Part shown: piece after piece, positions 1-64,000 of the stretch
Layout of the letters: each line of letters begins with the position of its first letter
Position numbering within the stretch: the first letter of the stretch is position 1
Origin: an uncultured Acidobacteriia bacterium
GTDB lineage: Bacteria > Acidobacteriota > Terriglobia > Bryobacterales > Bryobacteraceae
Direction: 5' to 3'
Assembly: GCA_903828455.1 (NCBI GenBank)
Contig: CAIKMJ010000041.1
Coordinates: forward strand, 62,001 to 126,000
DNA length: 64,000 nt
Translations under genes and position numbers: made by a program
Notes under the pieces: generated by a model
Seen by the model: the letters and a program-made list of their open reading frames with translations, nothing else
Told to the model about the DNA's origin: nothing
Database searches by the model: none

Positions 1-767
1 GGAGCCAGATCCAGAACCGGAACGCTTTGGGGCGATGCTACCGCGTTACCGTCCAGCGCGATCACGCGGAAAGTGTGCCCGCTCAGCGCGACGCGGTGCT
101 GCATTGTTGCGCTTGCGTTCAGCACACGGAAAAGAACCTGGTGTGAAGCTTTCACCCGAATTGGCTCGCCCGCGCCCAGCATTTTGCCGTTGATGGTAAA
201 CGTGCGGTAGTTCACGTCCATATCCATATCGGCGGAGAAGAAACCCTCCCACTCGTGCAGGATGATGGGGACTTCTACGTCGTATCGGCCGGGGTCGCTC
301 TTCGGTTCAATAATTGCCATGCCGAACTGGCCTGAATAGCCAGCTTTAGTGAGGTTGTGCCCCGCCATTGCGTGTGTGTGATACCAGCGCGTGCCTGTGG
401 GCCCGGGAGTAAATTCGAAGCGCCGTCTGGAATAACCCATCACCATCGGGGTTCCTTCCTCGTGCGCACCATCGACATCCGGCGGTATGTGGAATCCGTG
501 CCAGTGGAGCATCTCCGGCTCAACTGTTTCGTTGACAAGGTCGACCGTGACGCGCTTGCCTTCCGTCATCCGCACGAGAGGGCCGGGAACCTGGTCGTTG
601 TACACCGTGGTCTTGACCATGTGCTTTGGACCAAGTTCGACAGTCATTTCGCGAACGGTGAACGTAAAATCCGCCGCGGTCTGCCCGCTCTCAGCACCCG
701 CTCTGTTACCCAGCAGCGCCGATGCGGCTATCGCGCCCGAGCAGGAAAGTAGTTCTCTTCTTGTCAT
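1..767 (-). CDS. Multicopper oxidase, Tat-exported (3' end beyond window)
   Basis: Reading the minus strand from ATG at 767 gives about 255 residues with no stop before the window edge, so the C-terminal part is missing. The N-terminus (MTRRELLSCSGAIAASALLG) has a twin-arginine pair followed by a hydrophobic stretch. Copper-binding motifs of the first cupredoxin domain are plain: HWHGFH at residues 88-93 and WYHTH at 128-132. A second cupredoxin domain begins near residue 165. The C-terminal HCH copper motifs are not visible. The family oxidises phenols, metals or other donors and reduces oxygen to water in the periplasm. The start lies 31 bp after the upstream hydrolase stop, so the two are probably co-transcribed at the end of the amine dehydrogenase locus. 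The substrate is unknown. Confidence 0.9.
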   Translation of the reverse strand, partial: MTRRELLSCSGAIAASALLGNRAGAESGQTAADFTFTVREMTVELGPKHMVKTTVYNDQVPGPLVRMTEGKRVTVDLVNETVEPEMLHWHGFHIPPDVDGAHEEGTPMVMGYSRRRFEFTPGPTGTRWYHTHAMAGHNLTKAGYSGQFGMAIIEPKSDPGRYDVEVPIILHEWEGFFSADMDMDVNYRTFTINGKMLGAGEPIRVKASHQVLFRVLNASATMQHRVALSGHTFRVIALDGNAVASPQSVPVLDLA

Positions 768-798
768 GATGGATCGACCGGCCGTTCTGCAATTCGCG

Positions 799-2157
799 TC
801 ATCGATGTGCGGCCAGCCAGCCCGCCATGTCCCCGATCGCCTCCGCCGCTACGTTGCCTGGTTTTCGGTATTCAGCAGGCGACGGTGCACCTTCGCCTGC
901 AATGAAAAGATGATTCAGGCCGGGGTAGGTTCGGAATTCATAGCGCGTGCCGCTGAGTCCCGCCCTCCACGTTTTGAAGTCGTCCATCGTGACCTGAAAG
1001 TCACGCTCGCCCTGGAGGATCAGCATCGGAATGCCGGCACGCTTCGCTTCAGCGACGGGCTCGTACGTCTTCAGATCCAGAAAATATTCGACAGGAAGTC
1101 CGAGCAGCACCTCGGGATTATCTTTCTTCGGCTGAAGCGCCTTAACCTGCGCGGCCTCTTCTTTCATGTGTTCGAAGCGTTCGCGTTCCTGCGGAGTCGG
1201 GCCGCCCTTGGCTTGCAGCATGAACTCCGTCTGTGCGAGGCTCATATCCTCGATCCGCCGTGTGTTGCCGGCAAGCAGAATGATTCCCGCAAGTTTTCCG
1301 TCCTGAACTGCTATTCGAGGTGCAATATAGCCGCCAAGGCTGTGTCCCAGCACGTAAACGTGGCGCGGATCGACTTCTGGTTGCTTTCGCGCCAAAGCGA
1401 TCGCCCTCAGAGCGTCCTCGACCGTTTCCTGCTGGATGGTAAAAGCAAGTGCGCTCATCCGCTCGCCGTAGACTTTCGTCCGTTTGTCATAACGAATGAC
1501 GACGTAGCCGCGCGATGAGAGCCCTTCCGCAATGTCTTCGAACATTCGCGTGGCCATCAGTCCTTCGTTGCGATCGTTGGGCCCCGGGCCGTGAACCAGG
1601 ACAACCGCCGGAAAGGGCCCTTTTCCCGCCGGTGCTGTTAGTGTGCCCGGCAGTTTCCACGTATCTTCCCCTAAGATGATTTCACGCTCATGGAAGGACT
1701 CCGGCCGACTGTAAGGCGGCTGCTTCCACGTTGCGGGGAGCGGTGAGTTGGCGGGCCGGAAGTACATGCCGGCAACGTGTCCAAGATCGTTCAGCGAGAA
1801 CTGGACGTTGACGGTATTGGCAGAGAATTTTACAGGAAAGCTGACGAGGATCGTATTCCCGGTTTTCAGAACGACCGGCTCGCTGATTTGTTCTGCTTTG
1901 CCAAATCCCTTAATTTCCGCGTCCACGGTAGTTCGCAGAAAGTCCGGCGTCAGCTTCTCTTTCGCGTTAGCAGTCAGGACCTGTCCAAAGTCGTCGTAGC
2001 GCCCCGCAAGAAGCAAGTCAAGAGCCTTGCGGCCCGCCGCGACCGCGGTTGCGTCAGTTTGCGCGGGAAGCGCCGTCGCCGTGAGCAGAACCAGCGCCAG
2101 AGTAAACCCGCCGGACGCCCGCCGTTGTGACGTTGTTCTCATTGAGCAGGCCTGCAT
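799..2157 (-). CDS. Secreted alpha/beta-hydrolase with N-terminal DUF3887-like domain
   Basis: 452 residues from ATG at 2157; a second ATG at 2142 is equally possible and would put the signal peptide at the exact N-terminus. A hydrophobic signal segment ends near the ALPAQ site (about residue 33). Residues 38-135 resemble the DUF3887 domain often placed before S33-type hydrolases. The hydrolase domain follows: an HG oxyanion motif near 189, nucleophile elbow GHSLGG at 271-276 (Ser273), an acid in the LQGERD segment, and a late His in GLNHLF. It is likely a periplasmic esterase or peptidase. It starts only 16 bp after the stop of the amine dehydrogenase beta subunit, which suggests one transcript. 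Its role in amine metabolism is not known. Confidence 0.88.
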   Translation of the reverse strand: MQACSMRTTSQRRASGGFTLALVLLTATALPAQTDATAVAAGRKALDLLLAGRYDDFGQVLTANAKEKLTPDFLRTTVDAEIKGFGKAEQISEPVVLKTGNTILVSFPVKFSANTVNVQFSLNDLGHVAGMYFRPANSPLPATWKQPPYSRPESFHEREIILGEDTWKLPGTLTAPAGKGPFPAVVLVHGPGPNDRNEGLMATRMFEDIAEGLSSRGYVVIRYDKRTKVYGERMSALAFTIQQETVEDALRAIALARKQPEVDPRHVYVLGHSLGGYIAPRIAVQDGKLAGIILLAGNTRRIEDMSLAQTEFMLQAKGGPTPQERERFEHMKEEAAQVKALQPKKDNPEVLLGLPVEYFLDLKTYEPVAEAKRAGIPMLILQGERDFQVTMDDFKTWRAGLSGTRYEFRTYPGLNHLFIAGEGAPSPAEYRKPGNVAAEAIGDMAGWLAAHR

Positions 2158-2173
2158 TGTGCTTAAGCTTGAG

Positions 2174-3271
2174 TTACCGGACGATCACTAGTCCTGCACC
2201 GGTAATATCATTGCCAAGATCCCACGTATTTTCGAGCTGGAAAGTCTGTGCGTCGTACACCTCAATCTGGAAACTCGCACCATAGATATACAACTTGTTG
2301 CCGTCGCTGGACATCCCGAAGCTGAATCGGGATTTGCACGAGAACTCGGATTTATCCGCAATCTTGTTGGTCGCCAGATCGAATCGCCAGAACTCACAGC
2401 GCTTGTTGCCCAGAGTGCCGTTTGAGACGACCGTATAGGCAGTCTTCTTGTCGGGGGTCACCTGCAGCCCCGTCATGGCCGCCGGCGCCGGACCGATCGG
2501 GGAATAGTCCACTTTTCTGGAGTCCATGTCGAAGTGCGCAATGCCAAAGACCTTATTGTGGATGTAAGGGTCGGTAGAGTTAAACAGCGATACATGCTCG
2601 CCGGGTTCGCTGATGCTGTCGAGCAGTCCACCAAACGTGATGTTTTCCATCGCCGGAAGGTCGGGCGTCGACAGATCGATGCGGTCAACAACCTTAAAGT
2701 CGGCCGTGTCGAGTACGACTACTTTGTCCCGAAACTGATAAAGGTACTTGCCGTCTTTCGAAATCTCGAACGCGTTCCGCCCATATGCGGTCGTGGCCGA
2801 TTCATCTTCTTTCGCCAGATCGAAGGTTTTCGCTATCTTCTGCCCTTCAATATCGATAATCGTGTACTTCTGTTTTCCGATTTCAAAGTGATCGGCCAGC
2901 TTATCGATCTCCTGCGTCATTGCGTAAAAATACTTACCGGAGGGATCGGGTGTGCCGCCCGTGAAGCGGAAGCGCTTCGTCGCGGTATTTAGCGTGAAGT
3001 GATTGACGACCTTGTGAGTCGCAACGTCCACGACCTCAATGCCGCTGTGATCGTTCGTCGTGACGTAAATCAGCTTCTTGTCCGGCGAGAGCCGCATGCT
3101 CGTTGGCAGGCCCGTCGTGAGGGGAATTCTGTCGATCATCTGGCCCTTCGCTTCATCGAAGACCAGCAGAGAGCTGGGATAGGCACCCATAAAGATGGTC
3201 GCGCCCTGCGCGGAAACCCAGGCGAGTCCAAGGGCGATCGTGCCCACGATGCGGATAGCAGTCAGTTTCAT
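2174..3271 (-). CDS. qhpB: Quinohemoprotein amine dehydrogenase, beta subunit (beta-propeller)
   Basis: 365 residues from ATG at 3271. An open frame continues upstream, but this start begins directly with a signal peptide (MKLTAIRIVGTIALGLAWVS, cleavage after AQGA). The rest consists of YVTN-type propeller blades with repeated 'LSPDKKLIYV' and 'DPSGKYFYA' patterns, as in the seven-bladed QHNDH beta chain. In characterised enzymes this subunit caps the small quinone-bearing gamma subunit beside the diheme alpha subunit in the periplasm. The gene sits 100 bp after the gamma-subunit gene, matching the known order A-D-C-B. The identification rests mainly on this context, since propellers are generic, but it is strong. 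Confidence 0.93.
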   Translation of the reverse strand: MKLTAIRIVGTIALGLAWVSAQGATIFMGAYPSSLLVFDEAKGQMIDRIPLTTGLPTSMRLSPDKKLIYVTTNDHSGIEVVDVATHKVVNHFTLNTATKRFRFTGGTPDPSGKYFYAMTQEIDKLADHFEIGKQKYTIIDIEGQKIAKTFDLAKEDESATTAYGRNAFEISKDGKYLYQFRDKVVVLDTADFKVVDRIDLSTPDLPAMENITFGGLLDSISEPGEHVSLFNSTDPYIHNKVFGIAHFDMDSRKVDYSPIGPAPAAMTGLQVTPDKKTAYTVVSNGTLGNKRCEFWRFDLATNKIADKSEFSCKSRFSFGMSSDGNKLYIYGASFQIEVYDAQTFQLENTWDLGNDITGAGLVIVR

Positions 3272-3371
3272 AAGCGATGCCACTTTCTCCGAGTGCAGAA
3301 TATTAATGCGGACGGGGATAAGCCGTCCGCGTCGCAGGATCCCTTGCTGCCGCAACCGACCGGCGTGCAGT

Positions 3372-3707
3372 CTATGGGAAGACCAGATCCAAATTGCGCC
3401 AGTCTTTGGTCGCCGTCGCGCACTTACTGGCCCAATCGGGGTAATTATTCAGGTGATCCGGTACTTGCGCCGGCCAGAAGCAGGTAACGTAGCAGTCGTA
3501 GATGTCGCGTTCGGCGGGCATGCAGAGACCCGCGGTTCCGCCGGAAGAATCTACTTCCCAGCCTGGCGAAAATGACAGGGTGCAGCCCATGGGGACATGA
3601 GGGCGTTGCGCGGTCTGCAATGCCATTACGTCATCTTTGCTTTTTGACAATTCCAGCTGATCGTCGATACGACGAGCCTTTTTATTGATCGCTCGCAGGT
3701 GTTTCAT
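3372..3707 (-). CDS. qhpC: Quinohemoprotein amine dehydrogenase, gamma subunit precursor (CTQ cofactor)
   Basis: 111 residues from ATG at 3707, overlapping the qhpD stop by four bases (ATGA). About 35 residues act as leader; the rest matches the QHNDH gamma core residue by residue. With an offset of 35 from mature numbering, the three Cys-to-acid thioether pairs are Cys42-Glu51, Cys62-Asp68 and Cys76-Asp84. The cysteine tryptophylquinone pair is Cys72 with Trp78. Asp68 corresponds to the catalytic base of known enzymes. The neighbouring Trp of homologues is Phe77 here, and there is an extra Cys96. The product is crosslinked by QhpD in the cytoplasm, exported, and completed as a quinone cofactor. 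The leader carries many charged residues and has no Sec-like hydrophobic core, as expected for this route. Confidence 0.96.
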   Translation of the reverse strand: MKHLRAINKKARRIDDQLELSKSKDDVMALQTAQRPHVPMGCTLSFSPGWEVDSSGGTAGLCMPAERDIYDCYVTCFWPAQVPDHLNNYPDWASKCATATKDWRNLDLVFP

Positions 3708-5155
3708 AGCGCCTTCCTTTCGGCAAACTGTTCGAGAAATCCCGGATTCAGTGCGCTTACCGTGCCGTATATCTTCAGGCAGGTATCGGTCCAGTCGCGG
3801 ATCCAGTCGCAATAGTGGAGGTTCGCGTGCCCTGTGTCGCCGTAACGCACGAATGCTTCGTGATGGCACCCGCCGGCGCAGAGCGGCCGCGCCCAGCAGG
3901 TGCTGCACTCATATTTCGAATTCACGTGCCCCCGATCCAGAAAGTCGGCCTGTTTCGCCGCGTCGATCCCGGTGGAGACATGTCCCATGGCGTGCTGGTC
4001 GGAATCGACAAAGCGATGGCAGGGAGCAATATCGCCGGAAGGCCCCACTCCTACGAGGCCGAGCCCTGCACCGCACGGATGTGACTTGTTCACCCCCTGC
4101 ACGAGTTCGGCAATCGTCTCGCTGACATTTGAGAAGCCGTGCATTTCGCCGCGCAGGGCGTACTCCAGCCACTCCTCCGCAAGCGCGTGAAACTGATTGA
4201 GCACTCCGTCCATGCCTTTTTCGCCGATCGAATAGAGCCGGTCGGGCGAAGTTGTGACCGGTGCAAATCCGACTTCATGGAAGCCGAGGTCCTGCTTCAG
4301 ATGCCGGAAGATCCGCACCACGTCGGTGACGCCTGAAGTCATCGTCACGCGCGCCGTGATGGCGCGGGTGCGGTGCTTTTCAATGAGCAATTTCACTTTT
4401 GGCGCAATAATGTCGTAGCTCCCCTTGCCGTTGGCAAACACCCGCAGCTTGTCGTGCAGGTCCGGAGGGCCGTCCATACTGACCGTGACTCCGATTTTAT
4501 GCTCGGCGAGAAAGTCGATAATGGCCGGGGTCAGCAGCGTCGCATTGGTGGTCAAACTATAGTCGATGCGTTTTCCGTGAGCAGCGGCCTGCTCGCTGGC
4601 GTAGGTTACGACCTGTTTCAGCAGCGGGAAGTTCATCAGCGTCTCGCCGCCGAAAAACGTAATCTGCACGGCACTCCGCGAAACTGCGGACTGCATCAGG
4701 AAATCCACGGAGGCTTTGGCCGTCTCCAGATCCATGAACTTCGGCTTGCCTTCGGGAGTGGCGACTTTGTCAGCGCCAAACTCGTAGCAATACTCGCAGG
4801 ACAGGTTGCACTGATTGGTCAGATTCATGACCATCGACTGCAGCGGAAAGCCCGCGGGCGGGTTTTCCAGTCTCGCCGGTGCGGATTCTGAATCGACGAG
4901 CAGATGCGAGTGGTACATCTCTTCCACCAGCTCTTCTGCATCCGCGATCGTCAGCCCGCTCGTTGTCAGATCGTTAACCAGGCTCTCGTGCGCCGTGCCG
5001 CCGTTCCGTGCCAGCCGGATCAATGTTTCGGCTGCCTCGTCCAGCTCGAAAATTGCCCCGGCGTGGACCACGTAAACGAAGGTCCGCCCGCCACCCTCGA
5101 ACTGGTGGAACTCTCCGAGTCGATAAGTACGCGTTCCGGAAATCGTGGCCGTCAC
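3704..5155 (-). CDS. qhpD: Radical SAM maturase of amine dehydrogenase gamma subunit
   Basis: 483 residues from GTG at 5155. A longer frame reaches another GTG at 5179, but 5155 has a GAGGTG ribosome site 5-10 bases upstream and gives a GTGA overlap with qhpA. The N-terminal region (about 1-95) resembles a peptide-recognition domain. The radical SAM motif CNLSCEYC has cluster cysteines at 116, 120 and 123. A C-terminal SPASM region carries a CGAG...PC...CSTC...CAGGC cysteine series for auxiliary iron-sulfur clusters. In the known system this enzyme forms the intrapeptidyl Cys-Asp/Glu thioether bonds of QhpC, and the next gene is exactly that substrate, translationally coupled. Both the four-base overlap and the family assignment are clear. 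Confidence 0.95.
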   Translation of the reverse strand: MTATISGTRTYRLGEFHQFEGGGRTFVYVVHAGAIFELDEAAETLIRLARNGGTAHESLVNDLTTSGLTIADAEELVEEMYHSHLLVDSESAPARLENPPAGFPLQSMVMNLTNQCNLSCEYCYEFGADKVATPEGKPKFMDLETAKASVDFLMQSAVSRSAVQITFFGGETLMNFPLLKQVVTYASEQAAAHGKRIDYSLTTNATLLTPAIIDFLAEHKIGVTVSMDGPPDLHDKLRVFANGKGSYDIIAPKVKLLIEKHRTRAITARVTMTSGVTDVVRIFRHLKQDLGFHEVGFAPVTTSPDRLYSIGEKGMDGVLNQFHALAEEWLEYALRGEMHGFSNVSETIAELVQGVNKSHPCGAGLGLVGVGPSGDIAPCHRFVDSDQHAMGHVSTGIDAAKQADFLDRGHVNSKYECSTCWARPLCAGGCHHEAFVRYGDTGHANLHYCDWIRDWTDTCLKIYGTVSALNPGFLEQFAERKAL

Positions 5156-6912
5156 GGATTCACCTCGGGTTGATCCCACTTGATGTAAGTCGGCACTGAA
5201 ACCACCAGATAGGATTTGCCGGTGAGCGGTTTGCCGAACTTATCCTTATCGTTCTTTGCCGTCGCAACCACCCACACATTGCCGTAGTTATTCCTGCTGA
5301 ATTTACGCTCCGGATTGGGTCCGTCGGAGGCAGGGGTAAACAAAGCGGTTTCGCTCAGGTGGCCGACGAAGGCTTTGTCATCGTCTCCGTAGACCGAGTA
5401 GAATTCCTCTACCGACCAGGTGGCTTCGATCGTCCCGAGATTGATATCGTCAGCCGTGTTCATCTTGCCGTCTGCCCCGCGGTTGAAACCAATCGCCTCG
5501 AACTGCTGATAGCCTTTCGGATGCACGTCGCTTCCGAGCCGCGCCAGAGCTGTTTCCGGAGTGACTTTGATGTAGTCGACCTTGTCGTAAACCGCGATCG
5601 CGTTCGGAAGCGTGGAGCGTCGCAGTTCGACGTCGCGCAGTCCGTTCACGGCGTCTGCTGCTACTTCGACCTCTGCAACCAATTCACTGGCAGTGTGTGA
5701 GACGATTCGGGTGACTTTCACTCCCGAACCGAAATCCAGATCCGCCGGAGTCAGTTGCGCCGGGATGCTGTCTCCGTATAATTTGACCGGAACGGCCTTG
5801 GAGCCGGCCTTGATGGATGAAATGCTCACTCCCGACAGGGTTGGCTCGGAAGAGCCCCTCACCAGTTTCACGTCGAAGCCGAACTCCTGATAGTCGCCCC
5901 AATACCATCGGCCTTCGGCGGAGGACTGATCGGGTGCAATCCACATCGTCTCGCGTGCCTCGCGCGTGAGATCGTCCGGGTCTTTCGGCGTCGCCACACC
6001 CTTGGATCGGCCGCGCCAGGAGTACCCCGCGTATACAATCCCCTGGCCGGTCCGGGTAATTGTGGTGCCGTCCTTCACCGACTTGAGTTTGACCGTCGTT
6101 TTGAATTCATCGTCGGCCCCCGCCGGCTCGATCAACATGTCGCCGAAATAGATGCCGTGACCGGGGACTGTCGCCGTGACCAGCCACTTGCCCGCGATCT
6201 TCGGCGCACGCAGTCTTGCGCGCCACGCCGCCCACTCGGGAGTATGCAGCGGCGCGTTCTTGCTGAGGAAATCGAGCGCTGCGACGCCGGGCTCCGGAGT
6301 CGGGGCCGCGCCGGCCGCCGCGGGCGCCACGGTGATGGCACTGCCGTCGGGATTCCGCGTGGACCGGCGGAAATGCGTTTCTGCCTGCGCGTAGAGGGCC
6401 ACGTGCATGTTTTCCAGCAATTGCCAGTCGTCTTTCGAACGCCGCCATGTCAGCGGCCGGCCGAAGGCGTGGCATTCCGCGCATGCCGTCCGCACAGCGT
6501 CGTTCGGGATGTTGGTTTCATCGATCATCCGATGTTCGGCCATATACATCACCGGCTTTGCCTCTTCCGGCGCCAGACCGTGATAGGTGGCAAGATACTT
6601 CAGGATCCTCTTGCCCTCTTCCGGCGTGATCTTCAGGCCGTTCAGCCGAACCATTCGCTTGATGGCCTCTTCCCAGCCTTCCGGGGTGGTCCGCGCGTAG
6701 GAAATGCGCGAGAGATTACCTTTGGCGTCTTTGACGTGACAGGTTCCGCACTTCGAAACAACCAGGGGATCGGTGACCGGTATGCCGACTTCCGGCGCTT
6801 CGGTCGTTGCGGCAGGGGCGCTCCCGCTCCCGGTGGTGGTGCGCTGCCCCTGTGACAGTGGCGCGAGGCACAGCGCCGCGATTGCTAACCCAATGGCTGG
6901 TGATCTCTTCAC
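5152..6912 (-). CDS. qhpA: Quinohemoprotein amine dehydrogenase, alpha subunit (diheme cytochrome c)
   Basis: 586 residues from GTG at 6912, with GGAG about seven bases upstream. A signal peptide ends near residue 22 (LSQGQ). Two c-type heme motifs are present, CGTCH at 55-59 and CAECH at 144-148, matching the diheme domain of QHNDH alpha. The remaining residues form the beta-barrel domains of this family. The region around residues 200-240 is rich in Ala and Pro and may be an insertion relative to the Paracoccus and Pseudomonas enzymes (impression, not aligned). The enzyme oxidises primary amines to aldehydes and ammonia and passes electrons through these hemes to a periplasmic carrier. It heads the A-D-C-B block, with a 334-bp gap upstream likely to hold the promoter. 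Confidence 0.95.
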   Translation of the reverse strand: MKRSPAIGLAIAALCLAPLSQGQRTTTGSGSAPAATTEAPEVGIPVTDPLVVSKCGTCHVKDAKGNLSRISYARTTPEGWEEAIKRMVRLNGLKITPEEGKRILKYLATYHGLAPEEAKPVMYMAEHRMIDETNIPNDAVRTACAECHAFGRPLTWRRSKDDWQLLENMHVALYAQAETHFRRSTRNPDGSAITVAPAAAGAAPTPEPGVAALDFLSKNAPLHTPEWAAWRARLRAPKIAGKWLVTATVPGHGIYFGDMLIEPAGADDEFKTTVKLKSVKDGTTITRTGQGIVYAGYSWRGRSKGVATPKDPDDLTREARETMWIAPDQSSAEGRWYWGDYQEFGFDVKLVRGSSEPTLSGVSISSIKAGSKAVPVKLYGDSIPAQLTPADLDFGSGVKVTRIVSHTASELVAEVEVAADAVNGLRDVELRRSTLPNAIAVYDKVDYIKVTPETALARLGSDVHPKGYQQFEAIGFNRGADGKMNTADDINLGTIEATWSVEEFYSVYGDDDKAFVGHLSETALFTPASDGPNPERKFSRNNYGNVWVVATAKNDKDKFGKPLTGKSYLVVSVPTYIKWDQPEVNP

Positions 6913-7246
6913 ACGAACTCCTTCTGCCGTATTCAGCCGCTTTCAAAATGTCCGCTCCGCACACGTGCGGGAACGCAGGTGCATTCCGCGTGCGAAGTAC
7001 CAAAAAACTGTTGTGAAAGTCGTCCGACTGGGACGGAGAGCAAACGAGGTATTCCGAAATTCGCCTGAGCGGCGGCGAATCACTGCTTCGTGTACTTACG
7101 AGTGTGCCACCGTGTTTTGATCGCCGTCAATCGCGAAGCACATTCTTTCGCCTTCTATTTACTGATTGGCGGCATAACCAATACCAATGGCGCGGACAAG
7201 ATCCGATTTCCTGATGTCAAAGTGCCGGATGGAAAGGACTTGTCGC
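6913..7246. other. Intergenic region between qhpA and qhpF
   Basis: This 334-bp stretch separates the structural and maturase block from the exporter gene, both on the minus strand. It contains the qhpA ribosome site (GGAG) and the palindrome at 6957-6970. I see no convincing small gene, RNA or sigma-70 promoter in it. It presumably holds the qhpADCB promoter. Confidence 0.5.
6957..6970. promoter_or_regulatory. Palindrome upstream of qhpA, possible operator
   Basis: Six-base arms CCGCAC and GTGCGG flank a two-base centre (CCGCACACGTGCGG), about 45 bp upstream of the qhpA start. The position fits an operator, but known qhp operons are controlled by an AraC-type regulator whose sites need not be palindromic. 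No clear -35/-10 pair was recognised nearby. Confidence 0.3.
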
Positions 7247-8974
7247 TTACCTGTCCTGTGCGGAAGGCGTTGCGGACTCCGTGACGACCCGGCTATCCTC
7301 TGCGATCTGCGCCTTGCCCGCGCCTATCGTGATCACCGTGTCTGCGACCTCCGCCAGAGCCGGACGATGCGTGATGACGATCAGCGTCGCGCCGGGCAGC
7401 GCAGTCCGCAATCCGCTCGCGATGGCCTTCTCGGTTTCCGCGTCGAGCGCCGAAGTGGGCTCGTCAAGAATCAGCACGCTGGGCCGTCGCAGCAGTGCCC
7501 GCGCCAGCGCGATGCGTTGCCTTTCGCCCGCCGATAATGCCAGACCACGCTCACCGGTCTGTGTCGCGTAGCCCTGCGGAAGCCGTGCGATCAGTTCGTC
7601 GAGGCCGGCCGCCCGCCCGGCGTCTTCGATTGCCGCCTGCGTCGCATCGGGAAATGCAAAGCCAACGTTTTCCGCAATGCTGGCATTGAACAAATACGGC
7701 GTCTGATCGAGCAGCATGATCTGCTTCCGCAGATCCCCGAGCCGTAACGAACGCGCGTCCTTACCGTCGATCAGCACGCGCCCCTCATCGGGATCGAGAT
7801 TCCGTGCCACGAGGTCGGCAAGCGTGGACTTGCCTGCTCCACTCCGTCCCAGGATCGCGCAGAAGCTGCCGGCGGGAATCTCCAGCGAGATATCGTCCAA
7901 CACCGCGGCGCGGTCGTAACGCAGTGACACATGGTCCAGTCGGATGGCCTCGCGAACTTCCTGAAGCGGGGCCGCATCCGGAGCCTCCTGCACTTCGGCC
8001 TGCGTATCGAATAACTCGAAGATTCTGCCCAGCGACACCCGCGCCGAGGCCAGGCCCGACGTCATGCCCATCAGCCCCTGCAGCGGTGACAACAGCCGCA
8101 TGTGATACGCCATGAACGCCACCAGCGTGCCGATCGTCATTTCGTCTTCGATGATCAGCCAGCCGCCGTAAAGAAACACGGCTGCGGTGGCAACGGTCAG
8201 AATCGTTCCGGGTACAGCGCCGGTGAGGAACGACGCCACCTGAACATCGAGCATCGTTTTTACGAACGCGTCGTTGCGCTCGCGGAATCGATTCGCCTCG
8301 TGTTCGCCGGCGCGCAGCGCAATAACCACCCGCATTCCGAGGATGGTTTCGACAAAGAGGCTGCCGAGATCCGCGCTCCGCTCGCGCAGCGTCCGCGTCA
8401 GGCGAGTCAATTTCCGCTGGAAATGAAGAAACGCCGCCACGCACAACGGAACCAGAACCACCCCGACGAAGAACAGCCGCCAGTTCAGCCAGACCATCAT
8501 GGTGACACTGCCGGCAAAAAAAATCACGTTGCTCAGTACCGAAAGCAGCGTGTCCGCCGATACGCGCTGCACTTCGCCGACATCGCTGTTCAGGCGCGAC
8601 ATCAGGTCGCCCAGCCGGAAGCGCGCGTAAAAGCGTGGCGAGAGCGTTTGCAGATGGCGGAAGAGCGCGACTCGCATGTCGAAAAGCATCGCCGCCGAGA
8701 CTTTGGCGTAGCGGTAGGTTGCCGCGATGCTCGTAACGAAGCCCAGAATTGCCGCGAAGAGCATCAGCAGCGCAACGGTCCACAGCGCGTGCATGTCGCG
8801 CTTCAGCAGCGCCTGATCGATCAGCAGTTTGGAAATGTACGGCTGAGCAAGACTAAGTGCGGTTGAAAGCAGGCTGATCAGGATGACCAGCGCAAGCTGT
8901 CCTGTATACGGGCGCAGAAACACCCACAGCCGTCCGTATGACTTCCACTGCGCGATCGTGTCCGTTCGCTGCAT
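7247..8974 (-). CDS. qhpF: ABC exporter of the amine dehydrogenase system
   Basis: 575 residues from ATG at 8974: an N-terminal ABC exporter membrane domain with about six helices (residues 20-320), then a nucleotide-binding domain. Walker A GRSGAGKST begins at 376, the signature LSAGERQ at 480, and Walker B VLILDEP at about 500, followed by an H-loop histidine in ITHRP. It is a half-transporter expected to dimerise in the inner membrane. By sequence alone it resembles MsbA-type exporters, but its place between qhpG and qhpA matches QhpF, required in known systems for moving the crosslinked gamma subunit to the periplasm. The substrate is therefore inferred from context. Confidence 0.88.
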   Translation of the reverse strand: MQRTDTIAQWKSYGRLWVFLRPYTGQLALVILISLLSTALSLAQPYISKLLIDQALLKRDMHALWTVALLMLFAAILGFVTSIAATYRYAKVSAAMLFDMRVALFRHLQTLSPRFYARFRLGDLMSRLNSDVGEVQRVSADTLLSVLSNVIFFAGSVTMMVWLNWRLFFVGVVLVPLCVAAFLHFQRKLTRLTRTLRERSADLGSLFVETILGMRVVIALRAGEHEANRFRERNDAFVKTMLDVQVASFLTGAVPGTILTVATAAVFLYGGWLIIEDEMTIGTLVAFMAYHMRLLSPLQGLMGMTSGLASARVSLGRIFELFDTQAEVQEAPDAAPLQEVREAIRLDHVSLRYDRAAVLDDISLEIPAGSFCAILGRSGAGKSTLADLVARNLDPDEGRVLIDGKDARSLRLGDLRKQIMLLDQTPYLFNASIAENVGFAFPDATQAAIEDAGRAAGLDELIARLPQGYATQTGERGLALSAGERQRIALARALLRRPSVLILDEPTSALDAETEKAIASGLRTALPGATLIVITHRPALAEVADTVITIGAGKAQIAEDSRVVTESATPSAQDR

Positions 8975-8991
8975 CCGGAGCCTCGATTATA

Positions 8992-9008
8992 GCGGCGGTC
9001 ACCGCCGC
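8992..9008 (-). other. GC-rich hairpin between qhpG and qhpF, followed by a TATAAT box
   Basis: GCGGCGG and CCGCCGC form a seven-base stem with a three-base loop in the 56-bp gap after the qhpG stop. Immediately downstream on the minus strand lies TATAAT (8986-8991), 11 bases before the qhpF ATG. It could be an attenuator-like element between the two genes; there is no T run on the minus strand, so a classic terminator is unlikely. Confidence 0.35.
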
Positions 9009-9030
9009 CTTTGAAAAAATCGCTCGACGT

Positions 9031-10044
9031 TCACAGCGCGACGAGATCGAACCCATCGAGCCGATATCGAAATTTACCGTGCCTGAGCGCGGCCGATTCA
9101 CACCACGCGAGCCCGGTTTCGAGCGCTTCCAGTTCCTGCGTCCACCACGGGCCGGTTCCGCCGCTTCGGTAAAATTCGCGACACAGTTGCAGATGCCGCA
9201 TGAATCCCGCGGTAAGCCGGGCGCTGTAGTGCGCCACGATAGCTTCCGCGTTGGCGCGGTCGGCCGCTGCGGCGCGAATCGCTGCCGCGGCAAGAATCGC
9301 CTCGCGAACCGCGTGCGCGGTGCCGTCCCCGCAGACAGGATCGAACGCCATCGCGGCGGTGCCGCATGCCAGCCAGTCCGTGCCGCCGAGCGGAGAAATA
9401 ATTCTGGGGCACGCCGCAAATTCGCCGGACCGGTGCGTGAGCAATTCAACCCGCGGTCCGATCACGCGGCTCGATTCGAGTAATCGTTCCGGTGTGCTGC
9501 CCACTGCGAGCAGCCATGTTCCGGCGCCCGCGCGAGGGATGAGAAACAGCCAGCCTCCATCGAACGATTCAATCCAGCACGTCGACACGTCGGCGTCATT
9601 CCTGAGCCGCACCTCGACGGCCGAAGCCAGTCGGGTTCCGAAACGATGTTCGTGCGCTTCCGCGGGGAGTGGCCGCGATGCGAAAACGGTAAAGTCGGGA
9701 GGCTGGTTGTCGGCGGAGCCCTCGGCCAAAGTGAGTCCGGGCCGCAGACTATCGAGCAGCAATTCCTCGGAAACCACAACGGCCGAGTGCGGCAGCGCGG
9801 TGGCCTCTCCGGCCGGCCCCCACGCGACCACGCGCTGCGTGATGCGCGGCAGATCCGCAAATAAATCGGGCCGCGAGAAAACGTCGCGAATCAGGCTGAG
9901 CGCAAGATCGCTGAGCATGATGGCCGGCACGCGAGGTCGGTCGGTCCGGTCCAGTTCGACGCCGTGTCCGGCGCGCGTCAGCAACCACGCGCAGCAGTAA
10001 GCGGCGATGCCCTCTCCACGTATCCGGACGTTCAGGCGATCCAA
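9031..10044 (-). CDS. qhpG: FAD-dependent monooxygenase for tryptophylquinone formation
   Basis: 337 residues from TTG at 10044; no ATG or GTG precedes the nucleotide-binding motif, so the rare start is the best choice. A Rossmann-type RGEGIAA segment (residues 9-15) follows the first strand, and a late DPVCGDGTAH stretch with a downstream AVREAIL helix is typical of flavoprotein monooxygenases of the halogenase and QhpG type. In the characterised system QhpG dihydroxylates the gamma-subunit tryptophan so it can become the quinone cofactor. Its position next to qhpF and the rest of the cluster supports this assignment. It is the first gene of the minus-strand run, with a 141-bp divergent gap to the next plus-strand gene. 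Confidence 0.87.
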   Translation of the reverse strand: MDRLNVRIRGEGIAAYCCAWLLTRAGHGVELDRTDRPRVPAIMLSDLALSLIRDVFSRPDLFADLPRITQRVVAWGPAGEATALPHSAVVVSEELLLDSLRPGLTLAEGSADNQPPDFTVFASRPLPAEAHEHRFGTRLASAVEVRLRNDADVSTCWIESFDGGWLFLIPRAGAGTWLLAVGSTPERLLESSRVIGPRVELLTHRSGEFAACPRIISPLGGTDWLACGTAAMAFDPVCGDGTAHAVREAILAAAAIRAAAADRANAEAIVAHYSARLTAGFMRHLQLCREFYRSGGTGPWWTQELEALETGLAWCESAALRHGKFRYRLDGFDLVAL

Positions 10045-10185
10045 ACAAACACTATAGACCGTGTGTCAAGTCGCGCGCTTTGACTTTACAGCAACCCGGC
10101 GATCCGTTAATCTTTGAATGCGAGCTCCGTTGTGCCCGCGCGGCACTGCACGCCGGCAGACACAACCGTCAGGGAGATCACTCGC

Positions 10186-11295
10186 ATGAAATACATCATC
10201 GTAGTTTCCGTACTGTTTGCTGCCGGGATTGCTCCCGCGGCCGATGAGGCCGTGCCGGGCTCTGCTTCCACAGGCGCAGCCTGGGACCGGCAGGCGGCGG
10301 CGCGCTATCTCGATACTCGCGAAATCTGGTGGCAGGGCTGGTCCCGGTCGCAGCGCGATCACGAGACCAGTTGTGTCTCCTGCCATTCGGTGGTGCCATA
10401 CGCCCTGAGCAGACCTGCGCTGCGAAAGGAACTCGGCGAGACCGCACCGTCAGCCGCCGAAAGCAAAATGCTCGAATTCATCGTGAAGCGCGTGCGTTTG
10501 TGGAACGAAGTGGAAACGTTTTACAAGAGCAGCGCCACCGATCCGAACAAGGGCGTTGAGTCGCGCAGCACGGAAGCTGTTCTCAACGCGCTGATTCTCG
10601 CCGGTTATGACGCGGAGAAAGGTCATCTCAGCGACGTAACCCGCGCCGCCTTCGATGCCATGTGGACGCTCCAGGTGCCGTCCGGTCCAAAGGGCGGGGC
10701 ATGGGTTTGGCTGAACTTTCATTACTCGCCGTGGGAGGCCGACGAGTCGCAATACTGGGGCGCCGCGATGGCGGCTATTGCGGTGGGCACCGCGCCGGAC
10801 AATTACCGCGATGAGCCGACCATCCAGCCGAAGCTGGAAATTCTTCGCGGCTATTTGAAACGTACCTACGCTGCGCAACCGCTGGTGAACCAGGTCGCGC
10901 TTCTGTGGGCATCTTCGCGGTTACCCGGACTCATCACAGATTCGGAGAAAGCGGCGCTGAGCGATGCCCTGCTCGCCGCGCGCAATTCCGATGGCGGATG
11001 GAGCCTCAGCGCACTGGCTGAGTACAAACGGCGCGACGGTACGCCGCTCGAAACCAAGAGCGACGGGTACGCAACCGGCATCACAGTGCTGGCGCTTGAA
11101 GAAGCTGGCCCAACGACGATGCAACCCGCGATCCGCGGCGGGTTGGCGTGGCTGGCGGCGAATCAGGACAGATCGGAGGGCTTGTGGCCCGCGTGGTCGG
11201 TCAACAAGCAGCGCGACCCCGCTTCCGATCCTGGTCGCTTCATGAGCGACGCGGCCACGGGTTACGCAGTTCTGGCGCTACTGGGAAGTCGTTAA
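10186..11295 (+). CDS. Secreted protein with one heme-c motif and cyclase/prenyltransferase-like repeats
   Basis: 369 residues from ATG at 10186 with AGGGAGA upstream; the frame is open further 5' but this start begins the signal peptide (MKYIIVVSVLFAAGIAPA). A CVSCH motif lies shortly after the signal, suggesting covalent heme. The remainder is alpha-helical repeats with RNSDGGW and similar patches, like squalene-hopene cyclase or prenyltransferase barrels, and databases often label such genes that way. No DxDD catalytic motif of class II cyclases is visible, so a cyclase function is doubtful. It is divergent from qhpG and may or may not be related to it. Function unknown. Confidence 0.8.
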   Translation: MKYIIVVSVLFAAGIAPAADEAVPGSASTGAAWDRQAAARYLDTREIWWQGWSRSQRDHETSCVSCHSVVPYALSRPALRKELGETAPSAAESKMLEFIVKRVRLWNEVETFYKSSATDPNKGVESRSTEAVLNALILAGYDAEKGHLSDVTRAAFDAMWTLQVPSGPKGGAWVWLNFHYSPWEADESQYWGAAMAAIAVGTAPDNYRDEPTIQPKLEILRGYLKRTYAAQPLVNQVALLWASSRLPGLITDSEKAALSDALLAARNSDGGWSLSALAEYKRRDGTPLETKSDGYATGITVLALEEAGPTTMQPAIRGGLAWLAANQDRSEGLWPAWSVNKQRDPASDPGRFMSDAATGYAVLALLGSR

Positions 11296-11712
11296 CCGAT
11301 TCGCGAGCACGTCCGGTCCGGGCTCTGGGAACGATTGATCGGAGAGAACGCGAGCGGAGCGAACGGCACCAGAGCTGCGTGTCTGCTGGCCGATCGGCGA
11401 AGGCTGAGAAGGAGGTAACGGCGGCTGAGAAGCAACGGCGGAACTGTTCGTCCTTTGCTGTGCTCCATGGGGGTGCTGTGTTTCGCGGGGGGGGCGTGGC
11501 TGGTAGCTTCCGGCGGAAATGCTGGTGCAAAGTTCGACCCCGAGAAACGCAGCGATTGCGCCTCCCGCACACAGCCAGATCAGCGGGCCCGTGGTGAATT
11601 CCGACCGCCACGAAGGCCTCGTGTGGCCAAGGACCACCAGGGCGATGCATGCGAGCGTCATTCCAACACCAATCCAGTAGGACACCAAACCCCGGGTCCT
11701 GTGATTCAGCAT
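11278..11712 (-). CDS. Hypothetical small membrane protein
   Basis: 144 residues from ATG at 11712, converging on and overlapping the end of the preceding plus-strand gene by 18 bp. Two hydrophobic segments (about residues 9-29 and 43-63) are followed by a long Pro/Ser/Gln-rich tail with no recognisable motif. The pattern fits a small inner-membrane protein with a disordered tail, but low complexity and the overlap leave real doubt that it is expressed. No family recognised. Confidence 0.45.
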   Translation of the reverse strand: MLNHRTRGLVSYWIGVGMTLACIALVVLGHTRPSWRSEFTTGPLIWLCAGGAIAAFLGVELCTSISAGSYQPRPPRETQHPHGAQQRTNSSAVASQPPLPPSQPSPIGQQTRSSGAVRSARVLSDQSFPEPGPDVLANRLTTSQ

Positions 11713-11745
11713 CGCCGACCTCCGCGCGAGGGGAACCGTACTGCT

Positions 11746-11783
11746 GATTTGAGGGACGTGACCGGGGTCACGCCCCTCAAATC
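11746..11783. repeat. 38-bp inverted repeat (REP-like or bidirectional terminator)
   Basis: Two 18-base arms, GATTTGAGGGACGTGACC and GGTCACGCCCCTCAAATC, are separated by two bases and pair with one mismatch. The element lies six bases past the stop codon of the minus-strand porin gene and 33 bp upstream of the next minus-strand start. It could end transcription or belong to a dispersed palindromic repeat family. Confidence 0.7.
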
Positions 11784-11789
11784 GGGTTG

Positions 11790-13016
11790 TTACTTCTTAG
11801 CTGTAATGTTGTTGCCGAAAATGAAGCCCATCTCGGCGACTGCCCGGAACTGGCTGTCGCTCAGCCCCTTCGGGCCGAACACATCGCCCTTGGTGAAGCT
11901 GCTGGCGTGCACCCAGGCGAGGTCGCAGCGAACGAAGAATCCACCCTTCTGATAGGTGGGCGTGCCCGTGAGCGACGTCCCCGCGCTGCCCGGTCCATAA
12001 AGCAGGTTAACCGCGTTCTGTGCGGCGGTGCCGGAGGTCGAGATGTACTCCCAGCGTCCCGCGAGCGAGAATCCATTGCCGAGCGCGCGGCTGAGCAGGA
12101 TTGCTCCGCCAGACGTCGATGCGCCCTGCGGGATACCGATCTTCTTGTCGGTCGGAACGTTGGTGTACTGGTAGTACGGCTGCACGATCCACGGGCCCTT
12201 GGTGAAGGTGTAGATCACGTTGTAAATGCTGCTGTTGTTCTGCACCGGCGTGGCATAGGTCTGGAAAGCCGTGTGGCCGGCATTCCCGCCCGCGACGAAC
12301 GACAATGCATGCGCGCCGTTGGTGTAAGCCAGCGAGCCGCTCAGCCAGGAATAACGATTCGAGTAGAAGCCGTCATTCCAGCTGAATGACGCGGCAAACT
12401 TACCCATCGTCTGATTCACCTGAACGCCGCGGCTGATTGCCGTTTCCTGATTCCACAGGAGACCACGAACGACGTTCATGTTTTCAAAGCTGAACGTGTA
12501 CTCCGCGCCGATGAGGGTGGGCAGCGAACCAATCTGGATAGAGGTGTTCTTGCCGGCCTGCAGTTTCGCGAATGCCACCGGCAGCGGTCCGTACAGGTTG
12601 CTGACAGTCTTGTTCGTGCTCAGGAACGGAGCCCCAAGAGACAGGAGATTGTAAGCTCCGGTCTGCACATAGAACTGAAACCAGCCATCGGTCTTCTGAA
12701 TGAAGATCTGGCCGTTGCTGATGGCGGACTGGAACTTATCGTCGCCAGGGATCAGATTGTTCTGTCCCATGGCGATTCCGCTGAGAACGCCGTTCACCGA
12801 GAGCTTACCGAAAGGACCGGCGTCGAAATCTGCCGGAGGAAGATTTGACAGCGGGCCTGTTACGGAAGGCGTCGGCAGCGCGGCCGGAGCTGCGGGTTCT
12901 GCGGGGGCAGCGGGCGCCGCCGCCGTTGTCGCCGGGGCCTGATCCGGCTGCGGGATATCGATATCGGCGGCCCAGCCGGACACACATAGAGCCAGCAGGC
13001 AAATGGGAATTCTCAT
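11790..13016 (-). CDS. Outer-membrane beta-barrel porin-like protein
   Basis: 408 residues from ATG at 13016, with AGGAGA six bases upstream. A signal peptide (cut near SGWAA, residue 16) is followed by an Ala/Pro-rich linker to about residue 55. The rest has alternating polar and hydrophobic strands, many aromatic residues and Gly/Asn turns, as in OmpL-like porins of the bbp2 type. The last strand ends FIFGNNITAKK, slightly unlike the usual terminal aromatic residue. Likely a passive channel in the outer membrane; the substrate cannot be read from sequence. It stands alone, with long spacing upstream and an inverted repeat just downstream. Confidence 0.8.
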   Translation of the reverse strand: MRIPICLLALCVSGWAADIDIPQPDQAPATTAAAPAAPAEPAAPAALPTPSVTGPLSNLPPADFDAGPFGKLSVNGVLSGIAMGQNNLIPGDDKFQSAISNGQIFIQKTDGWFQFYVQTGAYNLLSLGAPFLSTNKTVSNLYGPLPVAFAKLQAGKNTSIQIGSLPTLIGAEYTFSFENMNVVRGLLWNQETAISRGVQVNQTMGKFAASFSWNDGFYSNRYSWLSGSLAYTNGAHALSFVAGGNAGHTAFQTYATPVQNNSSIYNVIYTFTKGPWIVQPYYQYTNVPTDKKIGIPQGASTSGGAILLSRALGNGFSLAGRWEYISTSGTAAQNAVNLLYGPGSAGTSLTGTPTYQKGGFFVRCDLAWVHASSFTKGDVFGPKGLSDSQFRAVAEMGFIFGNNITAKK

Positions 13017-13586
13017 ATATACTCTCCTAAAGGGAAATTAGATAAAACCAAAAAACGGACCGAGCTAACCAGTTATAGCCCCTTTAACCAACTATTCATA
13101 CTCAGTCTAGGCGATCGGTACTCACGGACGGAAATAGATTTTTTGAATGGATTCGATTTCGTTTTATACGTTTGTAGTTTCCGCGCGCCGGGGCCGCGGG
13201 AATTTCTGCTCAGCAGGGTGTAACTCCAGGCATTCATTCACTAAATTTCGGATGGCGCGGCTCGGCCACCGACCCTCGCCCCGCCTAAAGTTATGCTGGG
13301 AATCCTGCCCGCCCTTACGCATCCCCCATTGAGATCCCCGTCTCGCTTCCGCGCCGCGCTATCTATTGGAATTCGTATCAATTCGCCGAGCGTGTGCCCG
13401 CCAGCTGAGCGATAATACAAATGGATTGCGCGGTTCCCCAGTCCCGGGCCGCCGTTTCGCGGAAGCATGTAAGCGAATCGCTCTCTGGCGCGCCAATTGG
13501 TCGGCGGGTCTGCCAGCGGCAACGACGCCGCCTTTTGATTTGGCGGGCGCTGCCTGACCGAATCAGCTGTTCTGGACCGGACGCAA
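13017..13586. other. 570-bp divergent intergenic region
   Basis: It separates the porin gene (minus) from a membrane protein gene (plus). It holds the porin's AGGAGA ribosome site and an AT-richer stretch (13020-13170) that probably carries its promoter, though no clear -35/-10 pair was found. Short open frames here lack protein-like composition. Nothing else recognised. Confidence 0.5.
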
Positions 13587-15002
13587 ATGCTGGAACAACT
13601 TATATCCCGCGCCCAACACCGCTTTGCCCTTCTGGAAGGCCTGGCGCAGACTGCAGTGGCCGCGGCGGTCGCAATCGGCGGATTCGCGCTGCTGCTCATC
13701 GTCGGCACCCGCTACCTCGCCGTCTGGACGGTTTCCCTGTTTGCCCTCGCCGGTTTGGCTATTGGAGCAATACGTTTTCGCCGCCGTCTCCCGAATCTCT
13801 TTGAAACGGCTCGCCGGCTCGACGAAGGCGCAGGTTTGCACGACACTCTTTCTACGGCGCTCTATTTTTCGCGTCACGATCCTCCCGGCGGTCCCAGCCC
13901 CAGGGATTTTCACCTGGCACAGCGCGCCGCGGCCGAGCAGCTTTCCGAATCGGTGAAGCTCGAATCTGCAGTCCCATTCCGGTTTCCGAGAACGCTTTAC
14001 TGGCTGGCCGGAGTGGCCGTCTTCGCGTCGGCTCTGGTGGGTGTGCGCTACCGTCCGGGACGTGGCATCGATCTCCGTCCTCCCATCACACAGGTCTTCT
14101 TCCCTGATCTGGCCGCCCCGCTGCTGGCGAAGAATGAACCCCGCGACCGGGTTAGCGAGCGGTCCGCCATGGAAAAGGCCATCGATCAGGCTCTCGAAGC
14201 TCCTGTGCCCGGCGATAAATGGCAGCCCGATCTGAAAAAAGGCTCCCCAAACCCGGATTCCGCCGACCAGGCGCCGGGCGATCCGCTCCCCAATCCGGAT
14301 CCCTCCGCGCTGGATCAGGTCGATCTCGCCAATAATCCTTCTGCTTCGCAAGACTCCAAAGACGGCGAGGATCAGCGGGCCGGAAAAGAGCCGACGGCGG
14401 CCGAAAAGGAAAGCCTTTTATCCAGGCTCAAAGACGCCGTCGAAAATTTTCTGAAGAGCGATCGGAGTGACAGCAGGGAAGGGCAGAAGGGCCAGCAGCA
14501 GGCCAAACGCGGCGACGCGAAGACTGCCGATTCCAGCGGCGGACAGACGGGCCAGCCGCAACAAAATCAGGAACAGAAAGCAGGCGGGCAGGAGGCCGAA
14601 GCGGAGGCCGAAGCCAACGCCGAGCGGGCTAAAGAAGGCCAGGCTAAACAAAGCAGCGCCTCCGGGAAAGAGCAGAAGGGCGAAAATGGCAGCGGCATTG
14701 GCAGCCAGGAAGGAAAGAAGGAGATCAAACTCGCTGAGCAACTCAAAGCCATGGGCAAAATCAGCGAGATCATCGGCCAGCGCGCCAATAGCGTCTCCGG
14801 CGAGACAACCATAGAGAAGCAGTCCGGCGATCAGAACCTGACCACCGCCTGGTCCAGCACCGCGGCGTCACACGGCGAGACCGATGGCGATGTCACGCGG
14901 GATCGGATTTCGATAGCGCTGCAGTCCTACGTGCGGCAGTATTTCGAGGAGGTGCGCAAGAGCGCCGCGACTGCGAAAAAGGTGCCGGCAGCGGTGAAGT
15001 AG
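13587..15002 (+). CDS. Membrane-anchored protein with long charged low-complexity region
   Basis: 471 residues from ATG at 13587; no ribosome site is evident. Two hydrophobic segments at about 20-60 and one near 140-155 anchor the protein. From about residue 190 to 400 it is a highly charged Glu/Lys/Gln/Gly-rich stretch (repeats such as AEAEAEANAERA) that is likely disordered or coiled coil. The C-terminus has an ordered helix ending in LQSYVRQYFEEVRK. The plan resembles hypothetical proteins found near MoxR/VWA operons in this phylum, but those partners are not here. Function unknown. Confidence 0.75.
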   Translation: MLEQLISRAQHRFALLEGLAQTAVAAAVAIGGFALLLIVGTRYLAVWTVSLFALAGLAIGAIRFRRRLPNLFETARRLDEGAGLHDTLSTALYFSRHDPPGGPSPRDFHLAQRAAAEQLSESVKLESAVPFRFPRTLYWLAGVAVFASALVGVRYRPGRGIDLRPPITQVFFPDLAAPLLAKNEPRDRVSERSAMEKAIDQALEAPVPGDKWQPDLKKGSPNPDSADQAPGDPLPNPDPSALDQVDLANNPSASQDSKDGEDQRAGKEPTAAEKESLLSRLKDAVENFLKSDRSDSREGQKGQQQAKRGDAKTADSSGGQTGQPQQNQEQKAGGQEAEAEAEANAERAKEGQAKQSSASGKEQKGENGSGIGSQEGKKEIKLAEQLKAMGKISEIIGQRANSVSGETTIEKQSGDQNLTTAWSSTAASHGETDGDVTRDRISIALQSYVRQYFEEVRKSAATAKKVPAAVK

Positions 15003-15025
15003 CCGTGCCGGAAGCAGTGGCGCGG

Positions 15026-15466
15026 TTAGTGCGCCGCGTCCCAGGGCTTGTTGTGGTCGCCGTGGTCACGGCCTTCCACGCGGTCGTAAATATACTTCGT
15101 CGAAACCGTGCCCAGCGATTCGTTGTACAGACTCGTAAGCCCGAACGCCTCGCGCAGGTCTTCGGAAAAGTTCTGAACTTCCTTCAGTTCCGGCGCCAGT
15201 GCCGGCTTCTTCTTCCCGCTCGGCGTCAGAAAGAACTTCTGGAAGCCGCCGTCCGTGAGGGCACCGATTTCCTTGCCCATCACGACGCCGGGCTTCTCCA
15301 CGATGGACGGCACATCCCCCGCGCCCGCCTTCACCACGGCAGCCACGCCGTTTCGTTCCACCCGCGTGCCGCCGCTGGCCGATTCCGTCTTAAACCCCGC
15401 CGAGCGCGCGCTCGCCAGGTGGTCTTCAAAGGTCAGTTTTTTAACGGTCGGACGACGGAAGAACAT
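15026..15466 (-). CDS. Conserved hypothetical protein
   Basis: 146 residues from ATG at 15466 with AGGGGAG just upstream. No signal peptide or membrane segment; mixed charged composition with a basic N-terminus (MFFRRPTVKKLTFEDHL) and an acidic C-terminal half containing YIYDRVEGRDHGDH. It looks like a soluble cytoplasmic protein. A TATAAT box lies 11 bases before the start. No family recognised; codon use is like that of its neighbours, so I regard it as a real gene. Confidence 0.75.
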   Translation of the reverse strand: MFFRRPTVKKLTFEDHLASARSAGFKTESASGGTRVERNGVAAVVKAGAGDVPSIVEKPGVVMGKEIGALTDGGFQKFFLTPSGKKKPALAPELKEVQNFSEDLREAFGLTSLYNESLGTVSTKYIYDRVEGRDHGDHNKPWDAAH

Positions 15467-15477
15467 AGGCTCCCCTC

Positions 15478-15483
15478 ATTATA
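15478..15483 (-). promoter_or_regulatory. TATAAT -10 box close to the start at 15466
   Basis: A perfect TATAAT on the minus strand lies 11 bases before the ATG. No matching -35 was seen. Since it also reads nearly as a palindrome, it might serve the plus-strand gene at 15556 instead. Confidence 0.4.
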
Positions 15484-15555
15484 ATTGACGCCGTGTCCCG
15501 GCCACGGCGGAAATCGCCGTGGAAATGAATCGGTGTCCCTGTATCATGAAGCTCT

Positions 15556-16863
15556 ATGGCTGAGGAAGGATTCTCCTGGGTCCGCGGCTGGAAGAAAAAG
15601 CTGGATGAAGGCGGCTGGTGGCACAGCTTTGAACTCCCGGACGGACGCAGGATCGAAGGCGTTAATTCCGTGGAATCGCTTCGCCTGCGGCTCAGCCACT
15701 TCCCTCTCCCGGAGGACCTCCGCGGGGCACGGGTGCTGGATATCGGCGCCTGGGACGGCTGGTTTACCTTCGAAATGGAACGCCGCGGCGCGGAAGTCGT
15801 GGCGGTCGATTGCTGGGATAATCCTCGCTTTCGACAGATTCGCGCCGCTCTGAACTCCCGGGCGGACTACCGGATCCTCGACGTATACGATCTCACCCCC
15901 GCCACGGTCGGACGCTTCGACATCGTGCTGTTTATGGGTGTCCTGTACCATCTGAAGCACCCGCTGCTGGCTCTGGAGCGAGTCTGCGCTCTCACCACGA
16001 ACCTCGCCTGCGTCGATTCCTTCATCCTGAAGCCGGAACATCATCCGGGGGAAATACTGACTGAGCGCCCGTTGATGGAGTTCTTCGAAGTCGACGAGCT
16101 GGGCGGGCAGACCGACAATTGGTGCGCTCCCAACCTTGCTTGTCTGATGGCGATGTGTCGTACGGCTGGTTTCGCCCGCGTGGAACATCGCGCGACGCTG
16201 TCGTATGGGGCGGAAATCGCCTGCTATCGGACGTGGCTGCCCGTCGCCGGAACACAGCCCGCTCCCGAACTGCTGGCAGCCAGCCGGGACCCGAGCGGCG
16301 GCATCAACTTTCAGACGCGTTTCGACGAGTACGTCGCCATCCAATTCCGCGCCACCGGCCAGCGGTTGGCCCTGGATGACGTCCGCCCCACGGTAGGCGG
16401 CTACGGCGTCCGGCCGATCTTCGTTGCGCAGACGCCCGATGGAACCTGGCGAGCCAATTTCAAACTGCCGCCGGGCCTGTCAGCCGGCTGGCAGGATGTC
16501 ACGCTGCGGATTGGCGATTCCGCCGAATCCGGCGCTGTCAGGGTTGCCGTTGATCTCCCTCCCGCCACTGCCCCGGCGGCAATAGAAGGCGTCAGCGACG
16601 GAACCACCTGGGAGCCCGGTCTGCTTCGGCTCAGCCGCGGCAACGTTTTGGCGATCTGGGCCGCCGGGCTGGCGGACAACGCAGATCAGGTAAATACCTC
16701 CGTTTCCCTGGGCGGTGAGCGACTCCGGGTCGATTTTCTGGAGCCGCCCCGGGCCGGTGCCGCCCGTCAGATCAATGTTTTTGTTCCACCGGAAGTGCCG
16801 GAAGGTATGTTTGAGCTCTGCATAAACGGGGGCGCTGCTGTTTGCCTCCGCGTCGAAAGGTGA
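15556..16863 (+). CDS. SAM-dependent methyltransferase with C-terminal beta-sandwich-like domain
   Basis: 435 residues from ATG at 15556. The first 240 residues form a class I methyltransferase: motif I LDIGAWDGW (about 62-70), acid motif VAVDCWD, and a FMGVLYHLKHP segment typical of the CmoB/DUF1698-like group. The C-terminal region (about 255-435) looks like two beta-sandwich units similar to IPT/TIG-type domains seen in proteins of this phylum. The fusion is unusual. CmoB proper modifies tRNA wobble uridines, but this protein lacks the rest of that pathway nearby, so the substrate is unknown. No signal peptide. Confidence 0.82.
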   Translation: MAEEGFSWVRGWKKKLDEGGWWHSFELPDGRRIEGVNSVESLRLRLSHFPLPEDLRGARVLDIGAWDGWFTFEMERRGAEVVAVDCWDNPRFRQIRAALNSRADYRILDVYDLTPATVGRFDIVLFMGVLYHLKHPLLALERVCALTTNLACVDSFILKPEHHPGEILTERPLMEFFEVDELGGQTDNWCAPNLACLMAMCRTAGFARVEHRATLSYGAEIACYRTWLPVAGTQPAPELLAASRDPSGGINFQTRFDEYVAIQFRATGQRLALDDVRPTVGGYGVRPIFVAQTPDGTWRANFKLPPGLSAGWQDVTLRIGDSAESGAVRVAVDLPPATAPAAIEGVSDGTTWEPGLLRLSRGNVLAIWAAGLADNADQVNTSVSLGGERLRVDFLEPPRAGAARQINVFVPPEVPEGMFELCINGGAAVCLRVER

Positions 16864-16957
16864 GCAGGCGGGTTCCGGCGACAGGTTCGGAGCGTTCGCA
16901 GGTCCGACCCAGACCCGGCGGAAGGGCCTCAAACCAATTCCGGCCTCGGGGCTGACT

Positions 16958-16963
16958 TACAAT
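16958..16963 (+). promoter_or_regulatory. TACAAT -10-like box before hpnJ
   Basis: TACAAT (five of six matches) lies 12 bases before the hpnJ ATG at 16976. No good -35 was found. It would give a very short leader if used. Confidence 0.3.
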
Positions 16964-16975
16964 AAGATCTAACCA

Positions 16976-18460
16976 ATGAGAACGCTGTTCCTGAACCCGC
17001 CTTCTTTTGAAGGCTTCGATGGAGGCGCCAGTTCCCGCTGGCCCGCTTCGCGCGAGATCGAATCCTACTGGTATCCGGTGTGGCTGTGCTACCCGGCCGG
17101 CATGCTTCCGGACAGCAAGGTCGTCGACGCGCCCCCGCACAAGATCTCCATCGAACAAACGGTGGAAATGGCGAAGGACTTCGAACTCCTCGTACTCTTT
17201 ACTTCGACCCCCGGTTTCGAGGTCGACTGCAAAATCGCCACCATGATGAAGCAGTCGAACCCGAAGATGAAAGTCTGTTTCGTTGGCCCGCCCGTTACGG
17301 TTGAGCCCGAAAAGTCGCTGAACGCCTCGCAGGCCATCGACTTCGTGATCCGTCGCGAATTCGACCACCAGATCGTCGCCTACGCCAACGGTACTCCGCT
17401 CGAAGAAATTCCCGGAGCCAGCTACCGCAAGGACGGCAAGGTCATCAATAACCCGGAAGCGCCCATGATCGAAGACCTCGATTCGCTTCCCTGGGTGACC
17501 AAGACCTACAAGCGCGATCTCGATATTACGCGCTACAACGTTCCGTTCCTGCTGAACCCGTTCCTTTCGCTTTACACTTCCCGCGGTTGCCCCGCGATGT
17601 GCACGTTCTGCCTCTGGCCGCAGACCCACTCCGGCCACCGCTGGCGCCTCCGCTCCACCGACGACATCGTCGCCGAAGTGAAGTATGCACTCGAAGCCTT
17701 CCCCGGCCTGAAGGAAATCTTCTTCGACGACGACACCTTCAACTACCGCAAGGAACGCACCATCGAACTTTGCGCCAAGCTGAAGACGCTGAACTTCACC
17801 TGGTCCTGCACGTCCCGCGTCACCACGGATTTCGACACCCTCAAGGCCATGAAGGAAGCCGGTTGCCGCCTCCTGATTGTGGGCTACGAATCGGGCGATC
17901 CGCAGATCCTCAAGAACATCAAAAAAGGCGCCACCATCGAGATGGCCGAGCGCTTTACGGCGAACTGCAAGAAACTTGGCCTCGTCATCCACGGCGACTT
18001 CATTGTCGGCCTGCCGGGCGAGACCCGCGAATCCATCCGCAAGACGATCGATTTCGCCAAGCGGCTCGACAACGAAACCATTCAGGTTTCGATTGCTCAC
18101 CCTTATCCCGGCACCGAGTTCCACAACTACGCGACGCAGAATAATCTCATTTCGATCGGCAACATCGTCGATGAGCGCGGCAACCAGCTTCCCAAGGTTG
18201 TCTACGAAAATCTGAACGAAGCCGAACTGATGGACTGGGTCGAGCGCTTCTACAGCGAATACTACTTCCGGCCCAAGGTCGTCTGGCGTATGGTCAGCAA
18301 GGTGATCTTCAACTCCCATGACCGCAAGCGCCTGATGAAGGAAGCGCGCGAGTACATGGCTCTCCGCACGCGCCGCCGCAAGTTTATCGCCGAACAGCGC
18401 GAGCAAAACGCCGCGATGTCGGCGAATGCCGCGGCCAGTCGCGCCAATGCCGGTGACTAA
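16976..18460 (+). CDS. hpnJ: Hopanoid biosynthesis radical SAM protein HpnJ
   Basis: 494 residues from ATG at 16976. An N-terminal B12-binding-like domain (about 1-150) is followed by a radical SAM domain with the cluster motif CPAMCTFC (Cys205, 209, 212) and a downstream IFFDDDTF segment. The length and motif pattern match HpnJ. In the known pathway HpnJ carries out the late ring contraction that makes the cyclitol ether head group of bacteriohopanetetrol. Two small EamA genes and hpnI follow with overlaps, an operon consistent with composite hopanoid synthesis. The deacetylase HpnK, expected between HpnI and HpnJ in the pathway, is not in the window. Confidence 0.92.
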   Translation: MRTLFLNPPSFEGFDGGASSRWPASREIESYWYPVWLCYPAGMLPDSKVVDAPPHKISIEQTVEMAKDFELLVLFTSTPGFEVDCKIATMMKQSNPKMKVCFVGPPVTVEPEKSLNASQAIDFVIRREFDHQIVAYANGTPLEEIPGASYRKDGKVINNPEAPMIEDLDSLPWVTKTYKRDLDITRYNVPFLLNPFLSLYTSRGCPAMCTFCLWPQTHSGHRWRLRSTDDIVAEVKYALEAFPGLKEIFFDDDTFNYRKERTIELCAKLKTLNFTWSCTSRVTTDFDTLKAMKEAGCRLLIVGYESGDPQILKNIKKGATIEMAERFTANCKKLGLVIHGDFIVGLPGETRESIRKTIDFAKRLDNETIQVSIAHPYPGTEFHNYATQNNLISIGNIVDERGNQLPKVVYENLNEAELMDWVERFYSEYYFRPKVVWRMVSKVIFNSHDRKRLMKEAREYMALRTRRRKFIAEQREQNAAMSANAAASRANAGD

Positions 18461-18869
18461 CGATCAGTCGGGACTGCATTACAAGACCCGGCTCTTTACC
18501 GTCCTCACCATTCTGACCAACGTCGCGGGTAATTCCGCGCTTACGAAGGGAATGCAGCAGATCGGCGACCCCGGCTCCACGCCGGCGGCCCTGATCGGGG
18601 CGCTGTTTCATCCCTGGGTTGCTCTCGGTGTGGCGCTGCTGATCGTGTGGACCCTCACCCACATGGCGCTGCTCAGCTGGGCCGACCTCAGCTACGTGCT
18701 TCCGGTGACCGCATTCGCTTACGTGCTGACCGAACTCTCCGGTAAGTTTCTGCTCGGCGAATTCATCTCGACGCAGCGCTGGTTCGGCGTCCTTCTCATA
18801 ACGGCAGGCGTTTTCCTGGTTGGACGAACTCCTCCGTCTTCGGTCGATGCGGGCACCACCCCGTCATGA
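18426..18869 (+). CDS. Small EamA/SMR-type membrane protein (first of pair)
   Basis: 147 residues from ATG at 18426, overlapping the end of hpnJ by 35 bp; a second ATG at 18447 would shorten the overlap. Four hydrophobic helices make it a half-size EamA transporter, close in size to SMR and ArnE/ArnF proteins. It ends ATGA-overlapped with a second gene of the same type. Paired short members often form heterodimers that flip lipid-linked sugars, and the place between hpnJ and hpnI suggests a hopanoid or isoprenoid-linked substrate. That role is inference only. Confidence 0.82.
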   Translation: MPRPVAPMPVTNDQSGLHYKTRLFTVLTILTNVAGNSALTKGMQQIGDPGSTPAALIGALFHPWVALGVALLIVWTLTHMALLSWADLSYVLPVTAFAYVLTELSGKFLLGEFISTQRWFGVLLITAGVFLVGRTPPSSVDAGTTPS

Positions 18870-19228
18870 AGTGGATACTCGTCTTCACCGTCATCTGCGC
18901 CACCACCGTTGGCGACGTCTGCCGCTCTCTCGGCATGCGCCAGCACGGTGAAATGCACGAATTCAGTCCGGGTGCCATCGGCCAGGCCTTCGCGGCCGTC
19001 GCCCGCAACTGGCTGGTCATTGTTTCGACCTGCGCCATGGCGGTGAGCTTCTTCTCCTTCATGAAGCTGGTGGCGATCGCGCCGATGAGTTTCGCGGTCC
19101 CCATGTCGGCGGCGACTTTCGTGCCGGAAACGCTGCTCGCCCGCTTCCTCCTCAAGGAGAAAGTTGATTGGCGCCGCTGGATGGGCGTCGGGCTGATCCT
19201 GGTCGGCGTATACTTCATATCTCAGTGA
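18866..19228 (+). CDS. Small EamA/SMR-type membrane protein (second of pair)
   Basis: 120 residues from ATG at 18866, which shares bases with the preceding TGA (ATGA). Four predicted helices; the C-terminal part (LLKEKVDWRRWMGVGLILVG) carries the usual EamA ending with a conserved Lys-Glu loop and a glycine-rich last helix. With its neighbour it makes a likely heterodimeric exporter or flippase like ArnE/ArnF. The next gene, hpnI, overlaps its stop in GTGA fashion, so all four genes look translationally coupled. Confidence 0.85.
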   Translation: MKWILVFTVICATTVGDVCRSLGMRQHGEMHEFSPGAIGQAFAAVARNWLVIVSTCAMAVSFFSFMKLVAIAPMSFAVPMSAATFVPETLLARFLLKEKVDWRRWMGVGLILVGVYFISQ

Positions 19229-20376
19229 CGTTCGTTCCCACAGCGCTCTGCCTGATGACGCTCGACGCGACTGCGCTGCCCGCTCTGATCGTCTTTTGCG
19301 GGATTGCTTACAACACTCTCGCCATCATTGGCGCGATTCGCTTCCGGTTGACCCGGCGCCGCACGCCGCCGCGGTCCTTCGCTCCGCCCGTTTCCATCCT
19401 CAAGCCCATTCGCGGCCGCGACGCGCGCTTTTACGAAGCGATCCGTTCACACGCCACACAGCGTTATCCCAACTTCGAAATCCTGTTCGGAGTTGCTGAT
19501 CCGGACGACCCGGCCCTCGAAGATGTCACCCGCCTGCAGCGCGAATTCCCGCAGATTCCCGTCCGGATCGTCATCGTTCCGCCGAACGACGCCTCGAATG
19601 CCAAGGTTGGATCGCTCGAGGTACTCGCCCGCGCAGCCGCGCACTCGATTCTGCTCGTGAACGATGGCGACATCCTTGTCGATCCCGACTACCTCACCCG
19701 CGTGATCTCCCTGCTGGAAGATCCGGCGACAGGTCTGGTCACCTGCCTTTATCGTGGCCATGGTTCTTCGCTGGCCGCGCGCGCCGAATCGCTCGGCATC
19801 GCTACGGAGTTCGCACCGTCCGTCCTCGTCGCCCGTCTGCTTTCTTCCACCGGCTTCGCGCTCGGCTCCACGATGGCCTTTCGCGCCGCCGACCTTGCTG
19901 CTATCGGTGGGTTCGCGGCGATCCGCGATTATCTTGCCGACGATTATCAGCTCGGCGCCCGCATCTCTGCGCTCGGTAAGCGCGTCGCCATGGCCGATAC
20001 CGTTGTCGAGACCAACCTCGGCGCGGGCACGTGGCTGGACGTCTGGAAACACCAGGTACGCTGGTCCCGCACCATACGCATCTCACGAACGGCCGGGTAT
20101 TTCGGCTATCTGGTGACGCAGGCCACTTTTTGGTGCCTCCTCGCTGCCTGCTTCGGCCACTGGAGAATCGCCCTGGCCGGACTCGCCGTTCGCCTCGCTG
20201 CCGCGGCCGCCGCAATGTCGGCCCTCGGCTTCGGCTCGCCGCTTCAGCTTCTCGCCGTGCCACTTCGCGATCTGTTCGGCCTCGCCGTCTGGGCGGCTGG
20301 TATGATCGGCGACACCGTTGAATGGCGCGGCATCCGCTTCCGTTTGCTCAAAGACGGCCGCATTGAACCGCTGTAA
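19225..20376 (+). CDS. hpnI: Hopanoid biosynthesis glycosyltransferase HpnI
   Basis: 383 residues from GTG at 19225, which overlaps the preceding TGA; ATG at 19255 is an alternative. An N-terminal membrane helix precedes a GT2/GT21 ceramide-glucosyltransferase-like domain: VSILKPIRGRD near the start, NDGDILVD for nucleotide and metal binding, DDYQLGARI, and the QVRW acceptor-side motif. Further hydrophobic helices close the C-terminus. HpnI adds a GlcNAc unit to bacteriohopanetetrol, the first step of cyclitol-ether head-group synthesis. Its position in one operon with hpnJ fixes the assignment. Confidence 0.9.
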   Translation: MTFVPTALCLMTLDATALPALIVFCGIAYNTLAIIGAIRFRLTRRRTPPRSFAPPVSILKPIRGRDARFYEAIRSHATQRYPNFEILFGVADPDDPALEDVTRLQREFPQIPVRIVIVPPNDASNAKVGSLEVLARAAAHSILLVNDGDILVDPDYLTRVISLLEDPATGLVTCLYRGHGSSLAARAESLGIATEFAPSVLVARLLSSTGFALGSTMAFRAADLAAIGGFAAIRDYLADDYQLGARISALGKRVAMADTVVETNLGAGTWLDVWKHQVRWSRTIRISRTAGYFGYLVTQATFWCLLAACFGHWRIALAGLAVRLAAAAAAMSALGFGSPLQLLAVPLRDLFGLAVWAAGMIGDTVEWRGIRFRLLKDGRIEPL

Positions 20377-20392
20377 TGCCCGAAGCACTCTG

Positions 20393-20833
20393 ATGCCTGC
20401 CACCACACCGTTCCTCACCTTCAACGGAAACTGCCGCGCAGCCATGGAATTTTACCGAGACTGTTTTGCTGCCGACCTCTTCCTTCTCCCCTACTCGCAG
20501 GTCCCCGACCTGCCCCCGGCCGCCGCAGCCGCGCCCGAACGCATCATGCACGCGACGCTCTCGGTTCGATCCGGTCCGCGCTCCGGCGATCCCATCCTGA
20601 TGGCTGCCGACACCTTTCCGGGCGCGCCCTACCAGGCCGGCAATAACTTTTCCGTGATGGTGCACTGCGACTCGCTGGAAGAACTCGAACGTCTTTACGT
20701 GGCACTGTCCGCCTCTGGCGACGCCACGTTCCCGCTGCAGGATACATACTGGAATGCGCGCTTCGGCACGCTGACCGATCGGTTCGGCACTCGCTGGGCC
20801 CTCAACTTCCCCCACCCCGCGCCTCGCTCATAA
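20393..20833 (+). CDS. VOC (glyoxalase/PhnB-like) family protein
   Basis: 146 residues from ATG at 20393, 16 bp after hpnI. It is a single vicinal oxygen chelate domain of the PhnB/3-demethylubiquinone-like type: TPFLTFNGNCRAAMEFY at the start, and late DTYWNARFGTLTDRFG typical of these proteins. Members of this subgroup are small cytoplasmic dimers, many without a known substrate; some lack the metal ligands. It may be read through from the hopanoid operon but no functional link is apparent. Confidence 0.85.
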   Translation: MPATTPFLTFNGNCRAAMEFYRDCFAADLFLLPYSQVPDLPPAAAAAPERIMHATLSVRSGPRSGDPILMAADTFPGAPYQAGNNFSVMVHCDSLEELERLYVALSASGDATFPLQDTYWNARFGTLTDRFGTRWALNFPHPAPRS

Positions 20834-20952
20834 GCACCAAATCATAAATCCTGGCTCCCGGAAAAACGAAGCCAATTCCCCCGGCGCTTCCCGCGACGAC
20901 CGGCATTCGGTGCTCCGCAACTTCTTCTTTTATTTCGGGCTAGAGTAGAGGA

Positions 20953-22791
20953 ATGCGCGCGCTTCTCTGCTTTGGTTGCCTGGTTCTGCTCTCTGCCGCC
21001 ACGTTGCCCGCGGCCCTGTTTTCCAACAGCTCACTGACCGGCAAGTATTTCGCCCGGCATGTGGAATTTACCACCGATACGGCCAATAATGTGACGGACG
21101 CCCGCAGCATTATCGGGGTGATCACGTTCGACGGCAACGGGAACTATTCCTTCACCGGGCAGCAAGCCGTCGGGACGGCGTCGGCGGCTTCCTACAGCGT
21201 GAGCGGTACCTACACGATGAGCAACGCAGGCATCGTGAGCCTCACCAATCCGCAGAAGAGCACGTTCAGTCTCAATGCGCGCTTTGGGACGGAAGCTCTG
21301 ATCGGCTCCAGTACGGAGGCATCGGGCAATACGTTCGATCTGTTTGTCGCAATACCCGCACCATCGGCCGCGCAAACAACCGCTGGAGTCGGTGCTGCCT
21401 GGTCGGGTACCGATTTCGAGCTGACCGCCGCCTCAACATCTCAGGTGCGTGATTCCATCGTCTCCATGACTCTCGATGGCCAGGGCAATATCAGCGTTCT
21501 CAGCCTTCTTGGCCACGCCGCAAATGTGAACAGCGGCGCTGAACTCAGCCAGAACCTTTCCGGCGGCTCCTACAGTGTGAACAGCGACGGCAGCGGGTCG
21601 ATCTCCTTTCCCGGCCAGGCGGGCATCGGCGGTTCGGGCGCGCTGCTGTCGACGGCGCTGCGGACGCTGTACATTTCCAAATCCGGTAACGTGATTCTCG
21701 CCGGGTCGGCCGGTGCGCACGATATCTTCGTCGGGATTCGGGCTTCCGGCAGTGCCGTTTCGCTGACCAATGGGCAGTCGTTCTGGGGCGGCGGCATTCG
21801 GGTGGATTCCACAGGCTCGGCCGATAGTTTTGCCGGATCGAGCACCACGATTGCGACCGACGCCTCGTTTATCAGTACGCAGAGGCTCCACGAAACGGGG
21901 TACGCGGCGTTTAACGTGACTGCTGCTTCGGTCTACACGGTCGCTTCCGATGGAACCGGATCGCTCGGACCGAAGAAGATCGCCGTCGGGCAGGGCGGCA
22001 GTCTGGTGACTGCGAACGTGGGGAATCCGCAGGATCCGACCGGCTACGAGATCGGGTTCTTTGTCGCGATCCCGCCGGTTTCCGGCAGCGGCGTTTTCGT
22101 CAATCCGCAGGGGATTGTGAACTCCGCCAGCAATGCGCCCGCCGGGGACGCGATTTCACCCGGGGAATTCATTACCATATACGGGAGCGGACTGGCGACG
22201 GCCACCGCGCAGGCCGCGGCGCTGCCTTTCCCGAAGTCGCTGGGCGGCGTTACCGTCTCGATCAACGGCACACCGGCGCCGCTCTATTTCGTTTCTGCCG
22301 GACAGATCAACTGCATCGTGCCCTACGGCGTGACCGGTTCCAGTGCCACTATCGTCGTGACCAGCGGCACAAGCACCGCCACTTCCGTAACCGTGCCACT
22401 GGCGAAAACCTCGCCAGGCGTCTTCACCGTGGACAACTCCGGTACGGGTAACGGCGCCATAACGCACGCCATCGGCACGCTGGTGAGTGCCGCGAATCCG
22501 GCAACCAAAGGTGAGACGCTGGTGATGTATTTGTCCGGGCTCGGGCCGCTGACGACGCCGGTAAACGATGGCGCCGGGGCGACGGCTGCCAACAACGCGG
22601 TCACGCAACTGGCGGTGTATGTGGCCGGCGTTGCCTCCCCATCCGTTACGTATCAGGGACTTACGGTGGAGGCAGGGCTTTACCAAATCAACTTCGTCGT
22701 GCCTCCGAATCTGACGCTCAGCGGCCCGCTGCCGCTGGCCATTCAAACCCCGGAGGCGTATAACGATACCGCCACTTTGGCGGTCCAGTAG
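20953..22791 (+). CDS. Secreted protein with C-terminal TIGR03437 domain
   Basis: 612 residues from ATG at 20953, with a GAGTAGAGGA stretch upstream. A signal peptide (MRALLCFGCLVLLSAATLPAA) is followed by about 400 residues of repeated beta-rich, Gly/Ser/Thr-rich sequence with duplicated 'GNGNYSFTG'/'GQGNISVLS' patches. From about residue 400 comes the Solibacter-type TIGR03437 domain, with ISPGEFITIYGSGLA, YFVSAGQINCIVPY and LSGLGPLT. The domain is common at the C-terminus of extracellular proteins in this group. Likely a surface or secreted protein; function unknown. The same domain ends the subtilase at 35783-39145. Confidence 0.88.
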   Translation: MRALLCFGCLVLLSAATLPAALFSNSSLTGKYFARHVEFTTDTANNVTDARSIIGVITFDGNGNYSFTGQQAVGTASAASYSVSGTYTMSNAGIVSLTNPQKSTFSLNARFGTEALIGSSTEASGNTFDLFVAIPAPSAAQTTAGVGAAWSGTDFELTAASTSQVRDSIVSMTLDGQGNISVLSLLGHAANVNSGAELSQNLSGGSYSVNSDGSGSISFPGQAGIGGSGALLSTALRTLYISKSGNVILAGSAGAHDIFVGIRASGSAVSLTNGQSFWGGGIRVDSTGSADSFAGSSTTIATDASFISTQRLHETGYAAFNVTAASVYTVASDGTGSLGPKKIAVGQGGSLVTANVGNPQDPTGYEIGFFVAIPPVSGSGVFVNPQGIVNSASNAPAGDAISPGEFITIYGSGLATATAQAAALPFPKSLGGVTVSINGTPAPLYFVSAGQINCIVPYGVTGSSATIVVTSGTSTATSVTVPLAKTSPGVFTVDNSGTGNGAITHAIGTLVSAANPATKGETLVMYLSGLGPLTTPVNDGAGATAANNAVTQLAVYVAGVASPSVTYQGLTVEAGLYQINFVVPPNLTLSGPLPLAIQTPEAYNDTATLAVQ

Positions 22792-22902
22792 CCGTTGTAT
22801 GTCTTTGGGCAGCAGTTTTTTTGGCCGATATTTTGTATGAAATACCGAGCGGATTTTTGCAACATGGTGTTAAGCAGAGTGCATGGACGGAGGAAAGTAA
22901 CG

Positions 22903-24919
22903 ATGTCAGGAACTTCCCGAAGGAACGCCGCGGCCGCCGGGCCGATTCTTGCCGCATTCGCGTGCATGGCGGTGGCAGGCGGCGGGGCGATGCTGCTGCG
23001 TGCGCAGACTCTGAGCGATCTGGTTCCGCAGTCGCCGGTGAGCGACCCCACGTGCCCGTTTTTCGGCAATGACGCACAGGGCACCCTCGCCCAGCAGGCG
23101 GCGACGGGGCAGACGGCATCGATCCGGCGATTCGGTCCGGCGCCCCGAGCTGTTTCAAGCCAGGCGCAGCTGACTGCGCTGACCAACCAGGTCCTGGCCC
23201 AGCTTCCGCCCGCTCCGGGCGGCGGGCGCACGGGAGGCTCCATCGATCTGAGCAAAGCGGGGCTGATCGATCAGTACATCTTCAGCGCCCTGCAGAGTGC
23301 TGGTGTACAGCCAGCCGATCCGACCACGGACTGGGAATTCATCCGTCGCGTGACGCTCGATCTCACCGGGCGCATTCCGAATCCCACCGACGTGCTCGCC
23401 TTCGTGGCCGACGCCACGCCGAATAAGCGCGCCAACCTGGTCAATAAGCTGATTGGGTCGTCCACATGGGTCGACAAGTGGACCATGTACTACGGCGACC
23501 TGCTGCAAAATAATTCGTCCAATTCGCAGATCAACCGCTACGCTCCGGGCGTGCTCGCCTTCTACAACTACATCAAGTCGTCGCTGGCAGCCAACAAACC
23601 GTACAACCAGATCGCTACCGAACTGATCACGGCGCAGGGAGCGAACAGCTACACGACGGGCGAAATCAATTACGTGACGGGCGGCGTCGTCACGGGCGGA
23701 CCGCAGCAGGACATCTGGGATCAGCAACTGGTGAATATCGTCGGGAATTTTCTCGGGATTGCACACCAGAACTGCCTGCTCTGTCACAACGGGGCGGGCC
23801 ATCTGACGGGACTCAGCCTGTGGGGCGGCCAGCAAACCAGGCTGGCGGCCTGGGGGCATGGCGGCCTTCCTGGCGCACACGGACACCTACAGTACGGCGG
23901 TGTCTTCGGCATCCGTGACTCCGCGGTACTGGACCATCATCGACGGCGCCAAGGGTTACACCGGCAACTATGCGCTTAATACGACGACCGGCAACCGGCC
24001 GCCGCGCCAGCCGGTGGGGACCATCACGACAGTCGCGCCCGCGTATATCTTCACCGGCGAGCAGCCCAAAACGGGGGAAAACTACCGTGCCGCGCTGGCC
24101 CGGATGATCACCGCGGATCCGCAGTTCGCGCGCGCCACCGTCAACTACATGTGGGCGTACTTTTTCGGCGTCGGTCTGGTCGACCCGCCGGATCAGTTCG
24201 ATCCGGCCCGCCTCGATCCGGACAATCCGCCGCCGGCGAGTTCCGGTTATACGCTGCAGCCTTCTAATCCCCGGCTCTTGCAGGCGCTGACAAAAGCGTT
24301 CATTGCCAATAATTTCGATCTGCAGTGGTTGCAGAAGCAGATTGTGAATTCCCAGGCGTACCAGTTGTCGTCCCGCTACGACGGCACCTGGAACGACTCA
24401 TGGGACAACCTGTTCGCCCGCAAGCTGGTGCGCCGCTTGTGGGGTGAAGAGGTTCACGATGCGATTACCGTATCGAGCGGTCAGCTTCCGAGCTACACGA
24501 TGGACACCTACGGGACCATCAGCTACGCCATGCAGTTCCCCGAACCGCTGGCCACGCCCGACGGAGCCAGCGGCAACATCACCAACTTCCTCGACTCGTT
24601 CCTGCGCGGCAATCGCGACAGCCAGCCGCGCAGCGGGTCCGGCTCGATTCTGCAGGCGCTGAATCTGATGAACGATTCGCTGATCCTGACCCGCCTCAGC
24701 TCCACCGGGCCGGCGGGCAGCCTGCTGGCCAGCAACATCAATCTTCCGAATACCCAGCTGGTGAATAATCTGTTCCTTGCGGTGCTCTCACGCTACCCCA
24801 CCACACAGGAAATGGCGACGGCCCTGGGCAATCTTTCGAATTCGGCAACCCGGACGCAGGAGGCCCAGAATCTGCTGTGGGCGCTCTACAACAAAGTGGA
24901 TTTCATCTTTAACTACTAG
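22903..24919 (+). pseudogene. DUF1549/DUF1553 cytochrome-type protein, interrupted by a frameshift
   Basis: The gene starts at ATG 22903 with GAGGAAAG upstream and has an N-terminal hydrophobic signal. DUF1549 features (FIRRVTLDLTGRIPNPTDV) and a heme-like CLLCH (about 23776-23790) lie in the first frame, which stays open to 23979. The protein then continues in another frame from about 23858 to 24919 with DUF1553-type sequence (FARKLVRRLWGEEVHDAI and a C-terminal LSRYPTTQEM). The frames join at a run of five G (23852-23856): removing one G gives a continuous reading LAAWGMAAFLAHTD. It could be a sequencing error or a recent mutation. The intact DUF1501 partner follows 15 bp later, as is usual for such pairs. 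Confidence 0.85.
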
Positions 24920-24934
24920 AGGCGGGGGAATATC

Positions 24935-26347
24935 ATGATCGGACAGGAAAAATTCACAAAGTTCGTCGAAAAATACCCGCATCCGCACCGGACGTTTTCG
25001 CAGCGGCCCGATATCAGCCGCCGGAAGTTCTTCCAGGTCGCCGGGGCCGGCGTCACCGCCTCCTACTTCGCACTCAACAAAGCGCAGGCCTGTACCGAGC
25101 AGGTTTCTCAGCAGATTTCACTGCAGAATAAAGCGAAGAATGTCATCTTCATTCTGCTGGCCGGCGCGCCCAGCCATACCGATACCTTCGATCTCAAAGT
25201 GGTGAACGGCACCACGCCGGCCGCCATGAAACCGACAACGGTGAACGGCGTGAACTGGCCAATGGGACTTCTGCCCAAGCTGGGCGCACAACTCGGCAAC
25301 ATGTCTATCGTGCGCTCCATGCAGTCCTGGGCGCTGGTACACAGTCTGGCGCAGCGGTGGACGCAGATCGGGCGCAATCCATCGGCGGCACTGGGCAATA
25401 TCTCGCCCAACATCGGCAGCGTGGTGGCGCTGGAAACGGCGGCCGCGCGCCAACCCAATCAAATCTTCCCGGGCTTCCTGGGCCTCAATTCGCCGCTGGC
25501 GGCCGACAATGGCTATTTCCCTGCAACGTACGCGCCGTTTTTGGTGGTGCCGTCGACCGCCGGCATTCCCAATACAACCAATGCCAATGGTCAGGCGCGC
25601 TATAACACTGAATTCCAGCGGATTCACCAGCTTGACGACGCACTGCGGGTGCATTCGCCCCTGGGTACTACGGTTCAGGATTACGACGAATTCTATTCGG
25701 CCGCGAACAATCTGATGTACAACCCCGTGGTGCAGCAGGCCTTTACCTTTTCGACGGCGGACAGCCTCCGCTATGGCAGCACGAGCTTCGGCAACGCCTG
25801 CCTGATCGCCAAACAGGTACTGGCGGCCAACCAGGGAACGCGCTACATCGAAATTACGCTGGGCAGCTGGGACATGCACATCGACATTTATGGTGCGCAG
25901 AACCCGAAGGGAAATAACCTTTTCACGATGTGCCCGCAACTGGACAACGGCGTCGGCGCATTGCTGGGTGATCTGCAGGCCGGCGGCTTGCTGAAAGACA
26001 CCCTTGTGGTGATGGCAGGCGAGTTCGGTCGTACCGTCGGGCAGGTGACGCCGGCGCTGGGGCGCGATCACCTGCCGCAGCAATCGGTGGTCTTTGCCGG
26101 CGGCGGCGTCACCGGTGGAAAGATCATCGGCAAGACAACGCCGGATGGTTCGGACACGGCAGACTTCGGCTGGTCGCGCCAGCGTTACGTCAAGCCGGAG
26201 GACGTGGAGGCGACAATCTACTCCGCGCTTGGCATCAACTACACGACCGTCCGCTGCGACGACCCGTTCCTGCGTGGATTCGAGTATGTGCCGTTCTCGA
26301 GCGAGAATCTGTACGGCCCGATCGACGAACTTTGGACTCCCGCGTAG
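24935..26347 (+). CDS. DUF1501 family protein, Tat-exported
   Basis: 470 residues from ATG at 24935, with AGGCGGGG upstream. The N-terminus carries a Tat signal, SRRKFFQVAGAG, starting near residue 27. The body matches DUF1501, a family related to alkaline phosphatase or sulfatase folds: VIFILLAGAPSHTDTFD after the signal, GEFGRT and GRDHLP near 350-370. These proteins almost always lie beside a DUF1549/DUF1553 gene, as here, and are abundant in Acidobacteria and Planctomycetes. The biochemical role is unknown. Confidence 0.92.
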   Translation: MIGQEKFTKFVEKYPHPHRTFSQRPDISRRKFFQVAGAGVTASYFALNKAQACTEQVSQQISLQNKAKNVIFILLAGAPSHTDTFDLKVVNGTTPAAMKPTTVNGVNWPMGLLPKLGAQLGNMSIVRSMQSWALVHSLAQRWTQIGRNPSAALGNISPNIGSVVALETAAARQPNQIFPGFLGLNSPLAADNGYFPATYAPFLVVPSTAGIPNTTNANGQARYNTEFQRIHQLDDALRVHSPLGTTVQDYDEFYSAANNLMYNPVVQQAFTFSTADSLRYGSTSFGNACLIAKQVLAANQGTRYIEITLGSWDMHIDIYGAQNPKGNNLFTMCPQLDNGVGALLGDLQAGGLLKDTLVVMAGEFGRTVGQVTPALGRDHLPQQSVVFAGGGVTGGKIIGKTTPDGSDTADFGWSRQRYVKPEDVEATIYSALGINYTTVRCDDPFLRGFEYVPFSSENLYGPIDELWTPA

Positions 26348-26379
26348 CGCCGCGCCGGCTCCCCTCGCCAAAGGCTCGC

Positions 26380-26399
26380 GCCCGGCAGTCCTGTCGGGC
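26380..26399 (+). terminator. Hairpin after the DUF1501 gene
   Basis: GCCCGGCAG and CTGTCGGGC form a nine-base stem (one G-T pair) with a two-base loop, 32 bp after the stop. There is no T run, so intrinsic termination is uncertain. Confidence 0.3.
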
Positions 26400-26532
26400 G
26401 ATGAGTTCCGTTCCGGTGACCGCCAGGCCTCTCGTGGCCTGATTGCGCGCCGGCACGAAATGTGAGACAAGCCGTTCGGGATGCGGCAGTTTCAGAAGCG
26501 GACGGAACGCTGCCGGCCGCTATCCTTACCTT

Positions 26533-27492
26533 CTATTTTCCAAATGATTCGCGAAGGTGCCCGACCGCCGCTGCGATGGCGGACCTGACCGCCGGGGTGT
26601 TCGCCAGCGGGGCCAGACTCAGGCAAGCGTGAATTGTCCCCGTGTACCTCGTGCAGGTGACCCGTACGCCCGCCTCTTCCAGTCTTCGTGCGTAGGCCTC
26701 GCCCTCTTCCCGCAGGACGTCGCATTCGCAGGTCATGATGAATGCCGGCGGATGCGCGCGCAGTTGCCCGGGCGGCGCCAGCAGCGGTGAAGCATACGGA
26801 TTCAGCCGCGCTTCGGAGTCCGGCAGGTATTGGTCCCAATACCATTTCATGGCGTCGCGCGTGAGGAAGTGGCCCTCGGCAAACTCGTTGTATGTGGCCG
26901 TTTCGAAGTTGGCCGCGGTTACCGGATAAAAGAGAACGGCGCCGGACAGTGCCGGTCCGGCGCGCTCGGCGGCCAGGATCGCCACCACGGTTGCCATGTT
27001 GGCGCCTGCGCTGTCCCCCGCCACGGCGATTCGCGACGAATCGATCCCCAGCGCCGCCGCATTCTCCGCTACGTATTGAGTCGCGAAGTACGCCTCTTCG
27101 TTGGCAACAGGAAAGCGCGCTTCGGGAGATCGCGAGTATTCCACGAAGACAACAACTGCCTCCACGCCCGCGGCGAGTTCGCGCGCCAGCCGCCCGTGGC
27201 TGTTGAAGTCTCCGATGACCCAGCCGCCGCCGTGGAAGTAGAGGATTCCGGGAAGCGGAGCGGTGTGGTTCGGCGGGCGAATAATGCGGACCGGCAGGTC
27301 TCCGTTCGGGCCGTCCGGAATCAGCAATTCCTCGACTTCTACCGGCGGAGCCGCGTAGGTTTCGACCATGGCTGCGCGTGCTTTTGCCGCGGCCGCGCGC
27401 ACCTCGGCGGCCGGCAGTTCGCCGAGGGGCGGGGCCGGATTAGCCGCCACCGCATCCAGAAACCGGCGTGTGACTGCATCGATCCGGCTCAC
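26533..27492 (-). CDS. Alpha/beta-hydrolase of the hormone-sensitive lipase (HSL) family
   Basis: 319 residues from GTG at 27492; no ATG lies in frame nearby. Hallmarks are the oxyanion motif HGGG at 87-90 and nucleophile elbow GDSAG at 159-163 (Ser161). An acidic residue in CDVLREEG (near 260) and a late His in TIHACL complete the triad. No signal peptide, so it is a cytoplasmic carboxylesterase, probably for short-chain or aryl esters. It stands alone, divergent from the purine operon. The family is certain, the substrate is not. Confidence 0.9.
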   Translation of the reverse strand: MSRIDAVTRRFLDAVAANPAPPLGELPAAEVRAAAAKARAAMVETYAAPPVEVEELLIPDGPNGDLPVRIIRPPNHTAPLPGILYFHGGGWVIGDFNSHGRLARELAAGVEAVVVFVEYSRSPEARFPVANEEAYFATQYVAENAAALGIDSSRIAVAGDSAGANMATVVAILAAERAGPALSGAVLFYPVTAANFETATYNEFAEGHFLTRDAMKWYWDQYLPDSEARLNPYASPLLAPPGQLRAHPPAFIMTCECDVLREEGEAYARRLEEAGVRVTCTRYTGTIHACLSLAPLANTPAVRSAIAAAVGHLRESFGK

Positions 27493-27563
27493 CGGAAAGA
27501 CACTCGCGCCACGGCAGATGCCGGGAATTCAGTGATTTGCAGAGAAACTACAGGAAGGTCTGA

Positions 27564-27640
27564 TGGTGCGCCCGGCATGATTCGAACATGCGACCTTCTG
27601 GTTCGTAGCCAGACGCTCTATCCAACTGAGCTACGGGCGC
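27564..27640 (-). tRNA. tRNA-Arg (anticodon ACG)
   Basis: A 77-base cloverleaf on the minus strand: acceptor GCGCCCG pairs with CGGGCGC, a D-arm GCTC...GAGC, an anticodon stem TCTGG/CCAGA with loop CTACGAA (anticodon ACG), a T-arm GCATG/CATGC around TTCGAAT, discriminator A and an encoded CCA at 27564-27566. ACG becomes inosine-containing and reads CGU, CGC and CGA. Confidence 0.97.
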
Positions 27641-27655
27641 AGCAGCAATTCATTC

Positions 27656-27661
27656 AGTATA
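27656..27661 (-). promoter_or_regulatory. TATACT -10 box of tRNA-Arg
   Basis: TATACT (five of six matches) lies 15 bases upstream of the mature tRNA 5' end, a usual distance. No clear -35 was found. Confidence 0.45.
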
Positions 27662-27749
27662 GCCCACCCTCTTTGCGCGCGCGACTTTCCCGAATGACAT
27701 TCCTGGTCGGCCTGAGGGCCGTGCCTGGTTGGTACACTGTGAATTCCCC

Positions 27750-28436
27750 ATGAAAGTCGGCGTCATCGTCTTCCCAGGCAGCAACTGCGATCACGACGCG
27801 TGGTACGCAATCAATCGGAATCTGCATGGCGGGTTGCATGGCAGCGCCGAGTTCATCTGGCACCAGTCCGCCGACCTCGGCGGTGTGGATGCCGTGATGC
27901 TCCCCGGCGGATTCTCCTACGGCGACTACCTGCGCTGCGGCGCCATCGCGCGCTTTTCGCCAGTGATGGCGGCAGTGAAAAAGTTCGCCGCGTCCGGCGG
28001 GCTCGTGCTCGGTGTCTGCAACGGGTTCCAGATCCTTGTGGAAGCGGGTCTGCTGCCTGGCGCTCTGCTGCGCAACGAAAATCTCAAGTTCGTTTGCCGC
28101 GAAGTGGCGCTGCGCACCGAGACCTCGCATTCCCCGTTTACGTCGAAACTCAGCAAGGGGCAGGTTCTTCACATACCGGTGGCGCACGGCGAAGGCCGCT
28201 ATTTCGCCGACGAACGCACGCTGGACGAACTGGAGGCCGAGGATCGCGTGGCCTTCCGCTACGTCGATAACCCGAACGGTTCGCTGCGGGACATCGCGGG
28301 AATCCTCAATAAGGAACGTAATGTGATGGGCATGATGCCGCATCCCGAGCGCGCCTGCGATTCGCTGATGGGGTCCACCGAAGGCCTCGCAATCTTCCAA
28401 AGTATGCTTTCCGCCGTTCCGGCGCTTACCAAATGA
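27750..28436 (+). CDS. purQ: Phosphoribosylformylglycinamidine synthase, glutaminase subunit
   Basis: 228 residues from ATG at 27750. It is a class I glutaminase: nucleophile Cys90 in GVCNGFQ and the His/Glu pair in the MMPHPERA segment near 203. PurQ supplies ammonia to PurL for the fourth step of de novo purine synthesis. The stop overlaps the purL start (ATGA). With a short PurL the complex normally needs PurS, which is not visible between the tRNA and purQ and must be elsewhere. Confidence 0.97.
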
Positions 28437-30661
28437 CCATTACACCGGAGCTGATCGCGCAGCATCAGCTGACGCAGGGCGAGTACGACAAGATCGTTTC
28501 GCTGCTCGGCCGCGAGCCGAGCTACACGGAACTGGGTGTCTTCAGCGTGATGTGGAGCGAGCACTGCTCTTACAAAAGTTCGCGCATCCATCTGAAGAAG
28601 CTTCCGACCGAAGGCAAATACGTGGTGCAGGGGCCGGGCGAAAATGCCGGCATCATCGGCATCGGCGGCGGCTGGGTCGTGGCGTTCAAGATCGAATCGC
28701 ATAACCACCCAAGCTACATCGAACCGTTTCAGGGCGCGGCCACGGGCGTGGGCGGCATCCTGCGCGACATCTTCACCATGGGCGCTCGGCCGATTGCTGT
28801 GATGGATTCGCTGCGCTTCGGCCCGCCGGTGAATTCGCCGGTGGCAGACCGCAACAAGCACATTCTGGAGGGCGTAGTATCCGGCATCTCGCACTACGGC
28901 AACTGTTTCGGGGTGCCGACGGTCGGCGGTGAATGTGTCTTCGAAGAGTGTTATTCGGCGAACCCGCTGGTGAACGTCTTTGCGCTCGGCGTCTGCAAGG
29001 CTGACGAAGTCTTTTTCGCCAGGGCAAGCGGCATTGGCAATCCGGTAATTTACGTCGGCGCGCGCACGGGGCGCGACGGCATTCATGGCGCCTCGATGGC
29101 CAGCGCGGAGTTTACGGAAGAGTCGAAGCAGAAGCGCCCCAACGTGCAGGTGGGCGATCCGTTCCTCGAAAAACTGCTGCTCGAAGCCTGTGTTGAAGCG
29201 ATGAAGACGGGCGCGATTGTGGCGATTCAGGACATGGGCGCGGCCGGACTCACTTCGTCTTCGTGCGAGATGGGCAGCCGTGGCAATGTCGGAATCGATC
29301 TCGATCTCGATAAAGTTCCGCAGCGTGAAACCGGCATGACGGCGTATGAGATGCTGCTGTCGGAATCGCAGGAGCGCATGCTGATCGTGGCCGCGAAGGG
29401 CCGCGAGGAAGAAATATTTGCCGTGTTCCGCAAGTGGGGACTCGAAGCAGCCACGGTGGGCGTCGTCACCGACGACGGCAAGCTGCGGATCCGCCACCTG
29501 GGCAACGTGGTTGCGGAAATTCCCAACCGCGCTCTGGCCGATGAAGCGCCGAAGTACGATCGCCCGCACAACGTCAGACCCCATCGCCGGGCCCCGCTCG
29601 CGCCGCCCGAGCACATTCACTTTCCGAAGGATTTGAATCAGGCGTTGCGGAAACTGGTGGCCTCGCCCGACCTCTGCTCCAAGCGCTGGATCTGGGAACA
29701 GTACGACTATCAGGTGCGCACCAATACCATCGTGGGGCCGGGTTCTGACGCCGCAGTGGTGCGGGTCAAAGAGACCGATACGTCCATCGCGATGTCGCTC
29801 GATGGCAACGGCCGCTATTGCTATCTCGACCCGCGCGAAGGCGCGAAGCTGGCCGTGGCCGAGTGCTGCCGCAATCTTGCGACCACCGGCGCTCTGCCCG
29901 TGGCGGCGACGAACAATCTGAATTTCGGCAATCCCGAGCGGCCTGAGATCATGGCGCAGTTGGTGGAAGCCGTGGAAGGGATCGCGGAGGCCTGCGCCCA
30001 CTTTGAAACTCCGATCACGGGCGGCAACGTCAGCCTGTACAACGAGACTCTGGGCGAGGGAATCTATCCGACGCCTGTGCTCGGCATCATCGGCGTGATG
30101 AAGACCGCCGTGCCCGCGCCGGTGCGCTTCCCGCATACGGATTTGACGCTCGTGCTGCTGGGCGGCCTGGGCAGTACCCACTCGCTGCGCTTCGGCGCCA
30201 CTCAGTACGCCAAGGTTGTTCTGAATGAGCTCTGGGGGCTGCCGCCGCACCTCGACATGGCGTATGAGAAGCGTGTGCACGAGGCGATGCGCGAAGTGGC
30301 CGAACGCGGTCTGGCGCAGTCGGCGCACGATTTGAGCGATGGCGGACTGGCTGTCGCGCTCAGCGAATCATGCACGAATGAGATCGGCGCGCGAGTGACG
30401 ATCACGCCCGCCGAGCGAGTGGAATTCACCTTGTTCGGCGAAGCCCCGTCGCGCATTTTGATTTCCACCTGGGACGCAGCGCAGATTGAGGAAATCGCCC
30501 TGCGGCACGATGTGGAATGTCTCACGATCGGCGTTACAATAACAGAGCGGTTACAGATCGGAGACGAGAGCGAAATGTGGATCGACCTTGCGACGTCTGA
30601 ACTCAGGCAGCAGTTTGAAAACAGCCTCCCCCGACTTTTTCAGACCCCCCATGCTCAATAA
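28433..30661 (+). CDS. purL: Phosphoribosylformylglycinamidine synthase, large subunit
   Basis: 742 residues from ATG at 28433, coupled to purQ by a four-base overlap. It is the short form of PurL, with two AIRS-like halves, an N-terminal [10 protein letters not shown] segment, SHNHPS near the start of the ATP site, and a second half with [14 protein letters not shown]. It converts FGAR, glutamine-derived ammonia and ATP into FGAM in the cytoplasm, in complex with PurQ and PurS. The end overlaps the purF start by 11 bp, so purQLF appears translationally coupled. Confidence 0.97.
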
Positions 30662-32123
30662 CCACTCCGCACCCGAGTCGACGGATCCGCAGTGGTCCGA
30701 TCCCTTTTCCGACAAGTTGCACGAAGAGTGCGGCGTGGCGGCCATATACGGCCACCCGGAAGCGGCAACGCTCGCTTATCTTTCTCTCTACGCCCTGCAG
30801 CACCGCGGTCAGGAGAGCGCTGGTATTTCCGTCAGCGACGGCAAGGCCATCCAGACCACCAAAGCCATGGGGCACGTGGCGGAAATTTTTACGGACTCCG
30901 TGCTGCGTGAGATGCCGGGATCGATGGCGATCGGCCATACACGCTATTCCACGGCGGGCGACACGGTGGAGCGCAACGCGCAGCCGTTTTCCGTCCATTG
31001 CAGCAAGGGCCGCATTGCTGTCGCGCACAACGGCAATATCACGAACGCATCCGAACTGCGGGCCGACCTCGAAGCGCGCGGTGCAATTTTTCAGGCGTCC
31101 AGCGATACCGAAGTCATCCTGCATCTGGTGGCGCACTCGCGCGAAAAGACGCTGGCCGGCGCTCTGCGCGATGCGCTTCTGCAGCTGGAAGGCGCGTTTT
31201 CACTGGTGTTTTTGGCCGAAGACCGGCTCATTGTGGCGCGCGATCCGCAGGGATTCCGTCCGCTGGCAATGGGGCAGCTCGAATATTCCGGCGGCACGCC
31301 GGCGTATGTATTCGCTTCGGAAACGTGCGCGTTCGATCTCATCAACGCGGTTTATCTGAACGACGTGCAACCCGGCGAGATGGTGATCGTGGGGCCGGAA
31401 GGCGTCTCCCGCGAGCGATTTTCTCCCGAACGGCGGCGTTCGCAGTGCGTGTTCGAACACGTCTATTTTTCGCGGCCGGATTCCATCGTGTTTGGACGTC
31501 CCGTGCAGACTTCGCGCGAGAATATGGGCCGCTCGCTGGCCATTCAGTCTCCCGCTCCCGCCGATATCGTGGTGCCTGTGCCCGATTCGGGCAATGCGGC
31601 GGCGCTGGGCTATTCCGGTGAATCGGGGCTGCCTTACCGGCAGGCGCTGATCCGCAATCATTACGTGGGTCGCACCTTCATTGAACCGTCGCAGGCTATC
31701 CGCGATTTCGGTGTGAAGCTGAAGCTGAATCCGGTGCGCAGTCTGCTCGAAGGTAAGAGCGTTGTGCTGGTAGACGACTCGATCGTGCGCGGCACCACGA
31801 GCCGCAAGATCGTGCGCATGGTGCGCAACGCCGGGGCCCGTGAAGTCCACGTGCGGATTTCCTGCCCGCCTACGATTTCACCCTGCTTCTATGGCGTCGA
31901 TACGCCGAACCGGAACGAACTCATCGCGGCGAACAGCACGATCGACGACATCCGCCGCTTCATCGAAGCCGATTCGCTGGCGTTTCTCTCGCTCGCTGCT
32001 CTGAGCGATGCGGTTCAGGATCAACGCGGCGAATACTGTTACGCCTGTTACACGGGCAACTACCCGACCGAACTGGTCAGCATCGACCAGTTGATTCGGG
32101 CGGGGCGAAAGGCCGACGGTTAA
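30651..32123 (+). CDS. purF: Amidophosphoribosyltransferase
   Basis: 490 residues from ATG at 30651; the frame is open upstream but this start, inside the purL end, best fits the family. Residues before Cys27 ([11 protein letters not shown]) are a propeptide removed to free the N-terminal nucleophile. The phosphoribosyl domain has the PRPP loop [14 protein letters not shown]. Four cysteines matching the Bacillus-type iron-sulfur cluster are present: in [16 protein letters not shown] and CYAC. The enzyme makes phosphoribosylamine, the first committed step of purine synthesis. The cluster implies oxygen-sensitive stability. Confidence 0.97.
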
Positions 32124-32162
32124 CCGGCTGCCTTCACCCCGCCACGTCTCTTCTCCTTCCGG

Positions 32163-33284
32163 CTATCGAATCAGGTAATTCAGCGACAGATTCAACTGCG
32201 TGGAATTCTTCTTCGCTCCGATTCCCGACGGGTTGTTCAGATAGCCATCAATGAAGCCCAGTGAGACGTTGAGCTTCTTCGAAATCGGCGCAGCCAGCTG
32301 TGAATTGAACGACGCGGTGAACGCTTTGGTGTCGTTCAGCGACGGATTTACAAGCAGCTGCTGGGTGAAGAGCATGTTGCGCATCAGGTTCCGCCGGTAG
32401 TCTTCTTCAAAAGTGATTGCGCTGAGGCTTCTGTTGTTCGCGCTGATGCTGAAGTCCTGGCGAATGTAAGCGCCGCCAACTTTGAGGTCGAGACTTGCGG
32501 CCGCTTTGTGGATGGCGCTGTAGCCGATACCACCGCCGTACGTCTGCTGCAGCTTCAGGCCCTGCGAGAAGTTGTGATCGTAGAGCGTCTGCCCGAAGCC
32601 ATAGAACGCGGACGAAAAGTATTCATCGCGCTCCAGTCCGGCGTGGTAAATCGACGTCTTCACCGTGGCGGTGCCGGGCGATTTGATCTCGCCGAAGCCG
32701 GTGCTGAAAGTGAAGGCGGTGCGGTTGCGCCGGCGCAGCCAGCTTTCGAGCGGCGACACGCGAACCAGGTTGATCGCGGCGTTGAAACTCTCGGCGGTTT
32801 GCGTCGAGTTGGCGAGCGAGGCGCCTGCGCCGACTCCTCCGGCCCAATCGTGGAAGAATCCGGGGTTGTGCATGAGGGCGTTTTTGAACGCGCCGTCTTC
32901 GACGACGTTGGTGGCATCCGCCACGGCAACGGTCTTTGGCGCACCGGCTGCAGGCGTCACGGTGATCTTTTGATCGGCCACCGCGACCGTGCCTTCGGGA
33001 ACGGCGCTGACGTCGGCGTTGCGCTTGAATTCCACGCCTTTGGGAATCACGGCAAAGGTTTTCGATGAATGAAGTTCCTTGACCTTGCTCCAGTCGGCGG
33101 TGATGCTGCCGAGCATGTCGCTTTGAAAGGTGAAGTTCGCTGAATTGGCGCCGATCAGATGGCCCGAGAGCCGCTCACCATCGGTGAATATCACGACATC
33201 CGGTTCGGCTTTCGGAGCCTGCGCCCACGCAACGAGGGAGAGCGAGAAAAGTAATGTGCAACGTAGCATTGAGGATTGACCCAT
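32163..33284 (-). CDS. DUF481 family outer-membrane protein
   Basis: 373 residues from ATG at 33284; ATG at 33269 is equally plausible and gives a cleaner signal peptide (MLRCTLLFSLSLVAWAQA). Residues 25-110 form a small domain with 'DGERLSGHLIG', seen in many proteins before DUF481. From about residue 140 there are amphipathic strands ending with SLNYLIR, consistent with a DUF481 barrel. These proteins are predicted outer-membrane barrels, some induced by salt; function is not settled. It converges with purF across a 39-bp gap. Confidence 0.82.
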   Translation of the reverse strand: MGQSSMLRCTLLFSLSLVAWAQAPKAEPDVVIFTDGERLSGHLIGANSANFTFQSDMLGSITADWSKVKELHSSKTFAVIPKGVEFKRNADVSAVPEGTVAVADQKITVTPAAGAPKTVAVADATNVVEDGAFKNALMHNPGFFHDWAGGVGAGASLANSTQTAESFNAAINLVRVSPLESWLRRRNRTAFTFSTGFGEIKSPGTATVKTSIYHAGLERDEYFSSAFYGFGQTLYDHNFSQGLKLQQTYGGGIGYSAIHKAAASLDLKVGGAYIRQDFSISANNRSLSAITFEEDYRRNLMRNMLFTQQLLVNPSLNDTKAFTASFNSQLAAPISKKLNVSLGFIDGYLNNPSGIGAKKNSTQLNLSLNYLIR

Positions 33285-33472
33285 GCCTTTTATCGTAGTC
33301 ACTTACTGGGTCGCTGCGTAGTTTTCTGAAGCGATTTTAACGGTATTCTGACAGCTGTCCGGAAATGAATCGGCCGCGACCGATGCGCCTGAATAGTACC
33401 GACGCTCCGGCGCCGGATGCTGCGTGGTGGTGGTGTGGGTAAACTAAAACAGACGTGTGCTCCAAAAAATCC

Positions 33473-34948
33473 ATGAACAGATGCGGTTTAGCTGCAATGC
33501 GCATGTCGGTTGTCATTTTCGCTGTCTTTGTCGCGGCGCTTCTGCTGGTACGGTTTTGGCACCTAGACGCAGATTTTCCGAACCATAGCTTCTGGTCTTT
33601 TGAAGGCGGAAAATATTCTGACGAGGGTTGGTATCTAAACGCGGCAATGAATTCCGTGCTGATGGGCCACTGGTATTTGCCCGGAGATTTCGCACCGGCG
33701 GTTGTCGTACCGGCGTGGCCTTTGCTTATGGCCGGTGTTTTTCACATCACGGGCGTGAGTGTGGTCGCCGCGCGCGCGACTGAAGCTGTTTTCTCGATAA
33801 TCGCGTTGTTTCTTGGATACACGTTATTTCGCCGTTATAGCAGCACGCTGCCCTCGGCTTGTTTCGTCCTTATAGTTGCCGGCAGCGCATGCGCGTATGC
33901 TTACAGCCGCCTCGCTCTTCTTGAACGGCCTATTGAGGCGCTCATGTTTATTTGTCTGTGGCTGTCATGTACTATTCGCACGAACAGCCGGCTTCGTCCT
34001 GCTCTGTTGGGCCTTTCAATTGCCATTCTCCTGCTGATCAAGACTACAGGCGGTTTTCTTTTGCCCTCGATTCTCTATCCGATTTGGTTTCGCTATCGCA
34101 ACGACCGCCGCCAGTTGTTCCGAACTCTTATCGTGGCAGGAACTGTCGCCGGCGGCTTGTTGATAGCATACGTGGTCTTTTTTGCGAGTCATTATCCTGC
34201 CGATATCGCAACGTTCATTGGCGCCAATGAGGCGCGCCTCAACTGGTTTGATTCTTCCCGTCAAAGTCTTCGAACGCTCTATCGGGGTACATGGGCAGAT
34301 CCGGTTCTTTGGCCTCTCGCTTGTGTTGCGATGTTGGCGTCAGCGTGGATACGTACTTTGTGGAGCAATGTTTTATGGGGCGTGTGCGTGCTGTGGGTGC
34401 TTGGCTATTTCGCTTTTATTGTCTATCACTATAATGGCCCGACACATTACTTCACGATGTTCGTGTATCCGATAGCAATGATAAGCATTCTGTTCGTCGT
34501 GGAGATATTGCAGTTTTCGGGTCGGGCTGGCTGGATTATGATCGCGATTGTCATCGCTTCTTTTTCGTGGAACATCTGGAAAGTGTCAGAGTTTACCTTT
34601 CATCCTGAATATTCCATGCGTCGTGCGGCGGACCAGATTCTCCAGATAGTTGATGCGAATCCCGGAAGTCACCGCCTCATAATTGGCCATGGCGCAAACG
34701 AGACGACACTTTACAACGGCATACCTTCAATCGATACATGGCTGGGCTACGCCGGCACCGGGCGGAAAATGGAGATCTATCAACCAGGATGGGTACTCGT
34801 ATGGGGTGACGAATCTGTTCCGGACGTCGGACCGACCCGTCGCCTGGAGCCTGTGTTGAACGTGCCCGCTTTCGACGATGAGGTGCGTGGTCATCTTTCG
34901 CTTTTTCAGGTAAAAGAGTCCGCACCGCCGAATTCAGCGGTACACTGA
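33473..34948 (+). CDS. Membrane GT-C glycosyltransferase (ArnT/PMT-like)
   Basis: 491 residues from ATG at 33473; GTG at 33455 and ATG at 33497 are other options. About ten hydrophobic helices, with an early periplasmic loop carrying the acidic SDEGWYLNAAM segment, follow the plan of GT-C enzymes that use polyprenyl-phosphate sugars. The C-terminal 90 residues form a soluble domain. Codon and base use is plainly more AT-rich than in the genes on either side (many TTT, TAT, ATT codons), suggesting transfer. The acceptor cannot be told; no lipid A or glycan genes are adjacent. Confidence 0.78.
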   Translation: MNRCGLAAMRMSVVIFAVFVAALLLVRFWHLDADFPNHSFWSFEGGKYSDEGWYLNAAMNSVLMGHWYLPGDFAPAVVVPAWPLLMAGVFHITGVSVVAARATEAVFSIIALFLGYTLFRRYSSTLPSACFVLIVAGSACAYAYSRLALLERPIEALMFICLWLSCTIRTNSRLRPALLGLSIAILLLIKTTGGFLLPSILYPIWFRYRNDRRQLFRTLIVAGTVAGGLLIAYVVFFASHYPADIATFIGANEARLNWFDSSRQSLRTLYRGTWADPVLWPLACVAMLASAWIRTLWSNVLWGVCVLWVLGYFAFIVYHYNGPTHYFTMFVYPIAMISILFVVEILQFSGRAGWIMIAIVIASFSWNIWKVSEFTFHPEYSMRRAADQILQIVDANPGSHRLIIGHGANETTLYNGIPSIDTWLGYAGTGRKMEIYQPGWVLVWGDESVPDVGPTRRLEPVLNVPAFDDEVRGHLSLFQVKESAPPNSAVH

Positions 34949-34957
34949 TCGCTGTCT

Positions 34958-35668
34958 ATGCGAAACACACTGGTCGTCGCGCTGTTTCTGAGCCTGACCG
35001 TCGCCGCTCTTGCGCCCGCCAAAACTCTCGATAAATCCGGCACCTTCGGCGGAATCAAAATCGCCTACAAAGTCGTCCTGCCGGACACCTACGATGCCAC
35101 CAAAGAGTATCCGCTCATCCTCGCGTTCGGCGGCGGCGCGCAGACGATGAACATCGTCGAGACCGGTCTGAATCGCTATTGGCGCGAGCAGGCGGAAAAG
35201 CGCGGCTACATCGTGGTCAGTCCGGCGTCGCCCGACGGCAATCTTTTCTTCGAAGAGAATTCACGAATCTTCCCGCAGTTTCTCGAAATGATCGCGCACG
35301 ACTACAAAATCGAGGGCGGGAAGATGCACGTGGCCGGCTTTTCCAATGGCGGCGTCAGCGCCTTTTACGTGGCCTCGAATTATCCAAAGTATTTTTGGTC
35401 GATAACGGGCATGCCGGGCCTGCTGGAGCCGGAATCGGACGCGAAGATCGCCGCCATCAAACAGATGTGCATCTTCATGCACGCCGGCGGCAACGACCAG
35501 GGCTGGCCGGAAGCCATGGAAAAGCAGTCGAAACTGTTCGCACAGAAGGGACTCACGGTGAAGTTCCGCGTGGAGCCAGATCAGGCACATCAGCTGATCC
35601 TCGACCAGGCAGGTGTCAATCGGCTGTTCGATCAGATCGGCCAGTCGGCGAAAGGCTGCGCCCGCTGA
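34958..35668 (+). CDS. Secreted PHB depolymerase-like esterase
   Basis: 236 residues from ATG at 34958, nine bases after the preceding gene. A signal peptide (MRNTLVVALFLSLTVAALAPA) leads into an alpha/beta-hydrolase of the LpqC/PHB depolymerase-like type: early PLILAFGGG as oxyanion site, nucleophile elbow GFSNGG near residue 130, an HAGGNDQGWP acid segment near 174, and a late His in QAHQLI. It likely hydrolyses an ester outside the cytoplasm. Composition is back to the window norm, unlike the gene before it. Confidence 0.85.
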   Translation: MRNTLVVALFLSLTVAALAPAKTLDKSGTFGGIKIAYKVVLPDTYDATKEYPLILAFGGGAQTMNIVETGLNRYWREQAEKRGYIVVSPASPDGNLFFEENSRIFPQFLEMIAHDYKIEGGKMHVAGFSNGGVSAFYVASNYPKYFWSITGMPGLLEPESDAKIAAIKQMCIFMHAGGNDQGWPEAMEKQSKLFAQKGLTVKFRVEPDQAHQLILDQAGVNRLFDQIGQSAKGCAR

Positions 35669-35782
35669 CTTCTCCATGCCGCGCGAATGACGCCGGGACT
35701 TTCGCCGCCGCCCCGTGTTTGAGTTAATAGGTACAGACGCCGCGACTATGCAGTTGCGGACTTTAACGCTCAATCACCGGAG

Positions 35783-38700
35783 ATGAATTTGCTTCGTCCT
35801 TCCGTTCGTTCCAGGCTCGCGAAATTCCTTCTGTCCATCGCCTCGGCGCACCTTGCGTGGGTGGTGCCCGCCGCGGCGCAGTTGGCTCCCAATCGTTATG
35901 CGATCATCCTGTCGGATGAGGCCCCCGCGCGTCGTTTCGCCTCCCGGGACGAGATTCAGGGCGCAGCGGCGCAGGCTTACCAGCGGCAGATCGAAACGGC
36001 GCAGCGGACCCTCCGCGCTCAGCTGGAGCAGCGCAAAATCCGCGTGACAGGCACGGCGAGCCTATTGCTGAATGCCGTATTTATCGCGGCCACGCCGGAT
36101 CGCGTGGCCGAAATTCAAAGCCTGCCCGGCGTCCTCGCCGTGGTGCCGCAGCGCATCTACAAGCCGCTGCTCAATCGTGCCGACGGTCTGATCAACGGCC
36201 CTGCCGCCTGGCAGCTTTCCGGTGGCTTTGCCAACGCCGGCAAAGGCATCAGGATCGCCATCATCGATACCGGCGTGGATCAGATGCATCCCGCCCTGCA
36301 GGACCCCACGCTGCCCATGCCGCCGGGCTTCCCGAAATGCGACACGCCGCCCCCCGGCCAGACTTACAACGACTGCGCGTTTACCAACAGCAAGGTGATC
36401 GTCGCCCGCAGCTACATCGCAATGCAGGGCGCGGGCACCGATCCTTCCAATCCTTCGGTCGATTCCAAAGCGGATGATTTTTCCGCGCGTGACCGCCAGG
36501 GCCACGGCACCAACACCGCCAGCACTGCCGCCGGCAACACCGCCGTGGGCGCGGTGACCATCAATGGCATGGCGCCGAAAGCGTATATCGGAAACTACAA
36601 AATTTTCGGGTCCACCGGAGTCGTCGCCGGAGGCACCACAGACGCCATTGTCGCGGCCATCGAAGACGCCGTTCGTGACGGCATGGATGTCCTGTCCATG
36701 TCATTCGGCCAGCCCGCCTTCACCGCGCCTTTTGATACCGGCGCTGCCTGCACGGGCGCCAATGGCGGTGTGGCGAATGCCCCGGGTATTGCCTGCGATC
36801 TGATTGCCGCGGCGATTGAGGCCGCCATCCGGCAGGGCGTTGTCGCTGTAGTGGCTGCGGGCAACGCCGGCCAGAGCGGTGTCAATCCCGTCGCGCAGAC
36901 GCTGAATACCGTGGGCTCACCGGGCTATGTTCCGGACGTGATCACCTCTGGCGCCAGCACCAACTCGCACGACTTCATTTCCGTTGTGTCGGTCACCGGC
37001 GCGGGCGTTCCGGCCTCGCTCAACAGCATCGCCGCAGTCCCCGCGCCCACAGCCGCTCCTGGCGCTGCGATTACCGCTCCGCTGGCGGACGTCGCCACGC
37101 TGGGTAACGACGGTTACGCCTGCGCCGCGCTGCCGCCCGGCTCCCTGAAGGGCCAGCTCGCCCTCATCGAGCGCGGCCCCGCCTCGTCACCCTGCCTGTT
37201 CTCTCTGAAGATGAGCAACGCCCTTGCCGCCGGCGCGGTCGGCGTCGTGTTCTATATGGCGGATCAGAGTCAGCCCATTCCTGCCGGTGGCCTGACCGCT
37301 TTCAATGCGCCCGCCGCCATGATTTCCAACTCTGATGGCGCGTCGCTGAAGAACTATATTGATGCCAACGCCGGACACCCGGTCACCCTGAGTCCACTCC
37401 AGGAGCAAGTACTCACCACTTACAATCAGCTCGCGCCGTTTTCGTCGAGCGGCCCCACGCTCGGCACCTACGCCATGAAGCCGGACGTGCTGGCCCCGGG
37501 ACGCAACATGTACATGGCAACCCAGTCCTTCGATCCGCTCGGCGAACTGTACAGCCCGAACGGCTACACCGTTGCCGATGGCACCAGTTATTCCACCCCG
37601 ATGACCTCCGGCGCCGTAGCTTTGGTGAAACAGGCGCATCCAGGCTACACCCCGGCCCAGATCAAATCGGCACTGCTCAACACAGCGACGCAGGAAGTAG
37701 CGGCCGTCGAAACCGGCGCTGCAGTGAACGTGCTGCAGACCGGTGCGGGCAAGGTGGCGACCGATGCCGCGATTGCCAACAACCTCACCGTCTCGCCCCC
37801 CAGCGTCTCTTTCGGCGCGCTCACCGGAAAGTCCGTTTCCGCATCGCAGCAGTTTCAGGTCACCAATACCGGATCTTCGACGGTGAATCTTTCGCTCGCC
37901 GTGGTGAGCGGTGTCGCAGTGGCCGGCACGACTCTGGCCCTCGATCATCCGGCGCTCTCGCTCGCCGCCGGCGCCTCCGGGACATTCACTCTGACTCTTT
38001 CCGGTTCTGTGCCCGCCGCCGGCGTCTACTCCGGCGCGGTCACGTTGCAGGGCGGCGGGCAGACCACGCGCGTGCCATACATGTTTCTCGTCGGCACCGG
38101 CACGGTGAATGACCTCATCCCGCTGTCCGGCGACGGGAACGACGGCACCGTGAATCAGATCATCCCGGACACCTATGTCGCCTTCATGCTGATCGATTCC
38201 TCGGGCGTGCCCGTGGCCGGTCATCCCGTAAGTTTCACTGCCGATGCCGGCCTTCATTTGTCGCAGGTTTCCACCGTAACCGACGCGTATGGCATCGCCT
38301 ACGCCACGGTCACCATGGGGCCGACGCCCGGCGCCTACAGCGTCACCGGATGCGCTGCTTCCCCCTGCACCCGTAGCGCGCTCTCATATCAGTTCAGCGA
38401 ATTCAGCCGCGTCACGCCGCAGATTACCGCCGCCGGTGTTGTGGATGCAGCCAGCTTCCGTCAGCCCATTGCGCCGGGCTCTTACATCGCGATCTTCGGC
38501 AGCAACCTCACCGACGCCTCGCTCACGCCCGCCGGATCCGGTGTGGATCAGAATTCCGACGCGCGCCTGCCGCTCAACATCGACTACACGCAGGTGAGCT
38601 TCGACGTGCCGTCCGCCGGCATCAGCGTGCCGGGCCGCATCGCCTACATCAGTTCCGGGCAACTGGTCGCGCAGGTGCCGTGGGAACTTGCCGGGCAGAA

Positions 38701-39145
38701 AGCGGCGCAGGTGAAAGTCACCATCAACAACAGCTTCGGCAACGTCGTGACTGTGCCGCTCTCAGACTACGCACCGGCACTGTTTGAAAGCAGCGGCGTG
38801 GCGATTGCCGTGGATGCTTCCGGCAACCTGATCACCGCGTCCAACCCGGCGGGTCGCGGACAACCGATCACGCTTTACGCCAACGGTCTGGGACCCGTCA
38901 GCAATCCGCCCGCCAGCGGCGATCCGGCATTGGGCTCGCCACTGTCCTGGACCACCACGATGCCTGTCGTCACGATCGGCGGGCAAAGCGCCGGCGTGCC
39001 GCAGTTCAGCGGCCTGACCCCCACGCTGCCGGGCCTGTACCAGATCAACCTGACGGTCCCGCAGAATATCGCGGCGGGCACGCTGCCCATTGCGATTACG
39101 ATTGGCGGCCAGACGTCGAAGTCATCGACGATTCCGGTGCGCTGA
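35783..39145 (+). CDS. Secreted subtilase (S8) with PA and TIGR03437 domains
   Basis: 1120 residues from ATG at 35783, with a GGAGA site. A signal peptide (to about 33) and an inhibitor-I9-like propeptide (38-125) precede the S8 catalytic domain: Asp162 in IIDTGVD, His241 in GHGTNTAS, Ser602 in DGTSYSTPM. A PA-type insert lies between them (about 425-540), as in lactocepin-like subtilases. Beta-sandwich domains and a Solibacter TIGR03437 domain (about 890-1120, with APGSYIAIFGSNL) end the protein. It is an extracellular protease, possibly cell-surface. The last 50 bp overlap the convergent rnc gene. It is too large and too far away to be assigned as the missing QhpE. Confidence 0.92.
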   Translation: MNLLRPSVRSRLAKFLLSIASAHLAWVVPAAAQLAPNRYAIILSDEAPARRFASRDEIQGAAAQAYQRQIETAQRTLRAQLEQRKIRVTGTASLLLNAVFIAATPDRVAEIQSLPGVLAVVPQRIYKPLLNRADGLINGPAAWQLSGGFANAGKGIRIAIIDTGVDQMHPALQDPTLPMPPGFPKCDTPPPGQTYNDCAFTNSKVIVARSYIAMQGAGTDPSNPSVDSKADDFSARDRQGHGTNTASTAAGNTAVGAVTINGMAPKAYIGNYKIFGSTGVVAGGTTDAIVAAIEDAVRDGMDVLSMSFGQPAFTAPFDTGAACTGANGGVANAPGIACDLIAAAIEAAIRQGVVAVVAAGNAGQSGVNPVAQTLNTVGSPGYVPDVITSGASTNSHDFISVVSVTGAGVPASLNSIAAVPAPTAAPGAAITAPLADVATLGNDGYACAALPPGSLKGQLALIERGPASSPCLFSLKMSNALAAGAVGVVFYMADQSQPIPAGGLTAFNAPAAMISNSDGASLKNYIDANAGHPVTLSPLQEQVLTTYNQLAPFSSSGPTLGTYAMKPDVLAPGRNMYMATQSFDPLGELYSPNGYTVADGTSYSTPMTSGAVALVKQAHPGYTPAQIKSALLNTATQEVAAVETGAAVNVLQTGAGKVATDAAIANNLTVSPPSVSFGALTGKSVSASQQFQVTNTGSSTVNLSLAVVSGVAVAGTTLALDHPALSLAAGASGTFTLTLSGSVPAAGVYSGAVTLQGGGQTTRVPYMFLVGTGTVNDLIPLSGDGNDGTVNQIIPDTYVAFMLIDSSGVPVAGHPVSFTADAGLHLSQVSTVTDAYGIAYATVTMGPTPGAYSVTGCAASPCTRSALSYQFSEFSRVTPQITAAGVVDAASFRQPIAPGSYIAIFGSNLTDASLTPAGSGVDQNSDARLPLNIDYTQVSFDVPSAGISVPGRIAYISSGQLVAQVPWELAGQKAAQVKVTINNSFGNVVTVPLSDYAPALFESSGVAIAVDASGNLITASNPAGRGQPITLYANGLGPVSNPPASGDPALGSPLSWTTTMPVVTIGGQSAGVPQFSGLTPTLPGLYQINLTVPQNIAAGTLPIAITIGGQTSKSSTIPVR

Positions 39146-39884
39146 CGTCCCCTGCGCCGGCCGGCAACTCGCCGTTCAGCATGCGGCAGACCAGATGCGC
39201 GGCATTGTGCGACGCCGTCTTTTTCGATGTGCCGTCGGCGGCTGCCGAAAACTCCCGGCCCACCCGCACTTCCACGCGAAATACGCGCGCGTGGCCCGGC
39301 CCTGTCTCGCTCACCAGATGGTAGAGCGGCCGCGGCATCCGGCGTTCGCGCGTGAGGCGCTCCAGTTCGGCGCGAAAATCGTGCGGCGGTCCCGTGCCCG
39401 CCAGTTCCGCCAGCGCCGCTTCGTCGGGAATCGCCACCCGTTCCACCAGTTCGCGTGCCGCCTCCGGCCCGCCATCCAGGTAGACCGCCGCCAGTACGGC
39501 CTCAAAGGCATTCACCAGCAGACGCTGCTTCGTGCGCCCGCCCGCCGTCTCTTCGCCGCGCCCCAGTTGCAGAAACCTGCCAAGGTCAAGCCGGTGCGCG
39601 ACCGCCAGCAGATGCGTGGCGCTCACCAGGTGATTCTTCAGCAGCGAAAGCTGGCCTTCGGTGAAATCGGTAAACCGATGGAAGATCCAGTGGCAAACGA
39701 TCCAGCCAAGCACCGAATCGCCAAGGAATTCCAGCCGTTCGTTGTCGGCGCGCGCGATGGCCGCTTCTGCCGCCAACGGCGCTTCGTTCGCGCTGGAACT
39801 GTGCGTGAGTGCGCGAACCAGCAGCGAACGGTCGCGAAACGTATAGCCGAGTGACTGCTCCAGTTCTTCGGGGTTAGACTGCAT
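39096..39884 (-). CDS. rnc: Ribonuclease III
   Basis: 262 residues from ATG at 39884; a TTG four codons upstream (39896) is less likely. The RNase III signature NERLEFLGDSVLG (about 48-60) holds catalytic acids, and a second acidic cluster lies in NAFEAVLAAVYLDGG. A C-terminal double-stranded RNA-binding domain follows, ending in SKKTASHNAAHLVCRML. It processes rRNA and other structured RNAs. The C-terminal 50 bp overlap the subtilase gene on the opposite strand, so the two mRNAs share a complementary 3' segment, itself a possible RNase III target. Confidence 0.96.
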   Translation of the reverse strand: MQSNPEELEQSLGYTFRDRSLLVRALTHSSSANEAPLAAEAAIARADNERLEFLGDSVLGWIVCHWIFHRFTDFTEGQLSLLKNHLVSATHLLAVAHRLDLGRFLQLGRGEETAGGRTKQRLLVNAFEAVLAAVYLDGGPEAARELVERVAIPDEAALAELAGTGPPHDFRAELERLTRERRMPRPLYHLVSETGPGHARVFRVEVRVGREFSAAADGTSKKTASHNAAHLVCRMLNGELPAGAGDVSAPESSMTSTSGRQS

Positions 39885-39935
39885 TCGGGTCGTCAACGTT
39901 CGGTTGCTCGCGCGCCGGGCCGAACGCGCCTGACT

Positions 39936-40748
39936 CTAGTGTCCCTTCGCTGCCGTCGCGCGGGCCTTGTCGCTCGTCGCGATCTGCTTCGCCTGTGCGT
40001 CGGCATCGGCCGAGTTCAGCACTTTGTCGTAATACGTAATAGCGTCGTCGTACTTTTTCGCCGCGATCAGCGCGCGGCCGGCGCGGATGATCAGATACGG
40101 ATCGGGATTGGCTTCCACGCCCTTCTCGAAATCCTCCACTGCTTCGTTCACATTCTTGCGCACCAGCGCCGCCGTGCCCAGCGCCTGCCATGCTTTGCTG
40201 ATCGCCTCGTTCTTCTTCCTGGTTCGAATATCCGCGGTCATCACGAACAGGTCCGGTCCCGGAGGGCCGTCCACCATTTCGAGGGCCTCGTGCGCGTACT
40301 TGTCCACCTGCTTGAGTTTGTCTTCTTTATCGAAATCGCTGTCCTTCGTGGACATGGCTACAACGTTGGCGATCAGCACGTCCGCGTCGTAGTTCTTCGG
40401 GTCTGCCGCCAGAGCCTGCTCGGCGAACACCTGCGCCTTCGCCATGTCGCCCTTCTGCTGATAAGCGTCCGCTTCCTGATAGAGCGCGAAGCTCTTGTAG
40501 TCGCTCTTCGGGAACTTCGTCACCAGATTGTCGGCCGCCTCAACGGTCTGCGCCGGACCGGCCGCGATGGCCTTCAGCAGGTCGCTGACCGCCGCTGCTT
40601 CCGCCTTTGTCTTCGGGCCGGGGCCGGCTGCTTTCGCCTGGGCCGCCACCTGCGGAGTCTGGCTGTCTCCGCCCTTGCCGCCGCCCTTTTGTGCGTTTGC
40701 CGTCGTTGCCAGCAGGCAGCACAGCGCTGTGATTGCGATTTGTTTCAT
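39936..40748 (-). CDS. Exported tetratricopeptide (TPR) protein
   Basis: 270 residues from ATG at 40748; the frame continues upstream but this start begins a signal peptide (MKQIAITALCCLLATTANA). After a Gly/Lys-rich linker come several TPR-like helical pairs, with DYKSFALYQEADAYQQKGD and AAKKYDDAITYYDKVLNS the clearest. Such proteins serve as periplasmic scaffolds; no enzyme motif is seen. It lies 32 bp after another TPR protein on the same strand, so the two are probably co-expressed. Confidence 0.8.
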   Translation of the reverse strand: MKQIAITALCCLLATTANAQKGGGKGGDSQTPQVAAQAKAAGPGPKTKAEAAAVSDLLKAIAAGPAQTVEAADNLVTKFPKSDYKSFALYQEADAYQQKGDMAKAQVFAEQALAADPKNYDADVLIANVVAMSTKDSDFDKEDKLKQVDKYAHEALEMVDGPPGPDLFVMTADIRTRKKNEAISKAWQALGTAALVRKNVNEAVEDFEKGVEANPDPYLIIRAGRALIAAKKYDDAITYYDKVLNSADADAQAKQIATSDKARATAAKGH

Positions 40749-40780
40749 GAATGCAGGATCTCCTGATATCCGAATTTGCG

Positions 40781-42283
40781 TTACTGAACTTTTTGCGCCG
40801 CCGCGGACTTGCCGGCGGCCGATTCCTTCTGCGCGGCCTCCCGCGCCCCCGGAGACGCATCGGAAACTGCCAGCGCCTCCTGATAAAATCTTCCCGCGCG
40901 GTCGGCTTCGCCAGCCGCTTTTGCCAGCCGCGCCAGATACACATAGGTCCACGCCCTGGTCTGGCCGTCCGGCGATCCCGCGAGGACCTTATCGAAAAAC
41001 TTCAGCGCTTCGTCGGGCTGATTCTGCAGGATCGCAATCTTCGCCAGTCCGTACCAGGCCTGCGCGTGCTCCGCCGCCGCCCCGCTCTGCCCGAGCGCTT
41101 TCAGGTACAGCGTCTTCGCTTCGTCGAGCGTCCGCTTCGCGTACAGATCGTCGGCCTGCTGCAGCGTGCGTCCCGATGCCGAAAGCTCCGGCTCCTTCTC
41201 CGTCACGATCTTCTTCGCCACCCTCTGCGCCTGCGCCGCGTCGAACTTTATCGATGCAATACGCGTGCTCTCGTGCCGCAGGTCCATCGCGTTGATCATG
41301 TCTTCAAGGTAGAAACGCATGCCCTGCTGCTGCTTTTCGAATACCTGCAGCTGCTCGGCAAAAAACGGCGTGAGGATAAAGCCCTGCTGCGCCGCCTGCT
41401 GCACGCCGATCGTATTCTTATCCAGCCGCGTCTCAATCGCCTTGATCAGACACTCGTTGGCCAGCAGCGTGTAGTCCTGCTTGTACTGATCTTCCATTGG
41501 CGCGTTCTGCGCGAAATCGATCAGCGAGCGCTTCTGCTGCAGTTCCATCCCGTACTTAATCACAATCGGGTCGACTTCGAAATGCAGATACGCGTGCCGG
41601 ATGTCGAACAACCGCGGCTGCGGCGACGCCGTCACAATCACGAACGCGTCTTCGCCGTAATTGCGCGTCTGCACCTGCTCTGGTGCGCCCAGCAGATCGA
41701 CCACCACCTGGAAACGCCGCCCAAGATACCCATTGGCCGGCACCCGCAGGTACCCATCCACCGACCCCGTGATTTTTACCAGGCCCGCGTGGTATTTTTC
41801 CAGCTCCGCATCGTACGCCGGCTGGGCGCGTTTCCACAATTCGGTCAGGTTCGCCTGCTGGTGGAACTGCACCATCAGCGCCTGGAAGCCGTCCAGATCG
41901 CGGGCGTCCGGTGGCACCTCCACGTCGCGTACGCGCCAGGCGAATTCCGGCGCGCCGTTCACCGAAAGAGCCCACGACACGTACTGCGAAAGATCCTGCA
42001 CGCCGTTCCGCTTCAGGTGCCGCTTATAAAAGCGCTGCAGCTCCGGCAATATCGCGATGTGCTGCTTTGCAAGGTACTCGCGCAGTTGCGCGCGCAGCGG
42101 ACTGTTGTCCGGCAGCGCCACGCCTTCGTCATACCCCGCGGCGTTGATCGCGGCCATCACCGAGAAAAGCGCTTCGTTGCTGTCCAGCTGAATGGATTCC
42201 GCCGCCCGCGCGCTCGCCGGAGCGAAAACGAGTCCGGTGAGACTAACCAGAGTGAGGGCCGCGACCTGCGTAAGCTGCTTCAA
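40781..42283 (-). CDS. Exported protein with C-terminal TPR repeats
   Basis: 500 residues from ATG at 42283. A signal peptide (MKQLTQVAALTLVSLTGLVFA) precedes a 300-residue region with no family I can name, containing an aromatic-rich segment AYLHFEVDPIVIKYG. The last 130 residues are TPR-like (ADDLYAKRTLDEAKTLYLKAL, AWYGLAKIAILQNQPDEALKFF) followed by an Ala/Lys-rich tail. Likely periplasmic. It is upstream of the second TPR gene and divergent from glgA across about 55 bp. Confidence 0.78.
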   Translation of the reverse strand: MKQLTQVAALTLVSLTGLVFAPASARAAESIQLDSNEALFSVMAAINAAGYDEGVALPDNSPLRAQLREYLAKQHIAILPELQRFYKRHLKRNGVQDLSQYVSWALSVNGAPEFAWRVRDVEVPPDARDLDGFQALMVQFHQQANLTELWKRAQPAYDAELEKYHAGLVKITGSVDGYLRVPANGYLGRRFQVVVDLLGAPEQVQTRNYGEDAFVIVTASPQPRLFDIRHAYLHFEVDPIVIKYGMELQQKRSLIDFAQNAPMEDQYKQDYTLLANECLIKAIETRLDKNTIGVQQAAQQGFILTPFFAEQLQVFEKQQQGMRFYLEDMINAMDLRHESTRIASIKFDAAQAQRVAKKIVTEKEPELSASGRTLQQADDLYAKRTLDEAKTLYLKALGQSGAAAEHAQAWYGLAKIAILQNQPDEALKFFDKVLAGSPDGQTRAWTYVYLARLAKAAGEADRAGRFYQEALAVSDASPGAREAAQKESAAGKSAAAQKVQ

Positions 42284-42338
42284 ATGCTTGTTCCGGAAAC
42301 GGTTAGTTTACCATTGAACAGACGTGCCTCTGAATCAA

Positions 42339-43916
42339 ATGGCGCCCTCCGCCGCGCCCCGGTCTGCCGGTAAGAATCGCGGCCGCGAACTGCCCCGCAG
42401 CCGGCCCCGCGTTCTCATGGTTTCCTCCGAAGTCAGCCCCTGGGCAAAAAGCGGAGGCCTGGCCGACGTGCTCTCCGCTCTGCCCGTCGCTCTCGCCGGC
42501 ATCGGCTACCAGGTGGGCGTCGTCGTGCCGCGCTTCCTTTCCGCCGCCGACGCTCCGGCGCGCCGTGTCGTGTCGTCCCTTCGCGTCCCGTTCCCTTCGG
42601 GCGACCAGGAGATCGGCATCTCCGAAATGGCCGTGCCGCTCCCCGCACCAGGCGCCGGTTCGGTCACGCTCTTTTTCGTCGATGCGCCTCAGCTCTACGG
42701 CCGTCCCGGGCTTTACGGCGAAACCTCCGGTGACTACGGCGATAACCATATCCGCTTCGCCGTCCTCTGCCGCGCCGCCCTCGAAGTTTCCCGCCGGCTC
42801 TTCCCCGCCGACATCTTTCACTGCCACGACTGGCAGGCCGCGCTTCTTCCCGTCTACCTGCGGACCCGCACCGGCGTCGATCCCCACTTTCTCGCCGCCC
42901 GCACCCTGCTTACGATTCACAACCTCGGCTACCAGGGCCGCTTCGACTCCCGCCAGTTCGGCGACCTTGGCCTGCCTGCCTCCGTCTTTCAGCCCGGCCT
43001 CTCTTCCACCGGTTCGCTCGAATTCTGGGGCGGCCTGAACTTTCTCAAAGGCGGCATCGGTTTTGCCGACGCCGTCAATACCGTCAGTCCCGCCTACGCG
43101 AAGGAGATTCAGACTCCCGAATTCGGCTTCGGGCTCGATGGCGTCCTGCGCCAGCGCGGCGCCGAAGGCTCGCCCGTGACCGGCATTCTGAATGGTGTCG
43201 ACTACACCCGCTGGAATCCGGAAACCGACTCTTCTCTCCCCGCCCGCTACTCGCTCTCCGACCTTGCCGGCAAGCGCGACTGCAAACGCGCCCTGCTCGC
43301 CGAACTCGGCTTACCCGAAAAAGCCATGGAGCGCCCCCTGCTCGGCATCGTTTCCCGCTTTGCCACGCAAAAGGGTTTTGATCTGCTCGGCGAAGCCGCC
43401 CGCGAACTGTTCCGCGACGACGTCTATCTCGTCGCTCTCGGCAACGGCGAACCGGTGTGGGAGGATCTCTTCCGCCAGTTGCAGCGCGAATTCCCCGACC
43501 GCGTCGGCCTGCGCATCGGCTACGACGATCCGCTCGCCCACCGCATCGAGGCCGGTTCGGACATCTTCCTCATGCCCAGCCGCTACGAACCCTGCGGCCT
43601 CAATCAGATTTACAGCCTGCGCTACGGCACCATCCCCGTCGTGCGCGCCACAGGCGGCCTCGACGACACAATTGCCGACGCCGGCCCCGGCGGCAAAAGC
43701 CCCGGCGGCACCGGCTTCAAGTTCGCCGATTACAATGGGAAGGCGCTTCTTGAAACGGTTCGCCGCGCCTGCCGGGCATGGGAAGACCGCAAAGTTTGGA
43801 CGGCGCTCATTTCGCGCGCCATGCGGCAGGAGTTCTCCTGGGCCGTGGCCGCCCAACAGTATTCGCTTTTGTATTGCAGTCTTGCATCCCGGGAGCACCC
43901 GGGCGACTCTAAGTAA
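42339..43916 (+). CDS. glgA: Glycogen synthase (GT5)
   Basis: 525 residues from ATG at 42339; GTG at 42324 is an alternative. About 25 extra N-terminal residues precede the ADP-glucose-binding motif KSGGLADV. Other marks are a central NILNGVDY segment, the catalytic EPCGLNQIYSLRYGT near the C-terminus, and GGLDDT after it. It extends alpha-1,4-glucan from ADP-glucose. No other glycogen genes are in the window; trxA follows 26 bp later, probably by chance. Confidence 0.94.
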   Translation: MAPSAAPRSAGKNRGRELPRSRPRVLMVSSEVSPWAKSGGLADVLSALPVALAGIGYQVGVVVPRFLSAADAPARRVVSSLRVPFPSGDQEIGISEMAVPLPAPGAGSVTLFFVDAPQLYGRPGLYGETSGDYGDNHIRFAVLCRAALEVSRRLFPADIFHCHDWQAALLPVYLRTRTGVDPHFLAARTLLTIHNLGYQGRFDSRQFGDLGLPASVFQPGLSSTGSLEFWGGLNFLKGGIGFADAVNTVSPAYAKEIQTPEFGFGLDGVLRQRGAEGSPVTGILNGVDYTRWNPETDSSLPARYSLSDLAGKRDCKRALLAELGLPEKAMERPLLGIVSRFATQKGFDLLGEAARELFRDDVYLVALGNGEPVWEDLFRQLQREFPDRVGLRIGYDDPLAHRIEAGSDIFLMPSRYEPCGLNQIYSLRYGTIPVVRATGGLDDTIADAGPGGKSPGGTGFKFADYNGKALLETVRRACRAWEDRKVWTALISRAMRQEFSWAVAAQQYSLLYCSLASREHPGDSK

Positions 43917-43942
43917 AACGGAACGAGATTAAAGAGGATTCA

Positions 43943-44275
43943 ATGGCTGGAGCAAACACACTGAACTTTACCGATGCCGGCTGGGACACCGAAGTCCTCC
44001 AGTCCGAGCAGCCCGTGCTGGTCGATTTCTGGGCCGTATGGTGCGGACCCTGCCGTCAGATGACGCCCATCATCGACGAACTCGCCGATGACTACAAGGG
44101 CAAGGCGAAAATCGGCAAGCTGAACGTCGATGAAAACGGCCAGACGGCCATGCGCTATCAGGTGCGCGGCATTCCGACGCTGCTGCTTTTCAAGGGCGGC
44201 AAACTGGTGGCCAACAAGGTCGGCGCGGCGGGCAAAAGCGAAGTGCAGAAGATGATCGACGAGCACTTGGCCTGA
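43943..44275 (+). CDS. trxA: Thioredoxin
   Basis: 110 residues from ATG at 43943, with AAAGAGGA upstream. The active site WCGPC, the preceding DFWAVW, and the cis-proline loop GIPTLLLFKGG define a standard cytoplasmic thioredoxin that reduces protein disulfides. The length is normal. The short spacing to glgA may allow readthrough. Confidence 0.96.
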   Translation: MAGANTLNFTDAGWDTEVLQSEQPVLVDFWAVWCGPCRQMTPIIDELADDYKGKAKIGKLNVDENGQTAMRYQVRGIPTLLLFKGGKLVANKVGAAGKSEVQKMIDEHLA

Positions 44276-44492
44276 TCGGGTACCGCCGCCGTCGTTCCTG
44301 AATCGTGGTCGTCACGACTCCGTAACGCGGCGGCGTGCTGAAAAAGACAAAATTTCCGGCAGCCAGTTCTCGTGCAGTTGAGAAGTGTTGCCGCTCCCGC
44401 AACTATTCATTTTGCCCGGTGCTTGTACGTTTACAGGCGGGCGCCGTCCGAAGAATTTTCCCCAATTCGGGTCCGGCGCCGGAGAAGGTAAA

Positions 44493-44882
44493 ATGAAGTG
44501 CAGTGATAAGGCCGGATTTATGGTCGTAAGAATTCGCTTTGGGCGCGGCCCGGTCGTCACGCGGCGTAAAGGCAAGAATGCGCGCCTCGCGACAATGGCG
44601 GCGGTCCTGCTGACCATGGGCTCCATCAGTTGCGCCTCGCTGGGCATCTGGCGTCTCGGCGTGGACCTCGGCTGGACCGGCGACTTTGTCGTCCAGTCCG
44701 GTCTGCTCTCGCACTGGATGGTGTGGCTCGTCCTCGCCGGGGCCGCGCAGTACGGCAGCCGGCAGTTCCAAAACTACGCCGCGGCCTCCCATGAGCGCGC
44801 GCTGGCGGCATTCCGGGCCGAGGCCGACCAGAGCTCCTCGCCGGATGATCCTTCCGCGGTTCGGGCCATCGCCCGCGTCTGA
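44493..44882 (+). CDS. Hypothetical small membrane protein
   Basis: 129 residues from ATG at 44493, chosen over an open upstream stretch because GGAGAAGG stands just before it. A basic N-terminus (RIRFGRGPVVTRRKGKNAR) leads into two hydrophobic segments, about residues 34-56 and 70-90, then a polar Ser/Asp-rich tail. Probably an inner-membrane protein with both ends in the cytoplasm. No family recognised. Confidence 0.65.
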   Translation: MKCSDKAGFMVVRIRFGRGPVVTRRKGKNARLATMAAVLLTMGSISCASLGIWRLGVDLGWTGDFVVQSGLLSHWMVWLVLAGAAQYGSRQFQNYAAASHERALAAFRAEADQSSSPDDPSAVRAIARV

Positions 44883-45030
44883 GCTTCCGTCTGTTGGCGC
44901 ACATAGCGTCTTGATCCGCGCGCCAAACGGGGCCGCAATTGCGCCCGTTGCGATCCGTCGTTTTGTTATTCTGAAAATGGTTGCGTTGCCGCGCGTAACC
45001 GGCGCGCGCAGTTGCGGCCCGGCACTCCTG

Positions 45031-45834
45031 ATGCGTTACGACACCCGCTACCGAGCCCGTTCGGCCATGTTCGACTGGTCGCTGGGCGACGGCGTGAAGT
45101 GGCTCATTGTTGCCAACGTTGCGGTATACCTGGTGTACTTCTTCGGCTCCATGCTGCGTGGCGAGCCGATCTTCGAAAGCCTTGTCCTGCAGCCCTCCTC
45201 CGTGATACACGGCGCCGTCTGGCAGCTGGTCACCTATCTTTTCCTCCACAGCCTCGGCAGCATCTGGCACATTCTGTTCAACATGCTTTCGCTGTGGATG
45301 TTCGGCACCCCGGTGGAACAGACCTGGGGCACGAGGCGCTTCCTGCAGTATTACTTCATCTGCGGCGTCGGCGCCGGCGTGTGCGTCGTGCTCGCCAACA
45401 TGCTGTTCGGCGATCCCCGGCAGCGCGTTATTGGCGCGTCCGGCGCTATTTACGGCCTCCTGCTCGCGTACGGCATGCTTTTCCCCGATCAGACGGTGAT
45501 GTTCAGCTTTCTGTTCCCCATCAAGGCCAAGTACATGGTCATGATCTTCGGCGGCATCGCGTTTCTCAGCTCGTTCCAGACCGGCAGCACGGTGAGCAAT
45601 CTCGCCCATCTCGGCGGAATGATTTTCGGCTTCGGCTACATCAAAACTCAGTTCAGCCGCCGCCCGGGCAGGCGGATCGAACTCGGTCTGGCCGAACGCT
45701 GGAAAGAGTACAAGCTGCAGCGGGCGCGGAAAAAGTTTAAAGTGTACATGAAGAAACACGGGCCGGGTGGCAGTAACTCAAGTGGCAGCAGCTCAGGCGC
45801 CGGTAACCCGGACAACGGTCCGTGGGTCAATTAG
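45031..45834 (+). CDS. Rhomboid family intramembrane serine protease
   Basis: 267 residues from ATG at 45031; longer open sequence upstream lacks membrane character. Six helices carry the rhomboid signature: Asn84 in HILFNMLSLWMFG, nucleophile Ser138 in GASGAIYG, and His193 in AHLGG. The polar C-terminal tail (about 215-267) ends in a Gly/Ser-rich stretch. The protease cuts single-pass membrane proteins within the bilayer; its substrate here is unknown. Confidence 0.92.
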   Translation: MRYDTRYRARSAMFDWSLGDGVKWLIVANVAVYLVYFFGSMLRGEPIFESLVLQPSSVIHGAVWQLVTYLFLHSLGSIWHILFNMLSLWMFGTPVEQTWGTRRFLQYYFICGVGAGVCVVLANMLFGDPRQRVIGASGAIYGLLLAYGMLFPDQTVMFSFLFPIKAKYMVMIFGGIAFLSSFQTGSTVSNLAHLGGMIFGFGYIKTQFSRRPGRRIELGLAERWKEYKLQRARKKFKVYMKKHGPGGSNSSGSSSGAGNPDNGPWVN

Positions 45835-45870
45835 TGCGGGTCTCTTGAATCCGTGTCAGGTTGGTCAGCA

Positions 45871-47067
45871 ATGAATAAATTTCGGTTTGTCGCCTCCCTG
45901 GCCGCTTTACTGCTTTTCGCGGCCGCGGGCGCTCATCTTCTGCGAGCCCAGGACGGGCCCGTCTCCTCCGGCAGTTCCACCGTGGCCCGCCCGCGCAAGC
46001 CCGCCACGACGGCCACGCCGCCGTTCTCCGGCGATGCGCCTTCATCGAACGCCACGACCACCGATCCGAACGCCGCCGGCGCATCCTCGAACGATCAGCC
46101 GAAGATCCCCTCGAAGCTCAGCCCGCGTGCCACCAAAGACTCGGACGGCGCCGCCGACGTCAGCTTCAAGGCCGATACCAACCTCGTCACCGTGGATGTT
46201 TCGGTTCTTGACTCCAGCGGCAATCCCATCCCGAACCTGCCGCGCAGCTACTTCCGCATCCTCGAAGACAACGTGCCGCAGACCCTGCAGCAGTTCAGCA
46301 CCGCCGAATCGCCCATGACCGTCGCCATGGTGATCGAGTTCAGCGCCCGCTTCCAGGCCTACTACAGCATGGGCTGGAGCGAAACGCTCAGCGCCTCCTA
46401 CGGCTTCCTGCAGACCCTGAAGAAGGACGATTACGTCGCCGTCATCGCCTACGATCTGCGGACCACCATCCTCAGCGATTTCACCAACGACCGCTCGAAG
46501 ACCATGGAAGCCATGCAGCGGCTGCGCGTCCCCGGCTTCGCCGAGAGCAACCTGTTCGATGCCCTCGCCGATACCTCCGAGCGCATGTCGAAGATCGAAG
46601 GCCGCCGCGCCATCCTGCTCATCAGCAGCGGCATCGATACGTTCAGCAAGCTGACCTACGACAAGGCCCGCAAGGCGCTCCAGGAAAACGGCGTGCCCGT
46701 CTACTCCATCTCCATCCTCCAGGCCGCGCGCGCTGCCAGCACGGGCAACGACATCGCGTTTCTGCAGGGCGACAACGAAATCCGCACCTTCGCCAAAGAG
46801 ACCGGCGGACAGGCCTTCTTCCCGCGCTTCCAGGGCGAACTCGGCAACATCTTCCACACCATCTCCGAATCCCTGCGCAACCAGTACCAGCTCTCCTATT
46901 CGCCGAACAACCAGACCCGCGACGGCAAGTTCCGCAAGCTCACCGTGCAGTTGGTGAATCCGCAAACCGGCGAGCCTCTCAAGATGGTCGACGAGAAAAC
47001 GAAGAAGAACATCAAGTACACCATCGTCGCCAAATCCGGCTACGTCGCACCGCGTGCGGTAGAGTAG
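45871..47067 (+). CDS. VWFA-related Acidobacterial protein (TIGR03436-like)
   Basis: 398 residues from ATG at 45871; GTG at 45853 is less likely. A signal peptide (MNKFRFVASLAALLLFAAAGAHL) is followed by a Pro/Ala/Thr-rich linker to about residue 100. The conserved region starts with VTVDVSVLDSSGNPIPNL, then FRILEDN, then a von Willebrand A-like fold with AVIAYD and AILLISSGID. The usual DxSxS metal-ion site is changed to EFSAR, common in this subfamily. Many paralogues occur in Acidobacteria genomes. Probably extracytoplasmic; function unknown. Confidence 0.88.
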   Translation: MNKFRFVASLAALLLFAAAGAHLLRAQDGPVSSGSSTVARPRKPATTATPPFSGDAPSSNATTTDPNAAGASSNDQPKIPSKLSPRATKDSDGAADVSFKADTNLVTVDVSVLDSSGNPIPNLPRSYFRILEDNVPQTLQQFSTAESPMTVAMVIEFSARFQAYYSMGWSETLSASYGFLQTLKKDDYVAVIAYDLRTTILSDFTNDRSKTMEAMQRLRVPGFAESNLFDALADTSERMSKIEGRRAILLISSGIDTFSKLTYDKARKALQENGVPVYSISILQAARAASTGNDIAFLQGDNEIRTFAKETGGQAFFPRFQGELGNIFHTISESLRNQYQLSYSPNNQTRDGKFRKLTVQLVNPQTGEPLKMVDEKTKKNIKYTIVAKSGYVAPRAVE

Positions 47068-47161
47068 CTCTGAAGCGCAGTGCTTCGCCGGCCCGCCTAG
47101 TTCCTTCCGGGTTTTCTGTCAAGAACTCCATTCGTCTTTGTTTCAGTCGGATGCAAAAGCA

Positions 47162-47191
47162 TTGACAGTTTTGTGACGGCTCTGGTAGCTT
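47162..47191 (+). promoter_or_regulatory. Candidate sigma-70 promoter for the receiver-domain gene
   Basis: A perfect TTGACA (47162-47167) and TAGCTT (47186-47191) are 18 bases apart; the -10 keeps the key T, A and final T. The start codon is at 47209, giving a leader of about ten bases. Confidence 0.45.
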
Positions 47192-47208
47192 CGTTCGGTC
47201 CCTGCTAA

Positions 47209-47664
47209 ATGAGTAAAGACGATCCCGCAGCAACAATCCTTCTGGTCGACGACAACGCCAACGGACTCACCGCCCGCAAGCTGATTCTGGTAGAACAGGG
47301 ATACAGCGTCGAGACGGCGCTGAGCGGCGAGGCAGCTTGGGAACTCTTTCAGACGATCCACTTCGACGTGGTAGTGACGGACTACAAAATGACGGGCATG
47401 GACGGGATCGAACTGATCCGTCTGATCCGCGAAAGCCAGTCGCCCGCCCGCATCATCATGCTCTCCGGCTACGCGGCGCGCGCCGGGCTGACTCCGGAAG
47501 CGATCGGCGCCGACGAACTGCTGGCCAAGAGCAACAAGGAAGTGCCGGAACTGCTCCGTGCCGTGAAGAAACTTTCGGCGCGTCCGCGCGGTCGCGGCAT
47601 CTCCTCGGCCCGCACCAGCGGACAGGCAGCGTCGCGCCGCATCTCCACAAAGCGCGCCGGGTGA
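47209..47664 (+). CDS. Single-domain response regulator
   Basis: 151 residues from ATG at 47209. A receiver domain (about 8-122) has the acidic pair Asp14/Asp15, phosphoacceptor Asp58 in VVTDYKM, the LSGY switch serine and the conserved Lys in LLAKS. It has no output domain, only a basic Arg/Ser tail (about 125-151) that may bind nucleic acid or a partner. No histidine kinase is adjacent. Its stop overlaps the next start (GTGA), so the receiver and the exported glycosidase are likely made together. Confidence 0.9.
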   Translation: MSKDDPAATILLVDDNANGLTARKLILVEQGYSVETALSGEAAWELFQTIHFDVVVTDYKMTGMDGIELIRLIRESQSPARIIMLSGYAARAGLTPEAIGADELLAKSNKEVPELLRAVKKLSARPRGRGISSARTSGQAASRRISTKRAG

Positions 47665-49523
47665 CCCGGCCGTTCACCTGGTTCCGGCTGGCAGCGCTGT
47701 TGCCGCTGGCCGCCGCCATACTCGCTTTCGCCGCCGTTCCCGTTCCCGCTCCCAAAGCGCCGGTCAAAGCGGCTAAAGCCCCCAGAATTCTCACCGGCGC
47801 CACTGAAGAAGCCACTGCTCTGCGCTGGATGCACGCGATGACGCTGCGCGAAAAGATCGCCCAGCTGGTCGTCATCCCCTTCAGCGGCCATCCCCTCAAC
47901 ACGCGCACGAAGGACTACCGGAAGTTCATTCACCTCGTCCAGCAGGAAAACGTGGGCGGCATGATTCTGGTGAACGTCGCCGGCGGACGCATCGTCGCCA
48001 AAGCCAATCCCCTCGAAGCCGCGTCGTTCATCAACCGGATGCAGCGGCTGGCCAAAGTCCCGCTCATCGTCGGTGGCGATTTCGAGCGCGGCGCCTCCAT
48101 GCGCGTCGATGACACCACGGCCTTTCCCCACGCGATGGCATTCACCGCCTCGCGCGACCCCAATGAGGCCCGTATGGAAGGCGAGATCACGGCCCGCGAG
48201 GCGCGCGCCCTCGGCGTCCACTGGATCTTCTTTCCCGACGCCGATGTCAACAACAATCCCGACAACCCGATCATCAACATCCGCTCCTACGGTGAGAATC
48301 CCGACGACGTCTCGGCGTTCGTTTCCGCCTTCATCCAGGGCGCTCACTCGGTGTCTTCGGCAAAGGTGCTGGTCACCGCCAAACACTTCCCCGGCCATGG
48401 CGACACCGCCACCGACAGCCACCTGAATCTGGCCACCATCCCCGGCGACAAGGCGCGGCTCGATGCCGTCGAGTTCGCCCCTTTCCGCGCCGCCATCAAA
48501 AGCGGCGTCGATTCCGTCATGACCGCGCACCTCGCCGTGCCCGCCATTGAAGACCCGTCCATCCCCGCCACGCTCTCGCCCAAAATTCTCACCGGCCTGC
48601 TGCGCGAGGAACTCGGCTTCCGCGGCATTGTCGTCACCGATGCTCTCGATATGGGCGGCATCGGTCAGGGCTTCGCCGTCGGCGAGGCCGCCGTGCGGGC
48701 TCTCGAAGCCGGTGCCGACGTGCTGCTGATGCCGCCCGATGCCGAAGCCGCCATCAACGCCGTCGAGGCCGCCGTGAAGTCCGGGCGCCTCACCCAGAAG
48801 CGCATCGAGACCAGCGTCATGCGCCTGCTTACCGCCAAGGCCGGACTCGGGCTCGCGCAGAAAAAACTGGTGGATCTGGAAGGCGTTCACGAAGTCGTGG
48901 ATTCGGTCGAAAGCAACGCCGTGGCGCAGCGCATCGCCGAACGCGCCGTCACCCTGGTGAATAACGAGGGCGCTCTCGTCCCCCTGCGCGAGCCGGCGTC
49001 GACAGCCTTCTTCGCACTGGCCGAGGGCCGGGCGCTGGTGGAAGGCCAGGCCTTCTCCGCCGAACTCCACCGTCGCGGGCAGAACGGCAATGTGATGGTG
49101 CTCGATGGAACCACCTCGGAAGCCGATCTCGATGCCGCGCTGCAGAAGCAGTCCGGCGCCAAAGAGTATGTCGTCGCCGCCTTCGTTTCCTTCGCGGCGT
49201 ACAAGGGAAATGTGGCCCTCGGCGGCGGCTTCCCGCAGTTCGTCGAAAAACTGATTGCCACGGGCAAGCCGGTGACGTTCCTCGCGCTCGGCAATCCGTA
49301 TCTGCTGCGCAACTTCCCGAAGGTCTCGGCCTACCTCACCACCTACAGCACCGTGCCGTTAGCTGAGTCCGCGGCCGTGAAAGCCTTGTTCGGCGAAATC
49401 GCCATCACCGGTAAACTGCCGGTCACCATCCCGGGTTATGCCGGCTACCTCGCCGGAATCAGCCTGGAGCCGACCCGAACCGTGCTGGCTGCCAGTGGCA
49501 CTGCCGGCACGAGGCGGCCCTGA
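47661..49523 (+). CDS. Exported glycoside hydrolase family 3 (NagZ-like)
   Basis: 620 residues from GTG at 47661 (GTGA overlap with the receiver gene). A basic N-terminus and hydrophobic segment (about 5-28) form a signal. The GH3 domain has KHFPGHGDT followed by DSH, the NagZ-type loop that supplies the acid/base His, and the nucleophile Asp in VVTDALDMGG. The C-terminal 200 residues form a second domain, as in two-domain beta-N-acetylhexosaminidases. It would remove terminal GlcNAc or similar sugars, perhaps from peptidoglycan fragments, outside the cytoplasm. Confidence 0.9.
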   Translation: MTRPFTWFRLAALLPLAAAILAFAAVPVPAPKAPVKAAKAPRILTGATEEATALRWMHAMTLREKIAQLVVIPFSGHPLNTRTKDYRKFIHLVQQENVGGMILVNVAGGRIVAKANPLEAASFINRMQRLAKVPLIVGGDFERGASMRVDDTTAFPHAMAFTASRDPNEARMEGEITAREARALGVHWIFFPDADVNNNPDNPIINIRSYGENPDDVSAFVSAFIQGAHSVSSAKVLVTAKHFPGHGDTATDSHLNLATIPGDKARLDAVEFAPFRAAIKSGVDSVMTAHLAVPAIEDPSIPATLSPKILTGLLREELGFRGIVVTDALDMGGIGQGFAVGEAAVRALEAGADVLLMPPDAEAAINAVEAAVKSGRLTQKRIETSVMRLLTAKAGLGLAQKKLVDLEGVHEVVDSVESNAVAQRIAERAVTLVNNEGALVPLREPASTAFFALAEGRALVEGQAFSAELHRRGQNGNVMVLDGTTSEADLDAALQKQSGAKEYVVAAFVSFAAYKGNVALGGGFPQFVEKLIATGKPVTFLALGNPYLLRNFPKVSAYLTTYSTVPLAESAAVKALFGEIAITGKLPVTIPGYAGYLAGISLEPTRTVLAASGTAGTRRP

Positions 49524-49593
49524 GTCGCCGGATCCGCCGCCAGTCGCCGCGGATCTGACCGCCGCGCACAGATTCCTGCCCGCCACTTCCCGC

Positions 49594-49599
49594 TATAAT
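49594..49599 (+). promoter_or_regulatory. TATAAT -10 box before the molybdenum hydroxylase genes
   Basis: A perfect TATAAT lies 49 bases before the ATG at 49649; a matching -35 was not seen. It is well placed to drive the two-gene operon. Confidence 0.45.
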
Positions 49600-49648
49600 C
49601 TTCACAGCGCCCCGCTCTTCCACTGCGCGGGCCGATGGAGTCCACTCA

Positions 49649-50122
49649 ATGGCAGTCACCTTCAAACTCAACGGAAAATCGCAGTCCGTCGACGTTTCGC
49701 CGCAAATGCCCCTTCTCTGGGTTCTGCGCGATACGCTCGGCATGACGGGCACCAAGTTCGGCTGCGGCATGGCGCTCTGCGGAGCCTGCACCGTGCAGAT
49801 CAACGGCTCGCCGGTGCGCTCCTGCGTAACGCCGGTCTCCACCCTTGCCGGCAAAAGCGTCACCACGATTGAAGGCCTCTCGCCCGATGCCTCGCACCCC
49901 GTCCAGCGGGCGTGGGCGGAACTGGATGTGCCGCAGTGCGGCTACTGCCAGTCGGGACAGATCATGACCGCCGCCGCGCTCGTCGATAAGAAGGTTGCGC
50001 CCACCGACGCCGATATCGACGAGGCCATGCGTGGCAACATTTGCCGCTGCGGCACCTATCAGGCGATCCGCGCCGCCGTCCACACCGCCGCGAAATATCG
50101 CGCCGCGAAAGGAGCCGCATAA
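49649..50122 (+). CDS. Molybdenum hydroxylase, [2Fe-2S] subunit (IorA-like)
   Basis: 157 residues from ATG at 49649, GGAG upstream. The plant-ferredoxin-type cluster uses Cys39, 44, 47 and 59 ([11 protein letters not shown]), and the second cluster uses Cys97, 100, 132 and 134 (CGYC, CRC). This is the small subunit of xanthine-oxidase family enzymes of the isoquinoline 1-oxidoreductase or aldehyde oxidase type. It passes electrons from the molybdenum centre. The next gene, overlapping by one base, is the catalytic subunit. No separate FAD subunit is present, as in the IorAB type. Confidence 0.95.
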
Positions 50123-52275
50123 TGGCAAACCGCCGCGACTTCCTCAAAGTCTCCACCGCCAGCGCCGGCGGACTCCTGCTCAGCTTCTGGCTGCCGGAAT
50201 CTTCGCCGCTCGCCGCCCAGCAGGCCGACAGTCTCATTCCCGGCACGCCGATTTCCACCGCGCCGCGCTTCAACGCCTTTATCCGGATCGCGCCCGACGA
50301 CACCGTGACCTTCCAGATCCACAAGGCCGAAATGGGCCAGGGCACCGTGACCTCGCTGCCGCAGTTGCTGGCCGAAGAGCTCGACTGCGACTGGAAGAAC
50401 ATCCGCACCGAATTTCCCGCCGTGGAGCCCGAATACGGGCCGATGATGGGCGTTTTCGGCAGCCAGAGCATCCGTACCTCCTGGGTGCCGCTGCGCAAGG
50501 CCGGCGCCGCCGCGCGCGAAATGCTTGTCGAAACCGCCGCGAAGCAGTGGAAGGTCGATGCTTCGGCCTGCCACACCGATAACGGTTTTGTCATTAACAA
50601 CTCGACCGGCGCGCGCCTCAGCTACGGCAGCCTCGCCGAAGCGGCGTCGAAGATTCCGCCTCCCGCCGAGCCGAAGCTGAAGGACCCCGCCAGCTACCGT
50701 TTCATCGGCACGTCGCCGAAGAAACGCGATACAGCCGGCAAGATCGCCGGCAAGACCATCTTCGGGCTCGACGTGATTCGCCCCGGCATGCTGTACGCGA
50801 CGCTGCAGCGCTGCCCGGTCTTCGGCGGCACCGTGGCCAGCTTCGATGCTTCGAAGGCGAAGGCCGTGCCGGGCGTGAAGCACGTGGTTCAGATTTCGAA
50901 CGGCGTGGCGGTGGTGGCCGACAGCACGTGGGCCGCCCTCGAAGGCCGCAAGGCGCTCACCGTGAAGTTCGATGAAGGCCCGCGCGCCGTCAATTCCACC
51001 GCCAGCCTGCGCAAAATGTTTGCCGACCTTGCCGCCAAACCCGGCGCAACGGCGCGCAAAGAGGGCGACGCGGAAGCCGTGCTCGCTTCGGTCATGAAAG
51101 ATTCGGTCATGAAAGATTCGGCAGCGAAGAAGGTCGAGTCCGTCTACGAAGCCCCCTATCTTTCTCACGCCCCCATGGAGCCGCTGAACTGCGTCGCCGA
51201 AGTCACCGCCGATGGCTGCGACGTCTGGGCCTCCACGCAGATTCAGCAGACCGCCCGCGACATTGCCGCCATGGTGACCGGCCTGCCGAAGGAAAAGGTT
51301 CGCATCCACACCCAGTACATCGGAGGCGGTTTCGGCCGCCGCGGCAGAGCTGATTTCATCGCCGAAGGAGTTGAAATCGCCAAAGCCGTGAACGCCCCGG
51401 TGAAACTCACCTGGACGCGTGACGACGACCTGCAGCACGATACCTATCGCCCCGGCTCTTACACAAAACTCGCCGCCTCCCTCGGGCCGGACGGCATGCC
51501 CACGGCGTGGACCGGGCGCGTCGTCTCCCAGTCGTTTGCCGGCCTGCGCAACGGCGTGGACAGCACCGCCGTGGAAGGCGTAGCCGACATGCCCTACAGC
51601 GTGCCGAACGTCTACGTCGACTATCACAATCCCGATACCGGCATCCCCTGCAGCTTCTGGCGCTCGGTCGGTTACTCGCAGAACACTTTCTTCACCGAAA
51701 GTTTCACCGATGAACTGGCTCACGCCGCCGGCAAGGATCCCGTTGAGTTCCGTCGCGCGCTGCTGCAGAAGAATCCGCGCCTGCTCGGCGTCCTCAACCT
51801 CGCGGCCGAAAAGGCCGGCTGGGGCAAGCCGCTGGCCGCCGGCCGCCATCGCGGCGTCGCCGTTGTGAATAACATCGGCAGCTACAACGCCCAGGTGGCG
51901 GAAGTATCGGTGGAAAAGGGCAAGGTCAAAGTGCACCGCGTGGTCTGCGCCGTCGATTGCGGCGTTCTGGTGAACCCCGCCATTGCCGAGCAACAGATTC
52001 AGAGCGGCATCGTCTACGGGCTCAGCGCCGCGCTCAAACAGGCCATCACGATGGATCACGGCCGCGTCCTGCAGGCGAACTTCGATACCTACGACCCGCT
52101 GCGCATCGATGAAATGCCGGTGGTCGAGGTCCACATCGTGAAGAGCACCGCGGCTCCCGGCGGACTGGGTGAAGCCAGCACGCCGACCATTGCGCCGGCC
52201 GTTGCCAACGCGATCTTCGCCGCCACCGGTAAGCGAATCCGCACGCTGCCGATCCGCCCGGCCGATCTGGTCTGA
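50122..52275 (+). CDS. Molybdenum hydroxylase, molybdopterin-binding subunit (IorB-like), Tat-exported
   Basis: 717 residues from ATG at 50122 (TAATG overlap). The Tat signal is RRDFLKVSTASAGG. Two aldehyde-oxidase-type domains follow, with GGGFGRRG for cofactor binding (near 400) and a GLGEAS segment close to the C-terminus holding the expected catalytic glutamate. With the Fe-S subunit it hydroxylates aldehydes or N-heterocycles in the periplasm. A 15-bp tandem duplication inside the gene doubles the residues SVMKD (51088-51117). The TGA stop begins a 14-bp tandem repeat. Confidence 0.93.
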   Translation: MANRRDFLKVSTASAGGLLLSFWLPESSPLAAQQADSLIPGTPISTAPRFNAFIRIAPDDTVTFQIHKAEMGQGTVTSLPQLLAEELDCDWKNIRTEFPAVEPEYGPMMGVFGSQSIRTSWVPLRKAGAAAREMLVETAAKQWKVDASACHTDNGFVINNSTGARLSYGSLAEAASKIPPPAEPKLKDPASYRFIGTSPKKRDTAGKIAGKTIFGLDVIRPGMLYATLQRCPVFGGTVASFDASKAKAVPGVKHVVQISNGVAVVADSTWAALEGRKALTVKFDEGPRAVNSTASLRKMFADLAAKPGATARKEGDAEAVLASVMKDSVMKDSAAKKVESVYEAPYLSHAPMEPLNCVAEVTADGCDVWASTQIQQTARDIAAMVTGLPKEKVRIHTQYIGGGFGRRGRADFIAEGVEIAKAVNAPVKLTWTRDDDLQHDTYRPGSYTKLAASLGPDGMPTAWTGRVVSQSFAGLRNGVDSTAVEGVADMPYSVPNVYVDYHNPDTGIPCSFWRSVGYSQNTFFTESFTDELAHAAGKDPVEFRRALLQKNPRLLGVLNLAAEKAGWGKPLAAGRHRGVAVVNNIGSYNAQVAEVSVEKGKVKVHRVVCAVDCGVLVNPAIAEQQIQSGIVYGLSAALKQAITMDHGRVLQANFDTYDPLRIDEMPVVEVHIVKSTAAPGGLGEASTPTIAPAVANAIFAATGKRIRTLPIRPADLV
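51088..51117 (+). repeat. Exact 15-bp tandem duplication inside the molybdopterin subunit gene
   Basis: Two identical 15-base units (TCGGTCATGAAAGAT) in frame repeat five residues, SVMKD. Exact identity suggests a recent slippage event in a surface loop. Confidence 0.9.
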
Positions 52276-52352
52276 TCGCACGCGCCTGATCGCACGAGCC
52301 TGATCGCACGCGCCTGATCGCACGAGCCGGACCGCACGAGCCGGATCGCGCC
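52273..52352 (+). repeat. 14-bp tandem repeat starting at a stop codon
   Basis: Five full units and one partial unit, consensus TGATCGCACGMGCC, with a GGA variant in later copies. The first three bases are the TGA stop of the molybdopterin subunit. Confidence 0.9.
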
Positions 52353-52431
52353 ACGCCATGCCGGGCTCAGCCCCGCGCCGCCAGGCAGGGTGTCCGCGCC
52401 GGGCCGGGGCCTCGGTGGCCTCGCGTGCCGC

Positions 52432-52437
52432 TATAAT
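52432..52437 (+). promoter_or_regulatory. TATAAT box 14 bp before a start codon
   Basis: A perfect TATAAT in GC-rich surroundings, before the ATG at 52452. No -35 was recognised; a transcript from here would have almost no leader. Confidence 0.4.
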
Positions 52438-52451
52438 GGCCTTTTCTCCAA

Positions 52452-52733
52452 ATGGCCGAAGACTCCGATCTGAATTCCGTCCCGGGACTGATGCGCGCCG
52501 CGTTTCAGGTCTCCCTCGGGGCCACGCAAAAAGGTCTGGAAATGATCAGCAACCCGCCCGCCGCGGCGTCGAAAATGCTGGGCGAAATGCAAACGCTCAT
52601 GACCGTTCCCGAAGCCGCCGGCCCGGCCCTCGAAGACAAAGCGAAGGCGCTTGCCGGAGCCATGATGGCGCGCGGCCTGATGATGCTCGGCGAATTCAAA
52701 GACGCCGGCGAAAAACTCGGCGAAAAGAAGTAG
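52452..52733 (+). CDS. Small helical protein upstream of UbiB kinase
   Basis: 93 residues from ATG at 52452, ending four bases before the next start. It has no signal peptide; Ala/Met-rich amphipathic helices (AAFQVSLGATQKGLEMI, AGAMMARGLMMLGEFKDAG) suggest an all-helical protein, perhaps a membrane- or granule-associating phasin-like one. The same kind of protein occurs at 54552-54941. The function may be tied to the kinase that follows. No family named with certainty. Confidence 0.75.
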   Translation: MAEDSDLNSVPGLMRAAFQVSLGATQKGLEMISNPPAAASKMLGEMQTLMTVPEAAGPALEDKAKALAGAMMARGLMMLGEFKDAGEKLGEKK

Positions 52734-52737
52734 CGGA

Positions 52738-54486
52738 GTGGTGAGCGAACCGGTGAAGCCATCGACTGGAGCACCCGGCGCACCCGCGGGCAATCAGCCA
52801 GGCCCCGTGGCCGGCGCCTCCGTCGGCGTCTGGCCGTCACTGCTCTCTTACGCGCGCCGCATCGTCCAGATCTTCACCGTTGTCCTGCGCCAGGTGTTCA
52901 CCGGCTTGCGCCGCAAGCGGAAAGGCCTGCCCCTCGAAGGTCCCGACCTCGTCCGCGAAGGCCTCGAAGCCATCGGCGGCAGCTTCGTCAAGTTCGGGCA
53001 GATTCTCTCCCTCCAGGTCGATACCATCCCGCGCGAGTACTGCGACGCGCTGCTCCGCCTGCTCGACTCGGTCCCCACCTGTTCGTCCGCCGAGGTGCGC
53101 GGCGTCTTCGCCGACGAGTTCGGCATGCTGCCGGAAGCACTCTACGGCGAGTTCGATTATCAGGCCATCGCCTCGGCCTCCATCGGCCAGGTCCACCGCG
53201 CCAGGCTGAAAGACGGCTCAAAAGTTGCCATCAAAGTACAGCGCCCCGGCGTGCATGCCGACTTCCACCGCGACGTCGTCCTGATGCGCCTGTTCGTCTG
53301 GTTCATCTTCGCCTTCAAAATCCGCAGCATGTACTTCATGCGCGATCCCGTCCGCGAGCTTTCCACCTGGACCAACGACGAGCTCGACTACCGCCGCGAA
53401 GCCGCCCACGCCAATCTGCTGGCCAACAACGCCATCCATTCGGCCACCGAGCGCATCCCGAAAATCTATTGGGAACTCACCACCTCGCGCGTTCTCACCA
53501 TGGAGTTCATGGAAGGCCCGAGCGTCGCCAACTACCTCAAGATGCTGGACCGCGGCGATGCCGAGGGACTGGAGCGCCTGAAGCAGTCCGGCTTCCGCGG
53601 CGAAGTCTTCAGCGCCAACGTCATTTCGAACTTCCTTCGCGACGCCTTCCGCAACGGCGTGTTCCATGCCGATTTACATCCGGCGAACCTGCTCATTCTC
53701 GCCGATAACGTGGTCGGCTACGTCGATTTCGGCATCGTCGCCACCCTCACGCCCGAAGCCCGCCGCAAGCAGATCGAACTCACTCTCGCCTACGCCAGCG
53801 GCGACGCCGAATCGATCTACCGCGAGTTCCTCAATATCTGTACGCCAACCAAGGATGCCGACCTCGACGGCATGCGCCGCCGCATCCGCGAGCTTTCGCA
53901 CACCTGGTATGAGGAGCCGGCCGTGGGCGGCCAGGTGAAGTTCCGCGTCTCGGTCACCGCCGCCATGATGGATCTGCTCTCCATCTGCCGCTTTTACGGC
54001 GTGCTGGTCGACCGCGAAATGATCAAGTACATCCGGTCCACCTTCCTCGTCGACGGTCTGGTGACGCGCCTCGCGCCGGGCTTCGATCTCGCCAAACAAC
54101 TTCGCGATCTGGTGGAAGAATATCTCTACGACGAGGCCAGGCGTCGCGTATTCTCGCAGGCCGGCACGCTTTCTCTTTTAACCGACATGGCAATATGGTT
54201 AAAATCCGGCCCCGGCGCCATGCTCCGCGCGCTCGATTTATTCGAACGCCGCCAGATTAAACTTCGCTCTACCGTCCAGAAAAATAAGGATCATGACGGC
54301 AGCCTGCGCGCAAAGGCCATGGCGGCCACTGCCGTATGGGTGATTTCAATCCTGTTTCTGGCTATGTGCGGAGGCATCCCGTCCTGGAAAAGCGCTCCAT
54401 TTTTTGCGTCCATTACGGCCATTTTTGTGACATCATGGACTCTCTGGATGTTGTTGCTGCTGCGCCGTCTCGCCACCCGGTCGTGA
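52738..54486 (+). CDS. UbiB/ABC1 (AarF) family atypical kinase
   Basis: 582 residues from GTG at 52738 (the next codon is also GTG). After a Pro/Gly-rich start comes the UbiB fold: the family-specific KxGQ motif KFGQ at 85-88, an A-rich nucleotide loop ASIGQVH, lysine in VAIKVQRPG, EFMEG hinge, catalytic HADLHPANL and metal-binding VDFG. Two hydrophobic helices end the protein (about 525-575), placing it on a membrane. Relatives act as ATPases supporting ubiquinone and other isoprenoid lipid pathways. It lies between two small helical proteins and upstream of a degenerate paralogue. Confidence 0.93.
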   Translation: MVSEPVKPSTGAPGAPAGNQPGPVAGASVGVWPSLLSYARRIVQIFTVVLRQVFTGLRRKRKGLPLEGPDLVREGLEAIGGSFVKFGQILSLQVDTIPREYCDALLRLLDSVPTCSSAEVRGVFADEFGMLPEALYGEFDYQAIASASIGQVHRARLKDGSKVAIKVQRPGVHADFHRDVVLMRLFVWFIFAFKIRSMYFMRDPVRELSTWTNDELDYRREAAHANLLANNAIHSATERIPKIYWELTTSRVLTMEFMEGPSVANYLKMLDRGDAEGLERLKQSGFRGEVFSANVISNFLRDAFRNGVFHADLHPANLLILADNVVGYVDFGIVATLTPEARRKQIELTLAYASGDAESIYREFLNICTPTKDADLDGMRRRIRELSHTWYEEPAVGGQVKFRVSVTAAMMDLLSICRFYGVLVDREMIKYIRSTFLVDGLVTRLAPGFDLAKQLRDLVEEYLYDEARRRVFSQAGTLSLLTDMAIWLKSGPGAMLRALDLFERRQIKLRSTVQKNKDHDGSLRAKAMAATAVWVISILFLAMCGGIPSWKSAPFFASITAIFVTSWTLWMLLLLRRLATRS

Positions 54487-54551
54487 CGTTTTTACTGGCC
54501 GGCTAACGGGCAAAATTTCACGCATCCGGATCGATTACGGAGGTTATTCAA

Positions 54552-54941
54552 ATGCAGGAACTTATTCAGTCGTTTGTTCGTTTGTCGGCGGCCATGACCG
54601 TTTACAGCATGCAGCAGATGCAGACGGCCGTGGGTACGGTCGATCCGCGCGAATCGGTGTCGAAGCTGAAGCACATGATCGACTCGATGACCGATGCCAT
54701 CACGGCCCAGATTGAGGAGTCGAAAAAACCGGCGCTCGACAGCATGTCGAACATGGGCCGCGACGTTGTCGGCAAGACGTTCGACACCATCAACATGGCG
54801 GCGATTTCGCCGAAAGACATCGTGCAGCAGACCGGCGATATGGTGAAGAAGACCACGGACTCCATCGCCGGCATGATTCGTCCGGACCAGAAGAAGTCGT
54901 CGGGCGAGCCGCAACCGGCCGAAGCCGCTCTCGCCAACTAA
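54552..54941 (+). CDS. Phasin-like small helical protein
   Basis: 129 residues from ATG at 54552 with GGAGG upstream. No signal or membrane helix. Long amphipathic helices rich in Met, Ser, Thr and Gln (YSMQQMQTAVG, LKHMIDSMTDAITAQIEESK) resemble phasin-type granule coats or lipid-binding proteins. A Pro/Ala-rich tail ends it. It lies between the kinase and pseudokinase genes on the same strand, so a shared role in lipid or granule biology is likely, though not proven. Confidence 0.78.
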   Translation: MQELIQSFVRLSAAMTVYSMQQMQTAVGTVDPRESVSKLKHMIDSMTDAITAQIEESKKPALDSMSNMGRDVVGKTFDTINMAAISPKDIVQQTGDMVKKTTDSIAGMIRPDQKKSSGEPQPAEAALAN

Positions 54942-55031
54942 ATTCGAGCCCGGAGTTCGGCAAGCATACCGCTGCGGTACATGCGGGAGAGTTTGGCTGT
55001 CCCGCAACCCGGGCGCGTAAGATTAGATTGA

Positions 55032-56627
55032 TTGTCCGAACCGCGACACAATCCAGCCGCCGTACCTAAAGAAGTATTCGATCGTTACGGTCTGGGCCCC
55101 ACTGGCTTTTGGGGGTCACTGGCGCTGCCAGCCCCCCCTGGCCAGGTGCGCCCTGCGCCCACTCGTCTGCGCGAAGCACTTGAACTTCTCGGTGGGCTGT
55201 ACACGACCTTCGCGCAGTTTCTTGCTTTCCGTGCCGATCTGCTCGGTGCCGCCTATCTCGCCGAATTGCGCCAGGTTCGCCTCGCCGCTCCTTCGGTCTC
55301 CCGCGATGCATTCATTGACCAGCTCCGGTCCGGCTATCCGGCCGCCGTTGCCGACGAGCTGATTGGCGGCCTCGACGCCGAACCGGTCTGGGCAACCGAG
55401 CATCGCACCGCCTTCCGCGCCTGGCATCAGGGACGGCGTCTCGTGCTGCAGGTGGCCAATCCCGCCGTGCCGGACGCTGACCTGAAGGCGTTTAGCGCCG
55501 GCATCGCGCATCTGGGCCACAAGGACCTGATTCGCGCCACCGCGCCTGAAACCATCGCGCAGTTTACCGAATGGCTGCGCCAGTCCGAACCCCTCAGTCA
55601 GGAGCGCAACTACCTCTCCGTGCTCGGCCGCTTCCGCGGCGAGACGCTGGCGGATTATCCCGCGCCGCTCGAAGATCTCAGCACGGACAATCTGCTCGCC
55701 TGGCCGTGGGTGGAAGGTGTGCCCGTGGCGCAGCTGGTCGGCAAAGGCGATTCCGAAGTGGTGACGAAGATCGCCGCCGCCGTGCTCGAACAGTACTGCA
55801 GCCTCGCTATTATCGATGCCGCGCTCGATCTGGATCAGATGGCGCTGACCCGCGATGGCCGCATCGTGATGCATCGCGTGAGCCGCGCCATGGCCGTGCC
55901 GCCGCCGCAGGTCAATACCGGCATGAAATACCTGGCCGCCGTCCTGCTGGGCGAATCGGCCGCCATGGTGCAGACGCTCGTGCCGCTCGCTGCCGGCCAG
56001 CCCTCGCCGGAGCAGGAAAAGGAACTCATGAACCTGCTCTCCGGGATTGAGCCGGAACTCAAGGTGCATCTCTGGTTTCCCCGCGCCGCCGCCGCCTTCG
56101 AATCGAACTGGATGGCGCTCGCAAAGCTCATGAAAAAGCGGCCCCTCTATCTGGACAGTCTGCACCGCAACCTCGAAGCTGTCGGCTACTGGAACGCGGC
56201 CGCGGTCGCGGCGGGCGGGCCCATGGCGGACGCTATTGCCGATGCGCACGGACCGGTCGTGGCGCGCGTGCTGCGCACGCAGGCCGGGCTGCTGGCCAAT
56301 CGCCGGGCCGCAACCGAGTGGGCCACCGGCGCCGGTCTGCTGGCCTTCGGCGCCATGCGCGAAATGAACCGCGTGGCCGAGGAGATCCGCGACAACAACC
56401 TCACCATGGGCGTCGATATCCGGGAATCGTCGGGCACCGGCGCCGGCGAGGCGGGCGCGGGGAACCGAACGGCGCGGATGGGCGTTCTGATCGGGCTGCT
56501 GCTCGTTGTGCTGCTGGTTTCGCTGCGCTGGGGCGCAGAGGCCGGAGCCGCGCCGATGCAGCTGGCGAAGCTGGCCTCGGTGGCGGCCATCGCCGGATTG
56601 TTCTGGCTCGTGGCAAAGCTCGGCTGA
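55032..56627 (+). CDS. UbiB/ABC1-like pseudokinase with C-terminal membrane helices
   Basis: 531 residues from TTG at 55032; no better start lies close. It aligns along its length with the kinase at 52738, but key residues are gone. KFGQ became TFAQ (residues 59-62). The HADLHPAN segment reads DAALDLDQ, losing the catalytic Asp (to Ala) and Asn (to Gln). The DFG Asp is replaced in HRVSR. C-terminal hydrophobic helices (about 475-531) remain. The frame is intact over 1.6 kb with normal codon use, so this is a maintained inactive paralogue, not a decayed gene. It may regulate or dimerise with the active kinase. Confidence 0.82.
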   Translation: MSEPRHNPAAVPKEVFDRYGLGPTGFWGSLALPAPPGQVRPAPTRLREALELLGGLYTTFAQFLAFRADLLGAAYLAELRQVRLAAPSVSRDAFIDQLRSGYPAAVADELIGGLDAEPVWATEHRTAFRAWHQGRRLVLQVANPAVPDADLKAFSAGIAHLGHKDLIRATAPETIAQFTEWLRQSEPLSQERNYLSVLGRFRGETLADYPAPLEDLSTDNLLAWPWVEGVPVAQLVGKGDSEVVTKIAAAVLEQYCSLAIIDAALDLDQMALTRDGRIVMHRVSRAMAVPPPQVNTGMKYLAAVLLGESAAMVQTLVPLAAGQPSPEQEKELMNLLSGIEPELKVHLWFPRAAAAFESNWMALAKLMKKRPLYLDSLHRNLEAVGYWNAAAVAAGGPMADAIADAHGPVVARVLRTQAGLLANRRAATEWATGAGLLAFGAMREMNRVAEEIRDNNLTMGVDIRESSGTGAGEAGAGNRTARMGVLIGLLLVVLLVSLRWGAEAGAAPMQLAKLASVAAIAGLFWLVAKLG

Positions 56628-56664
56628 CTTTCCGGGATTTTACTCCGCCTGATACCCTTCAGAA

Positions 56665-56907
56665 ATGGCAGACGAAGACGTACAAGCAGAACTGGCTCGG
56701 CTGAGAGCCGAAAACGAAGCCCTCAAGCAGAAGCGGAACACCGCTGTTTCGATGAAGGTGAGCGAAAAGGGAGCCGTTTCCGTTTACGGCCTCGGGCGCT
56801 TCCCCGTAACGCTGTATCAGGAGCAATGGCTGAAATTACTCGCCATGGCCGAAGACATCAAAGCGTTTATTGCGGACAACAAGGATCGCCTGAAGGCTAA
56901 GGAATAG
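56665..56907 (+). CDS. Small conserved hypothetical protein with coiled-coil start
   Basis: 80 residues from ATG at 56665. A short coiled coil (VQAELARLRAENEALKQK) leads into a compact conserved-looking domain (KVSEKGAVSVYGLGRFPVTL) and a helix ending the protein. No signal. It sits 37 bp after the pseudokinase, probably the last gene of that operon. No function known. Confidence 0.8.
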   Translation: MADEDVQAELARLRAENEALKQKRNTAVSMKVSEKGAVSVYGLGRFPVTLYQEQWLKLLAMAEDIKAFIADNKDRLKAKE

Positions 56908-57018
56908 GCTGCTTTCGGCGCAGTTGACCTGCGGCCGCGGCGGCGCCCTCATCGAGCCTGGTCCCTTGCGGATCCGGCTCGCGGCGCGGCCCGGCCGCGG
57001 GGGATTCCCCGGGGCGCG

Positions 57019-57066
57019 GCGTGTCTCCCTTTGTGTCCTGCGTTGTGTCTCCCGTTGTGTCTCACG
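57019..57066 (+). repeat. 12-bp imperfect tandem repeat, four units
   Basis: Four units like TTGTGTCTCCCG lie in the 234-bp gap before the secreted-protein array, just upstream of a TATAAT box. Confidence 0.75.
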
Positions 57067-57092
57067 CTGACAACCGCACGCGGCGCGTGAAA

Positions 57093-57098
57093 TATAAT
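57093..57098 (+). promoter_or_regulatory. TATAAT -10 box before the paralogue array
   Basis: A perfect TATAAT, with CTGACA (57067-57072) upstream at 20 bases, longer than usual. It lies 43 bases before the chosen start at 57142 and probably drives the array. Confidence 0.45.
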
Positions 57099-57141
57099 GA
57101 GTGGGCGCTGGCGGCGAAGCCGGCGAGGGGGATTGTTTCCG

Positions 57142-58113
57142 ATGCGATTTGGCAGCAGCCATGGCGCGGCCCCGGCACTTGTGGCCGTGGGTTTGTGTCT
57201 GGCCTTTGGGTACACAACGGTGCCGGCCTTCGGCGCCGATGACGCCCCTCCGCGTCTTGGCGGGAAGCCCGACTTCAACGGAATCTGGGAAGCGAACAAT
57301 ACGGCCAACTGGGATCTGCAGACTCACGAGTCCCGTCCCATGGTGGGCCAGCCAGGCATCGCTCCGAACTCGGTCGTCCTCGGTGCGCCCGTAGTCGCGC
57401 TGGGATCGCTCGGCTGGGTGCCCGCCGGCGTCGGCGTGGTGGAGGGCGACGATATCCCTTATCAGCCGTGGGCCGCCGCGCGCAGGAAAGAGAATCAGGA
57501 ACACTGGATCGAACGCGATCCGGAAATCAAGTGCTTCCAGCCCGGCATACCGCGCGCGATCTACATGCCGCATCCGTTCCAGATCATCCAGGGGACCGAT
57601 AAGATCCGGATGGTGTTCGAGTACGACAACGTCCAGCGGACCATTTACCTGGGCAGGATGGACCCGTACCCGAACGTTCTGTTCATGGGCTACTCGACGG
57701 CCAAATGGGAGGGCGACACTCTCGTTGTCGACGTGTCGAACTTCACCGACGCGACGTGGTTCGACCGCTCCGGCAACTTTCACAGCGACGCCCTGCACGT
57801 CACCGAGCGCTACACGCCGCTCGGCGCCAACGTGATTCGCTACGAGGCCACCATCGAAGATCCGCAGGTCTTCACGCGTCCCTGGAAGATCAGCATGCCG
57901 TTGTACCGCCGCCTGGATAAAGGAGCGCAGCTGATGGATTTCCGCTGCGTCGAGATGGTGGAAGAGACGATGCTGGGCCATCTCCGTAAGGAGCAGCTGG
58001 TGAAGCACTGGTCCGGCGAGACCATGGATGTCGATATTACGCGGAAGATACCACCGGGCGAAGCCGTATACGATCGCTACGTTTCGGGCAACCCGCCCAC
58101 ACCGGCGAAGTAA
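57142..58113 (+). CDS. Secreted Acidobacterial family protein, paralogue 1 of 5
   Basis: 323 residues from ATG at 57142; ATG at 57097 overlaps a TATAAT box and is disfavoured, while GAGGGGG stands before 57142. The signal peptide ends near VPAFGA. The mature part starts with the family opening LGGKPDFNGIWE, then a middle block with KCFQPGIPRAIYM, the core WEGDTLVVDVSNF, HVTERY and EDPQVFTRPW, and a late Cys-acid segment FRCVEMVEE. These shared blocks recur in the four related genes downstream. The family is common in Acidobacteria and unassigned; likely periplasmic. It is followed 39 bp later by a DUF6152 gene. Confidence 0.85.
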   Translation: MRFGSSHGAAPALVAVGLCLAFGYTTVPAFGADDAPPRLGGKPDFNGIWEANNTANWDLQTHESRPMVGQPGIAPNSVVLGAPVVALGSLGWVPAGVGVVEGDDIPYQPWAAARRKENQEHWIERDPEIKCFQPGIPRAIYMPHPFQIIQGTDKIRMVFEYDNVQRTIYLGRMDPYPNVLFMGYSTAKWEGDTLVVDVSNFTDATWFDRSGNFHSDALHVTERYTPLGANVIRYEATIEDPQVFTRPWKISMPLYRRLDKGAQLMDFRCVEMVEETMLGHLRKEQLVKHWSGETMDVDITRKIPPGEAVYDRYVSGNPPTPAK

Positions 58114-58152
58114 CCAGTTCCGCCGAAGAGAACAGGATAAGAGGTGAATTCG

Positions 58153-58599
58153 ATGAAGAATAAACTGATTGCCGGTACCGCAGCACTCGCCGGCCTCACG
58201 CTCCTGATGCAACCCGCCCGCCTCGATGCGCATCACGCCTTCGCGGCCGAGTTCGACGAAAAGAAGCCGGTCAAGTTCGAGGACGCGGTGGTCACCAAAG
58301 TGGCGCTGATCAATCCGCACAGCTGGATTTATGTCGACGTGAAGAACGCCGACGGCAAGACAGAGAACTGGGCCATCGAGGCCGGCAGCCCCAACGTGCT
58401 GCTGCGGCGCGGTATCACGAAGGACACGATCAAGGTCGGCGACAGGATCGTGGTGGACGGTTACCAGTCGAAGGACGGATCGCGGCGGGCGAACGGCCGC
58501 GACATGCGGCTGCCCAACGGCACGCAGTTGTTCCTTGGCACGTCCGGCGACGCGGCTCCCAATGAGGTTCAGCGTCCGGGCATCGACACGAAGAACTAG
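58153..58599 (+). CDS. DUF6152 family secreted protein
   Basis: 148 residues from ATG at 58153, preceded by AGAGGTG; GTG at 58144 is an alternative. The signal peptide (to about residue 25) is followed by the DUF6152 pattern: HHAFAAEFDEKKPV at the mature start, then INPHSWIYVDV and a beta-barrel-like domain with VGDRIVVDGYQSKDG. The conserved early His pair suggests metal binding. It is nested among the five related secreted proteins, which suggests a joint role. Biochemistry unknown. Confidence 0.87.
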   Translation: MKNKLIAGTAALAGLTLLMQPARLDAHHAFAAEFDEKKPVKFEDAVVTKVALINPHSWIYVDVKNADGKTENWAIEAGSPNVLLRRGITKDTIKVGDRIVVDGYQSKDGSRRANGRDMRLPNGTQLFLGTSGDAAPNEVQRPGIDTKN

Positions 58600-58641
58600 C
58601 TTCCGGACCGGTTGAGCTACTTGAATCGCGCATCCAACATC

Positions 58642-59721
58642 ATGCCGCTGACTACCGTGACGCCGCGGGCGGCCATCAGGCCGCTGGCTACCAGCGGGCC
58701 GCTGGCCAGAACCGGTGCCGCTTTCTTCCTCGCGCTGGCTGCGATGTCGGGACAGACTCTGGCGCCGGGCAAGGCTGCCCCTGCGAAGACGGTTGCCGGC
58801 AAGGCAAAGGTCAGTCCCAAAATGCCGTGGGGCGATCCCGACCTGCAGGGCACGTGGCTCATCACGGCCGATGTGCCGCTGGAGCGCGCGCCGGAAAATG
58901 CCGGCAAAGCATTTCTGACGGATGAGGAAGTGGCCGCGGCGAACGCGAAGAAGAGCATCGACCCGGGGCGCAACGTCCGCGCCGCGGAGGCATCGCAGGA
59001 CCTCGCCTCCGCCTATAACGCGGTGTTCTTCTCCATTCTGCGCACCGGCAAGCGGACTTCGATGATTACCGATCCGCCGGACGGTCACGTTCCTTTCCTG
59101 TTGCCCCGGCGCAGCGATCCGGCCGCGACGCCTGTGAGCGCGGCAAGGCAGAACGACAACCCGGAGACGATTGCGCAGAACCCGCGTTGCCTCGGTGCGC
59201 CCATGCCGTTCCTGCCGATTAACAATACCTATTTCACGCAGGGCAAGGGAACGGTGTTTCAGATCGTGCAGTCCCCGCGCGCCGTCGGGATTTACATGGA
59301 AGACGATCATTCGGGTGGCGGCAACCGGGTGATTCCGATCGGCAATTCTCCCCATCCGCCGGCCAATATCCGTTTCTTCCTCGGCGACTCCCGCGCGCGC
59401 TGGGAGGGCAGCACGCTGGTGGTCGAAACCACCAATTTCGCGGAAGGCTTCATGGGATCCGATCCGGCAACGTACAAGATGACGGAGCGGTTCACGCGCG
59501 TGGACGCAAGCAACCTGAAGCGTGAGATCACCTTCGAAGATCCGAAGACCTGGTCGCGGCCGTGGACGGTTGTGATCGACATGGGCAAGACGGATGACAG
59601 CAAGCACATGATTTTCGATTCCGCCTGTCATGAAGGAAACGTCGGTATCATCGGCGTTCTCAACGGCGCCCGCCGGCAGGAGCAGGCGGCAAAGAAGCAG
59701 GAGCAGGCGGCAAAGCAGTAA
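58642..59721 (+). CDS. Secreted Acidobacterial family protein, paralogue 2 of 5
   Basis: 359 residues from ATG at 58642; TTG at 58612 is another option. A signal peptide and Ala/Lys-rich linker lead to the family opening MPWGDPDLQGTW. Core blocks are WEGSTLVVETTNF, TERFTRVD and EDPKTWSRPW, with the Cys-acid end DSACHEGN. It is closest to the next gene (shared NDNPETIAQ and PRCLG blocks). The C-terminus carries a 21-bp duplication giving two KQEQAAK-like units. Function unknown. Confidence 0.85.
   Translation: MPLTTVTPRAAIRPLATSGPLARTGAAFFLALAAMSGQTLAPGKAAPAKTVAGKAKVSPKMPWGDPDLQGTWLITADVPLERAPENAGKAFLTDEEVAAANAKKSIDPGRNVRAAEASQDLASAYNAVFFSILRTGKRTSMITDPPDGHVPFLLPRRSDPAATPVSAARQNDNPETIAQNPRCLGAPMPFLPINNTYFTQGKGTVFQIVQSPRAVGIYMEDDHSGGGNRVIPIGNSPHPPANIRFFLGDSRARWEGSTLVVETTNFAEGFMGSDPATYKMTERFTRVDASNLKREITFEDPKTWSRPWTVVIDMGKTDDSKHMIFDSACHEGNVGIIGVLNGARRQEQAAKKQEQAAKQ
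59677..59718 (+). repeat. 21-bp direct repeat at the end of paralogue 2
   Basis: Two 21-base units differing by one base encode repeated QEQAAK residues directly before the stop codon. Confidence 0.85.
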
Positions 59722-59736
59722 GAGAGCAGGTATCGC

Positions 59737-60804
59737 GTGCAGAAGATTCAGGCCGGGTTGATCGCCGCCATGTTGCTTGCGGCTCCGGTGGCGGCGCAGA
59801 ATGCCGCGGGCGGGCCGGGGCCGAGCGCTGCCGGCGCCACGTCTTCCAATAACGCTGCTTCCAATAAGGCGTCTTCTAATAAGCCGGCTTCCGGCAAAGC
59901 GCCGAAGACGCCGTGGGGCGATCCCGATCTGCAGGGTACGTGGCTGGTCAGTTCGGACGTTCCGCTGGAGCGTTCGGCGGAGAACGCAGGGCGAGTGTTT
60001 CTCACCGATGCGGAAGTCGCCGCGGCGGACGCGGAGAAGGCCCGGGACCTCGGACGCAACGCCCGCTTCAGCGATCCGCTGCTCGATGTGAGCGGCGCCT
60101 ACAACGCCAACTTCAACTCCATTCTGCGGACCGGGAAACGCACGTCGCTGATCACCGATCCGGCGGATGGCCGGATTCCCGTTCTCTCTCCCGCGGCGGC
60201 GGCGCCGGCGGCGAAGACCGGGCCACTGGTCGGCGTCGGTTCGTTCGGCCGCACTCCGGGGCAGAACGATAACCCGGAGACGATCGCGCAGTCGCCGCGC
60301 TGCCTCGGCGTGCAGATGCCGTTTCTGCCGCTGAATACGGCGTTTGGGCAGGGAGCGGTCTTCCAGATTGTGCAGTCGCCGGGGGCGGTTGCGATTTACA
60401 TGGAGGATGCCGAGTCGGGCGGCGGCAATCGCATGGTCTATCTCGGGAACACTCCGCATCCACCGGCGAAGCTGCGCTACTATCTGGGCGATTCGCGCGG
60501 CCACTGGGAAGGCGGCACGCTGGTGGTCGAAACGACGAATTTCAGGGCGGGCTTTCGCGGTTCGAATCCCGATACCTACAAGATGACCGAACGTTTCACG
60601 CGGGTGGATGCCAACAACCTGAAGCGCGAGGTCACCTTCGAAGATCCGAAGACGTGGTCGCGGCCCTGGACGGTCCTGGTTGAGATGAGCAAGGGCGAGG
60701 ATCACCGGCACCTGATCTTCGATTCGGCCTGCCACGAGGGGAACACCGGAATCATCGGTATTCTGAGCAGTGCCCGGCAGGAAGACCGGGCGGGGAAGAA
60801 GTGA
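59737..60804 (+). CDS. Secreted Acidobacterial family protein, paralogue 3 of 5
   Basis: 355 residues from GTG at 59737 with AGCAGG upstream, 15 bp after paralogue 2. The signal peptide ends near PVAAQ. A Ser/Asn/Lys linker coded by a 15-bp repeat follows. Then come the opening TPWGDPDLQGTW, core WEGGTLVVETTNF, TERFTRVD and EDPKTWSRPW, and DSACHEGN near the end. High likeness to paralogue 2 across the whole domain points to a recent duplication. Function unknown. Confidence 0.85.
   Translation: MQKIQAGLIAAMLLAAPVAAQNAAGGPGPSAAGATSSNNAASNKASSNKPASGKAPKTPWGDPDLQGTWLVSSDVPLERSAENAGRVFLTDAEVAAADAEKARDLGRNARFSDPLLDVSGAYNANFNSILRTGKRTSLITDPADGRIPVLSPAAAAPAAKTGPLVGVGSFGRTPGQNDNPETIAQSPRCLGVQMPFLPLNTAFGQGAVFQIVQSPGAVAIYMEDAESGGGNRMVYLGNTPHPPAKLRYYLGDSRGHWEGGTLVVETTNFRAGFRGSNPDTYKMTERFTRVDANNLKREVTFEDPKTWSRPWTVLVEMSKGEDHRHLIFDSACHEGNTGIIGILSSARQEDRAGKK
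59843..59902 (+). repeat. 15-bp degenerate repeat coding the linker of paralogue 3
   Basis: Four in-frame units similar to TTCCAATAAGGCGTC encode a Ser-Asn-Lys-Ala linker just after the signal peptide. Confidence 0.75.
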
Positions 60805-60855
60805 CAGGGCTGACGCCGGGGTAATCTTTGTAGTGACGCAAAGGACAGAAACTCC

Positions 60856-61683
60856 ATGAATAACGGTCGCCGGAACAGTGCCGGAGCAGCGATGATCGCG
60901 GCAGCCTTCCTCTTGATGGCGCCTGCGGCGGTTGCGCAGTGGCTGAACTACCCCACGGCCGGCGTGCCGAAGAACGCCGATGGCACGCCCAACCTGAACG
61001 CGCCCGCGCCGCGCACCGCCGACGGGCATCCCGACTTTTCCGGCCTCTGGGAGCCGCTGAAGAACAAGCCGTGCCCGCCGGAAGGCTGCGAAGACATCCA
61101 GACGCCCTGGGAGTTCGCCAACATCGGCTGGAGTCTCAAAGACGGCCTGCCGTTGCAGCCCTGGGCCGCCGAAATGAAGAAGAACCGCGCGGCGCGGATG
61201 CGCATGGACGATCCGGCCACCAACTGCCTGCCGGTGGGCGTGGTGGCGACGCACACCCAGCCGCTGTTCAAGAAGTGGATTCAGGTGCCGGGGCTGCTGG
61301 CCATCCTGAACGAACGGTACGCGTCTTACCGGCAGATCTTTACCGACGGACGTCCGCTGCTGGAAGATCCGCAGCCGACCTGGAACGGCTACTCCACGGG
61401 CAAGTGGGAGGGCGACACGCTGGTGGTGCAGTCCAACGGATTCCGCGACGACGGCTGGCTGGATCGCGGCGGCACTCCGTCGACTTCGGCGATGAAGCTC
61501 ACCGAGCGGATGCGCCGGCCCAACTACGGGCGGATGGAGATCGAGATCACCGTGGACGACGCGAAGGCCTACACGAAGCCCTGGACGATCACCTTCGTGC
61601 AGACGATTGCGCTGAATACGGAACTGCTCGACTACTACTGCGCAGAGAATGAAAAAGATCGTAAGCACCTCACCGATAAGTAG
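60856..61683 (+). CDS. Secreted Acidobacterial family protein, paralogue 4 of 5
   Basis: 275 residues from ATG at 60856. A signal peptide (to about VAQW) is followed by a shorter version of the family: opening ADGHPDFSGLWE, a CLPVGVVATHTQP block, core WEGDTLVVQSNGF, LTERMRR, DDAKAYTKPW, and the Cys-acid end YYCAENEKD. It matches paralogue 5 best. An intrinsic terminator lies just after the stop, so it may end the first transcript of the array. Confidence 0.85.
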   Translation: MNNGRRNSAGAAMIAAAFLLMAPAAVAQWLNYPTAGVPKNADGTPNLNAPAPRTADGHPDFSGLWEPLKNKPCPPEGCEDIQTPWEFANIGWSLKDGLPLQPWAAEMKKNRAARMRMDDPATNCLPVGVVATHTQPLFKKWIQVPGLLAILNERYASYRQIFTDGRPLLEDPQPTWNGYSTGKWEGDTLVVQSNGFRDDGWLDRGGTPSTSAMKLTERMRRPNYGRMEIEITVDDAKAYTKPWTITFVQTIALNTELLDYYCAENEKDRKHLTDK

Positions 61684-61690
61684 CTCCTAA

Positions 61691-61713
61691 GCAGCCCGCG
61701 GGCTGCGGTTTTT
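61691..61713 (+). terminator. Rho-independent terminator after paralogue 4
   Basis: A perfect 16-base palindrome (GCAGCCCGCGGGCTGC) is followed by GG and five T, seven bases after the stop codon. It stands between paralogues 4 and 5. Confidence 0.75.
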
Positions 61714-61746
61714 GATGTAGAATGCATTCCAGCCGAGGAGAACACG

Positions 61747-62559
61747 ATGTCCTTCCGATACAGCTGGTTTCTGATTGCATTCGCCCTTGCACCCGCCGTT
61801 GCCCCTGCCCAGTGGCTGGGCCGTCCGATTCCCGGCACGCCCCGCACTGCCGACGGCAAGCCGAATCTGGCCGCGCCGGCTCCGCGGCTGGCCGACGGCA
61901 AGCCCGACCTTTCGGGGACCTGGGAGTCGGAGAGCGAAGGCGGCAACCGTGCGGGCGTGAGCGCCGCCGGTCCGCCGAATAAGTACTTTTCCAACGTTCT
62001 TGCGGACTTCAAAACACCGGAGTCGATCATGCAGCCGGCGACGCTGGCGCAGTACAACAAGTCGGTGAAGGCAGAGTTCGCTGACTCACCGCTGGCGCAT
62101 TGCCAGCCGGCGGGAATGCCGCTGGCCGACGCGATGACGAATCCGTACAAGCTGGTTCAGACGCCGGGTCTGATCATGATGATGTACGAACGGGACACCA
62201 CCTTCCGGCAGATTTACACGGACGGGCGGAGCCTGCCGGCCGACCCGCAGCCGACGTGGCTGGGTTACTCGGTGGGCCGGTGGGACGGCGACACGCTGGT
62301 GGTCGAGACCAACGGCGTCACCGACCGGGCGTGGCTGGACGCACGCGGGCACACGCATACCGAGGGGCTCCACATCACCGAACGCTTCCACCGCGTGAAC
62401 TTCGGAAAGATGGAAGTGGCGATCACGATCGACGACCCGAAGGCTTATACGAAGCCGTTCAGCTACACGCTGGTGCAGAATCTGTTTCCGGACTCGGACG
62501 TGCTCGAGTTTTTCTGCAGCGACGACGAAAAGGACGTCAACCACTACCGCGGGAAGTAG
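61747..62559 (+). CDS. Secreted Acidobacterial family protein, paralogue 5 of 5
   Basis: 270 residues from ATG at 61747 with AGGAGA upstream. A signal peptide ends near APAQW. The opening ADGKPDLSGTWE, the CQPAGMPLAD block, core WDGDTLVVETNGV, ITERFHRV, DDPKAYTKPF and the end FFCSDDEKD place it beside paralogue 4. Its own ribosome site and the terminator before it suggest separate transcription. The stop codon lies within the first unit of a 16-bp tandem repeat. Confidence 0.86.
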   Translation: MSFRYSWFLIAFALAPAVAPAQWLGRPIPGTPRTADGKPNLAAPAPRLADGKPDLSGTWESESEGGNRAGVSAAGPPNKYFSNVLADFKTPESIMQPATLAQYNKSVKAEFADSPLAHCQPAGMPLADAMTNPYKLVQTPGLIMMMYERDTTFRQIYTDGRSLPADPQPTWLGYSVGRWDGDTLVVETNGVTDRAWLDARGHTHTEGLHITERFHRVNFGKMEVAITIDDPKAYTKPFSYTLVQNLFPDSDVLEFFCSDDEKDVNHYRGK

Positions 62560-62592
62560 GTACCGCGGGAAGCAGGTATCGCGGGAAGCAGG
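62545..62592 (+). repeat. 16-bp tandem repeat, three units, spanning a stop codon
   Basis: Units TACCGCGGGAAGTAGG, TACCGCGGGAAGCAGG and TATCGCGGGAAGCAGG; the TAG stop of paralogue 5 is in the first. Confidence 0.9.
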
Positions 62593-62601
62593 CGGCCGCG
62601 G

Positions 62602-62822
62602 GCGTTTGCGCGCGCCGTTCCGCCTGGCCGGCCGCGCGCCGCTAAGTCTGGGCGGACGCGGCGTTTGCGCGCGCCGTTCCGCCTGGCTGGCCGCGCGCCG
62701 TTCTGTCTGGGCGGACGCGGTGTTTGCGCGCGCTGTTCCGCCTGGCCGGCCGTGCGCCGCTAAGTCTGGGCGGACGCGGTGTTTGCGCGCTTTGTTCTGT
62801 CTGGCTGGCCGCGCAACGGTTA
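62602..62822. repeat. 59-bp tandem repeat, three and three-quarter copies
   Basis: Copies begin at 62602, 62661, 62720 and 62779 with a constant 59-bp period, each starting GCGTTTGCGCGCG or close to it and containing CTGGCYGGCC. The last copy stops at the convergent gene's stop codon. There are no unique spacers, so it is not a CRISPR array. It may affect termination between the convergent genes. Confidence 0.9.
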
Positions 62823-63674
62823 CGCCTGATCGGGACGATGCGCCCGCAGGAACGAACGAATCTGGCGCACGGCGAGCGGAATCCGCTCCTTCGGTTCCTT
62901 CCACGGGAAGATGCTGACTTCGGACTTCGGCGCGAGCAGCGCGGATTCCATGGCGACGGCGTAGGGATGCGGCGCAACGTCGTCCGGCAGAACGAGCACC
63001 GGCGTCTGGCAGGAACGCACGAAATCGCGCGTGACGGTGAAGACGAAATCGGCATCGGCGCGGAACATTTTGGTCAGGAATTTATCGACCGTGGCCATGG
63101 TGATTTCGGGGCGGCGCTTGACGAGTTCCGGACCCCAGCCCATCATGCCGCCGTCGTACATGACGGTGGGCATTTCGGGGCGGAAGCCGACGGGCTGCGC
63201 GGGCACGGCGGCGACGACGCGGCCCGGGGCGCGCTTCATGAGATTCCAGATGAAGGGGCCGCCGATGCAGAAGCCGAGCACCATGAACTTATCGATGCCG
63301 AGGTGGTCCATGAGGCCGAGCTGGTCGTCGGCGTAGGCGTCCCACGGGCGGTCGACTTCGAGAGGGCCGGTGGATTCGCCGCCGATGGAGTTGCGGAGGT
63401 CGGCGTAGATGCAGCGGTACTCGCCCTTGAACTCCTCGATGGGATTGAAGGGCATGTTGGGGAGGCCGGACATGCGCGAGTTGAGGCCGCCGCCGGGGAT
63501 GAGCAGGAGGGGGAAGCCGGAGCCGGTCTCCTGATAGGCGATGCGGACGGCGCCCTTTTCGTAAAAGCGCGTGGCACCGCTCTGCGCGGACTGTTGGCCG
63601 AACAGTTGCGGCATGGCGGCGATGGCGGTGGCGGCGGCGCCTGTTGTGAGAACCTTGCGTCTGGTCTTATCCAT
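62820..63674 (-). CDS. Tat-exported alpha/beta-hydrolase with cysteine nucleophile
   Basis: 284 residues from ATG at 63674. The Tat-like signal (KTRRKVLTTGAAATAIAA) fits periplasmic export. The fold has an early LLLIPGGG oxyanion site and a nucleophile elbow GFCIGG at 134-139, where Cys136 replaces the usual Ser, as in dienelactone hydrolases. An Asp in LPDDVAPHP and the His in that same stretch could complete the triad. The cysteine suits lactone-type substrates, but overall the sequence is closer to general epoxide-hydrolase-like proteins. It is convergent with the paralogue array. Confidence 0.85.
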   Translation of the reverse strand: MDKTRRKVLTTGAAATAIAAMPQLFGQQSAQSGATRFYEKGAVRIAYQETGSGFPLLLIPGGGLNSRMSGLPNMPFNPIEEFKGEYRCIYADLRNSIGGESTGPLEVDRPWDAYADDQLGLMDHLGIDKFMVLGFCIGGPFIWNLMKRAPGRVVAAVPAQPVGFRPEMPTVMYDGGMMGWGPELVKRRPEITMATVDKFLTKMFRADADFVFTVTRDFVRSCQTPVLVLPDDVAPHPYAVAMESALLAPKSEVSIFPWKEPKERIPLAVRQIRSFLRAHRPDQA

Positions 63675-63732
63675 AGTGGAGATCTCCCCCCGGTGATTTT
63701 ATCGCGATTGGCCGCGGAGCAAAGTCCTTTCT

Positions 63733-63921
63733 GCTGACGTTCTTGCTGCTGACGTTCTTGCTGCTGACGTGCTTGCTGGTGACGTGCTTGCTGGTGACGT
63801 CCTTTCCGCTGACATTCCTTCCGCTGACGTTCCTACCGTTGACATTCCTGCCGCTGACATTCCTTCCGCTGACATTCCTGCCGCTGACGTTCTTGCTGTT
63901 GACGTCCTTTCCGTTGACGTT
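63733..63921. repeat. 15-bp minisatellite, about twelve and a half units
   Basis: Units alternate between GCTGACGTTCTTGCT-like and GCTGACATTCCTGCC-like forms with a strict 15-bp period, in the region upstream of the minus-strand hydrolase. All units keep the core TGAC. A frame through it reads a monotonous Leu-Thr-Phe-Leu-Pro pattern and is probably not a gene. Confidence 0.92.
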
Positions 63922-64000
63922 ATAGCACCGGCGGCGGGGCCGGGGAAGGTAACTGCAGGAATCGAAAGGCGCAGGGCGCGGAACCGGCGTCAGAACGGGA

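What the first reader, a model, noticed from the sequence alone, without database searches (positions are those of the whole stretch)
2174..10044. Nearly complete quinohemoprotein amine dehydrogenase locus in an acidobacterium
Six genes of the qhp system (G, F, A, D, C, B) lie in one direction, including all three structural subunits, the radical SAM maturase, the exporter and the tryptophan-modifying flavoenzyme. The system is characterised in Pseudomonadota; this gene set suggests that a gut- or soil-type acidobacterium can oxidise primary amines in the periplasm. The phylum assignment is itself inference.
Basis: partly seen in the sequence, partly recalled or inferred. Interest (0 to 1): 0.72.

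Follow-up and report, generated by a model that had tools for sequence, protein, structure and literature searches.

The report
Split amine dehydrogenase gene cluster
The stretch holds real genes for a periplasmic enzyme thought to burn small amines using a cofactor carved out of its own protein chain; the missing gene of the set lies just outside in a second copy of the cluster, and some relatives may make the cofactor with a different, oxygen-free type of enzyme.

Summary
Six minus-strand genes (2174-10044) encode QhpG-like, QhpF, QhpA, QhpD, QhpC and QhpB of quinohemoprotein amine dehydrogenase; QhpA, QhpC and QhpD pass NCBI equivalog cut-offs, and all eight cross-link and cofactor residues of gamma are conserved. 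The missing protease QhpE lies 2.1 kb beyond the window edge, at the end of a second, convergent operon (A-D-C-B-E) that has no F or G. So the two operons probably share E, F and G.

The window's QhpG is a divergent short class: 337 aa, no winged-helix domain, far below the QhpG cut-off, yet its family profile's best PDB match is QhpG 7CTQ.

In 36 acidobacterial qhp genomes the candidate Trp-hydroxylase gene is short QhpG (17), long QhpG (11) or the V-like gene of a UbiU/UbiV-like pair (10); short QhpG never co-occurs with the others; one genome has none. In a named-genome scan a U-like gene lies beside qhp genes in 26 of 30 loci: a candidate O2-independent route to the cofactor. The window genome lacks V-like.

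The parts
9031..10044 (-). qhpG-like gene (337 aa): short flavoprotein, predicted peptidyl-tryptophan hydroxylase without the C-terminal winged-helix domain
   Evidence: NF049967 66.3 bits, below cut-off 240; family profile A1 best PDB hit 7CTQ E 7.4e-11; GxGxxA, RxVxW and GWLFL invariant and FDPxxGxG kept in the 11 rows of A1; relative inside a full qhp operon on NZ_CP141945.1
7247..8974 (-). qhpF (575 aa): ABC exporter predicted to carry modified QhpC to the periplasm
   Evidence: PF00664 + PF00005; groups with 57 other qhp-locus exporters, SH-aLRT 98, apart from 5 G000 paralogs; nearest paralog in genome 31% identity
5152..6912 (-). qhpA (586 aa): di-heme alpha subunit, signal peptide-like N-terminus (by eye), CGTCH and CAECH heme motifs
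   Evidence: TIGR03908 562.9 bits; four Pfam alpha domains; 1jmx_A E 6.7e-62
3704..5155 (-). qhpD (483 aa): radical SAM/SPASM maturase predicted to make the three Cys-Asp/Glu thioether cross-links
   Evidence: TIGR03906 633.9 bits; CX3CX2C motif; tree
3372..3707 (-). qhpC (111 aa): gamma subunit precursor with leader; predicted site of the cysteine tryptophylquinone cofactor
   Evidence: PF08992 125.7 bits, NF037958 143.6 bits, 1jmx_G E 4e-24; C7,E16,C27,D33,C37,C41,W43,D49 (P. putida numbering) conserved
2174..3271 (-). qhpB (365 aa): beta subunit, beta-propeller, divergent
   Evidence: TIGR03907 73.0 bits, below cut-off 223.2; 1jju_B E 2e-8, second of four PDB matches after surface-layer protein 1l0q; place next to qhpC
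10114..11295 (+). Possible partner: predicted exported protein with one CVSCH heme c motif, divergent from qhpG; relatives flank qhp in 4 other loci
   Evidence: CVSCH in 5 of 5 relatives; found in 5 of 57 qhp loci; no Pfam or NCBIfam match at E 0.001
799..2157 (-). EstD-like alpha/beta hydrolase directly after qhpB; a relative is also near qhp in L087 and L089
   Evidence: NF041096 339.2 bits, cut-off 600; Pfam; groups 5 and 11. Membership in the system not shown
1..848 (-). 5' part (open frame) of a multicopper oxidase gene that runs over the left window edge (C41:61439-62848), between the two qhp operons
   Evidence: Three Cu-oxidase Pfams

Best explanation
A QHNDH biogenesis cluster of an acidobacterium (Bryobacteraceae-like), split over two convergent operons about 4.2 kb apart. 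Operon 1 (window) makes alpha, beta and gamma subunits plus QhpD, the exporter QhpF and a short QhpG. Operon 2 (left of the window, C41:54251-59929) makes a second alpha, beta, gamma and QhpD set plus the protease QhpE. Each QhpD cross-links its own gamma subunit; the single short QhpG hydroxylates the conserved Trp of both; QhpE cuts both leaders; QhpF exports both; the hemes of alpha finish the quinone in the periplasm, where the enzymes oxidise primary amines and pass electrons on, probably to a small c-type cytochrome or copper protein (recalled from the family). Shown here: the genes, their families, the conserved residues and the layout. Inferred: that the proteins are made, that E, F and G serve both gamma subunits, the substrate and the acceptor.
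For: Alpha, gamma and QhpD pass NCBI equivalog cut-offs; the QhpE left of the window passes its own (181.8 vs 165). Eight of eight cross-link/cofactor residues conserved in both gamma subunits (residue roles from PMC8172795 passages). Whole-genome searches: two gamma subunits; three alpha over the cut-off and a fourth weak hit of 21.1 bits; one short QhpG, next hit 19.3 bits; no long QhpG at E 1e-30, 26 of 56 candidates scored; no V-like gene; next QhpF paralog 31% identity. Family profiles over the window plus 32 kb to the left find one F, one G and one E; a second E-profile hit, window 35723-39142, scores only 24.4 bits. A full A-D-C-B-G-F-E operon with the short QhpG is on Novosphingobium plasmid NZ_CP141945.1. 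Of the 18 tested qhp genomes with neither long QhpG nor V-like, 17 have short QhpG; of the 18 with either, 0 have it.
Against: Beta and QhpG fall below curated cut-offs. QhpE was searched only in the window and its left flank, not genome-wide. No AraC-type QhpR or aldehyde dehydrogenase like those of Paracoccus (AraC also Leisingera, Cupriavidus) was found in the window or left flank. The reported chemistry of QhpD, QhpE and QhpG is single-turnover, with enzyme and substrate in one operon (PMC7876137), which argues that sharing one QhpE and one QhpG between two gamma subunits could be limiting. The AlphaFold model of P0006 alone was too poor to use (pLDDT 37). The exclusion of short QhpG with the other modules is not significant once phylogeny is allowed for (5 independent pairs: 4 go the opposite way, 1 does not differ; p 0.125).
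Confidence: 0.8

Rival explanations
1. The short QhpG-like protein is some other flavoprotein that happens to sit in the operon, and the Trp hydroxylation is done by another enzyme.
For: 66 bits against a cut-off of 240; lacks the winged-helix domain; in the genome-wide search two other open frames score higher on the QhpG model than P0006 does (78.4 and 63.8 against 56.4 bits), and the model also rings in all 14 control genomes.
Against: Its family profile's best PDB match is QhpG 7CTQ; the two higher-scoring frames match model positions 1-287, which hold the FAD-binding part common to such enzymes, while P0006 matches 160-335; the family is in 11 acidobacterial qhp loci and one Novosphingobium operon; it occurs in 17 of the 18 tested qhp genomes that lack both other modules and in 0 of 18 that have one. 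Its presence in genomes without qhp was not searched.
Confidence: 0.12
2. The two operons are functionally independent enzymes; operon 1 uses an unrelated protease for its leader and operon 2 an unrelated hydroxylase and exporter.
For: The two sets are old paralogs: A 45%, B 35%, C 56%, D 50% identity, in separate supported clades of the QhpD tree; in G465 the two types lie on different contigs.
Against: Each lacks what the other has; in G465 a type-2 operon with E but no F within about 20 kb lies 5.6 kb from a lone short qhpG (L107); no other QhpF-, QhpG- or V-like candidate of comparable score was found in the genome.
Confidence: 0.2
3. The cluster is intact but its real substrate is not a small primary amine (for instance an amino sugar or polyamine), as the TonB/Oar-type receptor beside operon 2 may suggest.
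For: A TonB/Oar-type outer-membrane protein lies near qhp in 18 of 57 loci; beta, which helps to form the active-site cavity (recalled), is divergent.
Against: The catalytic gamma subunit keeps all eight special residues; no direct evidence on substrate either way.
Confidence: 0.25
4. A decayed locus without function.
For: None found.
Against: All six ORFs are open, two pairs overlap start on stop, and the gamma, heme and radical SAM motifs are kept.
Confidence: 0.03

Closest known systems
qhp operon (qhpABCDEFGR) of Paracoccus denitrificans / Pseudomonas putida, QHNDH
   Same: A, B, C, D, E, F homologs, gamma cross-link and CTQ residues, A-D-C-B core order as in Paracoccus yeei L188
   Different: Split over two convergent operons with two alpha/beta/gamma/QhpD sets; short QhpG without winged-helix domain; no QhpR or aldehyde dehydrogenase neighbour found; divergent beta
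QhpG peptidyl tryptophan dihydroxylase (7CTQ)
   Same: Best PDB match of the family profile; FAD-type GxGxxA motif; parts of the RxVxW and GW motifs align with canonical QhpG relatives
   Different: 337 aa against 432 in the PDB chain; no C-terminal winged-helix domain (residues 349-429 of QhpG, PMC7876137 section 11); below the NF049967 cut-off
UbiU/UbiV and other U32 oxidases (related qhp loci only; no V-like hit in this genome)
   Same: U-like protein: PF01136 115 bits, hhalign probability 99% with E. coli UbiU; V-like protein: exactly four invariant Cys in 23 rows, CXnCX18CX3C, like UbiV CXnCX12CX3C; among the 50 rows shown its model has the best TM-scores with U32 protein 5d88 (0.41/0.50)
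   Different: U-like is far below the UbiU equivalog cut-off (88.9 and 95.5 vs 440); V-like has no Pfam or NCBIfam match and no detectable similarity to E. coli UbiV; linked to qhp genes

Membership tests
QHNDH (three-subunit quinohemoprotein amine dehydrogenase) | Alpha subunit with two heme c motifs and four alpha domains | tested here: met
   TIGR03908 562.9 bits, four Pfam domains, CGTCH and CAECH
QHNDH (three-subunit quinohemoprotein amine dehydrogenase) | Gamma subunit with three Cys-Asp/Glu pairs and CTQ pair Cys37-Trp43 | tested here: met
   All eight residues conserved; chemistry itself not tested
QHNDH (three-subunit quinohemoprotein amine dehydrogenase) | Beta-propeller beta subunit | tested here: inconclusive
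   TIGR03907 73 bits, below 223.2; PDB matches include 1jju_B and 1jmx_B but the best is a surface-layer propeller; gene position fits
QHNDH (three-subunit quinohemoprotein amine dehydrogenase) | Quinone cofactor and amine dehydrogenase activity | not testable with these tools
   Needs purified protein
qhp biogenesis set | QhpD radical SAM maturase | tested here: met
   TIGR03906 633.9 vs 453
qhp biogenesis set | QhpE subtilisin-like protease | tested here: met
   NF049966 181.8 vs 165 for P0012, outside the window in operon 2
qhp biogenesis set | QhpF ABC exporter in the qhp clade | tested here: met
   Tree, SH-aLRT 98; no bootstrap, paralogs on long branches
qhp biogenesis set | QhpR regulator nearby | tested here: not met
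   No match to three canonical neighbours' AraC proteins in window, L003 or L054; a different regulator is not excluded
QhpG equivalog (NF049967) | Score above the curated cut-off of 240 bits | tested here: not met
   66.3 bits; the acidobacterial long QhpG of L073 also falls short at 193.5
QhpG equivalog (NF049967) | C-terminal winged-helix domain | tested here: not met
   The 11 rows aligned end without it; judged by length and alignment, no structure
QhpG equivalog (NF049967) | FAD-binding and re-face channel residues | tested here: inconclusive
   GxGxxA, RxVxW, GWLFL and FDP motifs kept; mapping to 7CTQ rests on alignment only

The most novel reading that the evidence does not exclude
The tryptophan-hydroxylating step of CTQ biogenesis is a swappable module with three forms: long QhpG, a short winged-helix-less QhpG (this window, where one copy serves two gamma subunits made from two operons), and an O2-independent pair of UbiU/UbiV-like [4Fe-4S] U32 enzymes. 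The third form would mean that a protein-derived quinone can be built without oxygen.
Probability: 0.6. Interest if true: 0.85.

Novelty: new variant of a known kind. Interest (0 to 1): 0.62.

Why it matters
QhpG was described as essential for CTQ and as reacting with dioxygen (PMC7876137, title and section 13). The window shows a shorter form of it, apparently serving two paralogous enzymes, which tests whether the winged-helix domain is needed and whether the maturases are truly single-use. Relatives show QHNDH gene sets with a U32-oxidase pair in the operon and no QhpG found, in Acidobacteriota, Bacillota, Pseudomonadota, Nitrospinota and other groups. If that pair hydroxylates Trp, it would extend U32 oxidases, so far tied to ubiquinone and RNA (PMC11574389, passages), to peptidyl tryptophan, and would let QHNDH be matured without oxygen.

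Tried and rejected
Rejected: (a) the window lacking QhpE means an incomplete system: E lies in the neighbouring operon. (b) QhpF as a stray MsbA-type exporter: the tree places it with qhp exporters. (c) A chance QhpG label: see rivals. (d) A V-like gene in the window's own genome: search empty.

Led nowhere: AlphaFold of P0006 without an alignment (pLDDT 37.4), not used for any claim; V-like against E. coli UbiV and UbiU by hhalign (no similarity); A2 and A3 against PDB sequences (best E 0.59 and 0.14); pdb_via not available; no AraC or aldehyde dehydrogenase neighbour. The phylogeny-aware test of module exclusion had too few pairs (p 0.125). The V-like model's Foldseek list is headed by chitinase-type chains (ranks 1-29, E from 2.9e-6, TM at most 0.37); the U32 structure 5d88 is rank 30 by E-value. 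Papers were searched only in the open-access library.
Full report
What is there. The window is C41:62001-126000 of a 4.40 Mb assembly, 98.6% complete. Six minus-strand genes at 2174-10044 read G-F-A-D-C-B. Alpha, QhpD and gamma pass NCBI equivalog cut-offs; beta (73 of 223 bits) and QhpG (66 of 240) do not; the exporter reaches no cut-off among the 25 families shown. Solved QHNDH chains are the only PDB matches of gamma and alpha at E 0.001 and two of four for beta, whose best match is surface-layer protein 1l0q. The gamma precursor keeps Cys7/Glu16, Cys27/Asp33, Cys41/Asp49 and Cys37/Trp43 (P. putida numbering; alignments; roles from passages of PMC8172795). The QhpD start overlaps the qhpA stop (GTGA) and the qhpC start overlaps the qhpD stop (ATGA).

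A second operon. The gamma-subunit search of the whole genome gave two hits, about 7.5 kb apart. The flank L003 (C41:44001-62000) carries, on the plus strand, a TonB/Oar-type receptor, alpha, QhpD, gamma, beta and a protease that passes the QhpE cut-off (181.8 of 165). The protease ends at C41:59929, 2.1 kb left of the window and 4.2 kb from the end of qhpB. Operon 2 has no F or G; operon 1 has no E. Identities between the two sets: A 45%, B 35%, C 56%, D 50%. A third alpha-like gene, with no gamma of its own found, lies further left (TIGR03908 381 bits).

Which organism. Genomes that the tool calls 'same family' as the window's have contigs whose lengths equal named records: G458:C1 6,182,012 = AP025252.1 Bryobacterales bacterium F-183; G289:C10 187,980 = CADEFM010000010.1 uncultured Acidobacteria; G399:C6 446,356 = CAMDCN010000006.1 Candidatus Sulfopaludibacter. 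So the window is, by inference, acidobacterial and Bryobacteraceae-like. Gamma subunits occur in 29 of 396 genomes sampled from the phylum (not all first-look candidates were scored).

The short QhpG. P0006 and ten relatives (open frames 329-413 aa) end where QhpG's winged-helix domain (residues 349-429, PMC7876137 section 11) would begin. Their profile's best PDB match is 7CTQ (E 7.4e-11; next FixC 1.1e-6). A Novosphingobium sp. RL4 plasmid carries A-D-C-B-short G-F-E in one direction, its QhpD 66% identical to the window's; this shows the short form inside a complete operon and suggests transfer between phyla.

Three modules. In 57 fetched acidobacterial qhp loci (L003 and L004 overlap, some are fragments), 11 have the short QhpG, 20 the long QhpG and 7 a V-like gene (6 with the U-like partner beside it; L098 without, the genome G458 having a U-like gene elsewhere, L155); none has two kinds; 19 show none within the stretch fetched, several being contig ends. 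Genome-wide searches with short QhpG (50 genomes), V-like (33 genomes; 396) and long QhpG (51 genomes) resolve these. Of the 36 acidobacterial qhp genomes given all three, 17 have short QhpG, 11 long, 10 V-like, 3 both long and V-like (G041, G116, G191), and 1 none (G424, 10.7 Mb, 10% contamination); short QhpG never meets the other two. I counted as present: short over 350 bits, V-like over 250, long over 289; the lowest accepted long hit (G376, 289.7 bits, positions 52-495 of 552) is well below the rest (588 or more). Hits under these lines (at most 42.5, 19.6 and 236.5 bits) counted as absent. Not all first-look candidates were scored: at most 42 a genome, 26, and 5 in the listed rows. If the traits were independent, no overlap has a chance of 2e-9, ignoring kinship; with kinship, 4 of 5 independent pairs go the expected way and 1 does not differ (p 0.125). 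On the QhpD tree (74 rows, locus labels, 16 unlabelled) supported branches force at least 3 (long), 8 (U/V) and 4 (short) changes.

The U/V pair. The U-like protein is a U32 family member (PF01136 115 bits in 2 of 2 scanned; UbiU model 55.8-102.5 bits in 6 of 6 scanned, cut-off 440). The V-like protein matches no family but has exactly four invariant cysteines in 23 rows, spaced CXnCX18CX3C, the UbiV arrangement being CXnCX12CX3C (PMC6747719 passages). Its model (pLDDT 88.8, pTM 0.90) has its highest TM-scores, among the 50 rows shown, with 5d88, the U32 structure (0.41/0.50), though 29 chitinase-type chains rank above it by E-value. In the phylum sample V-like has 8 hits in 396 genomes; 7 are strong and all 7 lie among the 29 gamma-bearing genomes (hypergeometric 5e-9; the model was built from qhp loci); the eighth (G198, 19.6 bits) is not a gamma-bearing genome and I treated it as noise. 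In the named-genome scan with the U-like alignment, 26 of 30 loci have a qhp gene in the fetched stretch (22 have alpha, gamma or QhpD; 25 of the 26 also have V-like beside U-like, L122 not), and none shows QhpG there; L126-L129 have the pair without qhp. At least seven of the 30 are contigs already seen among the G genomes (by length), so they are not independent. I tested 14 of these 30 genomes for QhpG: no short QhpG (best 34.7 bits), none over the QhpG cut-off and none with a full-length long QhpG (best 236.5 bits, positions 56-428 of 552); two of the 14 assemblies are small (2.3 and 1.5 Mb). Calidifontibacillus (Bacillota) has alpha, gamma, QhpD and QhpE above cut-offs, and Herminiimonas QhpD scores 637 of 453; their best QhpG-model hits are 32 and 38 bits. 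U32 oxidases hydroxylate ubiquinone precursors and RNA without O2, with prephenate as the likely oxygen source (PMC11574389 passages). I infer that the pair hydroxylates the CTQ tryptophan; nothing here shows it. V-like is not found in the window's genome.

Mechanism in the window. Inferred from Paracoccus work (PMC7876137: abstract, sections 11 and 13, and passages): QhpD cross-links QhpC, QhpG dihydroxylates Trp43, QhpE removes the leader, QhpF exports, and the alpha hemes may complete the quinone. Here QhpE, QhpF and QhpG each occur once in the examined stretch while QhpC and QhpD occur twice, so they most likely act in trans.

In print. The library (5.39 million open papers) gave no paper with 'tryptophylquinone' and 'U32' nor with 'amine dehydrogenase' and 'peptidase U32'. 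Of the hits for QHNDH (37 papers), UbiU/UbiV (13), QhpG (10) and qhpA/amine dehydrogenase/Acidobacteria, two of three terms (12), I saw listings, and passages of the papers named above plus one table row of PMC6662431. Most subscription papers are not held.

Noticed in passing
L047:11424-13459, L061:10056-12085, L063:11418-13392, L094:5978-7857, L102:12112-14021, L103:12090-13999 and L113-L142: UbiU/UbiV-like U32 pair beside qhp genes in loci without QhpG; candidate O2-independent Trp hydroxylase for CTQ biogenesis. Four of the 30 named loci (L126-L129) have the pair without qhp genes.
   Followed up: yes
L003:4691-6436 (C41:48691-50436, left of the window): Third QHNDH alpha-like gene without a gamma partner of its own, next to a DUF6152 gene.
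   Followed up: partly
window:10114-11295: Exported-looking protein with a single CVSCH heme c motif, divergent from qhpG; relatives flank qhp in L060, L087, L090, L091; possible electron acceptor.
   Followed up: partly
L003:6847-10227 and 17 other loci: TonB/Oar-type outer-membrane receptor near qhp in 18 of 57 loci; may hint at a larger substrate or its breakdown product.
   Followed up: no
window:1-2157 with C41:61439-62000: Multicopper oxidase and EstD-like hydrolase between the two operons; relatives of both also near qhp in L087 and L089.
   Followed up: no
L187 (NZ_CP141945.1, Novosphingobium sp. RL4 plasmid): Acidobacteria-type qhp operon A-D-C-B-short G-F-E in a sphingomonad, QhpD 66% identical to the window's: likely transfer between phyla.
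   Followed up: partly
G424 (L087): The one qhp genome of 36 with none of the three hydroxylase modules found; assembly of 10.7 Mb with 10% contamination.
   Followed up: no
G041, G116, G191, G253 (L151-L154): Long QhpG at the qhp locus plus a U/V pair on another contig, as if for oxic and anoxic maturation.
   Followed up: partly
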